Both the position numbers and the translations under genes were made by a program. The notes beneath the pieces are model-generated. The model worked only from the letters and a program-made list of their open reading frames with translations. It was not told the DNA's origin and did not search any database. From contig JABMSB010000084.1 of NCBI GenBank assembly GCA_013202205.1, positions 1-45,809 of the forward strand: a stretch of DNA of 45,809 bases. Reading direction: 5' to 3'. The first letter of the stretch is position 1; every line of letters starts with the position of its first letter. Positions 1 through 45,809 of the stretch are shown piece by piece. Source of the DNA: Candidatus Omnitrophota bacterium. GTDB lineage: Bacteria > Omnitrophota > Gorgyraeia > JABMSB01.

Positions 1-37
1 ATATTTAAGGCTTTTACTAAGTGTAAGAGTGTATATA

Positions 38-69
38 GACAACCTTAACACAAAGGGTTGTCTTTTTTT
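38..69 (+). terminator. Intrinsic terminator or leader hairpin upstream of the repeat protein gene
   Basis: A perfect 7-bp stem, GACAACC (38-44) with GGTTGTC (56-62), is followed at once by seven T residues (63-69). This is the form of a rho-independent terminator on the + strand. It probably ends a gene lying before the window. Only 36 nt separate the T-run from the next start codon and I find no sigma70-like promoter there, so it could instead be an attenuator in that gene's leader. Confidence 0.7.
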
Positions 70-105
70 ATTGTGTAAACAGGAGATTAAAAACAGGGGG
101 GCAAG

Positions 106-1503
106 ATGATTAGGAAGATATTGAGTATGGTGTTGGTGATAGGGATGGTTATGTTGAGTGTGCCTGCGGATGTATTTGCATATTGCTTTGGGTGCGGAGC
201 TGAAGAGTATGACTGCTACTGTGCTCCCGAGGGAGGAGCAGATATACCCGAGTCTCCTGGAGAAGGCCACGAAGGACCCGATACAACGCCACCAATTGAT
301 GGACCGCAACCACCTCCAGGCGAGGGAACTGGTACTGGTACAGATGGACCTCCTCCGGGCGAAGAACCTCCAGTAGATATCGGCGAAGATACAGGCGAAG
401 AACCTCCAGTAGATATCGGAACTGGTGAGGAAGCTGGTACTGGATATGGTACTGGTTCGGAATATGATCCTGGTGTTGGGTACACTGATCCTGCCCCTGA
501 AGTTGACCTTGGCGATGGACTAACTGAAGTAACCTACACAGATCCGTTTACTGGTGAAACATGGACGGTCATTTACGACAGTGATGGCAATGTTGTAGGC
601 GGTAGTGTTGATATAGGCTCTCACGAGGAATCAGGTACTGGATATGGTACTGGTCCAGGATATGATCCTGGTGCCGGCGAGGGGAGTGGTACTGGTACAG
701 AGGGACCACCTCCGGGTGATGAACCACCGGTACCAGAACCCGAACCTGAGCCAGCACCCGAGCCAGAACCGGAGCCTGTACCTGAAGGTGATGGAGACAT
801 AGCACCTGCCGCAGCGGCGCCAGGTAGCGGGGTAACGCAACCAGCGTCAGCAGCACCCAGCGGGGTAACGCAATCAACGTTAGCAGCACCCAGCGGGGTA
901 ACGCAATCAGCGTCATCAGAAGAGAATATAGATAATGACAATAACCCTTGTAGTTACTGCGGCGCTCTACTACATAGCGACCCATCTGATTGTCTCGGCG
1001 CTCCTACCAGTGATGATGAACCTGCGTATGACCCTGACTCTATGGATGTGACTGTTAATTACGTGATAAGAGAATCTGATGGATTTGAAAGAAGTATCGA
1101 TGCGGAGGATGCCCGAGTCAGCACAGATGAAGATGGAAACATGGTGCTAAAATACACGGGACCAGGCGGTATTCGGATCGAATATCCTATTAATGCGAAT
1201 GAAAGCTTATACCTCCTCACCAGGAATAATTCTGATGGTACTTCGGATCTAGTGAATCTTCGTAATCCAAGCCGCACGCTGCATCAAAAAAGCGATGGCA
1301 CCCAAGAGCTTGTGGAGGTGACTGATAGTGGAACTGAAGTAAGAACCGTTGTTTTAGACTCGAATTTTAAAATTCCGCCTGAATATAGGCCTGACGGTAC
1401 GTCTGGATACACTCAAGAGATACAGTTGAAATTGTTTTACATGACGGGCGGAGTGGACGATGAGAACACTGAGTTTGATAACGTCCTGATTGTTTCTTTA
1501 TAA
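106..1503 (+). CDS. Secreted low-complexity Pro/Gly/Glu/Thr-rich repeat protein
   Basis: I do not recognise this 465-aa protein. It begins with a clear signal peptide (basic MIRK, hydrophobic residues 5-19, likely cleavage after VFA at about residue 25). It then has a Cys cluster (C27, C30, C37, C39) and about 230 residues of low complexity: GTGTDGPPPG-type units, GEEPPVDIG repeats, an EPEPEP run and three APSGVTQ-like units. A second Cys motif follows at C282, C285 and C296. Both Cys clusters share the pattern CxxCGA...DC. The C-terminal 150 residues are of ordinary composition (around GIRIEYPINANE and SDGTSDLVNLRNPSR) and may form a folded beta-rich domain. The start has a G-rich ribosome site (GGGGGG, about 96-101). 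It is probably exported to the periplasm or cell surface; its function is unknown. It stands alone, convergent with the sigma/anti-sigma genes. Confidence 0.75.
   Translation: MIRKILSMVLVIGMVMLSVPADVFAYCFGCGAEEYDCYCAPEGGADIPESPGEGHEGPDTTPPIDGPQPPPGEGTGTGTDGPPPGEEPPVDIGEDTGEEPPVDIGTGEEAGTGYGTGSEYDPGVGYTDPAPEVDLGDGLTEVTYTDPFTGETWTVIYDSDGNVVGGSVDIGSHEESGTGYGTGPGYDPGAGEGSGTGTEGPPPGDEPPVPEPEPEPAPEPEPEPVPEGDGDIAPAAAAPGSGVTQPASAAPSGVTQSTLAAPSGVTQSASSEENIDNDNNPCSYCGALLHSDPSDCLGAPTSDDEPAYDPDSMDVTVNYVIRESDGFERSIDAEDARVSTDEDGNMVLKYTGPGGIRIEYPINANESLYLLTRNNSDGTSDLVNLRNPSRTLHQKSDGTQELVEVTDSGTEVRTVVLDSNFKIPPEYRPDGTSGYTQEIQLKLFYMTGGVDDENTEFDNVLIVSL
358..419 (+). repeat. Direct repeat, 26 nt twice with a 36-nt period
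   Basis: Positions 358-383 and 394-419 are identical (beginning GGCGAAGAACCTCC and ending AGATATCGG). They lie in frame in the secreted repeat protein and encode two GEEPPVDIG units. Identity at the DNA level suggests recent slippage or duplication. Confidence 0.9.
825..920 (+). repeat. 33-nt tandem repeat, about three copies
   Basis: Copies start at 825, 858 and 891 and share the core AGCGGGGTAACGCAA. The period is 33 nt, so each copy adds 11 residues (S/A-A-P-S-G-V-T-Q-type) to the secreted protein. Copies 2 and 3 are almost identical. Being contiguous and in frame, they are coding tandem repeats and not CRISPR-like. Confidence 0.9.
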
Positions 1504-1556
1504 GCAATAGTAGGTGATACAGTAATCGGTATAAAAAATGGTAAAATAGAGCCGTT

Positions 1557-1575
1557 CCTAAGGGGGTACCTTAGG
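1557..1575. other. Short perfect hairpin after the repeat-protein gene
   Basis: CCTAAGG (1557-1563) pairs with CCTTAGG (1569-1575) around a 5-nt loop. There is no T-run, so it is not itself a terminator. It sits 10 nt before the strong terminator stem and may protect the 3' end of the upstream mRNA. Confidence 0.5.
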
Positions 1576-1585
1576 GAAGAGGATA

Positions 1586-1619
1586 AGTAGCCAGGGTTTA
1601 AAATCCTGGCTACTTTTTT
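1586..1619 (+). terminator. Strong rho-independent terminator of the repeat-protein gene
   Basis: A 10-bp perfect stem, AGTAGCCAGG (1586-1595) with CCTGGCTACT (1605-1614), is followed by T1614-T1619. It works on the + strand only, since the other side lacks a T-run. The stop codon of the anti-sigma gene on the opposite strand (1610-1612) lies inside the stem, so the two convergent transcripts overlap here. Confidence 0.85.
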
Positions 1620-2026
1620 ATATCTATGCGGTCCATTATGCGGTGGAGGCCCTTGTTGTCGCGTTCTTTCCAGGCGTTGTGGATCATGATGAGTGTTTTC
1701 GTGGCGCGGGAGTCGAAGATCCATTTTAGACTCAAGATGACTGTTGCTGTGAGAAACTGTAAAAAGTAGCGCGGCAGGGCAAAAGATAACCCGAATGATA
1801 GACCGCTGGCCAACAACCAGCGGTTCTTTTTTGCGAATTCGATTAAACCATTCCAAAGACCTTTTTTAGTAGGCATATCTGTCTCCTTTGCGATAACCAA
1901 ATTTTCGAGACACTCCGGGCAGCCTGCAAGATGTTTCTCAATTTCCACACGAGGGCCATCACCCAAATCTCCGTCGAGATAGGCGAGCAGCCTCAATTCA
2001 TCCGGACATCTATTAATAGTTCTCAT
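1610..2026 (-). CDS. Membrane anti-sigma factor with zinc-finger (zf-HC2/ZAS) domain
   Basis: This 138-aa protein probably binds and restrains the ECF sigma factor encoded just upstream. Residues 7-39 have the ZAS pattern: Cys7, then His32-x3-Cys36-x2-Cys39, the usual zinc ligands of anti-sigma factors. A hydrophobic stretch at about residues 68-103 gives one or two membrane segments, followed by a short basic tail; there is little room for a large periplasmic sensor domain. Its ATG overlaps the sigma stop codon by 4 nt (ATGA, 2023-2026), so translation is probably coupled. The stop lies within the terminator stem of the convergent gene. Family assignment rests on the motif, gene order and membrane segment; the signal it responds to cannot be read from the sequence. 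Confidence 0.85.
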   Translation of the reverse strand: MRTINRCPDELRLLAYLDGDLGDGPRVEIEKHLAGCPECLENLVIAKETDMPTKKGLWNGLIEFAKKNRWLLASGLSFGLSFALPRYFLQFLTATVILSLKWIFDSRATKTLIMIHNAWKERDNKGLHRIMDRIDIKK

Positions 2027-2607
2027 TTTAAAGATCCCTCCATGCCGCGTTTTTTAAGTTCCTTCCTCAATTTCGATTTACCTCTCATTAGCGAAATAGC
2101 CACCGTTCCTATGGGTATCCTTATCAACTCGGATATCTGGCGGTAGCTATACTTTTCCATAAACTTAAGTTTTATGATCAATCTTTCCCTGTGAGGTAAT
2201 GCGGCAAGCGCATCTTCCAAAAGGACGGAGACCTTTGGTGAAATCGCGGCGGATTCAGAATATAAGATTTTGTGTGAAGGCGTAGGCCTCCTAAGATATT
2301 TATTCTTCCTCAAGTAGGTCGCTACTTCATTACAGGTAACGAGAGCAAGCCACACAGCGACCCTCTCCTTTTTTTTGAGGCCTTTAAGGGCACATTTCTC
2401 ATAGATGCGCAGGAAAAGGTTCTGTCGTATCTCATCGATCTCATCCCAGGGTAGATCAATAGACCAGCGTTTGAGCCTCTTTTGGGCAGCCCAAAAAATA
2501 AGAGGCGAGAAACGCCTTATAAAATTATCCCAGGCGAAATCCTCCCCTCGTAAACATCCCTCTACCAGTCTTCTATCTCCAGCAGGATCCGGTTTAAAGC
2601 GTCTCAT
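2023..2607 (-). CDS. ECF-type RNA polymerase sigma factor (sigma-70 family)
   Basis: This 194-aa protein is the usual length for an ECF sigma factor. A region 2 helix is seen around DEIDEIRQNLFLRIYEK (promoter -10 recognition and core binding). A region 4 helix-turn-helix lies near the C-terminus, with the typical LPHRERLIIKLKF...YSYRQISELIRIPIGTV pattern. It is followed by its anti-sigma gene with a 4-nt overlap. Transcription probably starts at the near-consensus promoter at 2647-2675. That promoter looks like a housekeeping sigma70 site, so the sequence gives no evidence of autoregulation. The ATG at 2607 has only a weak ribosome site; a GAGGGG lies about 20 nt upstream, a little far. The target genes are unknown; the envelope operon starts divergently 180 nt away but has a sigma70-type promoter. 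Confidence 0.9.
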   Translation of the reverse strand: MRRFKPDPAGDRRLVEGCLRGEDFAWDNFIRRFSPLIFWAAQKRLKRWSIDLPWDEIDEIRQNLFLRIYEKCALKGLKKKERVAVWLALVTCNEVATYLRKNKYLRRPTPSHKILYSESAAISPKVSVLLEDALAALPHRERLIIKLKFMEKYSYRQISELIRIPIGTVAISLMRGKSKLRKELKKRGMEGSLK

Positions 2608-2646
2608 CTCGAAATCTATAGGTTATCCCCTCGGATCCTGTAGAGA

Positions 2647-2675
2647 ATTATACGTGAAAATCCCCATTTCGTCAA
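2647..2675 (-). promoter_or_regulatory. Sigma70-type promoter for the sigma/anti-sigma genes
   Basis: On the - strand: TTGACG (2675-2670), a 17-nt spacer, TATAAT (2652-2647). This is a near-consensus housekeeping promoter. The predicted start is near 2640, about 33 nt before the sigma factor ATG. Confidence 0.8.
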
Positions 2676-2698
2676 GCCTAAAAACTCCCTATTTTCTC

Positions 2699-2719
2699 CT
2701 TAACACCTTATGGTGTAAT
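2699..2719. promoter_or_regulatory. Inverted repeat between the two divergent promoters (possible operator)
   Basis: ACACC (2703-2707), TTAT, GGTGT (2712-2716), extended by A/T-rich arms (TTA left, TAA right) to a near-palindrome. It lies upstream of both -35 elements and outside both transcripts, so it would act as DNA, for instance as a dimeric regulator site. No T-run follows. Confidence 0.3.
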
Positions 2720-2732
2720 TAGTTAATTATTA

Positions 2733-2761
2733 TTGACTATATATTACTATTATGTTACAAT
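2733..2761 (+). promoter_or_regulatory. Sigma70-type promoter of the envelope (Kdo/LPS) operon
   Basis: TTGACT (2733-2738), a 17-nt spacer, TACAAT (2756-2761). The predicted start is near 2768, giving a leader of about 20 nt to the ATG at 2788. This position excludes the upstream in-frame ATG at 2752, which would lie before the transcript. Confidence 0.8.
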
Positions 2762-2787
2762 ATGGCTTCTTAAAAAGGGAGCTCAAA

Positions 2788-3744
2788 ATGACCAAAACCA
2801 AGCGGCAAAATCACCATATAGACCTAAATAAGATCAAGACCTATTCAGCCAAGAAGCGTAAGAGCAAGGTTCGTCAAGAGGACTTTGCCAAGCCCACTTC
2901 CCGCGGAAGCAGCTTCTCCGCATTCTATTCTTCACTACCGGGTATATTGGCAGGCAGCGATTTTAAGGCAGTCGTAAAAGCTATTGTTTCAGCGAAGAAG
3001 AAGCGCAAGATGGTTATCTTCATGATGGGCGCGCATGTGATCAAGTGTGGCCTATCGCCACTCGTAATAGACCTGATGAAGAAAGGTGTTATCAAGGCAG
3101 TGGCGATGACAGGTGCCGGGCTTATCCACGATACAGAGCTTGCCATGATGGGACGCACGAGCGAAGATGTAGCAGAAGGTGTAAGAGATGGAAGCTTTGG
3201 CATGGCAGAGGAGACGGCGTCATTTATAAACGGATCTATAGATTTAGGTTTTAGAAAGGGTTTGGGTATAGGTGTCGCGGTAGGAGAGTGCCTGATCAAG
3301 GAAGGTTTTCCACATAGGGATCTATCCATACTTGCCGCCGGTATAAAATATAAGGTTCCTGTGACGATCCACGTCGCCATAGGCAGTGACATAGTACATA
3401 TGCACCCGTCGTGTAATGGTGAGGCGCTGGGAGAAGGTTCATTGATCGATTTCAGGAATCTTATCTACAGTGTTTCAAAATTAGGCAATGGAGGTGTTGC
3501 GATAAACTTTGGTTCTGCTGTCCTGATGCCGGAAGTTTTCCTAAAAGCTATTACTGTGGCGCGCAATCTGGGCCACAAGACAAAAGACCTTACCACAGCT
3601 AACTTCGATATGTTAGCCCAATACCGTCCCCACCAGAATGTAGTGCACAGGCCGACCAAAGGGTTGGGCAAAGGTTGTAACATCATCGGCAGGCACGAGA
3701 TAATGCTGCCGTTTTTACACAGATCTGTTATAGAAGGGATTTAA
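2788..3744 (+). CDS. Deoxyhypusine synthase-like protein of unknown function
   Basis: This 318-aa protein resembles the deoxyhypusine synthase fold (NAD-binding, Rossmann-like). It has a stretch like SxxxxxGLSPLVIDLMKKGVI...MTGAGLIHD that matches the SSGIRETIRYL...TTAGGVEED region of the human enzyme. A later block (YKVPVTIHVAIGSDIVHMHP, GGVAINFGSAVLMPEVF) matches the substrate and NAD region. I do not find the catalytic lysine in its EAVSWGKIR-type context, so it is unlikely to make deoxyhypusine, and bacteria lack the usual eIF5A target. ATG 2788 is chosen because AAAGGGAG lies about 7 nt upstream and the promoter -10 covers the earlier ATG. It is the first gene of the Kdo/LPS operon, 7 nt before the heptose kinase. 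The family is supported; the reaction is unknown. Confidence 0.6.
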   Translation: MTKTKRQNHHIDLNKIKTYSAKKRKSKVRQEDFAKPTSRGSSFSAFYSSLPGILAGSDFKAVVKAIVSAKKKRKMVIFMMGAHVIKCGLSPLVIDLMKKGVIKAVAMTGAGLIHDTELAMMGRTSEDVAEGVRDGSFGMAEETASFINGSIDLGFRKGLGIGVAVGECLIKEGFPHRDLSILAAGIKYKVPVTIHVAIGSDIVHMHPSCNGEALGEGSLIDFRNLIYSVSKLGNGGVAINFGSAVLMPEVFLKAITVARNLGHKTKDLTTANFDMLAQYRPHQNVVHRPTKGLGKGCNIIGRHEIMLPFLHRSVIEGI

Positions 3745-3751
3745 TAGACCG

Positions 3752-4753
3752 ATGAAGAGATATGGATTCGACAGGCTAAAGAGTATTGTAAAAGATTTCA
3801 ACGGCATAAAGGTGCTGGTTGTGGGGGACCTTATACTCGATGAATTTATATGGGGCAAGGTATCACGGATATCACCCGAGGCACCCGTGCCTGTAGTCTG
3901 GGTCGATTCAGAGAATTTCATGCCGGGCGGCGCGAGCAATGTCGCGGTAAATATCGCCTCATTAGGGGGCCAGGTCTATGTTGCCGGCGCGGTAGGCAGG
4001 GACGAAAGAGGAAAGCTCTTAAAAGGTATATTGCGCAAAAAGCGGATAAATACATCAGGCATCGTGACAGATACGAACCGCCCCACAACGCTTAAGACCC
4101 GTATAATAGCCCAGAATCAACAAGTTGTGAGGGTCGACAGGGAAAAGATAGATGACCTTTCACCAGACTCCCTACGCAGGATAATCAAATTCGTCCGCAA
4201 GATCATCAAAAAAATAGATGTGGTGCTCATAGAGGACTATGGCAAGGGTGTAATAGTACCCGGCCTTATTACCGAGGTTATAGATATAGCCCGGCGCAAT
4301 AAAAAGCTGATCACGGTCGATCCCAAGACAGACCATATCAATCTATACAAGAAGGTGACAGCCATAACGCCCAACAAGCAGGAGGCCTCTTTGGCCGCAG
4401 GCGTCAAGCTCGGGGACGGCAAGGAGCTTGGTACGATAGGGCGCCGCTTGTTGAAGCGGCTCGGGTGCAATATGGTCCTTATAACATTGGGTGAGGACGG
4501 CATGGTCCTTTTTGAAAAAGGCAAGCGCGCTACCCATATACCGACGATAGCACAGGAAGTCTTTGATGTATCAGGGGCAGGTGACACCGTGGTGAGCGCT
4601 TTTACGATAGCGTTGGGCGCGGGCGCTTCGCCTCTTGAAGCAGCGCACATTGCAAATTGCGCCGCGGGGATAGTTGTCGGCAAGGTAGGCACAGCAATGG
4701 TCAATAGAACTGAACTTATAAGACGGATAAAAGAAGAGATAGCCCAAGACTAA
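3752..4753 (+). CDS. hldA: D-glycero-beta-D-manno-heptose-7-phosphate kinase (RfaE/HldE kinase domain)
   Basis: A PfkB/ribokinase-family protein of 333 aa. It matches the N-terminal half of E. coli HldE and stand-alone HldA: GDLILDEFIWGKVSRISPEAPVPVV near residue 25, GGASNVAVNIASLG near 58, and DVSGAGDTVV at 272-281 with the catalytic base Asp278. It phosphorylates heptose-7-phosphate at C1 in ADP-heptose synthesis for the LPS inner core, in the cytoplasm. The nucleotidyltransferase half (RfaE2) is not fused and is not in this window. Genes for the first step (GmhA) and the phosphatase (GmhB) are also absent here. It lies between the DHS-like gene and kdsB in one operon. The related ADP-sugar kinases are the main alternative; the RISPEAPVPVV motif favours heptose. 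Confidence 0.88.
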   Translation: MKRYGFDRLKSIVKDFNGIKVLVVGDLILDEFIWGKVSRISPEAPVPVVWVDSENFMPGGASNVAVNIASLGGQVYVAGAVGRDERGKLLKGILRKKRINTSGIVTDTNRPTTLKTRIIAQNQQVVRVDREKIDDLSPDSLRRIIKFVRKIIKKIDVVLIEDYGKGVIVPGLITEVIDIARRNKKLITVDPKTDHINLYKKVTAITPNKQEASLAAGVKLGDGKELGTIGRRLLKRLGCNMVLITLGEDGMVLFEKGKRATHIPTIAQEVFDVSGAGDTVVSAFTIALGAGASPLEAAHIANCAAGIVVGKVGTAMVNRTELIRRIKEEIAQD

Positions 4754-4788
4754 TATAATTTTTAAACCCAAAACGGAGATTGATAAAT

Positions 4789-5826
4789 ATGAGAGTGATA
4801 GGAATAATCCCGGCACGATATAATTCGACCAGATTCCAGGGTAAGGTATTGGCTGAAATCGATGGTAAACCCATCGTCCAGCACGTCTATGAGCGCGCCA
4901 AGAAGGCGAAGATATTGGATGACCTGATAGTGGCGACAGATGATGAGCGAGTTGTGAAGGTGGTAGAGGCCTTTGGCGGCAAGGTGGCCTTTACGTCGCC
5001 GGATCAACCCTCGGGCAGTGACCGCATAGCGGAAGTTGTAAACGAAATAGATGTCAAGATAGTCGTCAATATACAGGGTGATGAGCCTTTGATCGAGCCG
5101 GCGATGATAAACGATGTGGCTGAGTGCATGCTTAAAGACGAATCGCTTGTCATGGCTACTATCATACGCCGCCTGGAAGAACCTTCAGACCTGATAGACC
5201 CCAATATAGTCAAGGTCGTCTGCGACAAGGAGGGATTCGCATTATATTTTTCCAGGTCTGCCATACCATTCATAAGGGAGACAGGAGAAGACGCGAGCGA
5301 CTTCAATTCCGTGCCTATATACAAGCATATCGGCCTTTACGCGTATACAAAAGATTTTCTCTTTACATTCACCAACTTTCCGAAGACCTCACTCGAGAAG
5401 GCAGAACAGCTGGAGCAGCTGCGCGTCCTCGAAAATGGCTACAGGATAAAGACGGTTCAGACCCAGTTTGATACCATAGGAATAGATACACCTGCCGACT
5501 TAGAGCGCCTCAAGGATATGTGGAGCAAGAAGAAAGTGGAACCCAAGGTTAAAAAGGAAAAGTCTAAAGAGGCCAACCCGCCAAAGGTCGACAATCCGAA
5601 GAAAGAGGTGGTAAGCGGTGATGAGGAAGAAGCGTCCCCATCAGCCGATAAAGATAGTTCTGCCCAGAAGTGGTCTGCTGCCGATAAGGAAGACCTGTTC
5701 CAGACATATTTCCACAAAGAAGATGCATCCAAAGCGGACGATGACGAGAAGGACCACAACTCTGAGACAAAACACAACTTTGAGACAAAAAAGGGAAGCC
5801 CGCCAGAAGAAGGTAACCCGACATGA
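4789..5826 (+). CDS. kdsB: 3-deoxy-manno-octulosonate cytidylyltransferase with a long charged C-terminal tail
   Basis: KdsB makes CMP-Kdo from Kdo and CTP, activating Kdo for transfer to lipid A. Residues 1-245 carry the family motifs: IIPARYNSTRFQGK, GGKVAFTSPDQPSGSDR, NIQGDEPLI, ALYFSRSAIPF, and the closing GIDTPADLERL. The enzyme normally ends near residue 250. Here about 100 further residues follow, rich in Lys, Glu, Asp and Ser (KKKVEPKVKKEK, DEEEASPSADKDSS, near-duplicate HNSETKHNFETKK), and are probably disordered. ATG 4789 is chosen because CGGAG (4774-4778) is 10 nt upstream; an in-frame TTG at 4780 would touch the ribosome site. The stop overlaps kdsA by 4 nt. The tail has no frameshift signature and stays in frame to kdsA. 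Confidence 0.93.
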   Translation: MRVIGIIPARYNSTRFQGKVLAEIDGKPIVQHVYERAKKAKILDDLIVATDDERVVKVVEAFGGKVAFTSPDQPSGSDRIAEVVNEIDVKIVVNIQGDEPLIEPAMINDVAECMLKDESLVMATIIRRLEEPSDLIDPNIVKVVCDKEGFALYFSRSAIPFIRETGEDASDFNSVPIYKHIGLYAYTKDFLFTFTNFPKTSLEKAEQLEQLRVLENGYRIKTVQTQFDTIGIDTPADLERLKDMWSKKKVEPKVKKEKSKEANPPKVDNPKKEVVSGDEEEASPSADKDSSAQKWSAADKEDLFQTYFHKEDASKADDDEKDHNSETKHNFETKKGSPPEEGNPT

Positions 5827-6647
5827 AGAAAGAGATAGTTGTAGGCAACATAAAGATAGGCGGTGATAATCCGCTTGTCTTGATCGCCGGCCCATGTGTT
5901 ATCGAAGATAAGGCCAAAGCAATAGAGCATGCCAAGATATTAAAGATTATAACCGAGCGGCTTAAGATCCCCTTTATCTTCAAATCGAGCTATGACAAGG
6001 CAAATAGGTCTTCTGTGCGTTCATTCAGGGGGCCGGGATTAAAAGAGGGCCTTGAGATTCTAAAGGAGATTAAGACGAGCTTAAATATCCCGGTTACGAG
6101 CGATGTCCATACAAAAGAGGAAGTCAGGGAAGCGTCAGCGGTTCTCGATCTTCTGCAGATACCCGCGCTCCTCTCTCGCCAGACAGACCTGCTTCTTGAA
6201 GCAGCAAAGACCGGGAAACCTCTAAATATCAAAAAAGGCCAGTTCATGGCGCCATGGGATATGCGCAATGTTGTTGAGAAGATAGAATCTTGCGGCAATG
6301 AAAATATAGTACTGACCGAAAGAGGGACGAGCTTCGGTTATAATAACTTAGTAAGTGACATGCGCTCAATCGTGATAATGAAAGAGATGGGCTGCCCTGT
6401 CATCTATGATGCTTCACATTCGGTCCAGTTGCCGGCAGGTGAGGGGGAAAGAAGCGGTGGAGAACGCAAATTTATACCCTATCTTTGCCGCGCGGCAGTA
6501 AGCGCGGGCGCGGATGGCTTGTTTTTGGAGGTCCACAAGGATCCCGATAGCGCGCCCTGCGATGGGGCGAATATGTGGCCTGTCGATAAGCTGGCCGATA
6601 TACTAGAAGAGGTTTTAGCGATAAAGAAGGCATTAAAGAGAAGGTAA
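5823..6647 (+). CDS. kdsA: 3-deoxy-8-phosphooctulonate (Kdo-8-P) synthase
   Basis: This 274-aa protein condenses phosphoenolpyruvate with arabinose-5-phosphate to give Kdo-8-phosphate. Motifs of the DAHP/KDOP synthase family are in order: LIAGPCVIED (20-29), FKSSYDKANRSS, RGPGLKEGLEIL, PVTSDVHTKEE, QIPALLSRQTDLL, KKGQFMAPWDM, ERGTSFGYNNLV, YDASHSVQLP and a final EVHKDPDSAPCDG. The Cys in AGPC is not diagnostic. The residue after MAPWDM is Arg, where metal-independent enzymes have N and metal-dependent ones usually have other pairs, so I leave the metal class open. The start overlaps the kdsB stop (ATGA), which suggests coupled translation. Length and motifs are normal. Confidence 0.96.
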   Translation: MKKEIVVGNIKIGGDNPLVLIAGPCVIEDKAKAIEHAKILKIITERLKIPFIFKSSYDKANRSSVRSFRGPGLKEGLEILKEIKTSLNIPVTSDVHTKEEVREASAVLDLLQIPALLSRQTDLLLEAAKTGKPLNIKKGQFMAPWDMRNVVEKIESCGNENIVLTERGTSFGYNNLVSDMRSIVIMKEMGCPVIYDASHSVQLPAGEGERSGGERKFIPYLCRAAVSAGADGLFLEVHKDPDSAPCDGANMWPVDKLADILEEVLAIKKALKRR

Positions 6648-6651
6648 AGAG

Positions 6652-7611
6652 ATGACAATCGAGAGAGCAAGATCTGTACTGCGAAATGAGTCAAGGGCCA
6701 TAGCAGATATGGCAAAGAGGCTTGATAAGAAGTTCCTTAAAGCAATAGAGATAATCTGCCAATCAAAAGGGCGCGTTATAGTTACCGGAATGGGAAAACC
6801 GGGGTTTATAGCCCAGAAGATATCGGCTACACTCTCCTCGACAGGCACCCCTTCGTTATACTTACATCCGGCTGAGGCACTCCATGGTGATGTCGGTAGG
6901 GTAATGAAGGATGATTGTGTGCTCTGCCTCTCAAATAGCGGTGAGACTGAGGAGGTTGTAAAGTTGTTGCCGGTCATTAAGAGGATAGGGTCGAAACTCA
7001 TTTCGATTACGGGGAATGTCACCTCGACCCTCGCTAAGAATTCAGACTGCATCCTCGACGCCTCCATAAAGAAAGAGGCCTGTCCTCTGGGGTTGGCGCC
7101 CACCACTTCGACTACAGCCATGCTTGCTTTGGGTGATGCGCTTGCAGTATCTTTGCTTGATCGGAAAGGTTTTAAGAGGGCGGACTTTGCTTTCTTCCAT
7201 CCCGGCGGCAGCCTGGGAAGGAAACTTCTTTTAAAGGTCGATGATATAATGCGCAAGGGTAGCTCGAATCCGCTGGTTAAGGAAGATGCCAAGCTCAAAG
7301 ATGTCCTTCTTAAGATAACCCGCGCGCGAGCCGGCAGCGCCTGTGTCATTGGAAAGGGCGGACGGCTTACAGGTATATTTACCGATGGCGACTTAAGGCG
7401 CCATATCGAGTCAGGCCCGGGTTTATTGCAAAGAAAAGTCAAGGACGTGATGACGAAGAACCCCCGCACGATCAGAAGGGGGAAGCTGGCTGCCGAGGCA
7501 TTCCAGATATTGCGGTCTAAAAAGATAGATGAAGTCCCTGTCGTTGATGAAAAGAACAGGCCTGTAGGTTTAGTCGATGTCCAGGACCTATTAAAAGCCG
7601 GTTTAGTATAA
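6652..7611 (+). CDS. kdsD: Arabinose-5-phosphate isomerase (KpsF/GutQ family)
   Basis: KdsD converts ribulose-5-phosphate to arabinose-5-phosphate, the first step toward Kdo. An N-terminal SIS domain (about residues 35-170) has VTGMGKPGFIAQKISATLSSTGTPS, HPAEALHGDVG and LSNSGETEEVVKL; the family histidine is in LGLAPTTSTTAMLALGDALA..FKRADFAFFHPGG. Two CBS domains follow (about 205-260 and 270-318), with the usual SACVIGKGGRLTGIFTDGDLRR and VPVVDEKNRPVGLVDVQDLLKAG. The length of 319 aa is normal. It sits 4 nt after kdsA and 18 nt before kdsC, so all four Kdo genes are together. CBS domains in this family are thought to bind sugar nucleotides as feedback signals. Confidence 0.95.
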   Translation: MTIERARSVLRNESRAIADMAKRLDKKFLKAIEIICQSKGRVIVTGMGKPGFIAQKISATLSSTGTPSLYLHPAEALHGDVGRVMKDDCVLCLSNSGETEEVVKLLPVIKRIGSKLISITGNVTSTLAKNSDCILDASIKKEACPLGLAPTTSTTAMLALGDALAVSLLDRKGFKRADFAFFHPGGSLGRKLLLKVDDIMRKGSSNPLVKEDAKLKDVLLKITRARAGSACVIGKGGRLTGIFTDGDLRRHIESGPGLLQRKVKDVMTKNPRTIRRGKLAAEAFQILRSKKIDEVPVVDEKNRPVGLVDVQDLLKAGLV

Positions 7612-7629
7612 AAAAGGAACCCCGCATAT

Positions 7630-8163
7630 ATGAACATTCCTCCAAATATCCTTGGGCGCGCAAGCAAGGTAAAGCTGCTCGTGCTTGACGTGGATGGCGT
7701 TATGACCGATGGCCGTATAATATACGGTGACCTGGGAGATGAGCTGAAATGCTATGACGTAAAAGACGGCCTCGGCATAGTCTTGCTCAGGCATGCCGGC
7801 ATACCGACTGCAATCATTACGGCGAAGCGTTCTAAGGTAGTGACTAAGCGGGCACGTGACCTTGGCATAAGGTCTGTGCAGCAGAATATGACCAACAAAT
7901 CGCGGGCGCTTGATAAGCTGGTCAAAAAATATAAATGCGATGCTGATGAAATCTGTTTTATAGGTGATGATATAATAGACCTACCGGTGTTAAAGAGGGT
8001 GGGTTTGGCGGTGGCTGTGCCGAATGGTGTACCTGAAGTAATAAAGGCTGCCCACTATATGACACATAACCCCGGCGGCAGAGGTGCTGTACGTGAAATT
8101 ACCGATCTGATACTTAAGGCACAGGGCAAGTGGGATGAGGTTGCCGGAAGATACGATAAGTGA
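7630..8163 (+). CDS. kdsC: Kdo-8-phosphate phosphatase (HAD family)
   Basis: KdsC hydrolyses Kdo-8-phosphate to Kdo. This 177-aa protein is a capless HAD phosphatase: motif I LLVLDVDGVMTDGRI (catalytic Asp pair DVD), motif II TAIITAKRS, motif III Lys in TNKSRALDKL, and motif IV FIGDDIIDLPVL. The C-terminal NPGGRGAVREITDLIL is typical of KdsC, whose tail reaches the active site of the neighbouring subunit. Enzymes of this type are tetrameric and cytoplasmic. Its TGA stop overlaps the GTG start proposed for the histidine kinase. Confidence 0.95.
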   Translation: MNIPPNILGRASKVKLLVLDVDGVMTDGRIIYGDLGDELKCYDVKDGLGIVLLRHAGIPTAIITAKRSKVVTKRARDLGIRSVQQNMTNKSRALDKLVKKYKCDADEICFIGDDIIDLPVLKRVGLAVAVPNGVPEVIKAAHYMTHNPGGRGAVREITDLILKAQGKWDEVAGRYDK

Positions 8164-9449
8164 GGCTGCTTAGGATGATAGGTAAGCTTAAATTAAAAAA
8201 AAGCAATATCGCCACTCTTCAGGATGATTTAGATGAGCTGAAGTCTATCAACAAGGCGATGAAAGACATATATTCTACCAGCGAGCTCGAAGTCTGCCTA
8301 CAGCGTATTATCGATAATGTTATGGATCTTTTGGGTGTTGAGATGTCTTCTTTGATGTTGTTCGATGAGAAGAGAAATGAGCTGCGTATAGAGATAGCAA
8401 AGGGTCTAAGTAAAGATATAATTAAAAATACTCACATCAAGCTGGGCCAGGGAATATCCGGGTGGATCGCTAAGGAAGGAAAGCCTATTTTGATTAAGGA
8501 TATTCGTAAGGATTCGCGTTTTTCGAGGAGAGGCGGTAGTTATGAGACAGAGTCTCTCCTTTCAGTACCCCTTAAAATAGGGGATAAAGTTATAGGCGTC
8601 ATGAACGTAAATAATAAGCGTACAAAGGATACGTTTAACGAATACGATTTGCGTGTTTTTAGCACAATTGCAGCAGAAGCCGCCGTAGCCATAAAGCAGA
8701 CCAGGCAACTGAAAGAGTTGCGCGATATAGCCGAAATCAGACTCGACTCTATCACCAAGATTTCTCATGAACTTCGCACCCCCTTGACCTGTATAAAGGA
8801 ATCGATATCTCTACTTGAGGATTCTATGAAGGGAGTGCTGGAGGAAAAGCAGCTCTCCATGATGGATATAGCCAAGAAGAATGTCGATCGCCTGCAGAGG
8901 TTGATAAGCAATGTCCTCGATTTTTCTAAGATGAAAGACGGAAAGCTAAAGATGCGCCGCTCCCTCGTAGATTTAACGGATATCGCCAGGATAGTTGTCG
9001 AGACATTTAAGTCAAATATCGATAGGCAAAAGATCAGTTTATCCATAAACGGCGAAACAAATCTTCCGCAGGTCTGGGCAGATGCCGACATGATCACGCA
9101 AGTCTTTACCAATTTATTGGGTAATGCCGTCAGGCATAGCTCGGATGGAGACAAAATAGTCATAGACTTAAAGAAGGTCGGGTCAGAACTAGAGGTGTCG
9201 ATGGCCGACGAAGGGCCCGGCATCCCCAAAGAAGAGCAGGAGAGGATATTTGAGAAGTTTCATCAGGTCGATTCCGACTTTTCGAAGAAGGGTGCCACCT
9301 CAGGACTGGGGTTGCCTATAACCAAAGAGATAATAGCTCTTCACAAGGGCACGATCTGGGCTGAATCGATCCCAGGGAAGGGTTCAAAATTTACCTTCAA
9401 ATTACCCATTGACTTAATGGGTGCGACGAGCGCCAAGATTGTTTCTTAG
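8160..9449 (+). CDS. Soluble GAF-domain sensor histidine kinase (orphan)
   Basis: A 429-aa hybrid of a GAF sensor and a histidine kinase. Residues 15-40 look coiled; a GAF domain covers about 45-185 (LLGVEMSSLMLFDEK, GQGISGWIAKEGKPILIKDI, SLLSVPLKIGDKVIGVMNV). A HisKA dimer domain has the phospho-acceptor His203 in KISHELRTPLT. The ATPase domain shows the N box (VFTNLLGNAVRHS), G1 (DEGPGIP), F box (FEKFHQVD) and G2 (SGLGLPITKEI). No transmembrane helix is seen, so it should sense a cytoplasmic ligand. No response regulator is in the window. The GTG at 8160 overlaps kdsC; an ATG at 8175, preceded by GTGAGG, is an equally good start (424 aa). Its place inside the LPS operon suggests envelope-linked sensing, but that is inference. 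Confidence 0.88.
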   Translation: MRLLRMIGKLKLKKSNIATLQDDLDELKSINKAMKDIYSTSELEVCLQRIIDNVMDLLGVEMSSLMLFDEKRNELRIEIAKGLSKDIIKNTHIKLGQGISGWIAKEGKPILIKDIRKDSRFSRRGGSYETESLLSVPLKIGDKVIGVMNVNNKRTKDTFNEYDLRVFSTIAAEAAVAIKQTRQLKELRDIAEIRLDSITKISHELRTPLTCIKESISLLEDSMKGVLEEKQLSMMDIAKKNVDRLQRLISNVLDFSKMKDGKLKMRRSLVDLTDIARIVVETFKSNIDRQKISLSINGETNLPQVWADADMITQVFTNLLGNAVRHSSDGDKIVIDLKKVGSELEVSMADEGPGIPKEEQERIFEKFHQVDSDFSKKGATSGLGLPITKEIIALHKGTIWAESIPGKGSKFTFKLPIDLMGATSAKIVS

Positions 9450-9457
9450 AAAGCGAC

Positions 9458-10399
9458 ATGAAATATAAACCGCGAAGATACATATTATATTACCTCCTTG
9501 AGGTGCTGGCCTTTTTGTGCTTTATCTTACCGCTTAAACTAATGCGCGCTATCTCAGTGGGCGCAGGTAGATTATCATACCTTATCTTGAGAGACCACAG
9601 GCGCCGGGTCATAGAGAATCTAAAACTTGCTTTTGGGGATGAGAAGTCAGAAGAAGAGATTAAATCAATAGCGATGAAGGTCTTTGAGAATTTAGCCCAG
9701 ACCTTAGTTGAGTTTTTGAGCTTTTCGAAGATCGATAAGAAGGTTATGGATAATCTGGTAAAAGCCGAGGGGCTAGAGAAGCTTGATGAGGTTCTCAAGA
9801 AGGGCAAGGGAGGTATCATACTGGCCGGCCACTTCGGCAATTGGGAGTTACTCGGCGCCTATCTTATCATGAACGGGTATCCCGGCCGGGCTGTGGTGAA
9901 AAGAATAAAATTTGAAGGGTATAACAGGCTGCTTATGCGGTTGCGCGAGAACGTAGGAGTAAAGGCTATATATAGGAATGGTTCCATAAGGGACCTGTTA
10001 GGCACACTCAGGAGAAATGAGTTTGTAGGGATTTTGCCGGACCAGGATGTAGATAGCATAGATGGCGTATTTGTCGATTTTTTTGGAAGAAGCGCATATA
10101 CTCCCGTAGCGCCTGTTAATATAGCGCTCTCCACCGGGTGCGCAATAATACCTTGTTTTATGATTAGAGAAAACGGGAGACACAGACTTGTCATAGAAGA
10201 CCCGATCGATCTTGAGGTGACAGGCGATAAGCGCCATGACGCGGAAGTGAATACTGCAAAATGGTCTAAAGTAGTCGAATCTTATATCAGACGTTATCCC
10301 GAACAGTGGGTATGGGTGCATAGGCGGTGGAAGACGCGACCCAAGCAGGAGAGATTACAGGATGGACCCATGACGGAGACCGTGGCCATTGAAAACTGA
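9458..10399 (+). CDS. lpxL: Lipid A biosynthesis lauroyl/myristoyl acyltransferase family protein
   Basis: A 313-aa member of the LpxL/HtrB (LABLAT) family, which adds secondary acyl chains to Kdo-lipid IVA at the inner membrane. An N-terminal hydrophobic helix (LLEVLAFLCFILPLKLM) anchors it. The catalytic HX4E motif is HFGNWE (His125, Glu130), followed by RLRENVGVKAI, GILPDQD and the pattern FFGRSAYTPVAPVNIALSTGCAIIP. The C-terminal PEQWVWVHRRWK is diagnostic for the family. Its place after the Kdo genes fits, since LpxL acts on Kdo-bearing lipid A. Whether it transfers C12, C14 or another chain cannot be read from sequence. Its 3' end overlaps the next gene by 11 nt. Confidence 0.92.
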   Translation: MKYKPRRYILYYLLEVLAFLCFILPLKLMRAISVGAGRLSYLILRDHRRRVIENLKLAFGDEKSEEEIKSIAMKVFENLAQTLVEFLSFSKIDKKVMDNLVKAEGLEKLDEVLKKGKGGIILAGHFGNWELLGAYLIMNGYPGRAVVKRIKFEGYNRLLMRLRENVGVKAIYRNGSIRDLLGTLRRNEFVGILPDQDVDSIDGVFVDFFGRSAYTPVAPVNIALSTGCAIIPCFMIRENGRHRLVIEDPIDLEVTGDKRHDAEVNTAKWSKVVESYIRRYPEQWVWVHRRWKTRPKQERLQDGPMTETVAIEN

Positions 10400-11234
10400 T
10401 TCTCAAGTAAGGATTATTGCCGTAGCCTGCTCAGCACTTCTTATATCGACTTCTTTTTCTCTGGCTGATGAAGGTGTATCCGGTGGGAATGATCTTTCCG
10501 GTATGATCGAACAAGAGGTTTCATCCTTTGAGCTATCAGGATATGGGCCTGACGGCAAGAGAGAGTGGCAGCTGAAGGGCGAATCTGCCGATATTTCATC
10601 CGATGAGGTATGGCTTAAATCTATAACGGCCAACTCCTATGGAGAGAACCAAGATTTTACTTTAGAGGCGGCTAGCGGTATATATGATAAAAAGGGGAAG
10701 ATGATTCACCTTGATGACGGTGTGAAGGCCGTGACATCGGACGGGACACGGATAGAGACGACTTCCTGCGACTGGAATTCAGATACCCATCAGCTCCACA
10801 CCCCAAATGAGGTCGCGATAACGACAACCGGCATTTCGACAACCGGAAAAGGCGCTTTGATACGCCCTGAAGATAAATCTTTTTCCTTAAAAGAAGATGT
10901 GATAGTAAAGCTGGAGGATGGGGCCGTTGTGATTACATGTGATGGGTCCCTCGAGCTCGATTACGAAAAAGGGATTGCGCGATTTACTGAGAATGTCTGC
11001 ATAGATGATGAGAGCGGCCAATTGATAGCGGATAAGGTAGATGTGGTGCTTGATGCGCATACCAAGAAGATGCAGCAAGCTGTTGCAACAGGCAATGTGC
11101 GGGTTAAGGATGGGAAGAATTGGATCTCGGCAGAGCGCGCAATATATGAGACAGAGACTAAGAAGATGACATTGACAGGAAGGCCGAGGTTGATATACTA
11201 TCCCAGCGAAGAAGACAAAAAGAAGGTCCGATAA
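10389..11234 (+). CDS. lptC: LPS transport periplasmic protein, apparent LptC-LptA fusion
   Basis: This 281-aa protein should bridge LPS across the periplasm as part of the Lpt machine. It has an N-terminal hydrophobic signal (VRIIAVACSALLISTSFSLA). A first LptC-like block (about 35-145) has SFELSGYGPDGKREWQLKG, ASGIYDKKGKMIHLDDGVKAV and TSCDWNSDTHQLHTP. A second OstA/LptA-like block (about 150-275) has KEDVIVKLEDGAVVITCDGSLELDY, IADKVDVVLD, ATGNVRVKDGKNWISAERAIYE and LTGRPRL. Separate LptC and LptA are each about 170-190 aa, so one 281-aa chain with both patterns suggests a compact fusion. The start is TTG 10389, with GGAG 10 nt upstream, inside the end of lpxL. The gene for lptB follows 18 nt later, as usual. 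It could also be read as LptC alone with an extended jellyroll. Confidence 0.8.
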   Translation: MKTDSQVRIIAVACSALLISTSFSLADEGVSGGNDLSGMIEQEVSSFELSGYGPDGKREWQLKGESADISSDEVWLKSITANSYGENQDFTLEAASGIYDKKGKMIHLDDGVKAVTSDGTRIETTSCDWNSDTHQLHTPNEVAITTTGISTTGKGALIRPEDKSFSLKEDVIVKLEDGAVVITCDGSLELDYEKGIARFTENVCIDDESGQLIADKVDVVLDAHTKKMQQAVATGNVRVKDGKNWISAERAIYETETKKMTLTGRPRLIYYPSEEDKKKVR

Positions 11235-11252
11235 AGTCAGGATGAAAAGACG

Positions 11253-11975
11253 ATGCACCTTTTAGAGACAAAGAGCCTGGTAAAGAGATACGCGGGGCGT
11301 GCCGTAGTAGATGGTGTCGAGATAAACGTCAAGCGTGGCGAGGTTGTTGGCCTGCTCGGGCCCAATGGCGCGGGCAAGACGACCACCTTCTATATGATAA
11401 CAGGTTTGATAGGCCCGGACCAGGGTCGGATCATATTTGACAACCAGGATATAACAGACCTGCCCATGCACGAGAGGGCAAGGTGCGGCATAGGTTATCT
11501 TGCGCAGGAGCCTTCTATCTTTCGCAAGCTGACGGTTGAGGAGAATATAATGGCGATCCTTGAGACGCTAGGATTTTCCCGCACGCATAGAAAGAGACGC
11601 CTGGACGAACTCCTGCAGGAGCTCAAGATAACTCACCTGAGGCGGTCGAAGGCGGATGTGTTGTCGGGCGGCGAAAGAAGACGCCTCGAGATAACTCGGG
11701 CGCTCGTTACAAACCCGTTATTTATATTATTAGATGAGCCTTTCAGCGGTATCGACCCTATAGCCGTTTATGAGTGCCAGGAGATCATCAGGGACCTGAG
11801 GGCGAAAGGGCTGGGCATACTACTTACAGACCACAATGTGAGAGAGACGCTCTCGATAACGGATAGGTCTTATATAATGGCGGACGGGCATATACTCATA
11901 TCCGGCACAAAGGAAGAGCTTATAACCGACCAGAGGGCAAGAGACATATATTTAGGGCACGGATTCAGCATGTAG
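11253..11975 (+). CDS. lptB: LPS export ABC transporter ATP-binding protein
   Basis: LptB powers LPS extraction from the inner membrane together with LptF, LptG and LptC. The 240-aa protein has Walker A GPNGAGKTT (36-44), the LptB-typical CGIGYLAQEPSIFRKLTVEENI, the ABC signature LSGGERRRLEITRAL, Walker B LFILLDEPFSGIDPIAV and the H-loop LLTDHNVRETL. LptF and LptG are not in this window. The gene often downstream in other bacteria (rpoN) is replaced here by tig. Length and motifs are normal. Confidence 0.96.
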   Translation: MHLLETKSLVKRYAGRAVVDGVEINVKRGEVVGLLGPNGAGKTTTFYMITGLIGPDQGRIIFDNQDITDLPMHERARCGIGYLAQEPSIFRKLTVEENIMAILETLGFSRTHRKRRLDELLQELKITHLRRSKADVLSGGERRRLEITRALVTNPLFILLDEPFSGIDPIAVYECQEIIRDLRAKGLGILLTDHNVRETLSITDRSYIMADGHILISGTKEELITDQRARDIYLGHGFSM

Positions 11976-11990
11976 GAAGAGAAGGAGACT

Positions 11991-13274
11991 ATGGATAAAA
12001 AGATCAAAACGCGGATAAAAAATACTAGCAGCTATGGCCGGTTGCTTGAGATAGAGGTGCACCAGGAGACGGTCGATGAGACATTCACAAGCGTGTATGC
12101 CGAAATACAGAAGGCTGCGACTATACCCGGGTTCAGGCGCGGTAAAGCGCCTCTGGACATCATAAAAAAGCAACATGGAGAAAATGCGCATAGTGAAGTT
12201 ATAGATAGGCTTGTAGGGCCATCCTACTACCAGGCAGTCGATGAGCTTAAGCTTCTGCCCATGGGGCTGCCCGAGATATCCGAGGTAGAAGTAAAGGAAG
12301 GAAACCCTTTAAAATTTAAGGCCCGTTTTGACTTGAGGCCGAAGATCGTCCTTAAGAAATATAAGTCCATAAAATTGAAGAGGCGCAAAGAGCAAGTGAC
12401 GGATGAAAAGATTTCCGAGGTACTTGCGACCTTGCGGGATACGCACGCCACCTTCAACGTGATAGAGGATAGAGGCGTGCGCACGGGAGATCTTGCCTGT
12501 TGTGATATAATATGTTGTGTAGATGATAAAGAAGTGCGCAACATAAAGGACAGCTGGGTACTCGTTGACAAAGATAAGTATCTCCCTGAGATAGTCTCAT
12601 CCTTGATTGACAAGAAGAAGGAAGAGGAATTTTCGGCAGAAGCCACATTGCCTAACGACTATCCCGATAAAATACTGGCCGGCAAAAAGACGCGATTTAA
12701 GTTAAGGCTTAAAGAGATTAAAGAGAAGGTGCTCTCTCCTTTAGACGACGCGTTTGCTGCCACTGTCGGTAAGTTCAAGACCCTGGGCGAACTAAAAGAT
12801 GCTATACGCCGGGAAATCGAAACCCGCAATGAGCAGACTGCGCGCCTGGATGTGGAGAACCAGCTCATAGACGCGCTTATTAAAAATACGCCCTTTGACG
12901 CACCCCCTTCATTGGTAGAAAATCATCTCCGGCGTCTGATGGAAAAGGCAAAGCAGGACCTTAAAGCGCGCGGCATAGACGAGAAGGAAATAGAAAAACG
13001 TGACGGTGAGTTAAAGGAGAATCTGAAAACCACTGCTGAGCGCCAGGTCAAGGCATACCTCCTGCTCGATGAGGCTGCAAAGGCCGAAGGCCTGACGGTT
13101 GAGAAGGCGGAGGTAGATAAATATATTGAGGCGGTCGCGAAGAGTTCAAGGAAGACCAGGGAAGAGGTAGAGAAGTACTATGAAGATAAGGAGTTGATAC
13201 CGCAGGTTGAGCACCAGCTGCTTGAGGCAAAGACAATAGAGCTGCTTTTGGGGGCGGCAGAGATAAGCGAATAA
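11991..13274 (+). CDS. tig: Trigger factor, ribosome-associated chaperone/peptidyl-prolyl isomerase
   Basis: Trigger factor binds the ribosome exit tunnel and shields nascent chains. The 427-aa protein has the ribosome-binding signature GFRRGKAP (about 47-54), an FKBP-like isomerase domain in the middle ([25 protein letters not shown]...[29 protein letters not shown]) and a helical C-terminal chaperone domain rich in Lys and Glu. The isomerase domain is divergent, with two CC pairs (ACCDIICC) not usual for the family. AAGGAGACT just before the ATG gives a good ribosome site. It stands before clpP, as in many bacteria. A small stem-loop separates the two. Confidence 0.93.
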
Positions 13275-13286
13275 CGAACAATGTAG

Positions 13287-13304
13287 CGCACACCTCAGTG
13301 TGCG
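13287..13304. other. Perfect stem-loop between tig and clpP
   Basis: CGCACAC (13287-13293), tetraloop CTCA, GTGTGCG (13298-13304). The stem is 7 bp, GC-rich and exact, ending 3 nt before the clpP ribosome site (AAGGAG). No T-run follows, so it is not an intrinsic terminator. It could be an mRNA processing or stability element, or tune clpP translation. Confidence 0.55.
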
Positions 13305-13318
13305 GGAAGGAGAGGGAT

Positions 13319-13918
13319 ATGAGCATATTGATTCCGATGGTAGTAGAGCAGACAGGCAGGGCGGAGAGGGCTTATGATATATATTCACGCCTTCTTAAAG
13401 ACAGAATCTTATTTATCGGGACGCCCATAGACGATAATGTATCTAATTTAGTCATTGCGCAGCTCCTCTTTCTGCAGATGGAAGATGCGGATAAGGAGAT
13501 AAGCATATACATCAACACGCCCGGTGGCCACGTGACCAGCGGATTGGCCATATATGACACGATGCAGTTTGTAAAGCCCGATGTAGCTACATACTGCGTG
13601 GGGCAAGCGACGAGCATGGGCGCGCTCCTTCTTGCCGCGGGAACGAAGGGCAAGAGATATGCTCTTCCGCATGCAAGGATAATGATACACCAGCCATGGG
13701 GAGGCGTGCAGGGTGCGGCGTCGGATATTAATATCCAGGCAAATGAGATATTGAGATTGCGTGAGAGGCTCAATGAGATATTGGCTAAGCATACAGGCCA
13801 GGAGATAAAGAAGATACAGAAGGATACTGACCGCGACTACTTTATGCCCGCCCCGGAGGCAAAGGTCTACGGCATAGTTGACGAGGTTCTAGAGACGGCC
13901 AAGAAGAAGAAAAAGTAA
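13319..13918 (+). CDS. clpP: ATP-dependent Clp protease proteolytic subunit
   Basis: ClpP forms the tetradecameric peptidase that works with ClpX or ClpA. The 199-aa protein has the catalytic triad in context: Ser99 in [14 protein letters not shown], His124 in [11 protein letters not shown], and Asp173 in KDTDRDYFM. The ATG at 13319 is chosen because AAGGAG lies 5-6 nt upstream; an in-frame GTG at 13298 falls in the stem-loop and has no ribosome site. The N-terminus ([26 protein letters not shown]) is typical. clpX, commonly the next gene, is absent; lon follows after 24 nt. Confidence 0.96.
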
Positions 13919-13942
13919 AAGTTCTAAAGGCATGGAGCGATA

Positions 13943-16312
13943 ATGGAGACTAAAGTCAAGACGGACAAGCGGACATACAGGGAGATATTGCCGCTACTTC
14001 CACTGAGGGATGTAGTTGTCTTTCCCGGCATAATGGTCCCGCTCCTTGTCGGCAGGGAGCGTTCGGTCCTTGCACTCGATGAAGCCATGTCGAAGGACAG
14101 GATGATACTCCTCTGCGCGCAGAAACGTATGACAATAAAAGACCCGGAATCATCAGACCTTTACGGTGTAGGCACCGTAGCGGAGGTCCTGCAGATCCTA
14201 AAGCTGCCCGATGGCTCGACAAAGATACTGGTAGAAGGTTTTGAGAGGGTGCGCATAAAGAAGTTTATCTCGACAAAAGGGTTCTTTAAGGTCGAGGTTG
14301 AGCGGCTTGCCGAGAAGACAGATCTTAGTATTGGGATTAAGGCGCTTATGCGCTCAGGCGCGGATAGGTTTGAGGAGTACGCGCGGATGAACCCCAAGGT
14401 ATCTCCCGAGGTCTTACCTCTTATCGCGCAGGGCGATGATGTGGAGGCCTTTATAGATGCCCTATGCGGCAACCTCATCGTAAAGGTCAGCGAAAAGCAG
14501 CACCTCCTCGAAATCGCCAACCCGCTCCAGCGGCTTAAAGAGCTAAACCACTTGCTCATGATAGAGATAGAGCTCCTTAAAGTCGAGAAGAAGATAATGG
14601 GTGAAGTCAGAAACGAGATTGAGAAGTCCCAAAAGGATTTCTATCTTCAGGAACAACTCAAGGTTATAGAACGCGAGCTGGGACGCAAGGATGGACATCG
14701 CTCAGAGGCCGATGAGCTCAGGGAGAAGATATCGAAGGCGCAGATGAGTAAAGAGGCAGAAGCGATCGCTAATCGCGAACTCGATAAGTTCGTCAAGATG
14801 ATGCCGATCTCGCCGGAAGCGACGGTCATCCGTAATTATATAGATTGGCTTGTAAATTTACCCTGGGGCGTAAAGACGAAAGACAACCTTGACATAGAAC
14901 ATGCCCATCGGGTACTCGAGGAGGATCATTACGGCCTTAAGAAGCCCAAGGAGAGGATACTCGAATACCTTGCGGTAAAGAGGCTGTCGAAGTCGATGAA
15001 GGGTGAGATACTATGTTTAGTCGGGCCTCCGGGAGTAGGGAAGACATCTTTAGCGCGTTCGATCGCGCGAGCGGTCGGGAGGAATTTCGTAAGGATATCA
15101 CTCGGCGGCATAAGGGACGAAGCAGAGATCCGCGGCCATCGCAGGACTTATATAGGGGCAATGCCCGGCCGGATAATCCAGTCCATAAAGAAGGCCAAAT
15201 CACGCAACCCTGTATTTTTATTGGATGAGGTAGATAAGATGTCGACCGACTTCAGGGGTGATCCGTCAAGCGCGCTGCTTGAGGTCTTAGATACGGAGCA
15301 GAATCACGCATTCAGCGACCATTATCTCGAGGTCGATTTTGACCTGTCGGAATGTCTCTTTATATGCACCTCGAATATCCGGGAGAATATACCGTTTCCC
15401 ATGCAGGACAGGATGGAGATAATAAAGCTTCCGGGTTACACGGCGGAAGAGAAGAAAAAAATAGCGACGCAATTTTTAATACCAAAACAGATAAACTTAA
15501 ATGGCTTAAAGAAGAATACCCTTGAGATATTGACCCCGGCGCTCTCGGATGTCATAATCAAATATACGCGTGAAGCCGGCGTAAGAGAACTTGAGAGGCG
15601 AATCGCCCAGATCTGCCGCAAGGTTGCAAAAGAGGTGGTGAGTAAGGGCAGGTCTTACAAGGTTAGGGTAACATCCAAGAATCTCGCTAAGTTCCTTGGG
15701 CAGCCACTCTATCTGGAGAGCGAAGTGGAGAAGGCCAATGAGGTTGGTGTGACGACCGGCCTGGCATGGACAGAGGCCGGAGGGGATATAATGGCGGTCG
15801 AGACCTCCATGATGAATGGCAAGGGGAAGCTCATCCTTACAGGTAAGCTTGGTGAGATAATGCAGGAGTCGGCCAAGGCCTCACTCACATATATAAGGTC
15901 CCGCGCAAAGGAGCTCAATATAGACGGTCGGTTTTATAAAAATACCGATATACATATACATATACCGGAGGGGGCGATACCTAAGGATGGCCCCTCTGCC
16001 GGGATTACGATGGCAACAGCTTTAGTCTCTATGTTGACAGGACGGCCGGCGCGCTATGATGTCGCGATGACGGGTGAGATAACATTGCGCGGCCGCGTGC
16101 TGCCTGTGGGTGGTGTAAAATCGAAACTGCTCGCGGCCCACAGGGCAGGGATAAAGACGGTCATATTGCCAAAGAAGAATGAGAAGGATCTCGATGATAT
16201 CCCTAAGGATATAAGAAAGAGATTGCAATTGGTATTTGTCGAGGAGATGAAAGAGGTATTGAATATAGCGCTGGTTAAACCTACAAAAACCAAATCAAGA
16301 AAGAGGAGCTAA
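13943..16312 (+). CDS. lon: ATP-dependent endopeptidase La (Lon, LonA type)
   Basis: Lon degrades damaged and regulatory proteins in the cytoplasm. The 789-aa protein has the N-terminal substrate domain ([19 protein letters not shown]), a coiled region, the AAA+ module with Walker [10 protein letters not shown] (about 361-369), FLLDEVDKM (Walker B) and a sensor region. The C-terminal protease domain has Ser685 in KDGPSAGIT and Lys728 in GGVKSK, spaced exactly as in E. coli. The length is normal and no domain is missing. It follows clpP and precedes the class V aminotransferase by 6 nt, which suggests read-through into the serine genes. Confidence 0.97.
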
Positions 16313-16318
16313 AGTAAA

Positions 16319-17440
16319 ATGAAGAGATTATTACTTACACCCGGGCCTACGCCGATCCCGCCGGATGTTCTCGGGGCGATGGGAGAACCGATCATCCACC
16401 ACAGGACCGCAGAGTATAAAGAGATCTTTAAAGAGGCAAACGACAACTTACACAAAGTATTTAAAACCCAAAATGATATTTTTACCTTCACATCAAGCGG
16501 TACCGGCGCGATGGAAGCATCGGTTGTAAATATATGCTCGCCCGGCGACAAGGTTATAGTGGTGCGCGGCGGTAAATTTGGTGAGAGGTTTAGTGATATA
16601 TCGAAATTTTATGGTGTAGAAGCTATACCTCTCGATATAGAGTGGGGTACGGCACCTGATCCATCGGCAGTAGAAGTGTTGCTTAAAGCCAAAAAGAAAG
16701 TTAAGGCGGTCTATATGAGTTTGTGTGAGACTGCTACAGCTACTGCGTACGATGTCAAGGCAATAGCCAAAGTTGTTGCGCAGACAGACGCTGTTTTGGT
16801 GGTAGACGCCATAAGCGGTTTAGCCGCAGATGAGCTGAAGACAGATGAATGGGGCGTGGATATAGTGGTGGCAGGTTCGCAAAAGGGCCTTATGCTGCCG
16901 CCGGGGCTCAGCTTCTGTTCTGTGAGCAAGAAGGCGTGGGGATTGGTCGAGAGCGCCAGATGCCCCAGATTCTACTTATGTTTTAAGGGCATGAAGAAGG
17001 CGCTTGATAAGGGCGATACCCCATTTACACCGGCGATAACCCTTGTGATCGGCTTAAGAGAGTCCCTGAAGATTATCCTCGCGGATGGTCTGGATAAATT
17101 CATGGCGCGCAATAAGACCCTTGCCGACGCGACCCGGAAGGCTGTAAAGGACCTGGGACTCGAGTTATTTTCAAAAAGGCCATCCGATGCCGTGACGGCG
17201 GCAAAGGTTCCGGACGGATTAGACGGGGAGGCATTGATCAAAGATCTCCGCAAAAAACATGGCGTATGGTTTGCCGGCGGACAGGCCGCCTTGAAGGGCA
17301 AGATATTCCGTATTGCCCATATGGGTTCTATACGTCCATCAGACATGCGGGAAGGTTTTGCCGCGCTCGAAGATATCCTTAAAGCTATGGGACATAAGTT
17401 CGAACCCGGCTCAGGTTTAAAAGAATTAAAGAAGCTTTAG
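16319..17440 (+). CDS. Class V PLP aminotransferase (alanine-glyoxylate/serine-pyruvate type), likely phosphoserine aminotransferase role
   Basis: A 373-aa PLP enzyme of the AGT/SPT family. It begins LLTPGPTPIPPDVL and HHRTAEYKEIF, the usual opening, then TSSGTGAMEASVVN, LVVDAISGLAADEL (PLP-binding Asp) and VAGSQKGLMLPPGL with the Schiff-base Lys in SQKG. A C-terminal Arg in KIFRIAHMG binds the substrate carboxylate. It lies 36 nt upstream of serA. In several lineages that lack classical SerC, an AGT-family enzyme makes phosphoserine from phosphohydroxypyruvate; the linkage to serA makes that role likely here. Alanine-glyoxylate or serine-glyoxylate transamination remain possible. Confidence 0.85.
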   Translation: MKRLLLTPGPTPIPPDVLGAMGEPIIHHRTAEYKEIFKEANDNLHKVFKTQNDIFTFTSSGTGAMEASVVNICSPGDKVIVVRGGKFGERFSDISKFYGVEAIPLDIEWGTAPDPSAVEVLLKAKKKVKAVYMSLCETATATAYDVKAIAKVVAQTDAVLVVDAISGLAADELKTDEWGVDIVVAGSQKGLMLPPGLSFCSVSKKAWGLVESARCPRFYLCFKGMKKALDKGDTPFTPAITLVIGLRESLKIILADGLDKFMARNKTLADATRKAVKDLGLELFSKRPSDAVTAAKVPDGLDGEALIKDLRKKHGVWFAGGQAALKGKIFRIAHMGSIRPSDMREGFAALEDILKAMGHKFEPGSGLKELKKL

Positions 17441-17476
17441 AATAAAATACGATCTATAAAAATGGAGGAGCACCGG

Positions 17477-19066
17477 ATGAAGTTTAAGATATTGGTAAGT
17501 GATCCGTTGGCCGCTGAAGGCATAGATATCCTTGAGAAGGTGAAGGGTTTTAAGGTTGATCAGAAGGCGAAACTGCCGCCGGATGAGCTTAAGAAGATCA
17601 TAGGAGGCTATGATGCCTTGATCATCCGCAGCGGTACCAAGGTTATGAGAGATATTATAAGCGCAGCGGACAACCTTAAGGTCATAGGCCGCGCCGGGGT
17701 AGGATTGGACAACGTCGATGTAGAAGCAGCGTCTAAGAGGGGCATAGTAGTAATGAATACACCGGGGGGCAACAGTATCTCTACTGCCGAACATACGATG
17801 AGTCTTATCTTATCATTATCGAGAAATATACCACAGGCCGATGCTTCGATGAAGAGGGAAGAATGGAACAGGAAGAAGTTTATGGGAGTAGAGTTGCGCG
17901 GCAAGACCCTTGGTGTGGTAGGGTTTGGACGCATAGGGATGGAACTGTCTAGGCGCGCCCTCAGTTTTGAGATGCACGTGATCGCGTATGACCCATTCCT
18001 CTCGACTGAAAAGGCGAAAGAATTGGGAATAGAGTTGCTCGAATATAAGGATGTCCTTAAGAAGGCTGACTATATTACTTTCCATACACCGCTTACCGAA
18101 GATACGCAGCATATGTTAAGCGATAAGGAATTGAAATTGCTCAAGAAGGGTGTTAGAATTATAAATTGCGCCCGCGGCGGAATTGTTGACGAGTCCGCGA
18201 TACTTAAGGGAATAAAGAGCGGTAAGATTGCCGGTTGCGCTTTAGATGTATATGAACAGGAACCGCCAAAGGGAAACCCGCTGGTAAAGTTGGCCAATGT
18301 AGTCTCTACCCCGCACCTGGGTTCATCGACGGAGGAGGCGCAAATCAATGTGGCTATCGATATAGCCGAATCGGTAAAGAACATGCTTCTTGGCAGGGGC
18401 GTCAAAAATGCGGTAAATGTACCTTCGGTGGAGCCGGAACTTCTCAAGAAGATGCAGCCATATATAACCCTGTCTGAGAAGATGGGTACTATGCAGTCGC
18501 AGCTCTCAGAGGGGCGCGTGAAGCGCGCGAAGATACAATATATAGGAGACGCAGCACTATTGCAGAGCGAACCGATTACGGTTGCTTTCATCAAGGGGAT
18601 GCTGGCGCCGATATTGCAGGAGAATATAAATTACGTAAATGCCCGCCCTATAGCAAGAGAACGCGGTATATCGGTTGTCGAGTCCAAGCGGGCAGACATA
18701 AGTGATTATGCCAACTTGATAGTGAGCAAAGTCGAGACCGACAAGGGGAAGAAGACGACCATCGTAGGAACCATATTCAGCAATCTCGATCCGCGCATAG
18801 TCAGTATAAATGATAAGCATGTTGATGCCGTGCCTGAAGGCGTGACGATGGTCATTTATAACAAGGATGTGCCGGGCATAATCGGGCAGATAGGTACTAT
18901 ACTCGGTTTGCATAAGATCAATATAGCCAATATGACTTTTGGCCGCGCTAAGGCCGGGGGCATGGCGATAAGCATGTTGAATATCGATTCGGATGTGCCA
19001 AAACGCGTTTTAGACAAGATACGCAAGGCAAAGAATATACTCGGGGTAAAGGTAGTCAAGTTCTGA
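17477..19066 (+). CDS. serA: D-3-phosphoglycerate dehydrogenase
   Basis: SerA starts serine synthesis by oxidising 3-phosphoglycerate. The 529-aa protein is the long bacterial type: catalytic and NAD domains (about 1-310) with GRAGVGLDNVD, TPGGNSISTAEHTMSL, the dinucleotide site LGVVGFGRIGMELSRRA, NCARGGIVDE and TPHLGSSTEEAQ (active-site His). An ASB-type regulatory domain follows (about 320-450) and a C-terminal ACT domain (MVIYNKDVPGIIGQIGTILGLHKINIANMTFGR) that usually binds serine for feedback control. ATG 17477 is chosen because GGAGGAG (17464-17470) is 6 nt upstream; the ATG at 17462 lies before it. Confidence 0.95.
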   Translation: MKFKILVSDPLAAEGIDILEKVKGFKVDQKAKLPPDELKKIIGGYDALIIRSGTKVMRDIISAADNLKVIGRAGVGLDNVDVEAASKRGIVVMNTPGGNSISTAEHTMSLILSLSRNIPQADASMKREEWNRKKFMGVELRGKTLGVVGFGRIGMELSRRALSFEMHVIAYDPFLSTEKAKELGIELLEYKDVLKKADYITFHTPLTEDTQHMLSDKELKLLKKGVRIINCARGGIVDESAILKGIKSGKIAGCALDVYEQEPPKGNPLVKLANVVSTPHLGSSTEEAQINVAIDIAESVKNMLLGRGVKNAVNVPSVEPELLKKMQPYITLSEKMGTMQSQLSEGRVKRAKIQYIGDAALLQSEPITVAFIKGMLAPILQENINYVNARPIARERGISVVESKRADISDYANLIVSKVETDKGKKTTIVGTIFSNLDPRIVSINDKHVDAVPEGVTMVIYNKDVPGIIGQIGTILGLHKINIANMTFGRAKAGGMAISMLNIDSDVPKRVLDKIRKAKNILGVKVVKF

Positions 19067-19101
19067 GAAGCTGTAAGCTATAAAAAATGGAGAGGATAAT
19101 T

Positions 19102-20346
19102 ATGAAAAAGGGACAGAAGAAGATCTATATCCTTGACGTGACGAATAGGGATGGCGTGCAGACTTCCCGTCTGGGGCTGGCGAAGCTCGAGAAGACGATG
19201 ATAAACATCTACCTGAACGACATGGGGATACACCAGAGCGAGTTCGGTTTTCCGGTGACGCATCACGAGACGAACTACATAAACGCAAATCTGGAACTTG
19301 TAAAAAGAGGTGTTATCAAACCGATGATATTGAGCGGATGGGTCAGAGCTGTCACTAAAGATGTTATCGAAGCCACCCGCGTGACCAGGGTTAAACATCT
19401 GAATCTGTCGATCTCCACTTCTAAGCAGATGACGAAGGGCAAATTCCAGGGGCGTCTAAACAGGGATGATGTGATGAAGATGATGATCGATGCCCTCACG
19501 CTTGCCAAGAAGAAGGGAATCAAGACGATCGGTGTAAATGCCGAGGATGCCTCCAGGACCGATATGGAATACCTTATAAGGTTTGCGCTTGCCGCCAAAG
19601 ACCACGGCGCAGACAGGATAAGATATTGCGATACGCTCGGATATGACGACCCATTCACGATATCGGAAAGGGTCTATGAGCTTGCGCGGGCCGTCGGGAT
19701 ACCGATCGAGATACACTGCCACAATGACCTTGGCATGGTCGTAGCCTGCAGCATCGCGGGTGCTAAGGCCGCCAACGATGCAGGCGTAGACGCATATATC
19801 AATACTACGGTAAACGGCATGGGCGAGCGCGCCGGTAATGCCGACATGGTCAGTGTTATATTGGCCATAAAATTCGCCAGTGGTTTTGCCGGCAAATATA
19901 TGCTCGATGAGCGCATAGACCTTTCGAAGGCGTGGAAGACAGCCAAGTACGGTTCTTATGCCTTTGGGATACCGATACCCGTCAATCAGGTTGCGGTCGG
20001 CGAGAACGCGTTTGCCCACGAATCCGGTATACACGCGGATGGGGCGCTTAAGGATAGGCGGAATTATGAGTTATATGACTATGAGATACTTGGAAGGGGT
20101 GAACCTGAGCTGGTAGATACCGGGCGCATGATCACTGCCGGAGAGTATAGCGGGATAAAAGGTTTTAGGAATGTCTATGAGAAGCTCGAAGTAAGGTTTA
20201 AGAACGACAAGGAAGCTGCCAGAATTCTTGAGCTGGTCCGTTATGCCAATGTCCATACGCAGAAACCCTTGACAGAAGACGAGCTGAGGTTTATTGCCAA
20301 ACACCCGGATATCGCGCGTAAGATATTTACAATGGCTCCTGAGTAA
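19102..20346 (+). CDS. Homocitrate synthase/2-isopropylmalate synthase family enzyme (acyl-CoA condensing, DRE-TIM)
   Basis: A 414-aa TIM-barrel enzyme of the LeuA/NifV/HMG-CoA lyase superfamily. Key parts are TNRDGVQT near the N-terminus (metal-binding Asp; canonical synthases have LRDGEQ), ISTSKQMTKGKFQG, GVNAEDASRTD, RYCDTLGYDDPF, the metal-ligand IEIHCHNDLGMV, and NTTVNGMGERAGNADM. HESGIHADGALKD is typical of the synthases and argues against HMG-CoA lyase. The LeuA C-terminal allosteric domain is not present at full length, so it is more like homocitrate or short isopropylmalate/citramalate synthases. ATG 19102 has GAGG 6 nt upstream; ATG 19087 lies before that site. It sits 35 nt after serA. 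The acceptor keto acid cannot be decided from sequence. Confidence 0.8.
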   Translation: MKKGQKKIYILDVTNRDGVQTSRLGLAKLEKTMINIYLNDMGIHQSEFGFPVTHHETNYINANLELVKRGVIKPMILSGWVRAVTKDVIEATRVTRVKHLNLSISTSKQMTKGKFQGRLNRDDVMKMMIDALTLAKKKGIKTIGVNAEDASRTDMEYLIRFALAAKDHGADRIRYCDTLGYDDPFTISERVYELARAVGIPIEIHCHNDLGMVVACSIAGAKAANDAGVDAYINTTVNGMGERAGNADMVSVILAIKFASGFAGKYMLDERIDLSKAWKTAKYGSYAFGIPIPVNQVAVGENAFAHESGIHADGALKDRRNYELYDYEILGRGEPELVDTGRMITAGEYSGIKGFRNVYEKLEVRFKNDKEAARILELVRYANVHTQKPLTEDELRFIAKHPDIARKIFTMAPE

Positions 20347-20390
20347 TTTAAGGCAAACCGGTATCGGAAAAATAAAAAAAGGAGGGTGTC

Positions 20391-21212
20391 ATGAAAAAGG
20401 TTTTAGTGGTCTTTTTTGTAGTCTGTTTAATGGTATCTCTCTTTGCCAAGGTATCAATAGCGGCAGAGAAGGGTGGTTTCTTCAAAAACCTTTGGAGGAA
20501 AGCATCTGGCCAGGCCGAGACTGAAGATAAGTCTAAAAAGTGGGGTGAGCGAGCACCGGTGAGGCCAATTCAGCCAATTGCGACGCCTGCTGCTACGCCA
20601 GCTCCCGTTGCAACAGCGCCTGCGCCAAAAGAGGAGGGTGCAGTTCCCATGCCTATCACTGCCACAGAAGGTCCTATAGCTCTTTTTGTGGTGGGAGAAG
20701 AGGAAGATGAAGTAGAGGAAGTAGAGGAGCCGGAGATTGAATTGCCAGATCTTCCCAGGGTAGACATAGAAGAAATACCTGAGATAGAGATGCCGGAAGT
20801 ATCCATTCCCGACTTGAATATTCCCTATGTTGGTATTGACATTCCCGAGTTGCCCGATATACAAGCGGTCGGAGGTGCGGGACCTATTGGCGCTTCGAGT
20901 TTGCCGGGATCGATCAATATGCCCACAGTTAATGATACCGCAATTACTGGAGGCGTAAACATTCCACAGATACCCAGGATACCCAATATAGATATGCCGT
21001 CCATCCCACAGGTACCCAAGGTAGTTGTGCCTAAGGTGGGAACGATGTCCGCAACAGAAAGCGTCGATCTTATAAGAGATATGCCGCCCAGCCGTGAAGA
21101 GATCAGGGAGCAGATAGAAAAGGCGATGAAAGAGATTGAGGAAGAGAGGCTTGAGGAAGAGAAGCTTAAGGGCAAGGATGCTGGGAGCGCCGAAGATGAT
21201 AAATCTGAATAA
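20391..21212 (+). CDS. Secreted proline/acidic-rich protein with Ile-Pro repeats, unknown function
   Basis: I do not recognise this 273-aa protein. A signal peptide is clear (MKKVLVVFFVVCLMVSLF, likely cut after SIA at about residue 24). It is followed by a short basic amphipathic stretch (GGFFKNLWRKASG), a Pro/Ala linker (residues 60-85) and an acidic run (EEDEVEEVEEPEIELPD). About 100 residues then repeat a short Ile/Leu/Met-Pro pattern every 3-8 residues (EIEMPEVSIPDLNIP, then IPQIPRIPNIDMPSIPQVP). The C-terminal 50 residues are a charged helix (REEIREQIEKAMKEIEEER). The repeats suggest an extended rod across the periplasm or at the surface; no enzyme motif is visible. A strong ribosome site (AAAGGAGGG) precedes the ATG. 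It is flanked by the homocitrate synthase-like gene and purA. Confidence 0.75.
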   Translation: MKKVLVVFFVVCLMVSLFAKVSIAAEKGGFFKNLWRKASGQAETEDKSKKWGERAPVRPIQPIATPAATPAPVATAPAPKEEGAVPMPITATEGPIALFVVGEEEDEVEEVEEPEIELPDLPRVDIEEIPEIEMPEVSIPDLNIPYVGIDIPELPDIQAVGGAGPIGASSLPGSINMPTVNDTAITGGVNIPQIPRIPNIDMPSIPQVPKVVVPKVGTMSATESVDLIRDMPPSREEIREQIEKAMKEIEEERLEEEKLKGKDAGSAEDDKSE

Positions 21213-21218
21213 GGATAA

Positions 21219-22508
<1,290 letters not shown>

Positions 22509-22550
22509 GTTTTTGCTGTGATAACCTTATAATGTAATAGGAGGATAGGG

Positions 22551-24641
22551 ATGAGTTTTGATCTATTTTTGCTGGCACCTGTCGGGTCTGTGGCCGCGCT
22601 TCTCTTTGCGGGATTCCTTGTTTGGCGTATATTAAAATTTCCCCGCGGAGACGAGAAGATGATCGAGATACAGGACGCCATCTCAGAAGGCGCGCTGGTA
22701 TATATAAAAAGACAGTATGGGGTACTTGTAATATTTTTTGCTATCGTCTTTGCCATCCTTATGGGCCTGGTCAAGGGAGGGTACCTGCCTATATTTGTAC
22801 CATTCGCATTTTTAACAGGTGGTTTTTTCAGCGGCCTTGCCGGATTTATAGGTATGGTTGTGGCTACCAAAACGAATGCGCGGACTACCCAGGGCGCTAT
22901 GCATAGCTTAAACAGGGCTCTGCGCATAGCCTTCTCAGGCGGCGCGGTAATGGGGCTTTGTGTAGTGGGTTTAGGGTTATTAGACCTTTCTATATGGTTT
23001 TATGTCCTGAGCTATTTCTACAGAAATCTGGAGATGACCCAGCGTATAGCAAATATCACCGCCACTATGCTTACCTTTGAGATGGGCGCGTCTTCCATGG
23101 CCTTATTCGCCAGGGTGGGCGGCGGCATATTTACCAAGGCAGCGGATGTGGGCGCAGATCTCGTCGGCAAGATAGAGGCAAACATACCCGAGGATGATCC
23201 ACGCAATCCGGCTGTCATAGCAGATAATGTCGGTGATAATGTCGGTGACGTTGCAGGTATGGGGGCGGACCTCTATGAATCTTATGTAGGTACAATCGTT
23301 GCTACGATGGCTCTTGCTGTCGCGGCCGGTTTTGGTTTAAAGGGTGTTACGGTACCGATGGTGATAGCCGGTGTAGGCGTCATAGCCAGCATATTGGGGA
23401 CATTCTTCGTCCGTTCAGGGGAGGAGGCGAGCCAGGGGCAGTTGCTCGCGGCGCTCAGGCGAGGGGTCTTTAGCAGCGCTATCTTAGTTGCCATAACGAG
23501 CTTCTTTGTTGTGCGCAGCATAATGGGTGTGGAACATACAGGAATATATTATGCTATTCTTTCCGGGTTGATCGCAGGTGTCTTTATTGGGTTATCGACC
23601 GAGTACTTTACATCGGATAGATACAAGCCTTCAAGGGAGATCGCAGAATCTTCCCTGACAGGTCCGGCTACGGTTATAATCAGCGGCCTTTCTACCGGGA
23701 TGATGTCTACCGCGGCTCCGGTCCTGGCGGTTAGCGTAGCGGTTATGGCAAGCTATTATTTTGCCGGTGGAGGTAACAATTTTAATGCCGGGCTTTATGG
23801 TGTAGGCATGGCGTCGGTTGGCATGCTCAGTACCCTCGGCATTACCTTGGCTACCGATGCATACGGCCCGATCGCGGATAATGCCGGTGGCATAGCCGAG
23901 ATGTCCCATAAAGAGGCTATTGTCCGGGAAAGGACAGATGCCCTCGATTCTCTCGGTAATACCACTGCCGCTACCGGAAAAGGGTTTGCTATAGGCTCAG
24001 CGGCTTTAACTGCTTTGGCGTTGATCGGCGCTTATAAGGATGAAATTGTTCGATATGGGGCGGAACTGAATATTTCCCTTCTTGAGCCGAGGGTAATGGT
24101 AGGCCTCTTTATAGGTGCGATGCTGCCGTTCTTATTTTCGGCATTAACCATGAGAGCGGTAGGAAACGCGGCAGGTTCTATAGTAGTCGAAGTCAGGCGC
24201 CAGTTCAGGGAGATCAAAGGTCTCCTGGAGGGCACGGCAAAGGCCGACTATGCCTCATGTGTTCTTATATGCACAAAGGCCGCGCAGAAGGAGATGATAT
24301 TACCTTCTGTCCTGGCTCTAGTAACTCCGATAGCTGTGGGGTTGATACTGGGCGTTAGCGCGGTCGTTGGGCTTTTGGCCGGTGCGCTGGCCAGCGGTTT
24401 CGTTATGGCCATCATGATGGCCAATGCGGGGGGCGCCTGGGACAACGCGAAGAAGTATGTAGAGAAAGGCGCGCATGGGGGGAAGGGGTCGAATTCCCAC
24501 AAGGCGCTCGTTATAGGCGATACGGTGGGCGATCCGTTTAAAGATACCTCGGGCCCCAGCATTAATATATTGATAAAACTGATGTCAATGGTTTCAGTGG
24601 TATTTGCGTCATTTATTATACATAATGCGCTGATGAAATAG
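22551..24641 (+). CDS. hppA: Membrane-bound cation-pumping pyrophosphatase, K+-dependent type
   Basis: This 696-aa multi-pass protein couples pyrophosphate hydrolysis to ion export across the inner membrane. It has the substrate site DVGADLVGKIEANIPEDDPRNPAVIADNVGDNVGDVAGMGADLYES in standard order, ATDAYGPIADNAGGIAEM, and the C-terminal NAGGAWDNAKK and VIGDTVGDPFKDTSGPS. In GNTTAATGKG, Ala473 and Gly476 occupy the positions that hold Lys and Thr in K+-independent enzymes, so K+ dependence is expected. This class includes both H+ and Na+ pumps, so the ion is uncertain. A good ribosome site (GGAGG) precedes the ATG. It stands between purA and the lipoprotein gene, and PPi from purA-type biosynthesis would be a substrate. 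Confidence 0.96.
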   Translation: MSFDLFLLAPVGSVAALLFAGFLVWRILKFPRGDEKMIEIQDAISEGALVYIKRQYGVLVIFFAIVFAILMGLVKGGYLPIFVPFAFLTGGFFSGLAGFIGMVVATKTNARTTQGAMHSLNRALRIAFSGGAVMGLCVVGLGLLDLSIWFYVLSYFYRNLEMTQRIANITATMLTFEMGASSMALFARVGGGIFTKAADVGADLVGKIEANIPEDDPRNPAVIADNVGDNVGDVAGMGADLYESYVGTIVATMALAVAAGFGLKGVTVPMVIAGVGVIASILGTFFVRSGEEASQGQLLAALRRGVFSSAILVAITSFFVVRSIMGVEHTGIYYAILSGLIAGVFIGLSTEYFTSDRYKPSREIAESSLTGPATVIISGLSTGMMSTAAPVLAVSVAVMASYYFAGGGNNFNAGLYGVGMASVGMLSTLGITLATDAYGPIADNAGGIAEMSHKEAIVRERTDALDSLGNTTAATGKGFAIGSAALTALALIGAYKDEIVRYGAELNISLLEPRVMVGLFIGAMLPFLFSALTMRAVGNAAGSIVVEVRRQFREIKGLLEGTAKADYASCVLICTKAAQKEMILPSVLALVTPIAVGLILGVSAVVGLLAGALASGFVMAIMMANAGGAWDNAKKYVEKGAHGGKGSNSHKALVIGDTVGDPFKDTSGPSINILIKLMSMVSVVFASFIIHNALMK

Positions 24642-24667
24642 GTATAAGTTTGAAGCTAAAATCTGCC

Positions 24668-24696
24668 TTGACTTTGCCGGGGCAGGGTGATATATT
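24668..24696 (+). promoter_or_regulatory. Sigma70-type promoter of the OmpA-like lipoprotein gene
   Basis: TTGACT (24668-24673), a 17-nt spacer, TATATT (24691-24696). The predicted start is near 24703, about 35 nt before the ATG, leaving room for the GAGGAGGT ribosome site. Confidence 0.75.
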
Positions 24697-24737
24697 AAGT
24701 TTCACCATAAAATCAGGATATATAGAGGAGGTGTTAT

Positions 24738-25418
24738 ATGAGAAATATGTTGCAGGTCGGTAAATGGGCATTGGTTTTGGTGCTCGTATTCAGCCTGACG
24801 GGTTGCGCCGTTAATATATACAAGGGGCGTCCTCGCGACAAGGCAAGGATAAGTGAGCTGTCTACAGAAGTGGATAGGGTAAGCGATCTCAGGAAGAAGG
24901 AGAAGGATGAGCTCCAGCGCGCGATGGAAGATCTTCAGAGGAAGCTGAATAGGGAGATAGCCGATAAAGAGATTAAGCTGGAGATGGCCGAGAGGGGACT
25001 AGTTATAACATTTGTGGATAAGATCCTATTCGATTCCGGGAAAGCAGAGATAAAGGAAGGCGCTTTTTCAGCTCTCGACAAGGTATCAGGTGTTATACGC
25101 AAGAGGGTTTCGGACCGGGATATAGGCGTAGAGGGCCATACCGATAATATACCGATAAAGCATTCAGGCTGGAAATCGAACTGGGAACTTTCAACTGCGC
25201 GGGCAACAAGCGTGCTCCATTATCTTGTGGATAAAGGCAAGGTAAATCCGGCTCGTTGTTCTGCTATAGGCTACGGCGAATTTAGGCCCGTCGTCTCCAA
25301 CGATACCCCGGAAGGCCGCCAGGAGAATCGCCGCGTCGAGATAGTCATTATGCCCACTGTGCGTAAAGTTGAGATGGGCAAGGAGGCAGCGAAGAAGTCC
25401 ACAGAAGCGATTAAATAA
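24738..25418 (+). CDS. OmpA/Pal-like outer membrane lipoprotein
   Basis: This 226-aa protein has a lipoprotein signal with lipobox LTGC (Cys23), so it is probably lipidated and, lacking an Asp at +2, sorted to the outer membrane. Residues 35-85 form a coiled coil (ISELSTEVDRVSDLRKKEKDEL...). Residues 95-210 are an OmpA C-terminal domain: LFDSGKAEIKEGAFSALDKVSGVI, VEGHTDNIPI, the peptidoglycan-binding NWELSTARA and GYGEFRPVVSNDTPEGRQENRRVEIVI. It should tie the outer membrane to peptidoglycan, as Pal does, but no tol genes are near. GAGGAGGT gives a strong ribosome site and a promoter is visible upstream. Confidence 0.92.
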   Translation: MRNMLQVGKWALVLVLVFSLTGCAVNIYKGRPRDKARISELSTEVDRVSDLRKKEKDELQRAMEDLQRKLNREIADKEIKLEMAERGLVITFVDKILFDSGKAEIKEGAFSALDKVSGVIRKRVSDRDIGVEGHTDNIPIKHSGWKSNWELSTARATSVLHYLVDKGKVNPARCSAIGYGEFRPVVSNDTPEGRQENRRVEIVIMPTVRKVEMGKEAAKKSTEAIK

Positions 25419-25441
25419 GGTTTGTCCGATAATTGCACAAT

Positions 25442-25491
25442 AGGGACCCTTCCTTAAGGCGGCTTAAGAAGCAGTTTTGGGAATGGTCCCT
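25442..25491 (+). terminator. Long imperfect hairpin between the lipoprotein gene and uppS
   Basis: AGGGACC (25442-25448) pairs with GGTCCCT (25485-25491). After one mismatch the stem continues with TTCC (25450-25453) and GGAA (25480-25483). An inner CTTAAG pair (25453-25458, 25463-25468) can form a competing small hairpin. Only three T residues follow. It may end the lipoprotein transcript inefficiently or fold the uppS leader; uppS begins 11 nt later without a clear ribosome site. Confidence 0.5.
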
Positions 25492-25502
25492 TTGCTTATA
25501 CT

Positions 25503-26207
25503 ATGAAAAATAGAATACCCAAACACATTGCAATAATAATGGACGGCAACGGCCGGTGGGCCGAGCGGCGCCGTGTGCCCAAGATAATGGGCCATCGTGA
25601 AGGCGTCGCGTCGATCCGCAATATTACCAAGGCCTGTACCGAGCTCGGCGTAAAAGTCCTTACCCTCTATGCCTTCTCAACAGAGAATTGGAAGAGGTCA
25701 AAGAAAGAGGTGGATGGCCTCATGAAGCTGCTCGTCGAGTTCCTGAAGAAGGAAGAGCCCTCGATGCAGCGCAATAATATACGGCTTATGGCCATAGGAC
25801 GCCTTAAAGAATTACCGGATAGGGCATATAAGCGTTTGACAGAGGTGATGGATAGCACCAAAGACAATAAAGGCCTTGTCTTCAATCTTGCCTTAAATTA
25901 CGGCGGGCGGCCTGAAATAGTCGATGCGGCCTCGCAGATCTGCCGGGATGTACAGAGCGGCAAGCTCTCCGTGTCAGATATCAACGAGGAGACATTCGAA
26001 AGCTATCTTTACACGCACGGGTTGCCGGATCTCGACCTTCTGATTCGCACAAGCGGTGAGATGCGTATCTCAAACTTTCTTTTGTGGCAGCTCTCGTATG
26101 CCGAGATCTATGTTACTGATACGCTCTGGCCTGACTTCCGGAAGAAGAATCTCGTTTTGGCCATAGAAGATTTTCAGGGGCGCGAGCGGCGCTATGGAGG
26201 TAGATAG
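25503..26207 (+). CDS. uppS: Undecaprenyl (polyprenyl) diphosphate synthase
   Basis: This cis-prenyltransferase makes the C55 lipid carrier for peptidoglycan and LPS sugars. The 234-aa protein has the family opening HIAIIMDGNGRWA (8-20; catalytic Asp14), GHREG, TLYAFSTENWKR, and the C-terminal DLLIRTSGEMRISNFLLWQLSYAEIY with TLWPDF. Length is normal. No Shine-Dalgarno sequence is seen; the ATG directly follows TATACT and an upstream hairpin. It leads a conserved block uppS-cdsA-dxr-rseP-ispG, with cdsA starting at the next base after its stop. Confidence 0.96.
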   Translation: MKNRIPKHIAIIMDGNGRWAERRRVPKIMGHREGVASIRNITKACTELGVKVLTLYAFSTENWKRSKKEVDGLMKLLVEFLKKEEPSMQRNNIRLMAIGRLKELPDRAYKRLTEVMDSTKDNKGLVFNLALNYGGRPEIVDAASQICRDVQSGKLSVSDINEETFESYLYTHGLPDLDLLIRTSGEMRISNFLLWQLSYAEIYVTDTLWPDFRKKNLVLAIEDFQGRERRYGGR

Positions 26208-27017
26208 ATGTTGACCAAACGGTTAGCCACATCCACCATATTAATATCTATAATCGTCTGGGTCATATTCTTTGCCCCGACATGGGTCTATTCTTCTGTA
26301 GTAACACTCCTCATCTTCGGCGGGCTCTATGAATTTTTCGCCATGGTAAGGAAGAAGGGGATCTTCGTATATAGATATACCGGTGTCATACTCGGCACAC
26401 TCGTCCCAATAGTCATACATTGGCGTTTCGGACGCATGCTACCCGACATAGAACCATTTTTGATCGTCATAATAGCACTACTTGTCTTTGTCATCCAATT
26501 TACGATGCGCGATAATTCTCAGGCTCTCGCGGGTGTATCGGTTACGATATTCGGCATATTCTATGTAAGCCTGCTCTTCTCATATGTCATAAAATTACGG
26601 CTCGGTCCGCACGGAGCCGTACTCGTGGGGTACCTGATAGCGGTTACAAAATCCTGCGATATCGGCGCATACTTGATAGGGAGCGCCTATGGCCGGCACA
26701 GCCTCATTCCGCGCATAAGCCCTAAGAAGTCGGTTGAGGGCATGGTGGGCGGAGTGGCCACCAGCGTTGCTGTCTCATGCGCCTTAGGTGCCTTCTTTTC
26801 ATGGATACCCTTTTATCACTTTCCCATACTGGGTGTCATCCTCGCGCTCTTAGGCCAGACAGGGGATCTCTCCGAATCACTTATCAAGCGAGACTGCGAG
26901 GTCAAGGATTCCGGGGTTGTCCTCCCGGGGCTCGGCGGAGTCTTAGACCTTCTCGATAGCCTCTTATTTACAGTACCGATATTTTATATCTATGCAAAGA
27001 TGGTGCTACTGCGATGA
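26208..27017 (+). CDS. cdsA: Phosphatidate cytidylyltransferase
   Basis: CdsA makes CDP-diacylglycerol, the precursor of membrane phospholipids. The 269-aa protein is hydrophobic with about 7-8 membrane segments. It has ATSVAVSCALGAFFSW and the C-terminal family signature region GQTGDLSESLIKRDCEVKDSG...PGLGGVLDLLDSL. The usual signature is PGHGGxxDRxDS; here the His is Leu and the Arg is Leu, while KRD, KD and both later Asp residues are kept. This may be a lineage variant, and gene context (between uppS and dxr) supports the call. Its end overlaps dxr by 4 nt. Confidence 0.92.
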   Translation: MLTKRLATSTILISIIVWVIFFAPTWVYSSVVTLLIFGGLYEFFAMVRKKGIFVYRYTGVILGTLVPIVIHWRFGRMLPDIEPFLIVIIALLVFVIQFTMRDNSQALAGVSVTIFGIFYVSLLFSYVIKLRLGPHGAVLVGYLIAVTKSCDIGAYLIGSAYGRHSLIPRISPKKSVEGMVGGVATSVAVSCALGAFFSWIPFYHFPILGVILALLGQTGDLSESLIKRDCEVKDSGVVLPGLGGVLDLLDSLLFTVPIFYIYAKMVLLR

Positions 27018-28180
27018 AGAGAATAACCATTTTGGGCTCGACCGGGTCTATCGGCGTAAATGCCCTTAAGGTCATATCGAACTTTCCTGATCGCTTCAAG
27101 GTGGTCGGTCTTTCCGCACATAAGAATACCAAACTTCTTGCCAAACAAGTAAGAGAATACCGTCCCAAGTTTGCTGCAATAGGTGAGAGAGAAGGCCTAC
27201 CGCAGCTTAAGAGGGATCTGTCCGGGTGCAGGGTTAAGACACTCTGTGGCCAGGAGGGTTTAGCAGAGCTGGCTTCATGTCACGAAGCAGATTTAGTTGT
27301 GGTGGCATTAAGCGGAGACGCGGGGCTCCTGCCGACCGTGGCGGCGCTGAAGGCCTCAAAAGATATAGCCCTTGCCAATAAAGAGTCCTTGGTCAGCGCA
27401 GGGTCGCTTATTACTCGCCTTGCCCGCAAGAAGGGCGCACGGATCATCCCCATAGATTCAGAACACAGCGCGATATTCCAGTGCATGGCCGGGCGCGATC
27501 ATTCTGAACTTAAGAGGATATTTCTGACAGGGACAGGAGGGCCTATGCTTAAGTCTACAAAGGCCCGCATGAAGGCTGCCACACCCAAGGTCATCTTAAA
27601 ACACCCAAAGTGGAAGATGGGGCCAAAGGTCACTGTCGATTCAGCCACGCTGATGAATAAAGGGTTCGAGGTGATAGAGGCTCACTGGCTCTTCGGCATA
27701 GATATGGAAAGAATAGAGGTCCTTATACATCCGGAGGCGATTATTCATTCGATGGTGGAGTTGCGGGATGGGGCCATACTGGCACAGCTCTCAGAGCCGG
27801 ATATGAGGTTGCCCATTCAGTATGCGCTAAGTTTCCCGGAGAGGTTAAATGGAAAATATACCTCTGCAGTCGACTTTGCCCGATTAGGGTCGCTCCATTT
27901 TGAGCATCCTGATTTAAAAAAATTCCCATGCCTTGATCTCGTGCGTCAGGCTATGGCCAAAGGGGGTACGTATCCCGCGACTCTCAGTGCAAGCAATGAG
28001 GAGTTGGTCCGGGCATTTCTTAAGGGGTGCATAGGTTTTATTGAGATCCCCTCTATCCTGAAGAAGGTCTTAAAGAACCACAGAAGCGTCTCGGGAGATA
28101 TCGACCTTGAAGATGTCTTGAATGCGCATATATGGGCACGCGCTGAGACTCAACACCTTATCAATAAAAAGAGGAGGTAG
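27014..28180 (+). CDS. dxr: 1-deoxy-D-xylulose-5-phosphate reductoisomerase
   Basis: Dxr commits DXP to the MEP isoprenoid pathway using NADPH. The 388-aa protein has the NADPH site ITILGSTGSIGVNALKVI, ALANKESLVSAG, IPIDSEHSAIFQC, the substrate loop LTGTGGPM, ATLMNKGFEVIEAHWLFG and VLIHPEAIIHSMVELRDGA. All catalytic regions are present and length is normal. The ATG overlaps the cdsA stop. With ispG and ispH in the same window, it shows the organism uses the MEP route. Confidence 0.97.
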   Translation: MKRITILGSTGSIGVNALKVISNFPDRFKVVGLSAHKNTKLLAKQVREYRPKFAAIGEREGLPQLKRDLSGCRVKTLCGQEGLAELASCHEADLVVVALSGDAGLLPTVAALKASKDIALANKESLVSAGSLITRLARKKGARIIPIDSEHSAIFQCMAGRDHSELKRIFLTGTGGPMLKSTKARMKAATPKVILKHPKWKMGPKVTVDSATLMNKGFEVIEAHWLFGIDMERIEVLIHPEAIIHSMVELRDGAILAQLSEPDMRLPIQYALSFPERLNGKYTSAVDFARLGSLHFEHPDLKKFPCLDLVRQAMAKGGTYPATLSASNEELVRAFLKGCIGFIEIPSILKKVLKNHRSVSGDIDLEDVLNAHIWARAETQHLINKKRR

Positions 28181-28185
28181 ATCTT

Positions 28186-29274
28186 TTGCTGAATACCATA
28201 TCTTTCATATTTGTCTTATCGGTTTTGATCATTGTCCATGAATTCGGCCATTTCATTATGGCAAGACGCTGTGGAGTGAGGGTGGAGAGATTTGCCATTG
28301 GTTTTGGTCCGCGATTGTGGTCCATCAAAAAGGGTTATACAGAATATTGTATCTGCGCGGTGCCGCTCGGAGGATATATCAAGATGTCCGGTGACACATT
28401 GGACGAAGGATTAAAGGGCAATAAGTGGGAGTTCTATTCTAAATCGGTCTCAAAACGGGCCGGTATAATAGCGGCAGGCCCGGCACTAAATTATATTTCG
28501 GCAATAATTATTCTCTCATTTATATTTATGCTGGGAAATCCCGTCCTTACCGCCAGGGTAGGTATGATCATGGATGACTATCCTGCTAAGGCCGCGGACA
28601 TTAGGGAGGGTGACAAGATCGTCGCTATCGATAATGAGGGAGTTGAATATTGGGAGGATGTGGCAGAGATAATCCATAAGAAGACCTCAGGCGATCCCGT
28701 TATGCTCGTCATCGAAAGGGAAGGCGAGATATTCCACAAAAAGGTTACGCCGAAGATAAGTGAGGTTCGGGATATATTTGGTAAAGAGCGCCGCATAGCG
28801 CGCATAGGAATAGCGCCGCATGAAGAGATCGTTCGCATCAAGCATGGCCCTATTCGGTCGGTCGCGCTTGCCACACAGAGGACGATGAAACTCACAGGGC
28901 TGATCTGCCGGCTTTTGTGGTCGATAGTAACAGGGGCAGTTCCGCTGGGTGAGACGGTCAGCGGGCCCGTCGGGATATTCGTCATCACGGGGAAGGCCGC
29001 GCAATTGGGCCTTATATACTTATTCCAGCTTATGGCGCATCTCAGTATAACCCTGGCAATATTTAATCTTTTGCCGATACCGGTCTTAGATGGCGGGCAC
29101 ATACTCTTTTTAGGGATAGAGAAGCTGCGGGGCCGGCGCGTGAGCGTCGAGATTCAGGAGAGGGCGACACAGGTGGGTTTAGGACTCCTCATCGCGCTTA
29201 TGGTCTTTGTATTCTACTCAGATTTTATCAAGTTCGGTATAATTGCAAAAGTAGTAAACCTATTTAAACACTAG
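28186..29274 (+). CDS. rseP: Site-2 protease RseP (membrane zinc metalloprotease)
   Basis: RseP cuts transmembrane segments of anti-sigma factors and leftover signal peptides. The 362-aa protein has zinc site HEFGH (18-22) in the first membrane helix and the third ligand in LPIPVLDGGH near the C-terminus. One PDZ domain lies between (about 125-200; MIMDDYPAKAADIREGDKIVAIDNEGVEYWEDVAEII). E. coli RseP has two PDZ domains in 450 aa; the shorter single-PDZ form is common elsewhere. It begins with TTG behind GGAGG. An anti-sigma factor with a membrane segment occurs at 1610-2026, but a link between them is speculative. Confidence 0.94.
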   Translation: MLNTISFIFVLSVLIIVHEFGHFIMARRCGVRVERFAIGFGPRLWSIKKGYTEYCICAVPLGGYIKMSGDTLDEGLKGNKWEFYSKSVSKRAGIIAAGPALNYISAIIILSFIFMLGNPVLTARVGMIMDDYPAKAADIREGDKIVAIDNEGVEYWEDVAEIIHKKTSGDPVMLVIEREGEIFHKKVTPKISEVRDIFGKERRIARIGIAPHEEIVRIKHGPIRSVALATQRTMKLTGLICRLLWSIVTGAVPLGETVSGPVGIFVITGKAAQLGLIYLFQLMAHLSITLAIFNLLPIPVLDGGHILFLGIEKLRGRRVSVEIQERATQVGLGLLIALMVFVFYSDFIKFGIIAKVVNLFKH

Positions 29275-29283
29275 GGACTTCTG

Positions 29284-30306
29284 ATGCGAACGCGTCAAGT
29301 AAATATTGGCAAAGTAAAGATCGGCGGCAACGCCCCGGTCTCGATACAGTCGATGGCCAAGACCGAGACATCAAACGTCGCGGCCACTGCCAAGCAGATA
29401 AATTGTCTCGCGCAGGCCGGGTGTGAGATAATTCGCGTAGCTGTTAAAGACCGCGCGCAAGCTCTCGCGCTTGGCAAGATCAAATCGCGAATTTCGATCC
29501 CGATAGTCGCGGATATACACTTCAATAAAGAATTGGCGCTCTGCGCGATCGAGCAGGGTGTCGATGCCATCCGCATAAATCCAGGCAATATGAATCGGCC
29601 GGATGATATAAAGTCTGTCATCAAGGCCGCCAAGAAAAGGCATTTACCGATAAGGATAGGCGTTAATTCCGGTTCCTGCCCGCGCATCTCAAGGGATTTA
29701 GCGACTTCCATGGTCAGCCTCGCGATGCGGACAGTACGGTTCTTTGAAAAAGAGAGACTTCGTGATATAATAATATCACTGAAGGCATCAGACGTCCCAA
29801 CGACGGTCAAGGCATATCGAAAGATGCGAAAGTCTTGCAACTATCCTTTTCATCTCGGCATTACTGCCGCGGGGACAAAGCTTAATGCGGCGATAAAGAG
29901 CGCCGCGGGTATCGGTTCACTGCTATTGGATGGGATAGGTGATACGATCCGTGTATCAGTGACCGGGGATCCGGTCGAAGAAGTAGAGATAGCAAAATCT
30001 ATGCTGCAGTCCTTGGGGTTACGCCGTTTCGGTCCTGAGATAATCTCCTGCCCGACCTGCGGCCGCTGTGAAGTAGACCTGCTAAAGATCGTAACGGCAG
30101 TAGAGAAGAAAATTTGCGGCCGAAGAAATAAAAATTTGCGTATTGCTATAATGGGCTGTATTGTCAACGGCCCGGGCGAGGCCCGCGATGCCGACATAGG
30201 CATAGCAGCAGGAAAAGGTTGCGGAATATTATTTAAAAAAGGCAAAAAGATAAGAAAGATAAAAGAGAAGGATTTTGTAACTACCCTTCTTAAGGAGATA
30301 ACCTGA
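29284..30306 (+). CDS. ispG: (E)-4-hydroxy-3-methylbut-2-enyl diphosphate synthase
   Basis: IspG (GcpE) converts MEcPP to HMBPP with a [4Fe-4S] cluster. The 340-aa protein has the TIM barrel (VSIQSMAKTETSNVAATAKQI, PIVADIHFN, IRINPGNM, IRIGVNSGS) and the cluster domain with Cys256, Cys259 (SCPTCGRCEV), Cys292 and Glu299 (GCIVNGPGEARDADIG). It is the short bacterial type without the plant insertion. A pilin gene, not another isoprenoid gene, follows. Confidence 0.96.
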   Translation: MRTRQVNIGKVKIGGNAPVSIQSMAKTETSNVAATAKQINCLAQAGCEIIRVAVKDRAQALALGKIKSRISIPIVADIHFNKELALCAIEQGVDAIRINPGNMNRPDDIKSVIKAAKKRHLPIRIGVNSGSCPRISRDLATSMVSLAMRTVRFFEKERLRDIIISLKASDVPTTVKAYRKMRKSCNYPFHLGITAAGTKLNAAIKSAAGIGSLLLDGIGDTIRVSVTGDPVEEVEIAKSMLQSLGLRRFGPEIISCPTCGRCEVDLLKIVTAVEKKICGRRNKNLRIAIMGCIVNGPGEARDADIGIAAGKGCGILFKKGKKIRKIKEKDFVTTLLKEIT

Positions 30307-30323
30307 AACCCAAGACGTTTCTC

Positions 30324-30364
30324 AACTCAATCGGAGATCTGCCCTAAACTCAATCGGAGATCTG
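30324..30364. repeat. Two direct copies of an 18-nt REP-like sequence
   Basis: AACTCAATCGGAGATCTG occurs at 30324-30341 and again at 30347-30364 (period 23 nt); the second copy continues into TCCCC. Both lie in the 77-nt gap between ispG and the first pilin. The sequence resembles dispersed REP-type repeats linked to IS200-like (RAYT) transposases in other genomes; that resemblance is from memory. No transposase is in this window. Confidence 0.7.
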
Positions 30365-30383
30365 TCCCCAGAGGAGGATTAAG

Positions 30384-30887
30384 ATGAAACGAGCATTTAC
30401 TCTTATAGAATTGCTGATCGTTGTCCTCATCGTCGGCATACTGGCCACGGTGGCCCTGCCGCAGTATCAGAAGGTGGTAGAGAAGGCCAGGGGTGTTGAG
30501 GCGTTTACAAACCTTAAACGTATTGGAGACGCGGAACTTTTATTTTATATGAGCTATGGAGAATGGGCGTGCAAAGAAGGGACCAATCCGTCTATTGGAC
30601 CACATTATAACTCAACTCCTTGGAGTACTATCGCAGAAACGATGGGTATAGACGATCCCAACACAGTGGGCGGCAGACATTGGGACTATTCATTTCGCTG
30701 GTATGGTCAAACTCCTCTAGGAGGGACTGTCTGTTATCAGGCGCGAAAAAATCCCGATTCCCATATAGATGATACAAATCACAATTATGCCGAGATAGGG
30801 CAATATGAGATGATACTCGGCGTAGGCGGCAATCGAGATTTTCTTAAATTGACAGAATCAGGTTACGAAGTAGTATCTTCCCCATAA
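30384..30887 (+). CDS. Type IV pilin/pseudopilin-like protein 1
   Basis: A 167-aa secreted protein with a class III (prepilin) signal: MKRA, then FTLIELLIVVLIVGILATV. The mature protein would start at Phe5, with Glu9 at the conserved +5 place. The residue before the cut is Ala, not the usual Gly. The hydrophobic helix runs into VALPQYQKVVEKARGVEAFTNLKRIGDAELLFY. The globular part is unlike the other two pilins except for a WDY...GGTVCYQAR motif; two Cys (in WACKEG and TVCYQ) could form a disulfide loop. It sits between ispG and proS, 16 nt from proS, with GAGGAGG upstream. No assembly ATPase, prepilin peptidase or secretin is nearby, so it must rely on a machine encoded elsewhere. Confidence 0.92.
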   Translation: MKRAFTLIELLIVVLIVGILATVALPQYQKVVEKARGVEAFTNLKRIGDAELLFYMSYGEWACKEGTNPSIGPHYNSTPWSTIAETMGIDDPNTVGGRHWDYSFRWYGQTPLGGTVCYQARKNPDSHIDDTNHNYAEIGQYEMILGVGGNRDFLKLTESGYEVVSSP

Positions 30888-30903
30888 AAGGAGAACCTAA
30901 ATC

Positions 30904-32607
30904 ATGAGATGGAAAGAGACTCTAATACCTACATTAAAAGAGGTGCCTGCAGACGCTGAGACGGTCTCGCATATCCTGATGGTACGCGCAGGCCTTATCA
31001 GAAAGCTCGGCGCGGGGACATATAGTTATCTTCCTTTGGGGCTTAAGGTAATCCAGAAGATAAATACCATAATCCGCCAAGAGATGGATGCTGTTGGCGC
31101 TCAAGAGATACTCATGCCCGCGCTCCAGTCACCTGAATTATGGAAGCGGACAGGAAGGTTTGACCTGATTAAGGAGATCATGTTCCAGTTTAAGGACCGG
31201 CACGGCAAGGTGAACCTGCTTGGGCCCACACATGAGGAAGTAGTTACCGACATCGTCGCCAAAGAGGTGCGTTCATATAAGCAGCTGCCTTTAATGCTCT
31301 ATCAGATCCAGACCAAGTTCAGGGATGAACCTAGGCCGCGTTTCGGCATATTGAGATCCCGTGAATTTATCATGAAGGACGCCTATAGTTTTAATAAGGA
31401 TTGGGATGACCTCGATAAGAGTTACAAAAAGATGTATGATGCATACTGCCGTATATTTGACAGATGTGGTTTAAAATACGTAGCGGTTGAGGCCGATGCC
31501 GGGTTTATGGGCGGCGATGTTTCACACGAATTCATGGTTCCCGCCGAAAAGGGAGAGGATTTAATAATAGTATGCGAATCATGTGGTTATGCGGCAAGCC
31601 GCGAGAAGGCAGAGTGCGCTAAGGTTGATGCAAAGAAAAAGAGCGCAAAAGAAAATAAACTAAAGGAAGTATCTACACCCGGTGTAAGCACTGTCGAGGG
31701 AGTAGCTGCTCTACTGAAGACCAAAGAGTCCCAACTGATAAAGACGCTCATATATATTGCCGGCGGTAAACCAATAGCGGTACTTTTGCGTGGTGACCAT
31801 GAGGTGAATGAGGCAAAGCTGAAAAGGTATCTCGGATGCACCCTGCTTGAGATGGCAGAAGAGAAGGCGATAAAGGATGCTACGGGCGGGCCGCTTGGGT
31901 TTAGCGGACCCGTAGGATTAAAAGGTGTTAAAATAGTAGCCGACCATGCCGTACTATCGGTAGTTGACGGGGTGACCGGTGCCAACAAAAAAGATACTCA
32001 TCTTGTAAACGTGAATGTTGGCCGTGACTTCAAGGTAAAAGAATGGGCAGACCTGAGATATTTTGTAGATGGGGACATCTGTCCAAAGTGTTCCAAAAAA
32101 CCTAAGGTGACCAACGCGATAGAGATAGGCCATACATTTAAATTGGGCACCAAATACAGCAAGTCATTAGGCGCGCGCTATCTCGATGAGAAGGGAGCGG
32201 AACACGATATTATTATGGGTTGCTACGGCATAGGCGTAAACCGTATAGCTGCCGCCGCGATAGAGGGCGGTAATGACAAAGACGGCATAATATGGCCCAT
32301 CTCAATAGCGCCTTACGCAATAGCGGTCATGCCACTCAATACGATGAATAACGATCTCAGCAAGGCTGCTGAGGATATTTATAACCAATTGCGTGACAAT
32401 GGGTTAGATGTTATAATAGATGACAGGGATGAGCGCGCCGGGATAAAATTTAAAGATGCCGATCTCGTCGGTTTTCCGATCCAGGTCATATTGGGCGAGA
32501 GGAATATAGCTAAGGGCAAGGTAGAGATGAAGTTACGAAAGACCGGGAAGTCCGAAGTTATCGATATGAAGAAGGTTGTAGAAGAGATCAAAAAAAACTT
32601 GACATAG
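30904..32607 (+). CDS. proS: Prolyl-tRNA synthetase, bacterial type with editing domain
   Basis: ProS charges tRNA-Pro. The 567-aa protein is the long bacterial form: class II motif 1 (AGTYSYLPLGLKVIQKINTIIRQEM), motif 2 (FRDEPRPRFGILRSREFIMKDAYSF), an inserted YbaK-like editing domain (about 235-385; KTLIYIAGGKPIAVLLRGDHEVNEAKL) that removes Ala-tRNA-Pro, and motif 3 (CYGIGVNRIAAAAIE). The C-terminal anticodon-binding domain has DDRDERAGIKFKDADLVGFP. AAAGGAGA precedes the ATG. The last codons overlap the -35 of the next promoter. Confidence 0.97.
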   Translation: MRWKETLIPTLKEVPADAETVSHILMVRAGLIRKLGAGTYSYLPLGLKVIQKINTIIRQEMDAVGAQEILMPALQSPELWKRTGRFDLIKEIMFQFKDRHGKVNLLGPTHEEVVTDIVAKEVRSYKQLPLMLYQIQTKFRDEPRPRFGILRSREFIMKDAYSFNKDWDDLDKSYKKMYDAYCRIFDRCGLKYVAVEADAGFMGGDVSHEFMVPAEKGEDLIIVCESCGYAASREKAECAKVDAKKKSAKENKLKEVSTPGVSTVEGVAALLKTKESQLIKTLIYIAGGKPIAVLLRGDHEVNEAKLKRYLGCTLLEMAEEKAIKDATGGPLGFSGPVGLKGVKIVADHAVLSVVDGVTGANKKDTHLVNVNVGRDFKVKEWADLRYFVDGDICPKCSKKPKVTNAIEIGHTFKLGTKYSKSLGARYLDEKGAEHDIIMGCYGIGVNRIAAAAIEGGNDKDGIIWPISIAPYAIAVMPLNTMNNDLSKAAEDIYNQLRDNGLDVIIDDRDERAGIKFKDADLVGFPIQVILGERNIAKGKVEMKLRKTGKSEVIDMKKVVEEIKKNLT

Positions 32608-32627
32608 TAGGTATATTATAGTAATAT
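32599..32627 (+). promoter_or_regulatory. Sigma70-type promoter of the rimP-nusA-infB operon
   Basis: TTGACA (32599-32604, covering the last proS codons), a 17-nt spacer, TAATAT (32622-32627). The predicted start is near 32634, giving a leader of about 100 nt before rimP. Confidence 0.8.
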
Positions 32628-32646
32628 CTTAATATCTTATTCCTTT

Positions 32647-32675
32647 AAGGAGGTGACGTGCAGGACAGTGGGTAA
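32647..32675 (+). promoter_or_regulatory. Possible leader mini-ORF with a perfect Shine-Dalgarno site
   Basis: AAGGAGGTGA (32647-32656) is fully complementary to the standard 16S rRNA 3' end. It is followed by GTG CAG GAC AGT GGG TAA (32658-32675), a five-codon ORF. The SD core lies 4 nt from the GTG, a little close. The stop codon lies at the top of the left arm of the terminator stem, so a ribosome here would prevent the hairpin from forming. Upstream TCC/GGA bases could partly hide the site. No larger gene uses it. Confidence 0.45.
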
Positions 32676-32696
32676 AGTATGCCCACTATTTTTTTT
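32667..32696 (+). terminator. Intrinsic terminator or attenuator in the rimP leader
   Basis: AGTGGG (32667-32672) pairs with CCCACT (32682-32687), extended by a T-G wobble, then T32689-T32696 (eight T). It lies after the promoter at 32599-32627 and 37 nt before rimP. It may end the proS transcript, but any transcript from the promoter must pass it too, so it would act as an attenuator of rimP-nusA-infB. Confidence 0.75.
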
Positions 32697-32732
32697 GATA
32701 AGGGTAAGTAATCGAGACAGAGGAAGCAAGAT

Positions 32733-33176
32733 ATGGCGATTTTAGAAAAGATAAAAGAGTTGATAAAACCCTTGCTTAAAGAAGAGGGTATTGAACTTAT
32801 AGATGCTACATATAGGAGAGAGAATGGAAGGATGGTTTTGCGCCTTTTGGTAGACAGGGCAGGCGGGATCAAAATGGGTGAATGCGCGGTTGTAAATACC
32901 CAGATTGGCGAATTGCTCGAGAAGGAAAATACAATAGAAGATCGCTACACCATTGAGGTAGATTCCCCGGGTCTTGATCGTCGTTTTACAGGCAAGCCCG
33001 ATTTTGAGAGAACCTTGGGAGAGCTGATAAGGATTGTAGATAAGAAAGGGAAAAATTATATCGGTAAGGTTATAGGATTGAATACGGATGAGGTAGTGTT
33101 GGAAGAAAGAGATGGCGAATCTGCTATTTTATTGTATTCGGATATAGCCGTAGCCAGGATTGAAGTAGAATTTTAG
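32733..33176 (+). CDS. rimP: Ribosome maturation factor RimP
   Basis: RimP helps assemble the 30S subunit. The 147-aa protein has the typical two domains: an N-terminal alpha-beta domain (LLKEEGIELIDATYRRENGRMVLRLLVDRAGGIKMGECAVVNTQIGELLE, with YTIEVDSPGLDRRF) and a C-terminal SH3-like barrel (GELIRIVDKKGKNYIGKVIGLNTDEVVLEE). The order rimP-nusA-infB is conserved widely in bacteria. It follows a possible attenuator leader. Confidence 0.95.
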   Translation: MAILEKIKELIKPLLKEEGIELIDATYRRENGRMVLRLLVDRAGGIKMGECAVVNTQIGELLEKENTIEDRYTIEVDSPGLDRRFTGKPDFERTLGELIRIVDKKGKNYIGKVIGLNTDEVVLEERDGESAILLYSDIAVARIEVEF

Positions 33177-33206
33177 GAGAACAACTTAAGAGAGGAGAAG
33201 GCTACA

Positions 33207-34841
33207 GTGAACGATGAATTGCTAAGTGTACTAGAACATATAGAGCGTGAGAAGGGGATAAAGAAGGAAGTCCTCTTTCAGGCGATAGAGGCCGCCTTGA
33301 TAAGCGCGGCACGCAAAGTACTCGGTAAGAAGGATACGGAGGGGATTACTGCCAAGATAGACCACGAGACCTGCGAGATAAAGATCTATAACGGTGACGA
33401 GGAGATCCGCTCAGCCGAATTCGGCAGGATATCGGCGCAGACCGCAAAGCAGGTTATCATACAGAAGATACGTGAGGCGGAGCGCGATGTCATATTCGAG
33501 GACTATACCGAAAGGATAGGTACCCTCGTGAGTGGAAACGTCCATCGCTTTGAGAGGGGCGCGATAGTAGTCGACTTAGGGAAGACAGAGGCTGTTTTGC
33601 CCAGGCGGGAACAGTGCCAGAAGGAGAGGTACAGGCAGGGCGAGAGGATACGTGGTTATATACTTAGGGTCGAGAGGACGCCAAAAGGCCCCGAGATAGT
33701 CCTATCCAGGACACACCCTGGTTTAGTTAAACGATTATTTGAGATAGAAGTGCCGGAGATATCCGATGGCATAGTTGAGATAAAAGGTATAGCGAGGGAA
33801 GCCGGGGAGAGGTCCAAGATAGCCGTCAGTTCCAAGGAAGAAAAGGTAGATGCCGTCGGCGCGTGTGTAGGCATGAGGGGTTCAAGGGTCAAGAATGTAG
33901 TTAAAGAATTATATGGCGAACGCGTCGATATAGTGCGCTGGAATTCCGAGATAAAAGAGTTTGTCAAGGCAGCCATAAGCCCGGCTGAGGTAGCCGAGGT
34001 CAGAATAGACACAGATACCAATAGGATAGAGCTAATGGTTGAGAACGACCAGCTCTCCCTGGCTATCGGTAAACATGGCCAAAATGTGAGGCTTGCTTCA
34101 AAATTGGTAGGTTGTGAAATAGATATACGCAGCAAGGTAGATGCGAAAGAGAAAGAGGCGCTCGCTAAGAAACTTAACCTCTCGAAATTAGCTGGTGTGG
34201 GAAAGAAGACGGCAGAGGATCTTAAGAAGGCAGGGTTTGACACCGTACCCAAGATCGCCGCCGCAAAGGCTGCGGAGTTGTTAGGGGTGCCGGGTGTTGG
34301 AGCTAAGACGGCAGAGAAGTTGGTTGCCTCAGCGAAAGAGATGATTGCTGATATTTCCAAGAAGATGGAATCTATAAAACAGGCGAGGCGTGAGCAGGAC
34401 CAGAAAGAGAAGGTTGAAGAAGCGGCTAAAGAAATCGCTGAAGCAGAAAAGGCTGAAGAAGCGGCTAAAGAAGTTATCGAAGCAGAAAAGGCTGAAGAAG
34501 CGACTAAAGAAGACGGTGAAGCAGAGAAAACTGAAGAAGCGACTAAAGAAGACGGTGAAGCAGAGAAAACCGAAGAAGTGGTTAAAGAAGCCGCTGAAGA
34601 AGAGAAGGCTGAAGAAACGACTAAAGAAGCCGCTGAAGAAGAGAAGTCCGAAGAGGTGGCTAAAGAAGACGATGAAACAGAGAAGGTTAAGGAAGCCAAA
34701 AAAGAGACAAAAGAGCCTGCTATAAAAAAAGAGCCAGAGACCGAAGATGAAGATGAAGAGCCTCAAAAAGATGCCGAAGCCGATGAGAAGAAAGATGGCG
34801 ATGGGGACTCTCCGAAAGACAACGATACTAAGGAGGAATAG
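33207..34841 (+). CDS. nusA: Transcription factor NusA with a repetitive charged tail
   Basis: NusA controls pausing, termination and antitermination with RNA polymerase. The 544-aa protein starts with GTG, 9 nt after GGAG. It has the RNAP-binding domain (1-110), an S1 domain (about 112-180; RIGTLVSGNVHRFERGAIVVDLGKTEAVLP) and two KH domains (to about 325; GACVGMRGSRVKNVVKEL, SLAIGKHGQNVRLASKL). A helix-hairpin-helix pair follows (KLAGVGKKTAEDL, LLGVPGVGAKTAEKL). Residues 399-502 are eight 13-residue Glu/Lys/Ala repeats, then an acidic end. The core is standard; the tail is not, and is probably a long helix or disordered. Confidence 0.96.
   Translation: MNDELLSVLEHIEREKGIKKEVLFQAIEAALISAARKVLGKKDTEGITAKIDHETCEIKIYNGDEEIRSAEFGRISAQTAKQVIIQKIREAERDVIFEDYTERIGTLVSGNVHRFERGAIVVDLGKTEAVLPRREQCQKERYRQGERIRGYILRVERTPKGPEIVLSRTHPGLVKRLFEIEVPEISDGIVEIKGIAREAGERSKIAVSSKEEKVDAVGACVGMRGSRVKNVVKELYGERVDIVRWNSEIKEFVKAAISPAEVAEVRIDTDTNRIELMVENDQLSLAIGKHGQNVRLASKLVGCEIDIRSKVDAKEKEALAKKLNLSKLAGVGKKTAEDLKKAGFDTVPKIAAAKAAELLGVPGVGAKTAEKLVASAKEMIADISKKMESIKQARREQDQKEKVEEAAKEIAEAEKAEEAAKEVIEAEKAEEATKEDGEAEKTEEATKEDGEAEKTEEVVKEAAEEEKAEETTKEAAEEEKSEEVAKEDDETEKVKEAKKETKEPAIKKEPETEDEDEEPQKDAEADEKKDGDGDSPKDNDTKEE
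34401..34712 (+). repeat. 39-nt tandem repeat, eight units, in the nusA 3' end
   Basis: Units start at 34401, 34440, 34479, 34518, 34557, 34596, 34635 and 34674. Each encodes 13 residues of the type EAEKxEExxKExx. Units 3 and 4 are nearly identical at the DNA level, so the array is still changing by slippage or unequal crossing over; outer units are more diverged. Confidence 0.93.
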
Positions 34842-34845
34842 ATAA

Positions 34846-36945
34846 GTGGCCGTACGCGTTCATACACTAGCTAAGCAATTGGGTCTTTCGAGTCCGGATC
34901 TCATCAAGCGTCTTAAGGGTCTCAAGATCAACGTCAAAACTCATATGTCGAGTCTCGATGATGAGACCGCGGAGATTTTAAAGCACGAGATAGAAGATGT
35001 CTTAAAGAAGAAGGCCCAGCCTCCTAAGGTCCAGGCAAAGGTGGGTAAGGCCAAGAAGCCGTCTTTGTCTCAAAAGGAACTGAAGCCTGAAAAGGTTGAG
35101 CCTCTTCAGAAGCAACCTGAGGCGCCTAAGGTAGAGGGGTCCACGGAAGAGGTAGTCCAAGATATAGTATTACAACCATTGAATGTCACGCTCCCTCTAA
35201 CTGTAAAAGAGTTCTCATCCGTGATGGGTGTTAAGGTAAGCGATTTGATAAAAGAGATGATGGACCTGGGCGTATTTGCCACGATAAATCAGGTCTTAAA
35301 CGAAGCGGCTGTACGTGAAATAGCCCAGAAGCACGGTTTTGAGATTAAGGTACATAGCCCTGCTGCTGAAGGGCCTGACGGAGAGGAGTTGGCAGAGGGA
35401 AGAGATGAGGCATCAAAAGCGGGTTTTGTACAAAAGGCACCTGTTGTAACTTTCATGGGCCACGTCGACCACGGCAAGACATCACTACTTGATTATATAC
35501 GAAAAGCGCGCGTAGCCGAAAAGGAGACAGGCGGGATAACCCAGCATATAGGGGCTTATGAGGTTGAGCTCGACAAGGGTGCTGTGACTTTTCTCGATAC
35601 ACCGGGCCACGAGGCGTTTACCGCCATGCGGGCCCGTGGCGCCAGCGCAACAGATATAGTAGTACTCGTAGTCGCGGCAGATGACGGTATAATGCCGCAG
35701 ACGATAGAGGCGATAAACCACTCAAGGGCTGCCAACGTGCCTATAGTAGTGGCAATAAATAAATGTGATCTCCCCTCGGCAGATATAGATAAGGTAATGG
35801 GGCAGCTGGCAAAGCAGGATCTATTGTCGGAGGAGATGGGCGGGAAGACGATAGCCGTTCGCGTATCCGCTAAGACAGGAGAGGGTGTGGATAAGCTCTT
35901 AGAGATGCTCCTCCTTGAGGCGGAAGTGCTCGAACTCAAGGCCAATCCGTCAATGCGATGCCGCGGTATAATCATAGAAGGAAGGCGTACGCCCGGCCAG
36001 GGGATTGTAGCAACTGTTTTGGTGAAGAACGGGACGCTCAAAAACGGCGATATAGTAATGACCAACCTCTATTACGGCAAGGTAAAAGCTATGATAAACG
36101 ATAGGGGTGAGCGGGTCAGTGAGGCACTTCCTTCAAAGGCTGTTGAGATCCTGGGTCTAAGCGGCGTACCGGAGGCGGGTGAGAAGTTCTACGTAGTTAA
36201 AGATGAGAGACAGGCGCGAACATTATCGCTTCTTAAACAGAGCGAGGAGAGGGCCAGTGCTCTCCGTGGCCAGAAACATATTACACTTGAGGAACTCTAC
36301 GATTCGATAAAAGGCGGCGATGTCAAAGATCTCAAGATCGTGTTGAAAGGTGATGTGCAGGGTTCCGTTGAGGCGCTTGAGAAATCACTTACGGATCTTG
36401 CCACAAAAGAGGTCCAGCTGGTCATCATACACAAGGGCGTCGGCAATATAAACGAAGCCGATGTCATGTTGGCCGCGGCATCGAATGCAGTAATTATCGG
36501 ATTCCATGTACGCAAAGACGCCAAGGCGCAGGAGATGGCATTCAAGGAGAAGGTTGACCTCAGGGTCTACAATGTTATATATGAGGCCATAGCGGATGTT
36601 AGTGCTGCAATGGAGGGCCTCCTTGAGCCTATAGAAAAAGAGGTATTTCTTGGTCGTGCGGAAGTGCGGCAAGTCTTCCAGGTAACTAAATCCGGGACGA
36701 TAGCCGGCTGTTTTATCAAGAAAGGCACCATTCCCAGAAACGCAACTATAGTGCGGCTCGTCAGGGGCGGCAGAGTTGCTTTTCAGGGTAAGATCAGCTC
36801 ACTCAAGCGATTCAAGGATGATGCCCGGCAGGTAGAGGAAGGTTATGAATGCGGAATCAGCCTTGGTAAACATAATGATATAAAAGCGGGCGATCTCATA
36901 GAGGCGTATAGCATAGAGATGATCGCAAGGAGGCTAAAAAAATGA
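34846..36945 (+). CDS. infB: Translation initiation factor IF-2
   Basis: IF-2 is the GTPase that brings initiator tRNA to the 30S subunit. The 699-aa protein starts at GTG, 4 nt after the nusA stop. It has a short IF2-N domain (VRVHTLAKQLGLSSPDLIKRLKGL), a Lys/Pro/Glu linker, a second IF2-N-like domain (LTVKEFSSVMGVKVSDLIKEM), then the G domain: G1 GHVDHGKT (205-212), the switch 2 DTPGHEAF, NKCD and SAKTGEG. Domains II-IV follow, including the fMet-tRNA binding C-terminus (EVRQVFQVTKSGTIAGCFIKKG). Its stop overlaps the pilin 2 start by 4 nt (ATGA). rbfA, often next in other bacteria, is not here. Confidence 0.97.
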   Translation: MAVRVHTLAKQLGLSSPDLIKRLKGLKINVKTHMSSLDDETAEILKHEIEDVLKKKAQPPKVQAKVGKAKKPSLSQKELKPEKVEPLQKQPEAPKVEGSTEEVVQDIVLQPLNVTLPLTVKEFSSVMGVKVSDLIKEMMDLGVFATINQVLNEAAVREIAQKHGFEIKVHSPAAEGPDGEELAEGRDEASKAGFVQKAPVVTFMGHVDHGKTSLLDYIRKARVAEKETGGITQHIGAYEVELDKGAVTFLDTPGHEAFTAMRARGASATDIVVLVVAADDGIMPQTIEAINHSRAANVPIVVAINKCDLPSADIDKVMGQLAKQDLLSEEMGGKTIAVRVSAKTGEGVDKLLEMLLLEAEVLELKANPSMRCRGIIIEGRRTPGQGIVATVLVKNGTLKNGDIVMTNLYYGKVKAMINDRGERVSEALPSKAVEILGLSGVPEAGEKFYVVKDERQARTLSLLKQSEERASALRGQKHITLEELYDSIKGGDVKDLKIVLKGDVQGSVEALEKSLTDLATKEVQLVIIHKGVGNINEADVMLAAASNAVIIGFHVRKDAKAQEMAFKEKVDLRVYNVIYEAIADVSAAMEGLLEPIEKEVFLGRAEVRQVFQVTKSGTIAGCFIKKGTIPRNATIVRLVRGGRVAFQGKISSLKRFKDDARQVEEGYECGISLGKHNDIKAGDLIEAYSIEMIARRLKK

Positions 36946-37364
36946 AAAAGGGATTTACGTTAATTGAGCTTTTGATCGTTGTGTTGATTGTAGGGATACT
37001 TGCGACCGTAGCAATGCCGCAGTATACAAAAGTTGTCGATAAGGCCAGACTGGTAGAGGTAAAGACTAGCTTAAGAGCTATTGGTGATGCAATACATTTC
37101 TACTATATGGAGACAGGAAGATACCCAAGCAATGCTAATCCAGCCTCCTCTTCCACCGAATTGCTTATCACGGTAGCCGATACGCCATATTGGCACTTTA
37201 ATGTGCAAGTTGATGGGCAGGCAGTTGCTTATTCTATAGGTGATAAGCCATATTTGAATATAACGGGTGCTGATGAATGGGTGCTGCCGGATGGTTCCAG
37301 GGAATATATGGTATACACAGTTGGATCGGGGTGGGGCGACTTTCTTGATGAGTGGCCATTTTAA
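36942..37364 (+). CDS. Type IV pilin/pseudopilin-like protein 2
   Basis: A 140-aa prepilin: MKKG then FTLIELLIVVLIVGILATV, with the classical Gly before the cut and Glu9 at mature +5. The helix continues into VAMPQYTKVVDKARLVEVKTSLRAIGDAIHFYYMETGRYPS. The C-terminal part has no Cys and is unlike pilins 1 and 3 (TPYWHFNVQVDGQAVAYSIG, ending WGDFLDEWPF). Its ATG overlaps the infB stop by 4 nt, so it is translationally coupled to initiation factor IF-2. trpS follows after 40 nt. As with the other pilins, no assembly genes are near. Confidence 0.92.
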   Translation: MKKGFTLIELLIVVLIVGILATVAMPQYTKVVDKARLVEVKTSLRAIGDAIHFYYMETGRYPSNANPASSSTELLITVADTPYWHFNVQVDGQAVAYSIGDKPYLNITGADEWVLPDGSREYMVYTVGSGWGDFLDEWPF

Positions 37365-37404
37365 GCTGGGCAAGTATAGTTAACCTAATAGTGAGAATAG
37401 TCAA

Positions 37405-38391
37405 ATGACCAAAAAGAGAATACTTAGTGGTATGAGGCCGACAGGCCCGCTTCACCTCGGTCACCTTCTGGGTGCGCTGAATAACTGGACCAAACTGCAA
37501 AAGGAGCACGAATGTCTCTTCATGGTCGCGGACTGGCATGCCTTAATGAGCGAATATGGAGACCCAAAGAGCATACAGGATAATATAGTCAATTGCGTTG
37601 CCGACTGGATAAGCTGCGGCATAGACCCTAAACGCTCAGCCATATTTGTCCAGTCACAAGTTACAGAGCACCTTGAGTTGGCGATGGTCCTCTCAGATAT
37701 AACTCCGCTCTCATGGCTGGAACGCTGCCCTACCTATAAGGAACAGCTGCGTGAGGTAAAGGGGAGAGACCTTGCGACATACGGTTTTCTCGGGTATCCG
37801 GTCCTGCAGGCCGCTGACATAATTCTTTACAAGGCCAATGCCGTACCGGTAGGAGAAGATCAGTTGCCTCACCTTGAACTGACCAGAGAGATAGTGAGGC
37901 GCTTTCATCATCTTTATAAAAAGAAGATCTTCCCTGAACCCGAACCGATATTGACAAAGACGGCCAGACTATTAGGTGTCGACAATCGCAAGATGTCGAA
38001 GAGTTTTGATAACTATATAGCGCTATCCGATACACCCGAGGTTATACGTAAGAAGGTAGCGCGTATGATTACCGATCCTGCGCGCCAGAAGAAGACAGAC
38101 CCGGGCCACCCGGATATATGCAATGTATTCTCATACTACAATGTCTTCAAATCGGATCTTACGAGCAAGATACGCAAAGATTGTACGAGCGCCTCGATAG
38201 GCTGCACCGAAGATAAAGGGCGCCTGGCAGATATATTGATAGAGCACCTAAAAGATATTCAGAAGAGACGAAAGAAGCTCCTTGAGGATAAAGCCGAATT
38301 GAATAAGATCCTCGTAGATGGCACCGAGAGGGCGCGTTCAATTGCCTCAAAGACCCTCGCAGAGGTTAAAAAACTCGTCGGATTAGCTTAA
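37405..38391 (+). CDS. trpS: Tryptophanyl-tRNA synthetase
   Basis: TrpS charges tRNA-Trp. The 328-aa class I synthetase has GMRPTGPLHLGHLLGALNNW (HIGH-type motif HLGH), FMVADWHALMSEY, FLGYPVLQAADIILYKA, PVGEDQLPHLELTREI and KMSKSFDNYI (KMSKS). The length is typical of bacterial TrpS. It precedes scpA by 25 nt, an arrangement also found in other bacteria. Confidence 0.97.
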   Translation: MTKKRILSGMRPTGPLHLGHLLGALNNWTKLQKEHECLFMVADWHALMSEYGDPKSIQDNIVNCVADWISCGIDPKRSAIFVQSQVTEHLELAMVLSDITPLSWLERCPTYKEQLREVKGRDLATYGFLGYPVLQAADIILYKANAVPVGEDQLPHLELTREIVRRFHHLYKKKIFPEPEPILTKTARLLGVDNRKMSKSFDNYIALSDTPEVIRKKVARMITDPARQKKTDPGHPDICNVFSYYNVFKSDLTSKIRKDCTSASIGCTEDKGRLADILIEHLKDIQKRRKKLLEDKAELNKILVDGTERARSIASKTLAEVKKLVGLA

Positions 38392-38416
38392 AATTAGAAA
38401 GTGGATTTGTCGGATT

Positions 38417-39163
38417 ATGACATATAAGGTTAAATTACCGGTATTTGAAGGACCGCTCGATCTTCTATTGTACCTCATAAGGAAGGACGAGCTCGATATA
38501 AAAGATATCCCAATATCGACTATAACAGAACAGTATCTTGAGTATCTTGAGCTGATGAAGATGCTCAACCTAGATATAGCGGGTGAATTTATAGTAATGG
38601 CAGCTACCCTCATACACATAAAGTCAAAGATGCTGCTGCCGCCGTCAGAAGAAGAGGGCCAAGAGGAAGAAGATGATCCGCGCGGGGAGTTGATCAAACG
38701 CCTTCTGGAATATAAGAAGTTTAAGGAAGCCGCCGCGAGTCTCGCGCAAATGGAAGGCGGTCAGCGCGATTTTTTCAGTCGCGGTTCAAGCAAACTGCCG
38801 GATACAAGCGATGAAGAAGGCCCGCCGCCTTTTGAGGCATCGATATTCGATCTGATAACGGCCTTCACGAAGGTATTAAATGATGTATCGAAGGAGGAGT
38901 TTTATCAGGTAGCAAAGGATGAGTTTACGGTGGGTGAGAAGATACATGAGATCTTCCACCTGCTCGTTGATCAGCCAAAGATTCTCTTTATGGATCTATT
39001 CAGGCGGGCAAAGAGCAAGCTTGAGATAGTCACTATATTTTTGGCACTCCTTGAGCTTATAAGATTAAAAGAGATCTTTGTCATACAACGAGAACCCTTT
39101 AGTGATATCGAAATAATCCGTAATCTCGAAAGCTCTAAAGTAAGGAGCAGTAATGATGGATAA
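38417..39163 (+). CDS. scpA: Segregation and condensation protein A (kleisin)
   Basis: ScpA links SMC heads in the bacterial condensin. The 248-aa protein opens with YKVKLPVFEGPLDLLLYLIRKDELDIKDIPISTITEQYLEYLELM, the typical N-terminal kleisin domain that binds the SMC neck, and GEFIVMAATLIHIKSKMLLP. It has a variable acidic linker and ends with the winged-helix region (IVTIFLALLELIRLKEIFVIQREPFSDIEI). It overlaps scpB by 11 nt. smc is not in this window. Confidence 0.94.
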   Translation: MTYKVKLPVFEGPLDLLLYLIRKDELDIKDIPISTITEQYLEYLELMKMLNLDIAGEFIVMAATLIHIKSKMLLPPSEEEGQEEEDDPRGELIKRLLEYKKFKEAAASLAQMEGGQRDFFSRGSSKLPDTSDEEGPPPFEASIFDLITAFTKVLNDVSKEEFYQVAKDEFTVGEKIHEIFHLLVDQPKILFMDLFRRAKSKLEIVTIFLALLELIRLKEIFVIQREPFSDIEIIRNLESSKVRSSNDG

Positions 39164-39827
39164 AGAAATCTTGATGCGCACAATCGAGGCACTGCTTTTT
39201 GTATCGAACGATTCCCTCAGCCAGGAACAGATCAAGAATATAATAGAAGACGTAACGCCTGACGAGATATCCGGGGCTATTGAGCAGCTTAAGGAGGAGT
39301 ACGCCAAGACCGGCAGGACTTTCCAGATAGTCGAGGTGGCAGGCGGCTGGCAGATGATGACCGACCCGTCAATGGCCAAATGGATAAGGCGTCTTTATAA
39401 GAGGTCAAAGCCCAGGCTTTCCGCGCCATCACTTGAGACGCTGGCAATAATAGCGTATAGACAGCCCCTGGCAAGGAGCGAGATAGAGATGATACGCGGC
39501 GTGAATGTGGATGGAGTAATATACACACTGATGGAGAGAGGTCTAATTAAAGTGGCAGGCCGCAAAGATGCGCCCGGCCGCCCTATACTATACGGCACGA
39601 CAAAAGAATTTCTGCAGCACTTTGGTTTGAATTCGCTGCAGGAGCTGCCGATGCTTAAAGAGTTCAAAGAGAGTGATCTCGATTTTGCACAGGAACAGAT
39701 AATCACCAAGGAGACCGAAGATGAAGAAGAAGAGAAGAGGGAAGAAGAGACGGCTGCCCTCCCAGCTTCCACAGTTGAGGAGAGCGATAGACAGGGTGGA
39801 CTCCCAGATACTGAAGTCCCTGAATAA
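39153..39827 (+). CDS. scpB: Segregation and condensation protein B
   Basis: ScpB dimers bind ScpA in the SMC complex. The 224-aa protein has two winged-helix domains: IEALLFVSNDSLSQEQIKNII and the conserved core SAPSLETLAIIAYRQPLARSEIEMIRGVNVDGVIYTLMERGLIKVAGRKDAPGRPILYGTTKEFLQHFGL. After about residue 185 it has an acidic tail (ETEDEEEEKREEETAALP). The last 107 nt also encode the start of pheA in another frame. AAGGAG lies 5 nt before ATG 39153; the ATG at 39156 is equally possible. Confidence 0.95.
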   Translation: MMDKEILMRTIEALLFVSNDSLSQEQIKNIIEDVTPDEISGAIEQLKEEYAKTGRTFQIVEVAGGWQMMTDPSMAKWIRRLYKRSKPRLSAPSLETLAIIAYRQPLARSEIEMIRGVNVDGVIYTLMERGLIKVAGRKDAPGRPILYGTTKEFLQHFGLNSLQELPMLKEFKESDLDFAQEQIITKETEDEEEEKREEETAALPASTVEESDRQGGLPDTEVPE

Positions 39828-40818
39828 GCGCACCGAATTGACGGTCGATGTAGGGCGCCTGAAGGCCAAAAAAGGCATAAGCCCCTATGTCCCCGAGCGC
39901 GAAAGGGAAGTCTATGAGAAGATGGTACGCAAAAATATAGGGCCTATTACAGATGCGTCCCTGAAGGCCATCTACAGAGAGATCATGTCAGGTGCCCTGA
40001 GCCTTATGAAACAGCTTAAGGTTGCCTATCTGGGCCCTCCGTACACTTTTACTCATATCGCTTCTTTAAAGAAGTTCGGTTCATCCATACAGTATGAGCC
40101 GTGTGATTCCATTACCGACTGCTTCACAGAGGTTGAGAAAGGCCGATGTGATTACGCGGTTGTGCCTATTGAGAATTCGACGGAGGGCGTGATAAACCAT
40201 ACACTCGACATGTTCATCGACTCGGATATGGTGATCTGCTCTGAGGTCTACTTGAATATTTCACACAACCTTTTGGCCAAGTGCAAAAAATCACAGATAA
40301 AGCGTATCTATTCAAATCCCCAAGTCTTTGGGCAATGCAGGTTGTGGCTTGAGCGCAATCTCCCGACGGCTGAGTTCATAGAGGTTTCGAGTACGACGAG
40401 GGCGGCCGAGATCGCCTCGAGGACGAAGAACGCCGCGTGCATTGCAAGTTCGCTGGCCGGTGAGATGTATAAACTGCGCAATCTGGCCAGGTCAATACAG
40501 GATAGCGCCCATAATGTGACGCGCTTCCTTGTAATAGGCCGCACGATAACTAATCCGACCGGCAGGGACAAGACATCGATTCTCTTCACCGTAAAGGACC
40601 GCGTCGGCGCGCTCCATGATATACTCGTGCCTTTTAAGCGCAGCAAGGTAAACCTGACCAAGATAGAGTCGAGGCCGTCGAAGAAGAGGGCGTGGAAGTA
40701 CTACTTCTTCGTCGATATGGAAGGCCATTTGGAGAACCCTCGCGTAAAGAAGGCATTGAACGGGCTTGAGAAGGGGTGTACCTTCTTCAAGGTATTAGGA
40801 TCGTATCCGGCAGGCTAA
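39721..40818 (+). CDS. pheA: Bifunctional chorismate mutase/prephenate dehydratase (P-protein)
   Basis: PheA turns chorismate into prephenate and then phenylpyruvate. The 365-aa protein has a basic N-terminal extension (MKKKRRGKKRR), a chorismate mutase domain (about 18-95; LRRAIDRVDSQILKSLNKRTEL..VGRLKAKKG), a dehydratase domain (about 99-275; VAYLGPPYTFTHIA, VVPIENSTEGVINHTLDMF, NVTRFLVIG) and an ACT domain. The ACT domain carries RVGALHDIL and IESRPSKKRAWKYYFFVD, the Phe-binding motifs for feedback control. ATG 39721 has AAGGAG 7 nt upstream, so the 107-nt overlap with scpB is likely real; without it a TTG at 39775 would be the next start, with no ribosome site. Confidence 0.94.
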   Translation: MKKKRRGKKRRLPSQLPQLRRAIDRVDSQILKSLNKRTELTVDVGRLKAKKGISPYVPEREREVYEKMVRKNIGPITDASLKAIYREIMSGALSLMKQLKVAYLGPPYTFTHIASLKKFGSSIQYEPCDSITDCFTEVEKGRCDYAVVPIENSTEGVINHTLDMFIDSDMVICSEVYLNISHNLLAKCKKSQIKRIYSNPQVFGQCRLWLERNLPTAEFIEVSSTTRAAEIASRTKNAACIASSLAGEMYKLRNLARSIQDSAHNVTRFLVIGRTITNPTGRDKTSILFTVKDRVGALHDILVPFKRSKVNLTKIESRPSKKRAWKYYFFVDMEGHLENPRVKKALNGLEKGCTFFKVLGSYPAG

Positions 40819-40831
40819 GTTATCTACAGGG

Positions 40832-41926
40832 ATGGAGATGAAAGAGATAGCAAGAAAGAATATAAAAGAAATAGTTCCCTATGAACCGGGCAAACCGATC
40901 AAGGAAGTAGAACGGGAGCTTGGGATTAAGGGGATAGTGAAGATGGCTTCAAATGAGAATCCTTTGGGCCCATCACCCAAGGCGCTCAAGGCGATAAGGG
41001 AATGCCTAAAGGACTTAAATCGCTATCCGGACGGGGGATCTTTTTATCTAAAGGAGCGGCTTGCTAAGGAGTTTGGCCTTGAGAAGAAGAATTTTATACT
41101 CGGCAATGGCTCAAACGAGATCATAGAACTTGCTATCCGCACTTTCATGAACGAAGGCGATGAAGTCATTACTGCTGAGCCTTCCTTCCTTATATATAAG
41201 ATATCTGTCAGGATAGAAGGCGGCAAGCCGGTATTGGTCCCGCTTAAAGATTTTGCATACGACCTTCCCCGCATGAGGGAGGCGGTGACGGAGCGGACGA
41301 AACTCGTATTTATAGCCAATCCGAATAATCCCACAGGTACGAGTGTGGGCAAGGATGAGCTTGAGAAATTCTTAAATGGATTGCCCGAAGGGATAATCGT
41401 TATACTCGATGAGGCCTATAATGAATTTGTGGAGTGTAAAGACTTTCCCAACTCACTCGATTATCTGAATAGAGGTAATGTCATCATATTGAGGACGTTC
41501 TCCAAAGCGCACGGGCTTCCCGGGCTGCGCATAGGTTTTGGTATAGCAAGTACCGAGTTGATAGATCTCATGAACAGGACGAGACAGCCTTTTAATGTCA
41601 ATTCCTTGGCCCAGGCAGCCGCGCTCGCGTCCCTCGACGACAAGGCGCATGTAGAACGCATCAAGAAACTCGTCAGAGAAGGCAAAGAGTACCTTTACAA
41701 AGAATTCGATTCTTTAGGCCTCTTCTACCAAAAGAGTGATACCAACTTTATCCTGGTAGATATTAAAGGTGATGGCAGGAAGGTCTTTGAGAAGATGCTA
41801 AGGGAAGGTGTAATAATCAGGGACATGAATGCCTATGGGCTTAAGAACTTTATCCGCGTTACCATAGGCACCAGAAAAGAGAATAAGAAATTTATAAGCG
41901 CCCTTAAGAAGGTTTTAATAAAGTAA
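40832..41926 (+). CDS. hisC: Histidinol-phosphate/aromatic aminotransferase (HisC family)
   Basis: A 364-aa class I/II PLP aminotransferase. Motifs are [52 protein letters not shown] and the Schiff-base Lys in [17 protein letters not shown]; the end has [16 protein letters not shown]. HisC-family enzymes also aminate phenylpyruvate and hydroxyphenylpyruvate. It lies between pheA and aroF with no other his genes near, so an aromatic role (Phe/Tyr last step) is likely here in addition to or instead of histidine synthesis. A second in-frame ATG occurs two codons later (40838). Confidence 0.92.
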
Positions 41927-41936
41927 GGAGTTTTTT

Positions 41937-42953
41937 ATGATTATAGTCCTAAGGCCGGACGCTACCAAAAAACAGATAGACCATATAGTAGAAAAGATAA
42001 ACAAGCTTGGTCTCAAGCCCATGATCTCCAAGGGAAAAGAGAGGACGATCATAGGCGTCATAGGCGACGAGGATGTTATAAGGGTTCAGCCTCTTGAAGT
42101 TTATCCCGGCGTAGAGAAGGTCATGACGATCTTGAAGCCCTTTAAACTCGTCTCAAGGGATTTTAAAAAAGAAGATAGTGTCATAGATTTAGGCGGCGGC
42201 GTGACGATAGGAGGGGAAAAGTTGGTTGTGATGGCCGGCCCTTGTTCTGTAGAGGACCGTGAACTCCTCCTCAATATAGCCAAGAGTGTCAAGGCCTCGG
42301 GCGCGTCAGTATTAAGAGGTGGGGCGTTCAAGCCAAGATCATCACCTTACAGTTTTCAGGGGCTTGGTGAGAAGGGCCTCAAGTACCTGGCTGAGGCGAG
42401 GAAGAAGACAGGTCTTCTGGTCGTAACGGAATTAATGGATACGAAGGATATCGGGTTGCTTGAGAAATATGCCGATATAATCCAGATAGGCGCGCGAAAT
42501 ATGCAGAATTTCAACCTGCTTAAGGCAGTAGGCAAGTCAAAGAAACCGGTTCTCTTAAAGCGCGGGATAGCTGCTACCATAAAAGAGTTACTGATGTCCG
42601 CTGAGTATATCCTCTCAGAGGGCAATTTCAATGTTATATTGTGTGAACGCGGGATAAGGACCTTCGAGGACCAGACACGCTTTACCTTAGATCTCAATGC
42701 CGTACCGGTTATAAAGAATTTGAGCCACCTGCCTGTAATAGTCGATCCCAGCCATGGGACCGGAAAGTGGGGGCTTGTCTCTACAATGGCCAAGGCAGCG
42801 GTTGCTGCCGGTGCCGATGGTTTAATGGTAGAGGTCCATCCCAATCCGGAAGAGGCGCTTTCCGACGGATCACAGTCGCTCTATCCCGACAAGTTTGATG
42901 GGATGATGAAAGAGTTGAGCAGCGTTGCCACTGCGGTAGGAAGGGAGATTTAA
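41937..42953 (+). CDS. aroF: 3-deoxy-7-phosphoheptulonate (DAHP) synthase, type I-beta with ferredoxin-like domain
   Basis: This 338-aa enzyme starts the shikimate pathway from PEP and erythrose-4-phosphate. The first 70 residues ([26 protein letters not shown]) form the ferredoxin-like regulatory domain seen in Thermotoga DAHP synthase. The barrel has [72 protein letters not shown] and [12 protein letters not shown]. It shares its fold with KdsA at 5823-6647 but is clearly the DAHP class. The regulatory domain predicts feedback by Tyr or Phe. Confidence 0.96.
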
Positions 42954-42959
42954 CGCGCT

Positions 42960-43802
42960 ATGAAAAAGTTCAATAAGGTAGCCATAATAGGTGTTGGGCT
43001 TATAGGCGGTTCGATCGGCCTGGCATTGAAGAAGAGGGGATTGGCGCGCCTCGTCGTCGGTGTGGGTAGACGGCGCAGTTCACTTAAGAAGGCAGAGAAG
43101 AGAGGCGCAATAGATTGGGGTACGCTCTCACTTGAGAGTGGTGTGAGAGGGGCGGATCTCGTCATTTTGGCGACACCGGTACTCAAGATAATCGATTTTG
43201 GAAAACGGCTTCCCAAGCTGGTTGCACCAGGGACTATAATTACTGATGTGGGCAGTACAAAGGCAGAAGTAGTACGTATTTTAGAGAGATCTCTGCCCAA
43301 AGGCGTCCATTTTGTCGGCGGCCATCCTATGGCCGGTTCTGAGCATAGAGGTGTTGAATTTGCCCAAAAGGATCTATTCAGGGGAACGCTGACATTTATC
43401 ACAAAGACAAAGAATACGAATTCTGCAGCATTAAGAACGATATCTTCCTTATGGAGAACACTGGGTGCAAAGGTCGAGATCCTTTCACCGGCGAAACACG
43501 ACAAGATAGTAGCCAATATAAGCCATCTCGTCCATATTGCTGCCTGTGAACTCGTCAACTCTGCCAAGGGAGATCTGAAATACGCATCAAGCGGTTTTGC
43601 CGATACGACACGCATCGCCTCCAGCGACCCCGGGTTGTGGCGCGATATACTGCTGACTAATAAAAATCAGATTGCAGGATCTTTAGACAAATATATATCT
43701 TCACTGCAGAGAATAAAGAAAGCCGTAAGAAGGTCCGATGCAAAGATGATCATGCGCGACTTAAGAGCAGTAAAAGAAATTAGAGATACCTTAAAAAGTT
43801 AA
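42960..43802 (+). CDS. tyrA: Prephenate (or arogenate) dehydrogenase
   Basis: TyrA oxidises prephenate to 4-hydroxyphenylpyruvate (or arogenate to Tyr). The 280-aa protein has the NAD(P) site KVAIIGVGLIGGSIGLALKKRG, LVILATPVLKII, TDVGSTKAEVV, the substrate motif VGGHPMAGSEHRGVEFA, and SPAKHDKIVANISHLVHIAA. There is no ACT or chorismate mutase domain. Substrate preference cannot be read reliably. aroA, often between tyrA and cmk in other bacteria, is missing; a pilin gene takes that place. Confidence 0.95.
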   Translation: MKKFNKVAIIGVGLIGGSIGLALKKRGLARLVVGVGRRRSSLKKAEKRGAIDWGTLSLESGVRGADLVILATPVLKIIDFGKRLPKLVAPGTIITDVGSTKAEVVRILERSLPKGVHFVGGHPMAGSEHRGVEFAQKDLFRGTLTFITKTKNTNSAALRTISSLWRTLGAKVEILSPAKHDKIVANISHLVHIAACELVNSAKGDLKYASSGFADTTRIASSDPGLWRDILLTNKNQIAGSLDKYISSLQRIKKAVRRSDAKMIMRDLRAVKEIRDTLKS

Positions 43803-43812
43803 GAGATTGGAT

Positions 43813-44346
43813 ATGAAAAAGAGCAGTTTTACCCTGATTGAGTTGTTGATAGTAGTCATCATAGTAGGTATCCTGGCTACGGTGGCATTGCCGCAGTATA
43901 CTAAAGTGGTGAATAGGGCCAGAGGTGCAGAGGCCGTTTCTAATATAGGTACTTTGATGCGGGCAATGGCTGTCTATTATACTGAAAGTAGCGATTATCC
44001 CAGAAATGCAGCAAGTTTTGATATATTTGCCACTAATATAGGTAGTGCTGTGGCCTACCCCAGCTTAAATGGTATAGGCTTATATGCAACGTTTGATGAA
44101 ACCAATGATGACCGCAAATGGGATTATGGTTGCCATCCATTTCCTTCGACTATTCACACAGGTGATACGAACTATACCGTTTGTGCATGGCCGCATGATA
44201 TAAACCCCGATACGTCCAATCCCGATGAAATGAGACGTTACTGGCATGGCCATATGAAAGATGGTCAAATCGTGGGGAATATAATAAATAGCTATACATG
44301 GACCAATGGGGCGGTTGACGCTCATGATTGGAGTGCCCATCAATAG
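43813..44346 (+). CDS. Type IV pilin/pseudopilin-like protein 3
   Basis: A 177-aa prepilin: MKKSS then FTLIELLIVVIIVGILATV; mature start at Phe6 with Glu at +5. The residue before the cut is Ser, not Gly. The helix continues into VALPQYTKVVNRARGAEAVSNIGTLMRAMAVYYTESSDYPRN. The globular domain has two Cys (YGCHPF and TVCAW) and a KWDY...TVCAW pattern echoing WDY...TVCYQ of pilin 1; otherwise it is His/Trp/Asp-rich and unrelated. ATG 43813 has AAGAG 7 nt upstream; an in-frame TTG at 43807 is less likely. It follows tyrA by 10 nt and precedes cmk by 24 nt. Confidence 0.92.
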   Translation: MKKSSFTLIELLIVVIIVGILATVALPQYTKVVNRARGAEAVSNIGTLMRAMAVYYTESSDYPRNAASFDIFATNIGSAVAYPSLNGIGLYATFDETNDDRKWDYGCHPFPSTIHTGDTNYTVCAWPHDINPDTSNPDEMRRYWHGHMKDGQIVGNIINSYTWTNGAVDAHDWSAHQ

Positions 44347-44370
44347 GCTGAAAGTTACGAATATATCTAT

Positions 44371-45036
44371 ATGATTATCGCGATAGATGGACCGGCAGGA
44401 AGCGGAAAGAGCACAGTAAGCAAGGCAGTCGCCAAGCGGCTTGGTATTCTTTATGTAGATACGGGTGCCATGTATCGCGCGCTTACCCTTAAGGCTATAC
44501 GAAAAGGATGCGGCTTTGAGGATGAGAAGGCGCTGATCGATTTATCCGCTGAAACCGAGATCAACCTGCAGGCTTCAGGAGATACACTGAAGGTCTTTCT
44601 CGACGGGGAAGATGTCGGTGCCCAGATCCGGACAGCCGAGTTGACTAATGTGGTCAGATATATCGCAAGAGTACCCGGGGTAAGGAGCAGGATGGCTGAG
44701 CTTCAAAGAAGCGTCTGTGCCGAGAGTGATGCCGTGCTGGAGGGAAGGGACATCGGAACGATCGTCTTCCCGAATGCAGAGTTTAAATTCTATCTCGATG
44801 CCGATCCAAAGGAGAGGGCCAACCGCCGGCTGAAAGATCTTATGGCCACCGGCCACAAGATGACGCTGGAAGAGGTGGAGAAGGCCGTAAAGATTCGCGA
44901 TAAGGGCGATATGACCAGGCAAGCAGGGCCGCTCAGGTGCGCCGAGGACGCTATAGTTATAGATACGACGCGGTTGACTGCAGAAGAAGTCGCTGAGAAG
45001 GTACTAAAGACGATTCATGAGGCAAAGAAGTCATAG
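44371..45036 (+). CDS. cmk: Cytidylate kinase
   Basis: Cmk phosphorylates CMP and dCMP. The 221-aa protein has the P-loop IIAIDGPAGSGKSTVSKAVAKRLG, DTGAMYRALTLKA, GRDIGTIVFPNAEFKFYLDADPKERANRRL and RDKGDMTRQAGPL, all standard. CMP released when CMP-Kdo is used can be recycled by this enzyme. No clear Shine-Dalgarno sequence precedes the ATG. The order cmk-ispH is common in bacteria, often followed by rpsA. Confidence 0.96.
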   Translation: MIIAIDGPAGSGKSTVSKAVAKRLGILYVDTGAMYRALTLKAIRKGCGFEDEKALIDLSAETEINLQASGDTLKVFLDGEDVGAQIRTAELTNVVRYIARVPGVRSRMAELQRSVCAESDAVLEGRDIGTIVFPNAEFKFYLDADPKERANRRLKDLMATGHKMTLEEVEKAVKIRDKGDMTRQAGPLRCAEDAIVIDTTRLTAEEVAEKVLKTIHEAKKS

Positions 45037-45063
45037 GGTGCACAAAAGAATTGAGCGATCAGA

Positions 45064-45809
45064 ATGGTTAAGAGCGCTATCGATATAAGAATTGCCGAGC
45101 ATGCGGGTTTCTGTTTTGGGGTACGCCGCGCTATAAGGCTAGCTCAGGAAGCGTTAAAAAAGAGCAAAAAAGAGAAGATATGTTCAATAGGCCCTATAAT
45201 ACATAATCCGCAGGAAGTGGAACGATTTTCCAGGATGGGCCTTGAGGTTGTCGGTGAAGTCGATGAGATATCAAAGGGAAGAGTGGTCCTGATACCATCG
45301 CACGGTATATCTCCACAGCGGCAATTGGACCTCGAAATAAAAAATATAGAGTTGATAGATACAACATGCCCATATGTCAAGAAGGCCCAGGAGGCAGCGG
45401 CGAGATTATCGAAAGAAGGGTATCAGGTCGTTGTCGTTGGCCAGAAGGAACATCCTGAGGTAAAGGCGCTCGTTGAATTTGCGGGAGGAGAAGGGTCGAT
45501 CGTCGTAAAAGACGCGACAGAGGCAACCGGAGTGCCGATATTGAGCGAGAAGCTCGGCATAATTGCCCAGACGACACAGTCAAAGGCCAATTTGAACAAT
45601 GCCATCTCCGCGTTGCTTGAGAGGGGATTCTCTGAGATCAAGATAGAGAATACGATATGCAGCGATGCGCTCAACAGGCAGGTTGCCGCCAAGAATCTGG
45701 CTGAGGATTCAGATATTATGTTGATCATAGGCGGGAAAGAGAGCGCGAATACAAGACGGTTATTCGATATATGCAAGAGGATAAAATTGGATACCTATCA
45801 CATAGAGAC
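45064..45809 (+). CDS. ispH: 4-hydroxy-3-methylbut-2-enyl diphosphate reductase, cut by the window end
   Basis: IspH (LytB) makes IPP and DMAPP in the last MEP step. The open frame runs from ATG 45064 to the end without a stop (248 codons of the usual 280-320). It has the first cluster Cys in EHAGFCFGVRRAI, IGPIIHNPQEVERF, IPSHGISP, the second Cys in DTTCPYVKKAQ, the acid in GQKEHPEVKAL, the catalytic Thr in AQTTQS and the third Cys in NTICSDALNRQ, then IIGGKESANTRRLF. These ligands match the [4Fe-4S] enzyme. The start has a weak ribosome site. Whether it is fused to ribosomal protein S1, as sometimes seen, lies outside the window. Confidence 0.95.
   Translation, partial: MVKSAIDIRIAEHAGFCFGVRRAIRLAQEALKKSKKEKICSIGPIIHNPQEVERFSRMGLEVVGEVDEISKGRVVLIPSHGISPQRQLDLEIKNIELIDTTCPYVKKAQEAAARLSKEGYQVVVVGQKEHPEVKALVEFAGGEGSIVVKDATEATGVPILSEKLGIIAQTTQSKANLNNAISALLERGFSEIKIENTICSDALNRQVAAKNLAEDSDIMLIIGGKESANTRRLFDICKRIKLDTYHIE

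Follow-up and report, generated by a model that had tools for sequence, protein, structure and literature searches.

Giant open reading frames (ORFs) of Omnitrophota are described in a published survey as poorly conserved and with few annotated domains, and the authors suggest a role in adhesion for their products (PMC10066038). The protein studied here can be compared with them loosely, being likewise poorly conserved and with few annotated domains, but it is much smaller, at only 465 amino acids (aa).

Two domain families offer further comparisons. In RHS/YD repeats (PF05593) a DG turn joins the strands of short beta hairpins, and residues 139-164 of our protein resemble part of one such repeat; its C-terminus also weakly resembles a long protein of another genome (G006), whose own RHS match is likewise sub-cut-off. 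Unlike RHS/YD proteins, however, it stays below the curated cut-off and has a single unit without a long array in its 465 aa. Zinc-ribbon knuckles (PF13240, PF13248) have the CxxCG form of its two cysteine clusters, the second of which gives weak half-profile matches. In contrast to zinc ribbons these matches are sub-cut-off, 242 residues separate the halves in an apparently exported protein, and each cluster carries an extra DC (DCYC in cluster 1). Within its own genome the gene has a twin (G000:C13:2463-3566), which is alike in the signal peptide and the DNA just before the ATG but different in the mature part, where the twin has a TSP3_bac-like repeat and a HEIVH motif.

The gene, its flanks and its leader

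The window, i.e. the whole stretch of 45,809 nucleotides that was analysed, is the entire contig C76 of a 1.5-Mb genome in 94 contigs, so the ORF for this candidate secreted linker protein starts 105 bases from the contig end (Table 1). The ORF and the two Cys motifs given in the original prediction (residues 27-37 and 282-296) were borne out by the sequence, although the first cluster extends beyond residue 37 to a fourth Cys at 39. The description as a repeat protein, apparently secreted, in which two Cys clusters match each other also stands, the leader having been read by eye. The original prediction had not foreseen the linker beta module described below, its likeness to RHS repeats or the second signal peptide of this type in the genome.

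Table 1. Coordinates of the gene, its flanking signals and the parts of its product in the window
Feature	Position	Strand	Basis
Terminator-like hairpin with T tract, 5' of gene	37..70	+	10 pairs
AGGGGGG, likely ribosome-binding site before ATG	95..101	+	read from sequence
Putative secreted linker protein, 465 aa	106..1503	+	ORF translation
Likely signal peptide, residues 1-25, end V-F-A (signal peptidase I type)	106..180	+	read by eye
Cys cluster 1, CFGCGAEEYDCYC, residues 27-39	184..222	+	sequence
Acidic Gly/Pro/Glu linker, residues 44-126	235..483	+	mostly low pLDDT
Small RHS/YD-like beta module of four strands, residues ~133-169	502..612	+	AlphaFold2, Pfam
Acidic Gly/Pro/Glu/Ala linker, residues 171-278	616..939	+	composition, repeats
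Cys cluster 2, CSYCGALLHSDPSDC, residues 282-296	949..993	+	sequence
C-terminal beta-rich region, residues 300-465	1003..1500	+	structure model, low confidence
Terminator-like hairpin, 3' of gene	1585..1619	+	14 pairs + T tract

This is a real gene, and probably a maintained one. Positions 1-2800 hold four terminator-like sites, where shuffled sequence has 2.5 on average; one hairpin alone is therefore weak evidence, and an Rfam scan of 1-3000 gave nothing above gathering score. On the opposite strand, 3' of the gene, lie two genes that are tied to it by position only; one encodes an anti-sigma-type zf-HC2 protein and the other a protein carrying sigma-70 region 4. Among the best 80 of 582 matches of the neighbouring gene at 2788-3741, the two nearest that bear a name come from Candidatus Omnitrophota (loci L038 and L039, 63% and 69% identity over the best segment), and the probable assignment to this phylum is based on them. 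L038 carries other genes upstream of its copy; L039 has no sequence there, and the other 78 of these 80 loci were covered by tblastn only. Elsewhere in the window, a 39-nt unit is repeated 7.2 times (34406-34686) in the Lys/Glu-rich tail of the protein encoded at 33207-34841, which we take to be NusA-like and which is directly followed by a presumably IF-2-like gene.

The hydrophobic leader closely resembles that of the twin gene. The two share 64 of the 75 nt of signal-peptide DNA (G000:C13:2463-2537) and are 80% identical over 25 aa, and GGGG and CAAG stand ahead of the ATG in both. The twin encodes an apparently secreted protein of 367 aa, in which the TSP3_bac-like repeat (E 3.7e-5) is slightly under cut-off, HEIVH has the look of a zinc-protease core by eye, and no CxxCGA cluster was seen by eye. 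Its gene lies directly 3' of that for a Big_9/cadherin-type protein, and no relative at E <= 0.001 was among the matches listed for the other 196 of 197 genomes. A search of the own genome with our whole protein returned no match to the mature part of the twin, and the scored matches end at residues 26 and 27. An unmasked, uncorrected tblastn alignment does extend to residue 53 with 47% identity, through acidic Pro-rich sequence, and was taken as compositional. Copies of a single leader for exported proteins have thus likely come to stand before mature proteins that differ. The contig of the twin opens (positions 1-100) within a DEPGDPEEP repeat of the large protein of Ig/cadherin type, and it may be in this repeat that the assembly broke.

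Outside the own genome, residues 1-60 reached a best E of 0.004 across 384 class genomes, with 20 of the 384, including the own genome, at E <= 0.1 among the matches listed. Short, apparently secreted proteins with CxxCG straight after the leader occur in three genomes of one family of the class (L131, L132 and L137, of 156, 155 and 93 aa, in G142, G080 and G228, respectively). The first two resemble each other by eye, and all three are like our protein in leader and knuckle only. A bacterial lipoprotein was considered and rejected, as V-F-A-Y-C at the first Cys, read by eye, does not conform to the lipobox rule.

Cysteine clusters, linkers and DNA repeats

All seven Cys of the protein fall inside the two clusters (27, 30, 37 and 39; 282, 285 and 296), and this clustering is far from chance. 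Across 100,000 shuffles of residues 26-465, even one CxxCGA-x(2-9)-DC occurred in 0, two CxxCG in 6 and two CxxC in 301, figures which overstate the case somewhat since the motif was defined post hoc. The clusters had been likened to a small metal or disulfide knuckle, and it is plausible that such clips bind metal or form disulfides. Cluster 2 weakly matches Zn_ribbon_3 at E 0.023 and Zn_Ribbon_1 at E 0.04, aligning with positions 11-25 of the 26 of Zn_ribbon_3, that is, its second half; both scores (14.2 and 14.6 bits for PF13240/PF13248) are under the Pfam cut-offs of 25 and 27. For cluster 1, Pfam gave nothing even at E 10. On both strands of the own genome the CxxCGA pattern has 24 matches, against 5 for the reversed pattern. 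By eye, apart from the gene itself, these are proteins that we take to be zinc- or iron-sulfur-like, a few frames without a label and some short ones that are spurious. A paralogue, in the form of a second exported protein with two CxxCGA clusters, was sought by this pattern in the own genome and by eye none was seen.

Between the clusters lie 242 residues (40-281), close to the 230 or so first estimated. Repeats had been expected throughout this zone. They are present as the two Gly/Pro/Glu-rich linkers, each with a net charge of -20, but residues ~133-169 are modelled as a beta module instead. Exact repetition of the DNA, from which the original prediction concluded that the linker probably differs in length among strains, holds for a 26-nt pair only (358-383 and 394-419, 100%), the other families being 82-91% identical. 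These are a 57-nt pair (319-375 and 676-732, 86%), a 67-nt pair (409-475 and 607-673, 82%) whose second copy starts just before linker 2, a 33-nt unit present three times at 826-924 (91 and 82% to the reference) and a 15-nt unit present three times (87 and 87%). In the five copy pairs compared, all spacings are multiples of three, and seven of the eight differences between the 57-nt copies are at third codon positions, as in a translated, constrained gene. The 67-nt pair is less biased, with 6 of 12 differences at third positions. Matches of the Pro/Glu stretch to TonB (NCBIfam, E 0.75) and SPESP1 (Pfam, E 1.3) were dismissed as compositional.

Beta-rich parts and the search for relatives

AlphaFold2 was run on the mature protein as a single sequence, without an alignment, and 325 of the 440 residues have pLDDT < 50. 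The beta module stands out from this background, with 10-residue blocks that reach pLDDT 72-89 across mature residues 101-140 and four strands from mature residues 108 to 144. Alone, residues 124-173 match RHS_repeat PF05593 at E 0.006 with 17.4 bits, under the cut-off of 22, and the whole protein reaches 12 bits against the same cut-off. The match is confined to the single stretch already described, and no further YD unit in tandem was matched. The best PDB sequence match of residues 124-173 is also an Rhs protein (E 0.29). Foldseek with the low-confidence models gave nothing at E <= 0.001, and the best structure matches of the module (Z 4.3 over 41-49 residues) are tied across unrelated folds. 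Shuffles did as well as the module in comparisons with the C-terminus (235/1000) and with the long G006 protein (273/1000).

In a model of the C-terminus by itself, ten short strands follow one another (~317-416) and one more lies near the end, with a mean pLDDT of 45. The C-terminus has no PF05593 match and no PDB sequence match, its fold search returned nothing significant, and its internal repeats are not significant (59 of 300 shuffles equal or better). When the C-terminus with cluster 2 was searched against 147 relatives, the best matches were a 2295-aa frame in G006 (E 1.4e-4) and a protein in G077 (E 0.003). Local alignment scores of the C-terminus with these, 91 and 100 respectively, were reached by 0 of 1000 shuffles, and the top score among 473 open frames no shorter than 300 aa, from the best 80 of 582 neighbour-gene loci, was 59. 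Loci that were themselves fetched by the search and are without a repeat-protein look (L009 and L126) score 74 and 69, which leaves 91 and 100 just modestly higher than the effect of search selection. Across 109 genomes the lowest E of the reversed query was 0.055. At E <= 1, among the matches listed, this query found 6 of these 109 and the true query 7 of 147 besides the own genome, which is about equal, so only the two best forward matches stand out. In its scanned part the long G006 protein has its RHS match at E 0.0019, under cut-off; that of G077 has no Pfam match in its scanned part. At an E of 1.4e-4 over hundreds of genomes, a relationship of the C-terminus to these two long proteins of its class is no more than suggestive. 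Since the reversed query reaches E 0.055, other C-terminal matches were rejected as chance: those in a pair of genomes from a single family (E 0.077 and 0.089; presumably pseudopilin-like, one of the two loci having been read), in G282 (E 0.025; presumably NlpC/P60-like) and in G149 (E 0.037; presumably LptC-like).

The view that no known family applies was upheld for the protein as a whole, which has nothing at the curated cut-offs of Pfam and NCBIfam and no PHROGs match. No convincing homologue was found among the matches listed for 147 relatives (C-terminus with cluster 2 as query), 384 class genomes (full length and C-terminus) or 384 phylum genomes; there is overlap among these sets, and the own genome is part of each. 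No homologue came from plasmids either, nor from genome_contigs and viral_contigs, where the scans reach close relatives only. No genome of the same family was among the matches listed in the searches of relatives, class and phylum. Besides the own genome, five class genomes reached E <= 0.01 with the full-length query, among the matches listed. In three of these the alignment is mainly on the Pro/Glu linker, and they were set aside: G339 (5.5e-5; residues 131-254), where the locus has Pro/Glu stretches beside a different protein, G094 (4.7e-4; 197-255) and G046 (0.003; 202-234). The alignment with G086 (E 0.006) runs from the leader onward, and G006 is the fifth. In the phylum search G407 (E 0.008) matched as a frame with a stop. 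Three exact peptide strings of the protein were without match in the papers searched. By its sequence the protein appears to be an orphan, which none of the cut-offs tested assigns to a family. Such orphans are common among exported proteins of under-sampled bacteria.

Possible architecture and role

The sequence or the model shows a leader, a pair of Cys clusters and two acidic linkers of low complexity with one beta module between them, and a second, larger hairpin-type beta region at the C-terminus is suggested only. Our preferred reading, which is tentative and to which we give somewhat less than an even chance, is an exported non-enzymatic spacer or scaffold of the envelope or extracellular space, built as a bead on a string with Cys clips. 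The order would be clip, linker, bead, linker, clip and beta region. The linkers, extended and disordered, would set a distance, and the beta parts may make adhesive or packing contacts. Each CxxCGA..DC cluster would form a small clip, with a metal ion or disulfides to hold it, and the clips may either cap the linker ends separately or pair to close the linker into a loop. By eye, neither an anchor nor a sorting signal could be made out. To place the protein at the surface is therefore a guess, and a periplasmic location fits just as well.

Other readings differ mainly in what the clusters do. That they are disulfide clips or thiols which cross-link the protein to itself or to envelope partners, forming a covalent polymer, is somewhat unlikely; it is in keeping with apparent export and with seven Cys, an odd number, so that one or more must stay available to a partner. 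The same count is an argument for a zinc ribbon, as all seven cannot pair as disulfides in one chain. Here the two CxxCGA knuckles would join as one Cys4 site, with the 242-residue linker and bead as an inserted loop. The zinc-knuckle form of both clusters and the fit of cluster 2 to the second half of Zn_ribbon_3 point this way, as does the recurrence of the hexapeptide CFGCGA in a zinc-finger protein of the same genome, which we take to be DnaG-like. However, the lack of any Pfam match for cluster 1 up to E 10 argues against it, the models gave no Cys-Cys geometry, and a zinc ribbon across 240 mostly disordered residues outside the cytoplasm would be unusual, which makes this a doubtful explanation. 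A step further, the clusters might be halves of a split extracytoplasmic metal site that staples together the ends of the 242-residue loop, which is mostly disordered, built from repeats and carries the beta bead, making a metal-controlled extendable spacer, and this we regard as very improbable.

A fast-evolving orphan with little specific function, consisting of expanded low-complexity DNA between a borrowed signal peptide and an RHS/YD-type remnant, would account for the lack of convincing relatives, the signal-peptide DNA common to a different gene and the differing identities of the repeats. Against it, the third-position bias of the 57-nt pair favours a maintained gene, as do the open frame, the likely ribosome-binding site and the flanking terminator-like hairpins, and we consider it unlikely.

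The protein is one more orphan among poorly understood exported proteins, probably of an Omnitrophota lineage. If it is true that the clips share a metal site, this would be an unusual closure of a disordered linker; otherwise it would be an ordinary low-complexity secreted protein of an under-sampled lineage.
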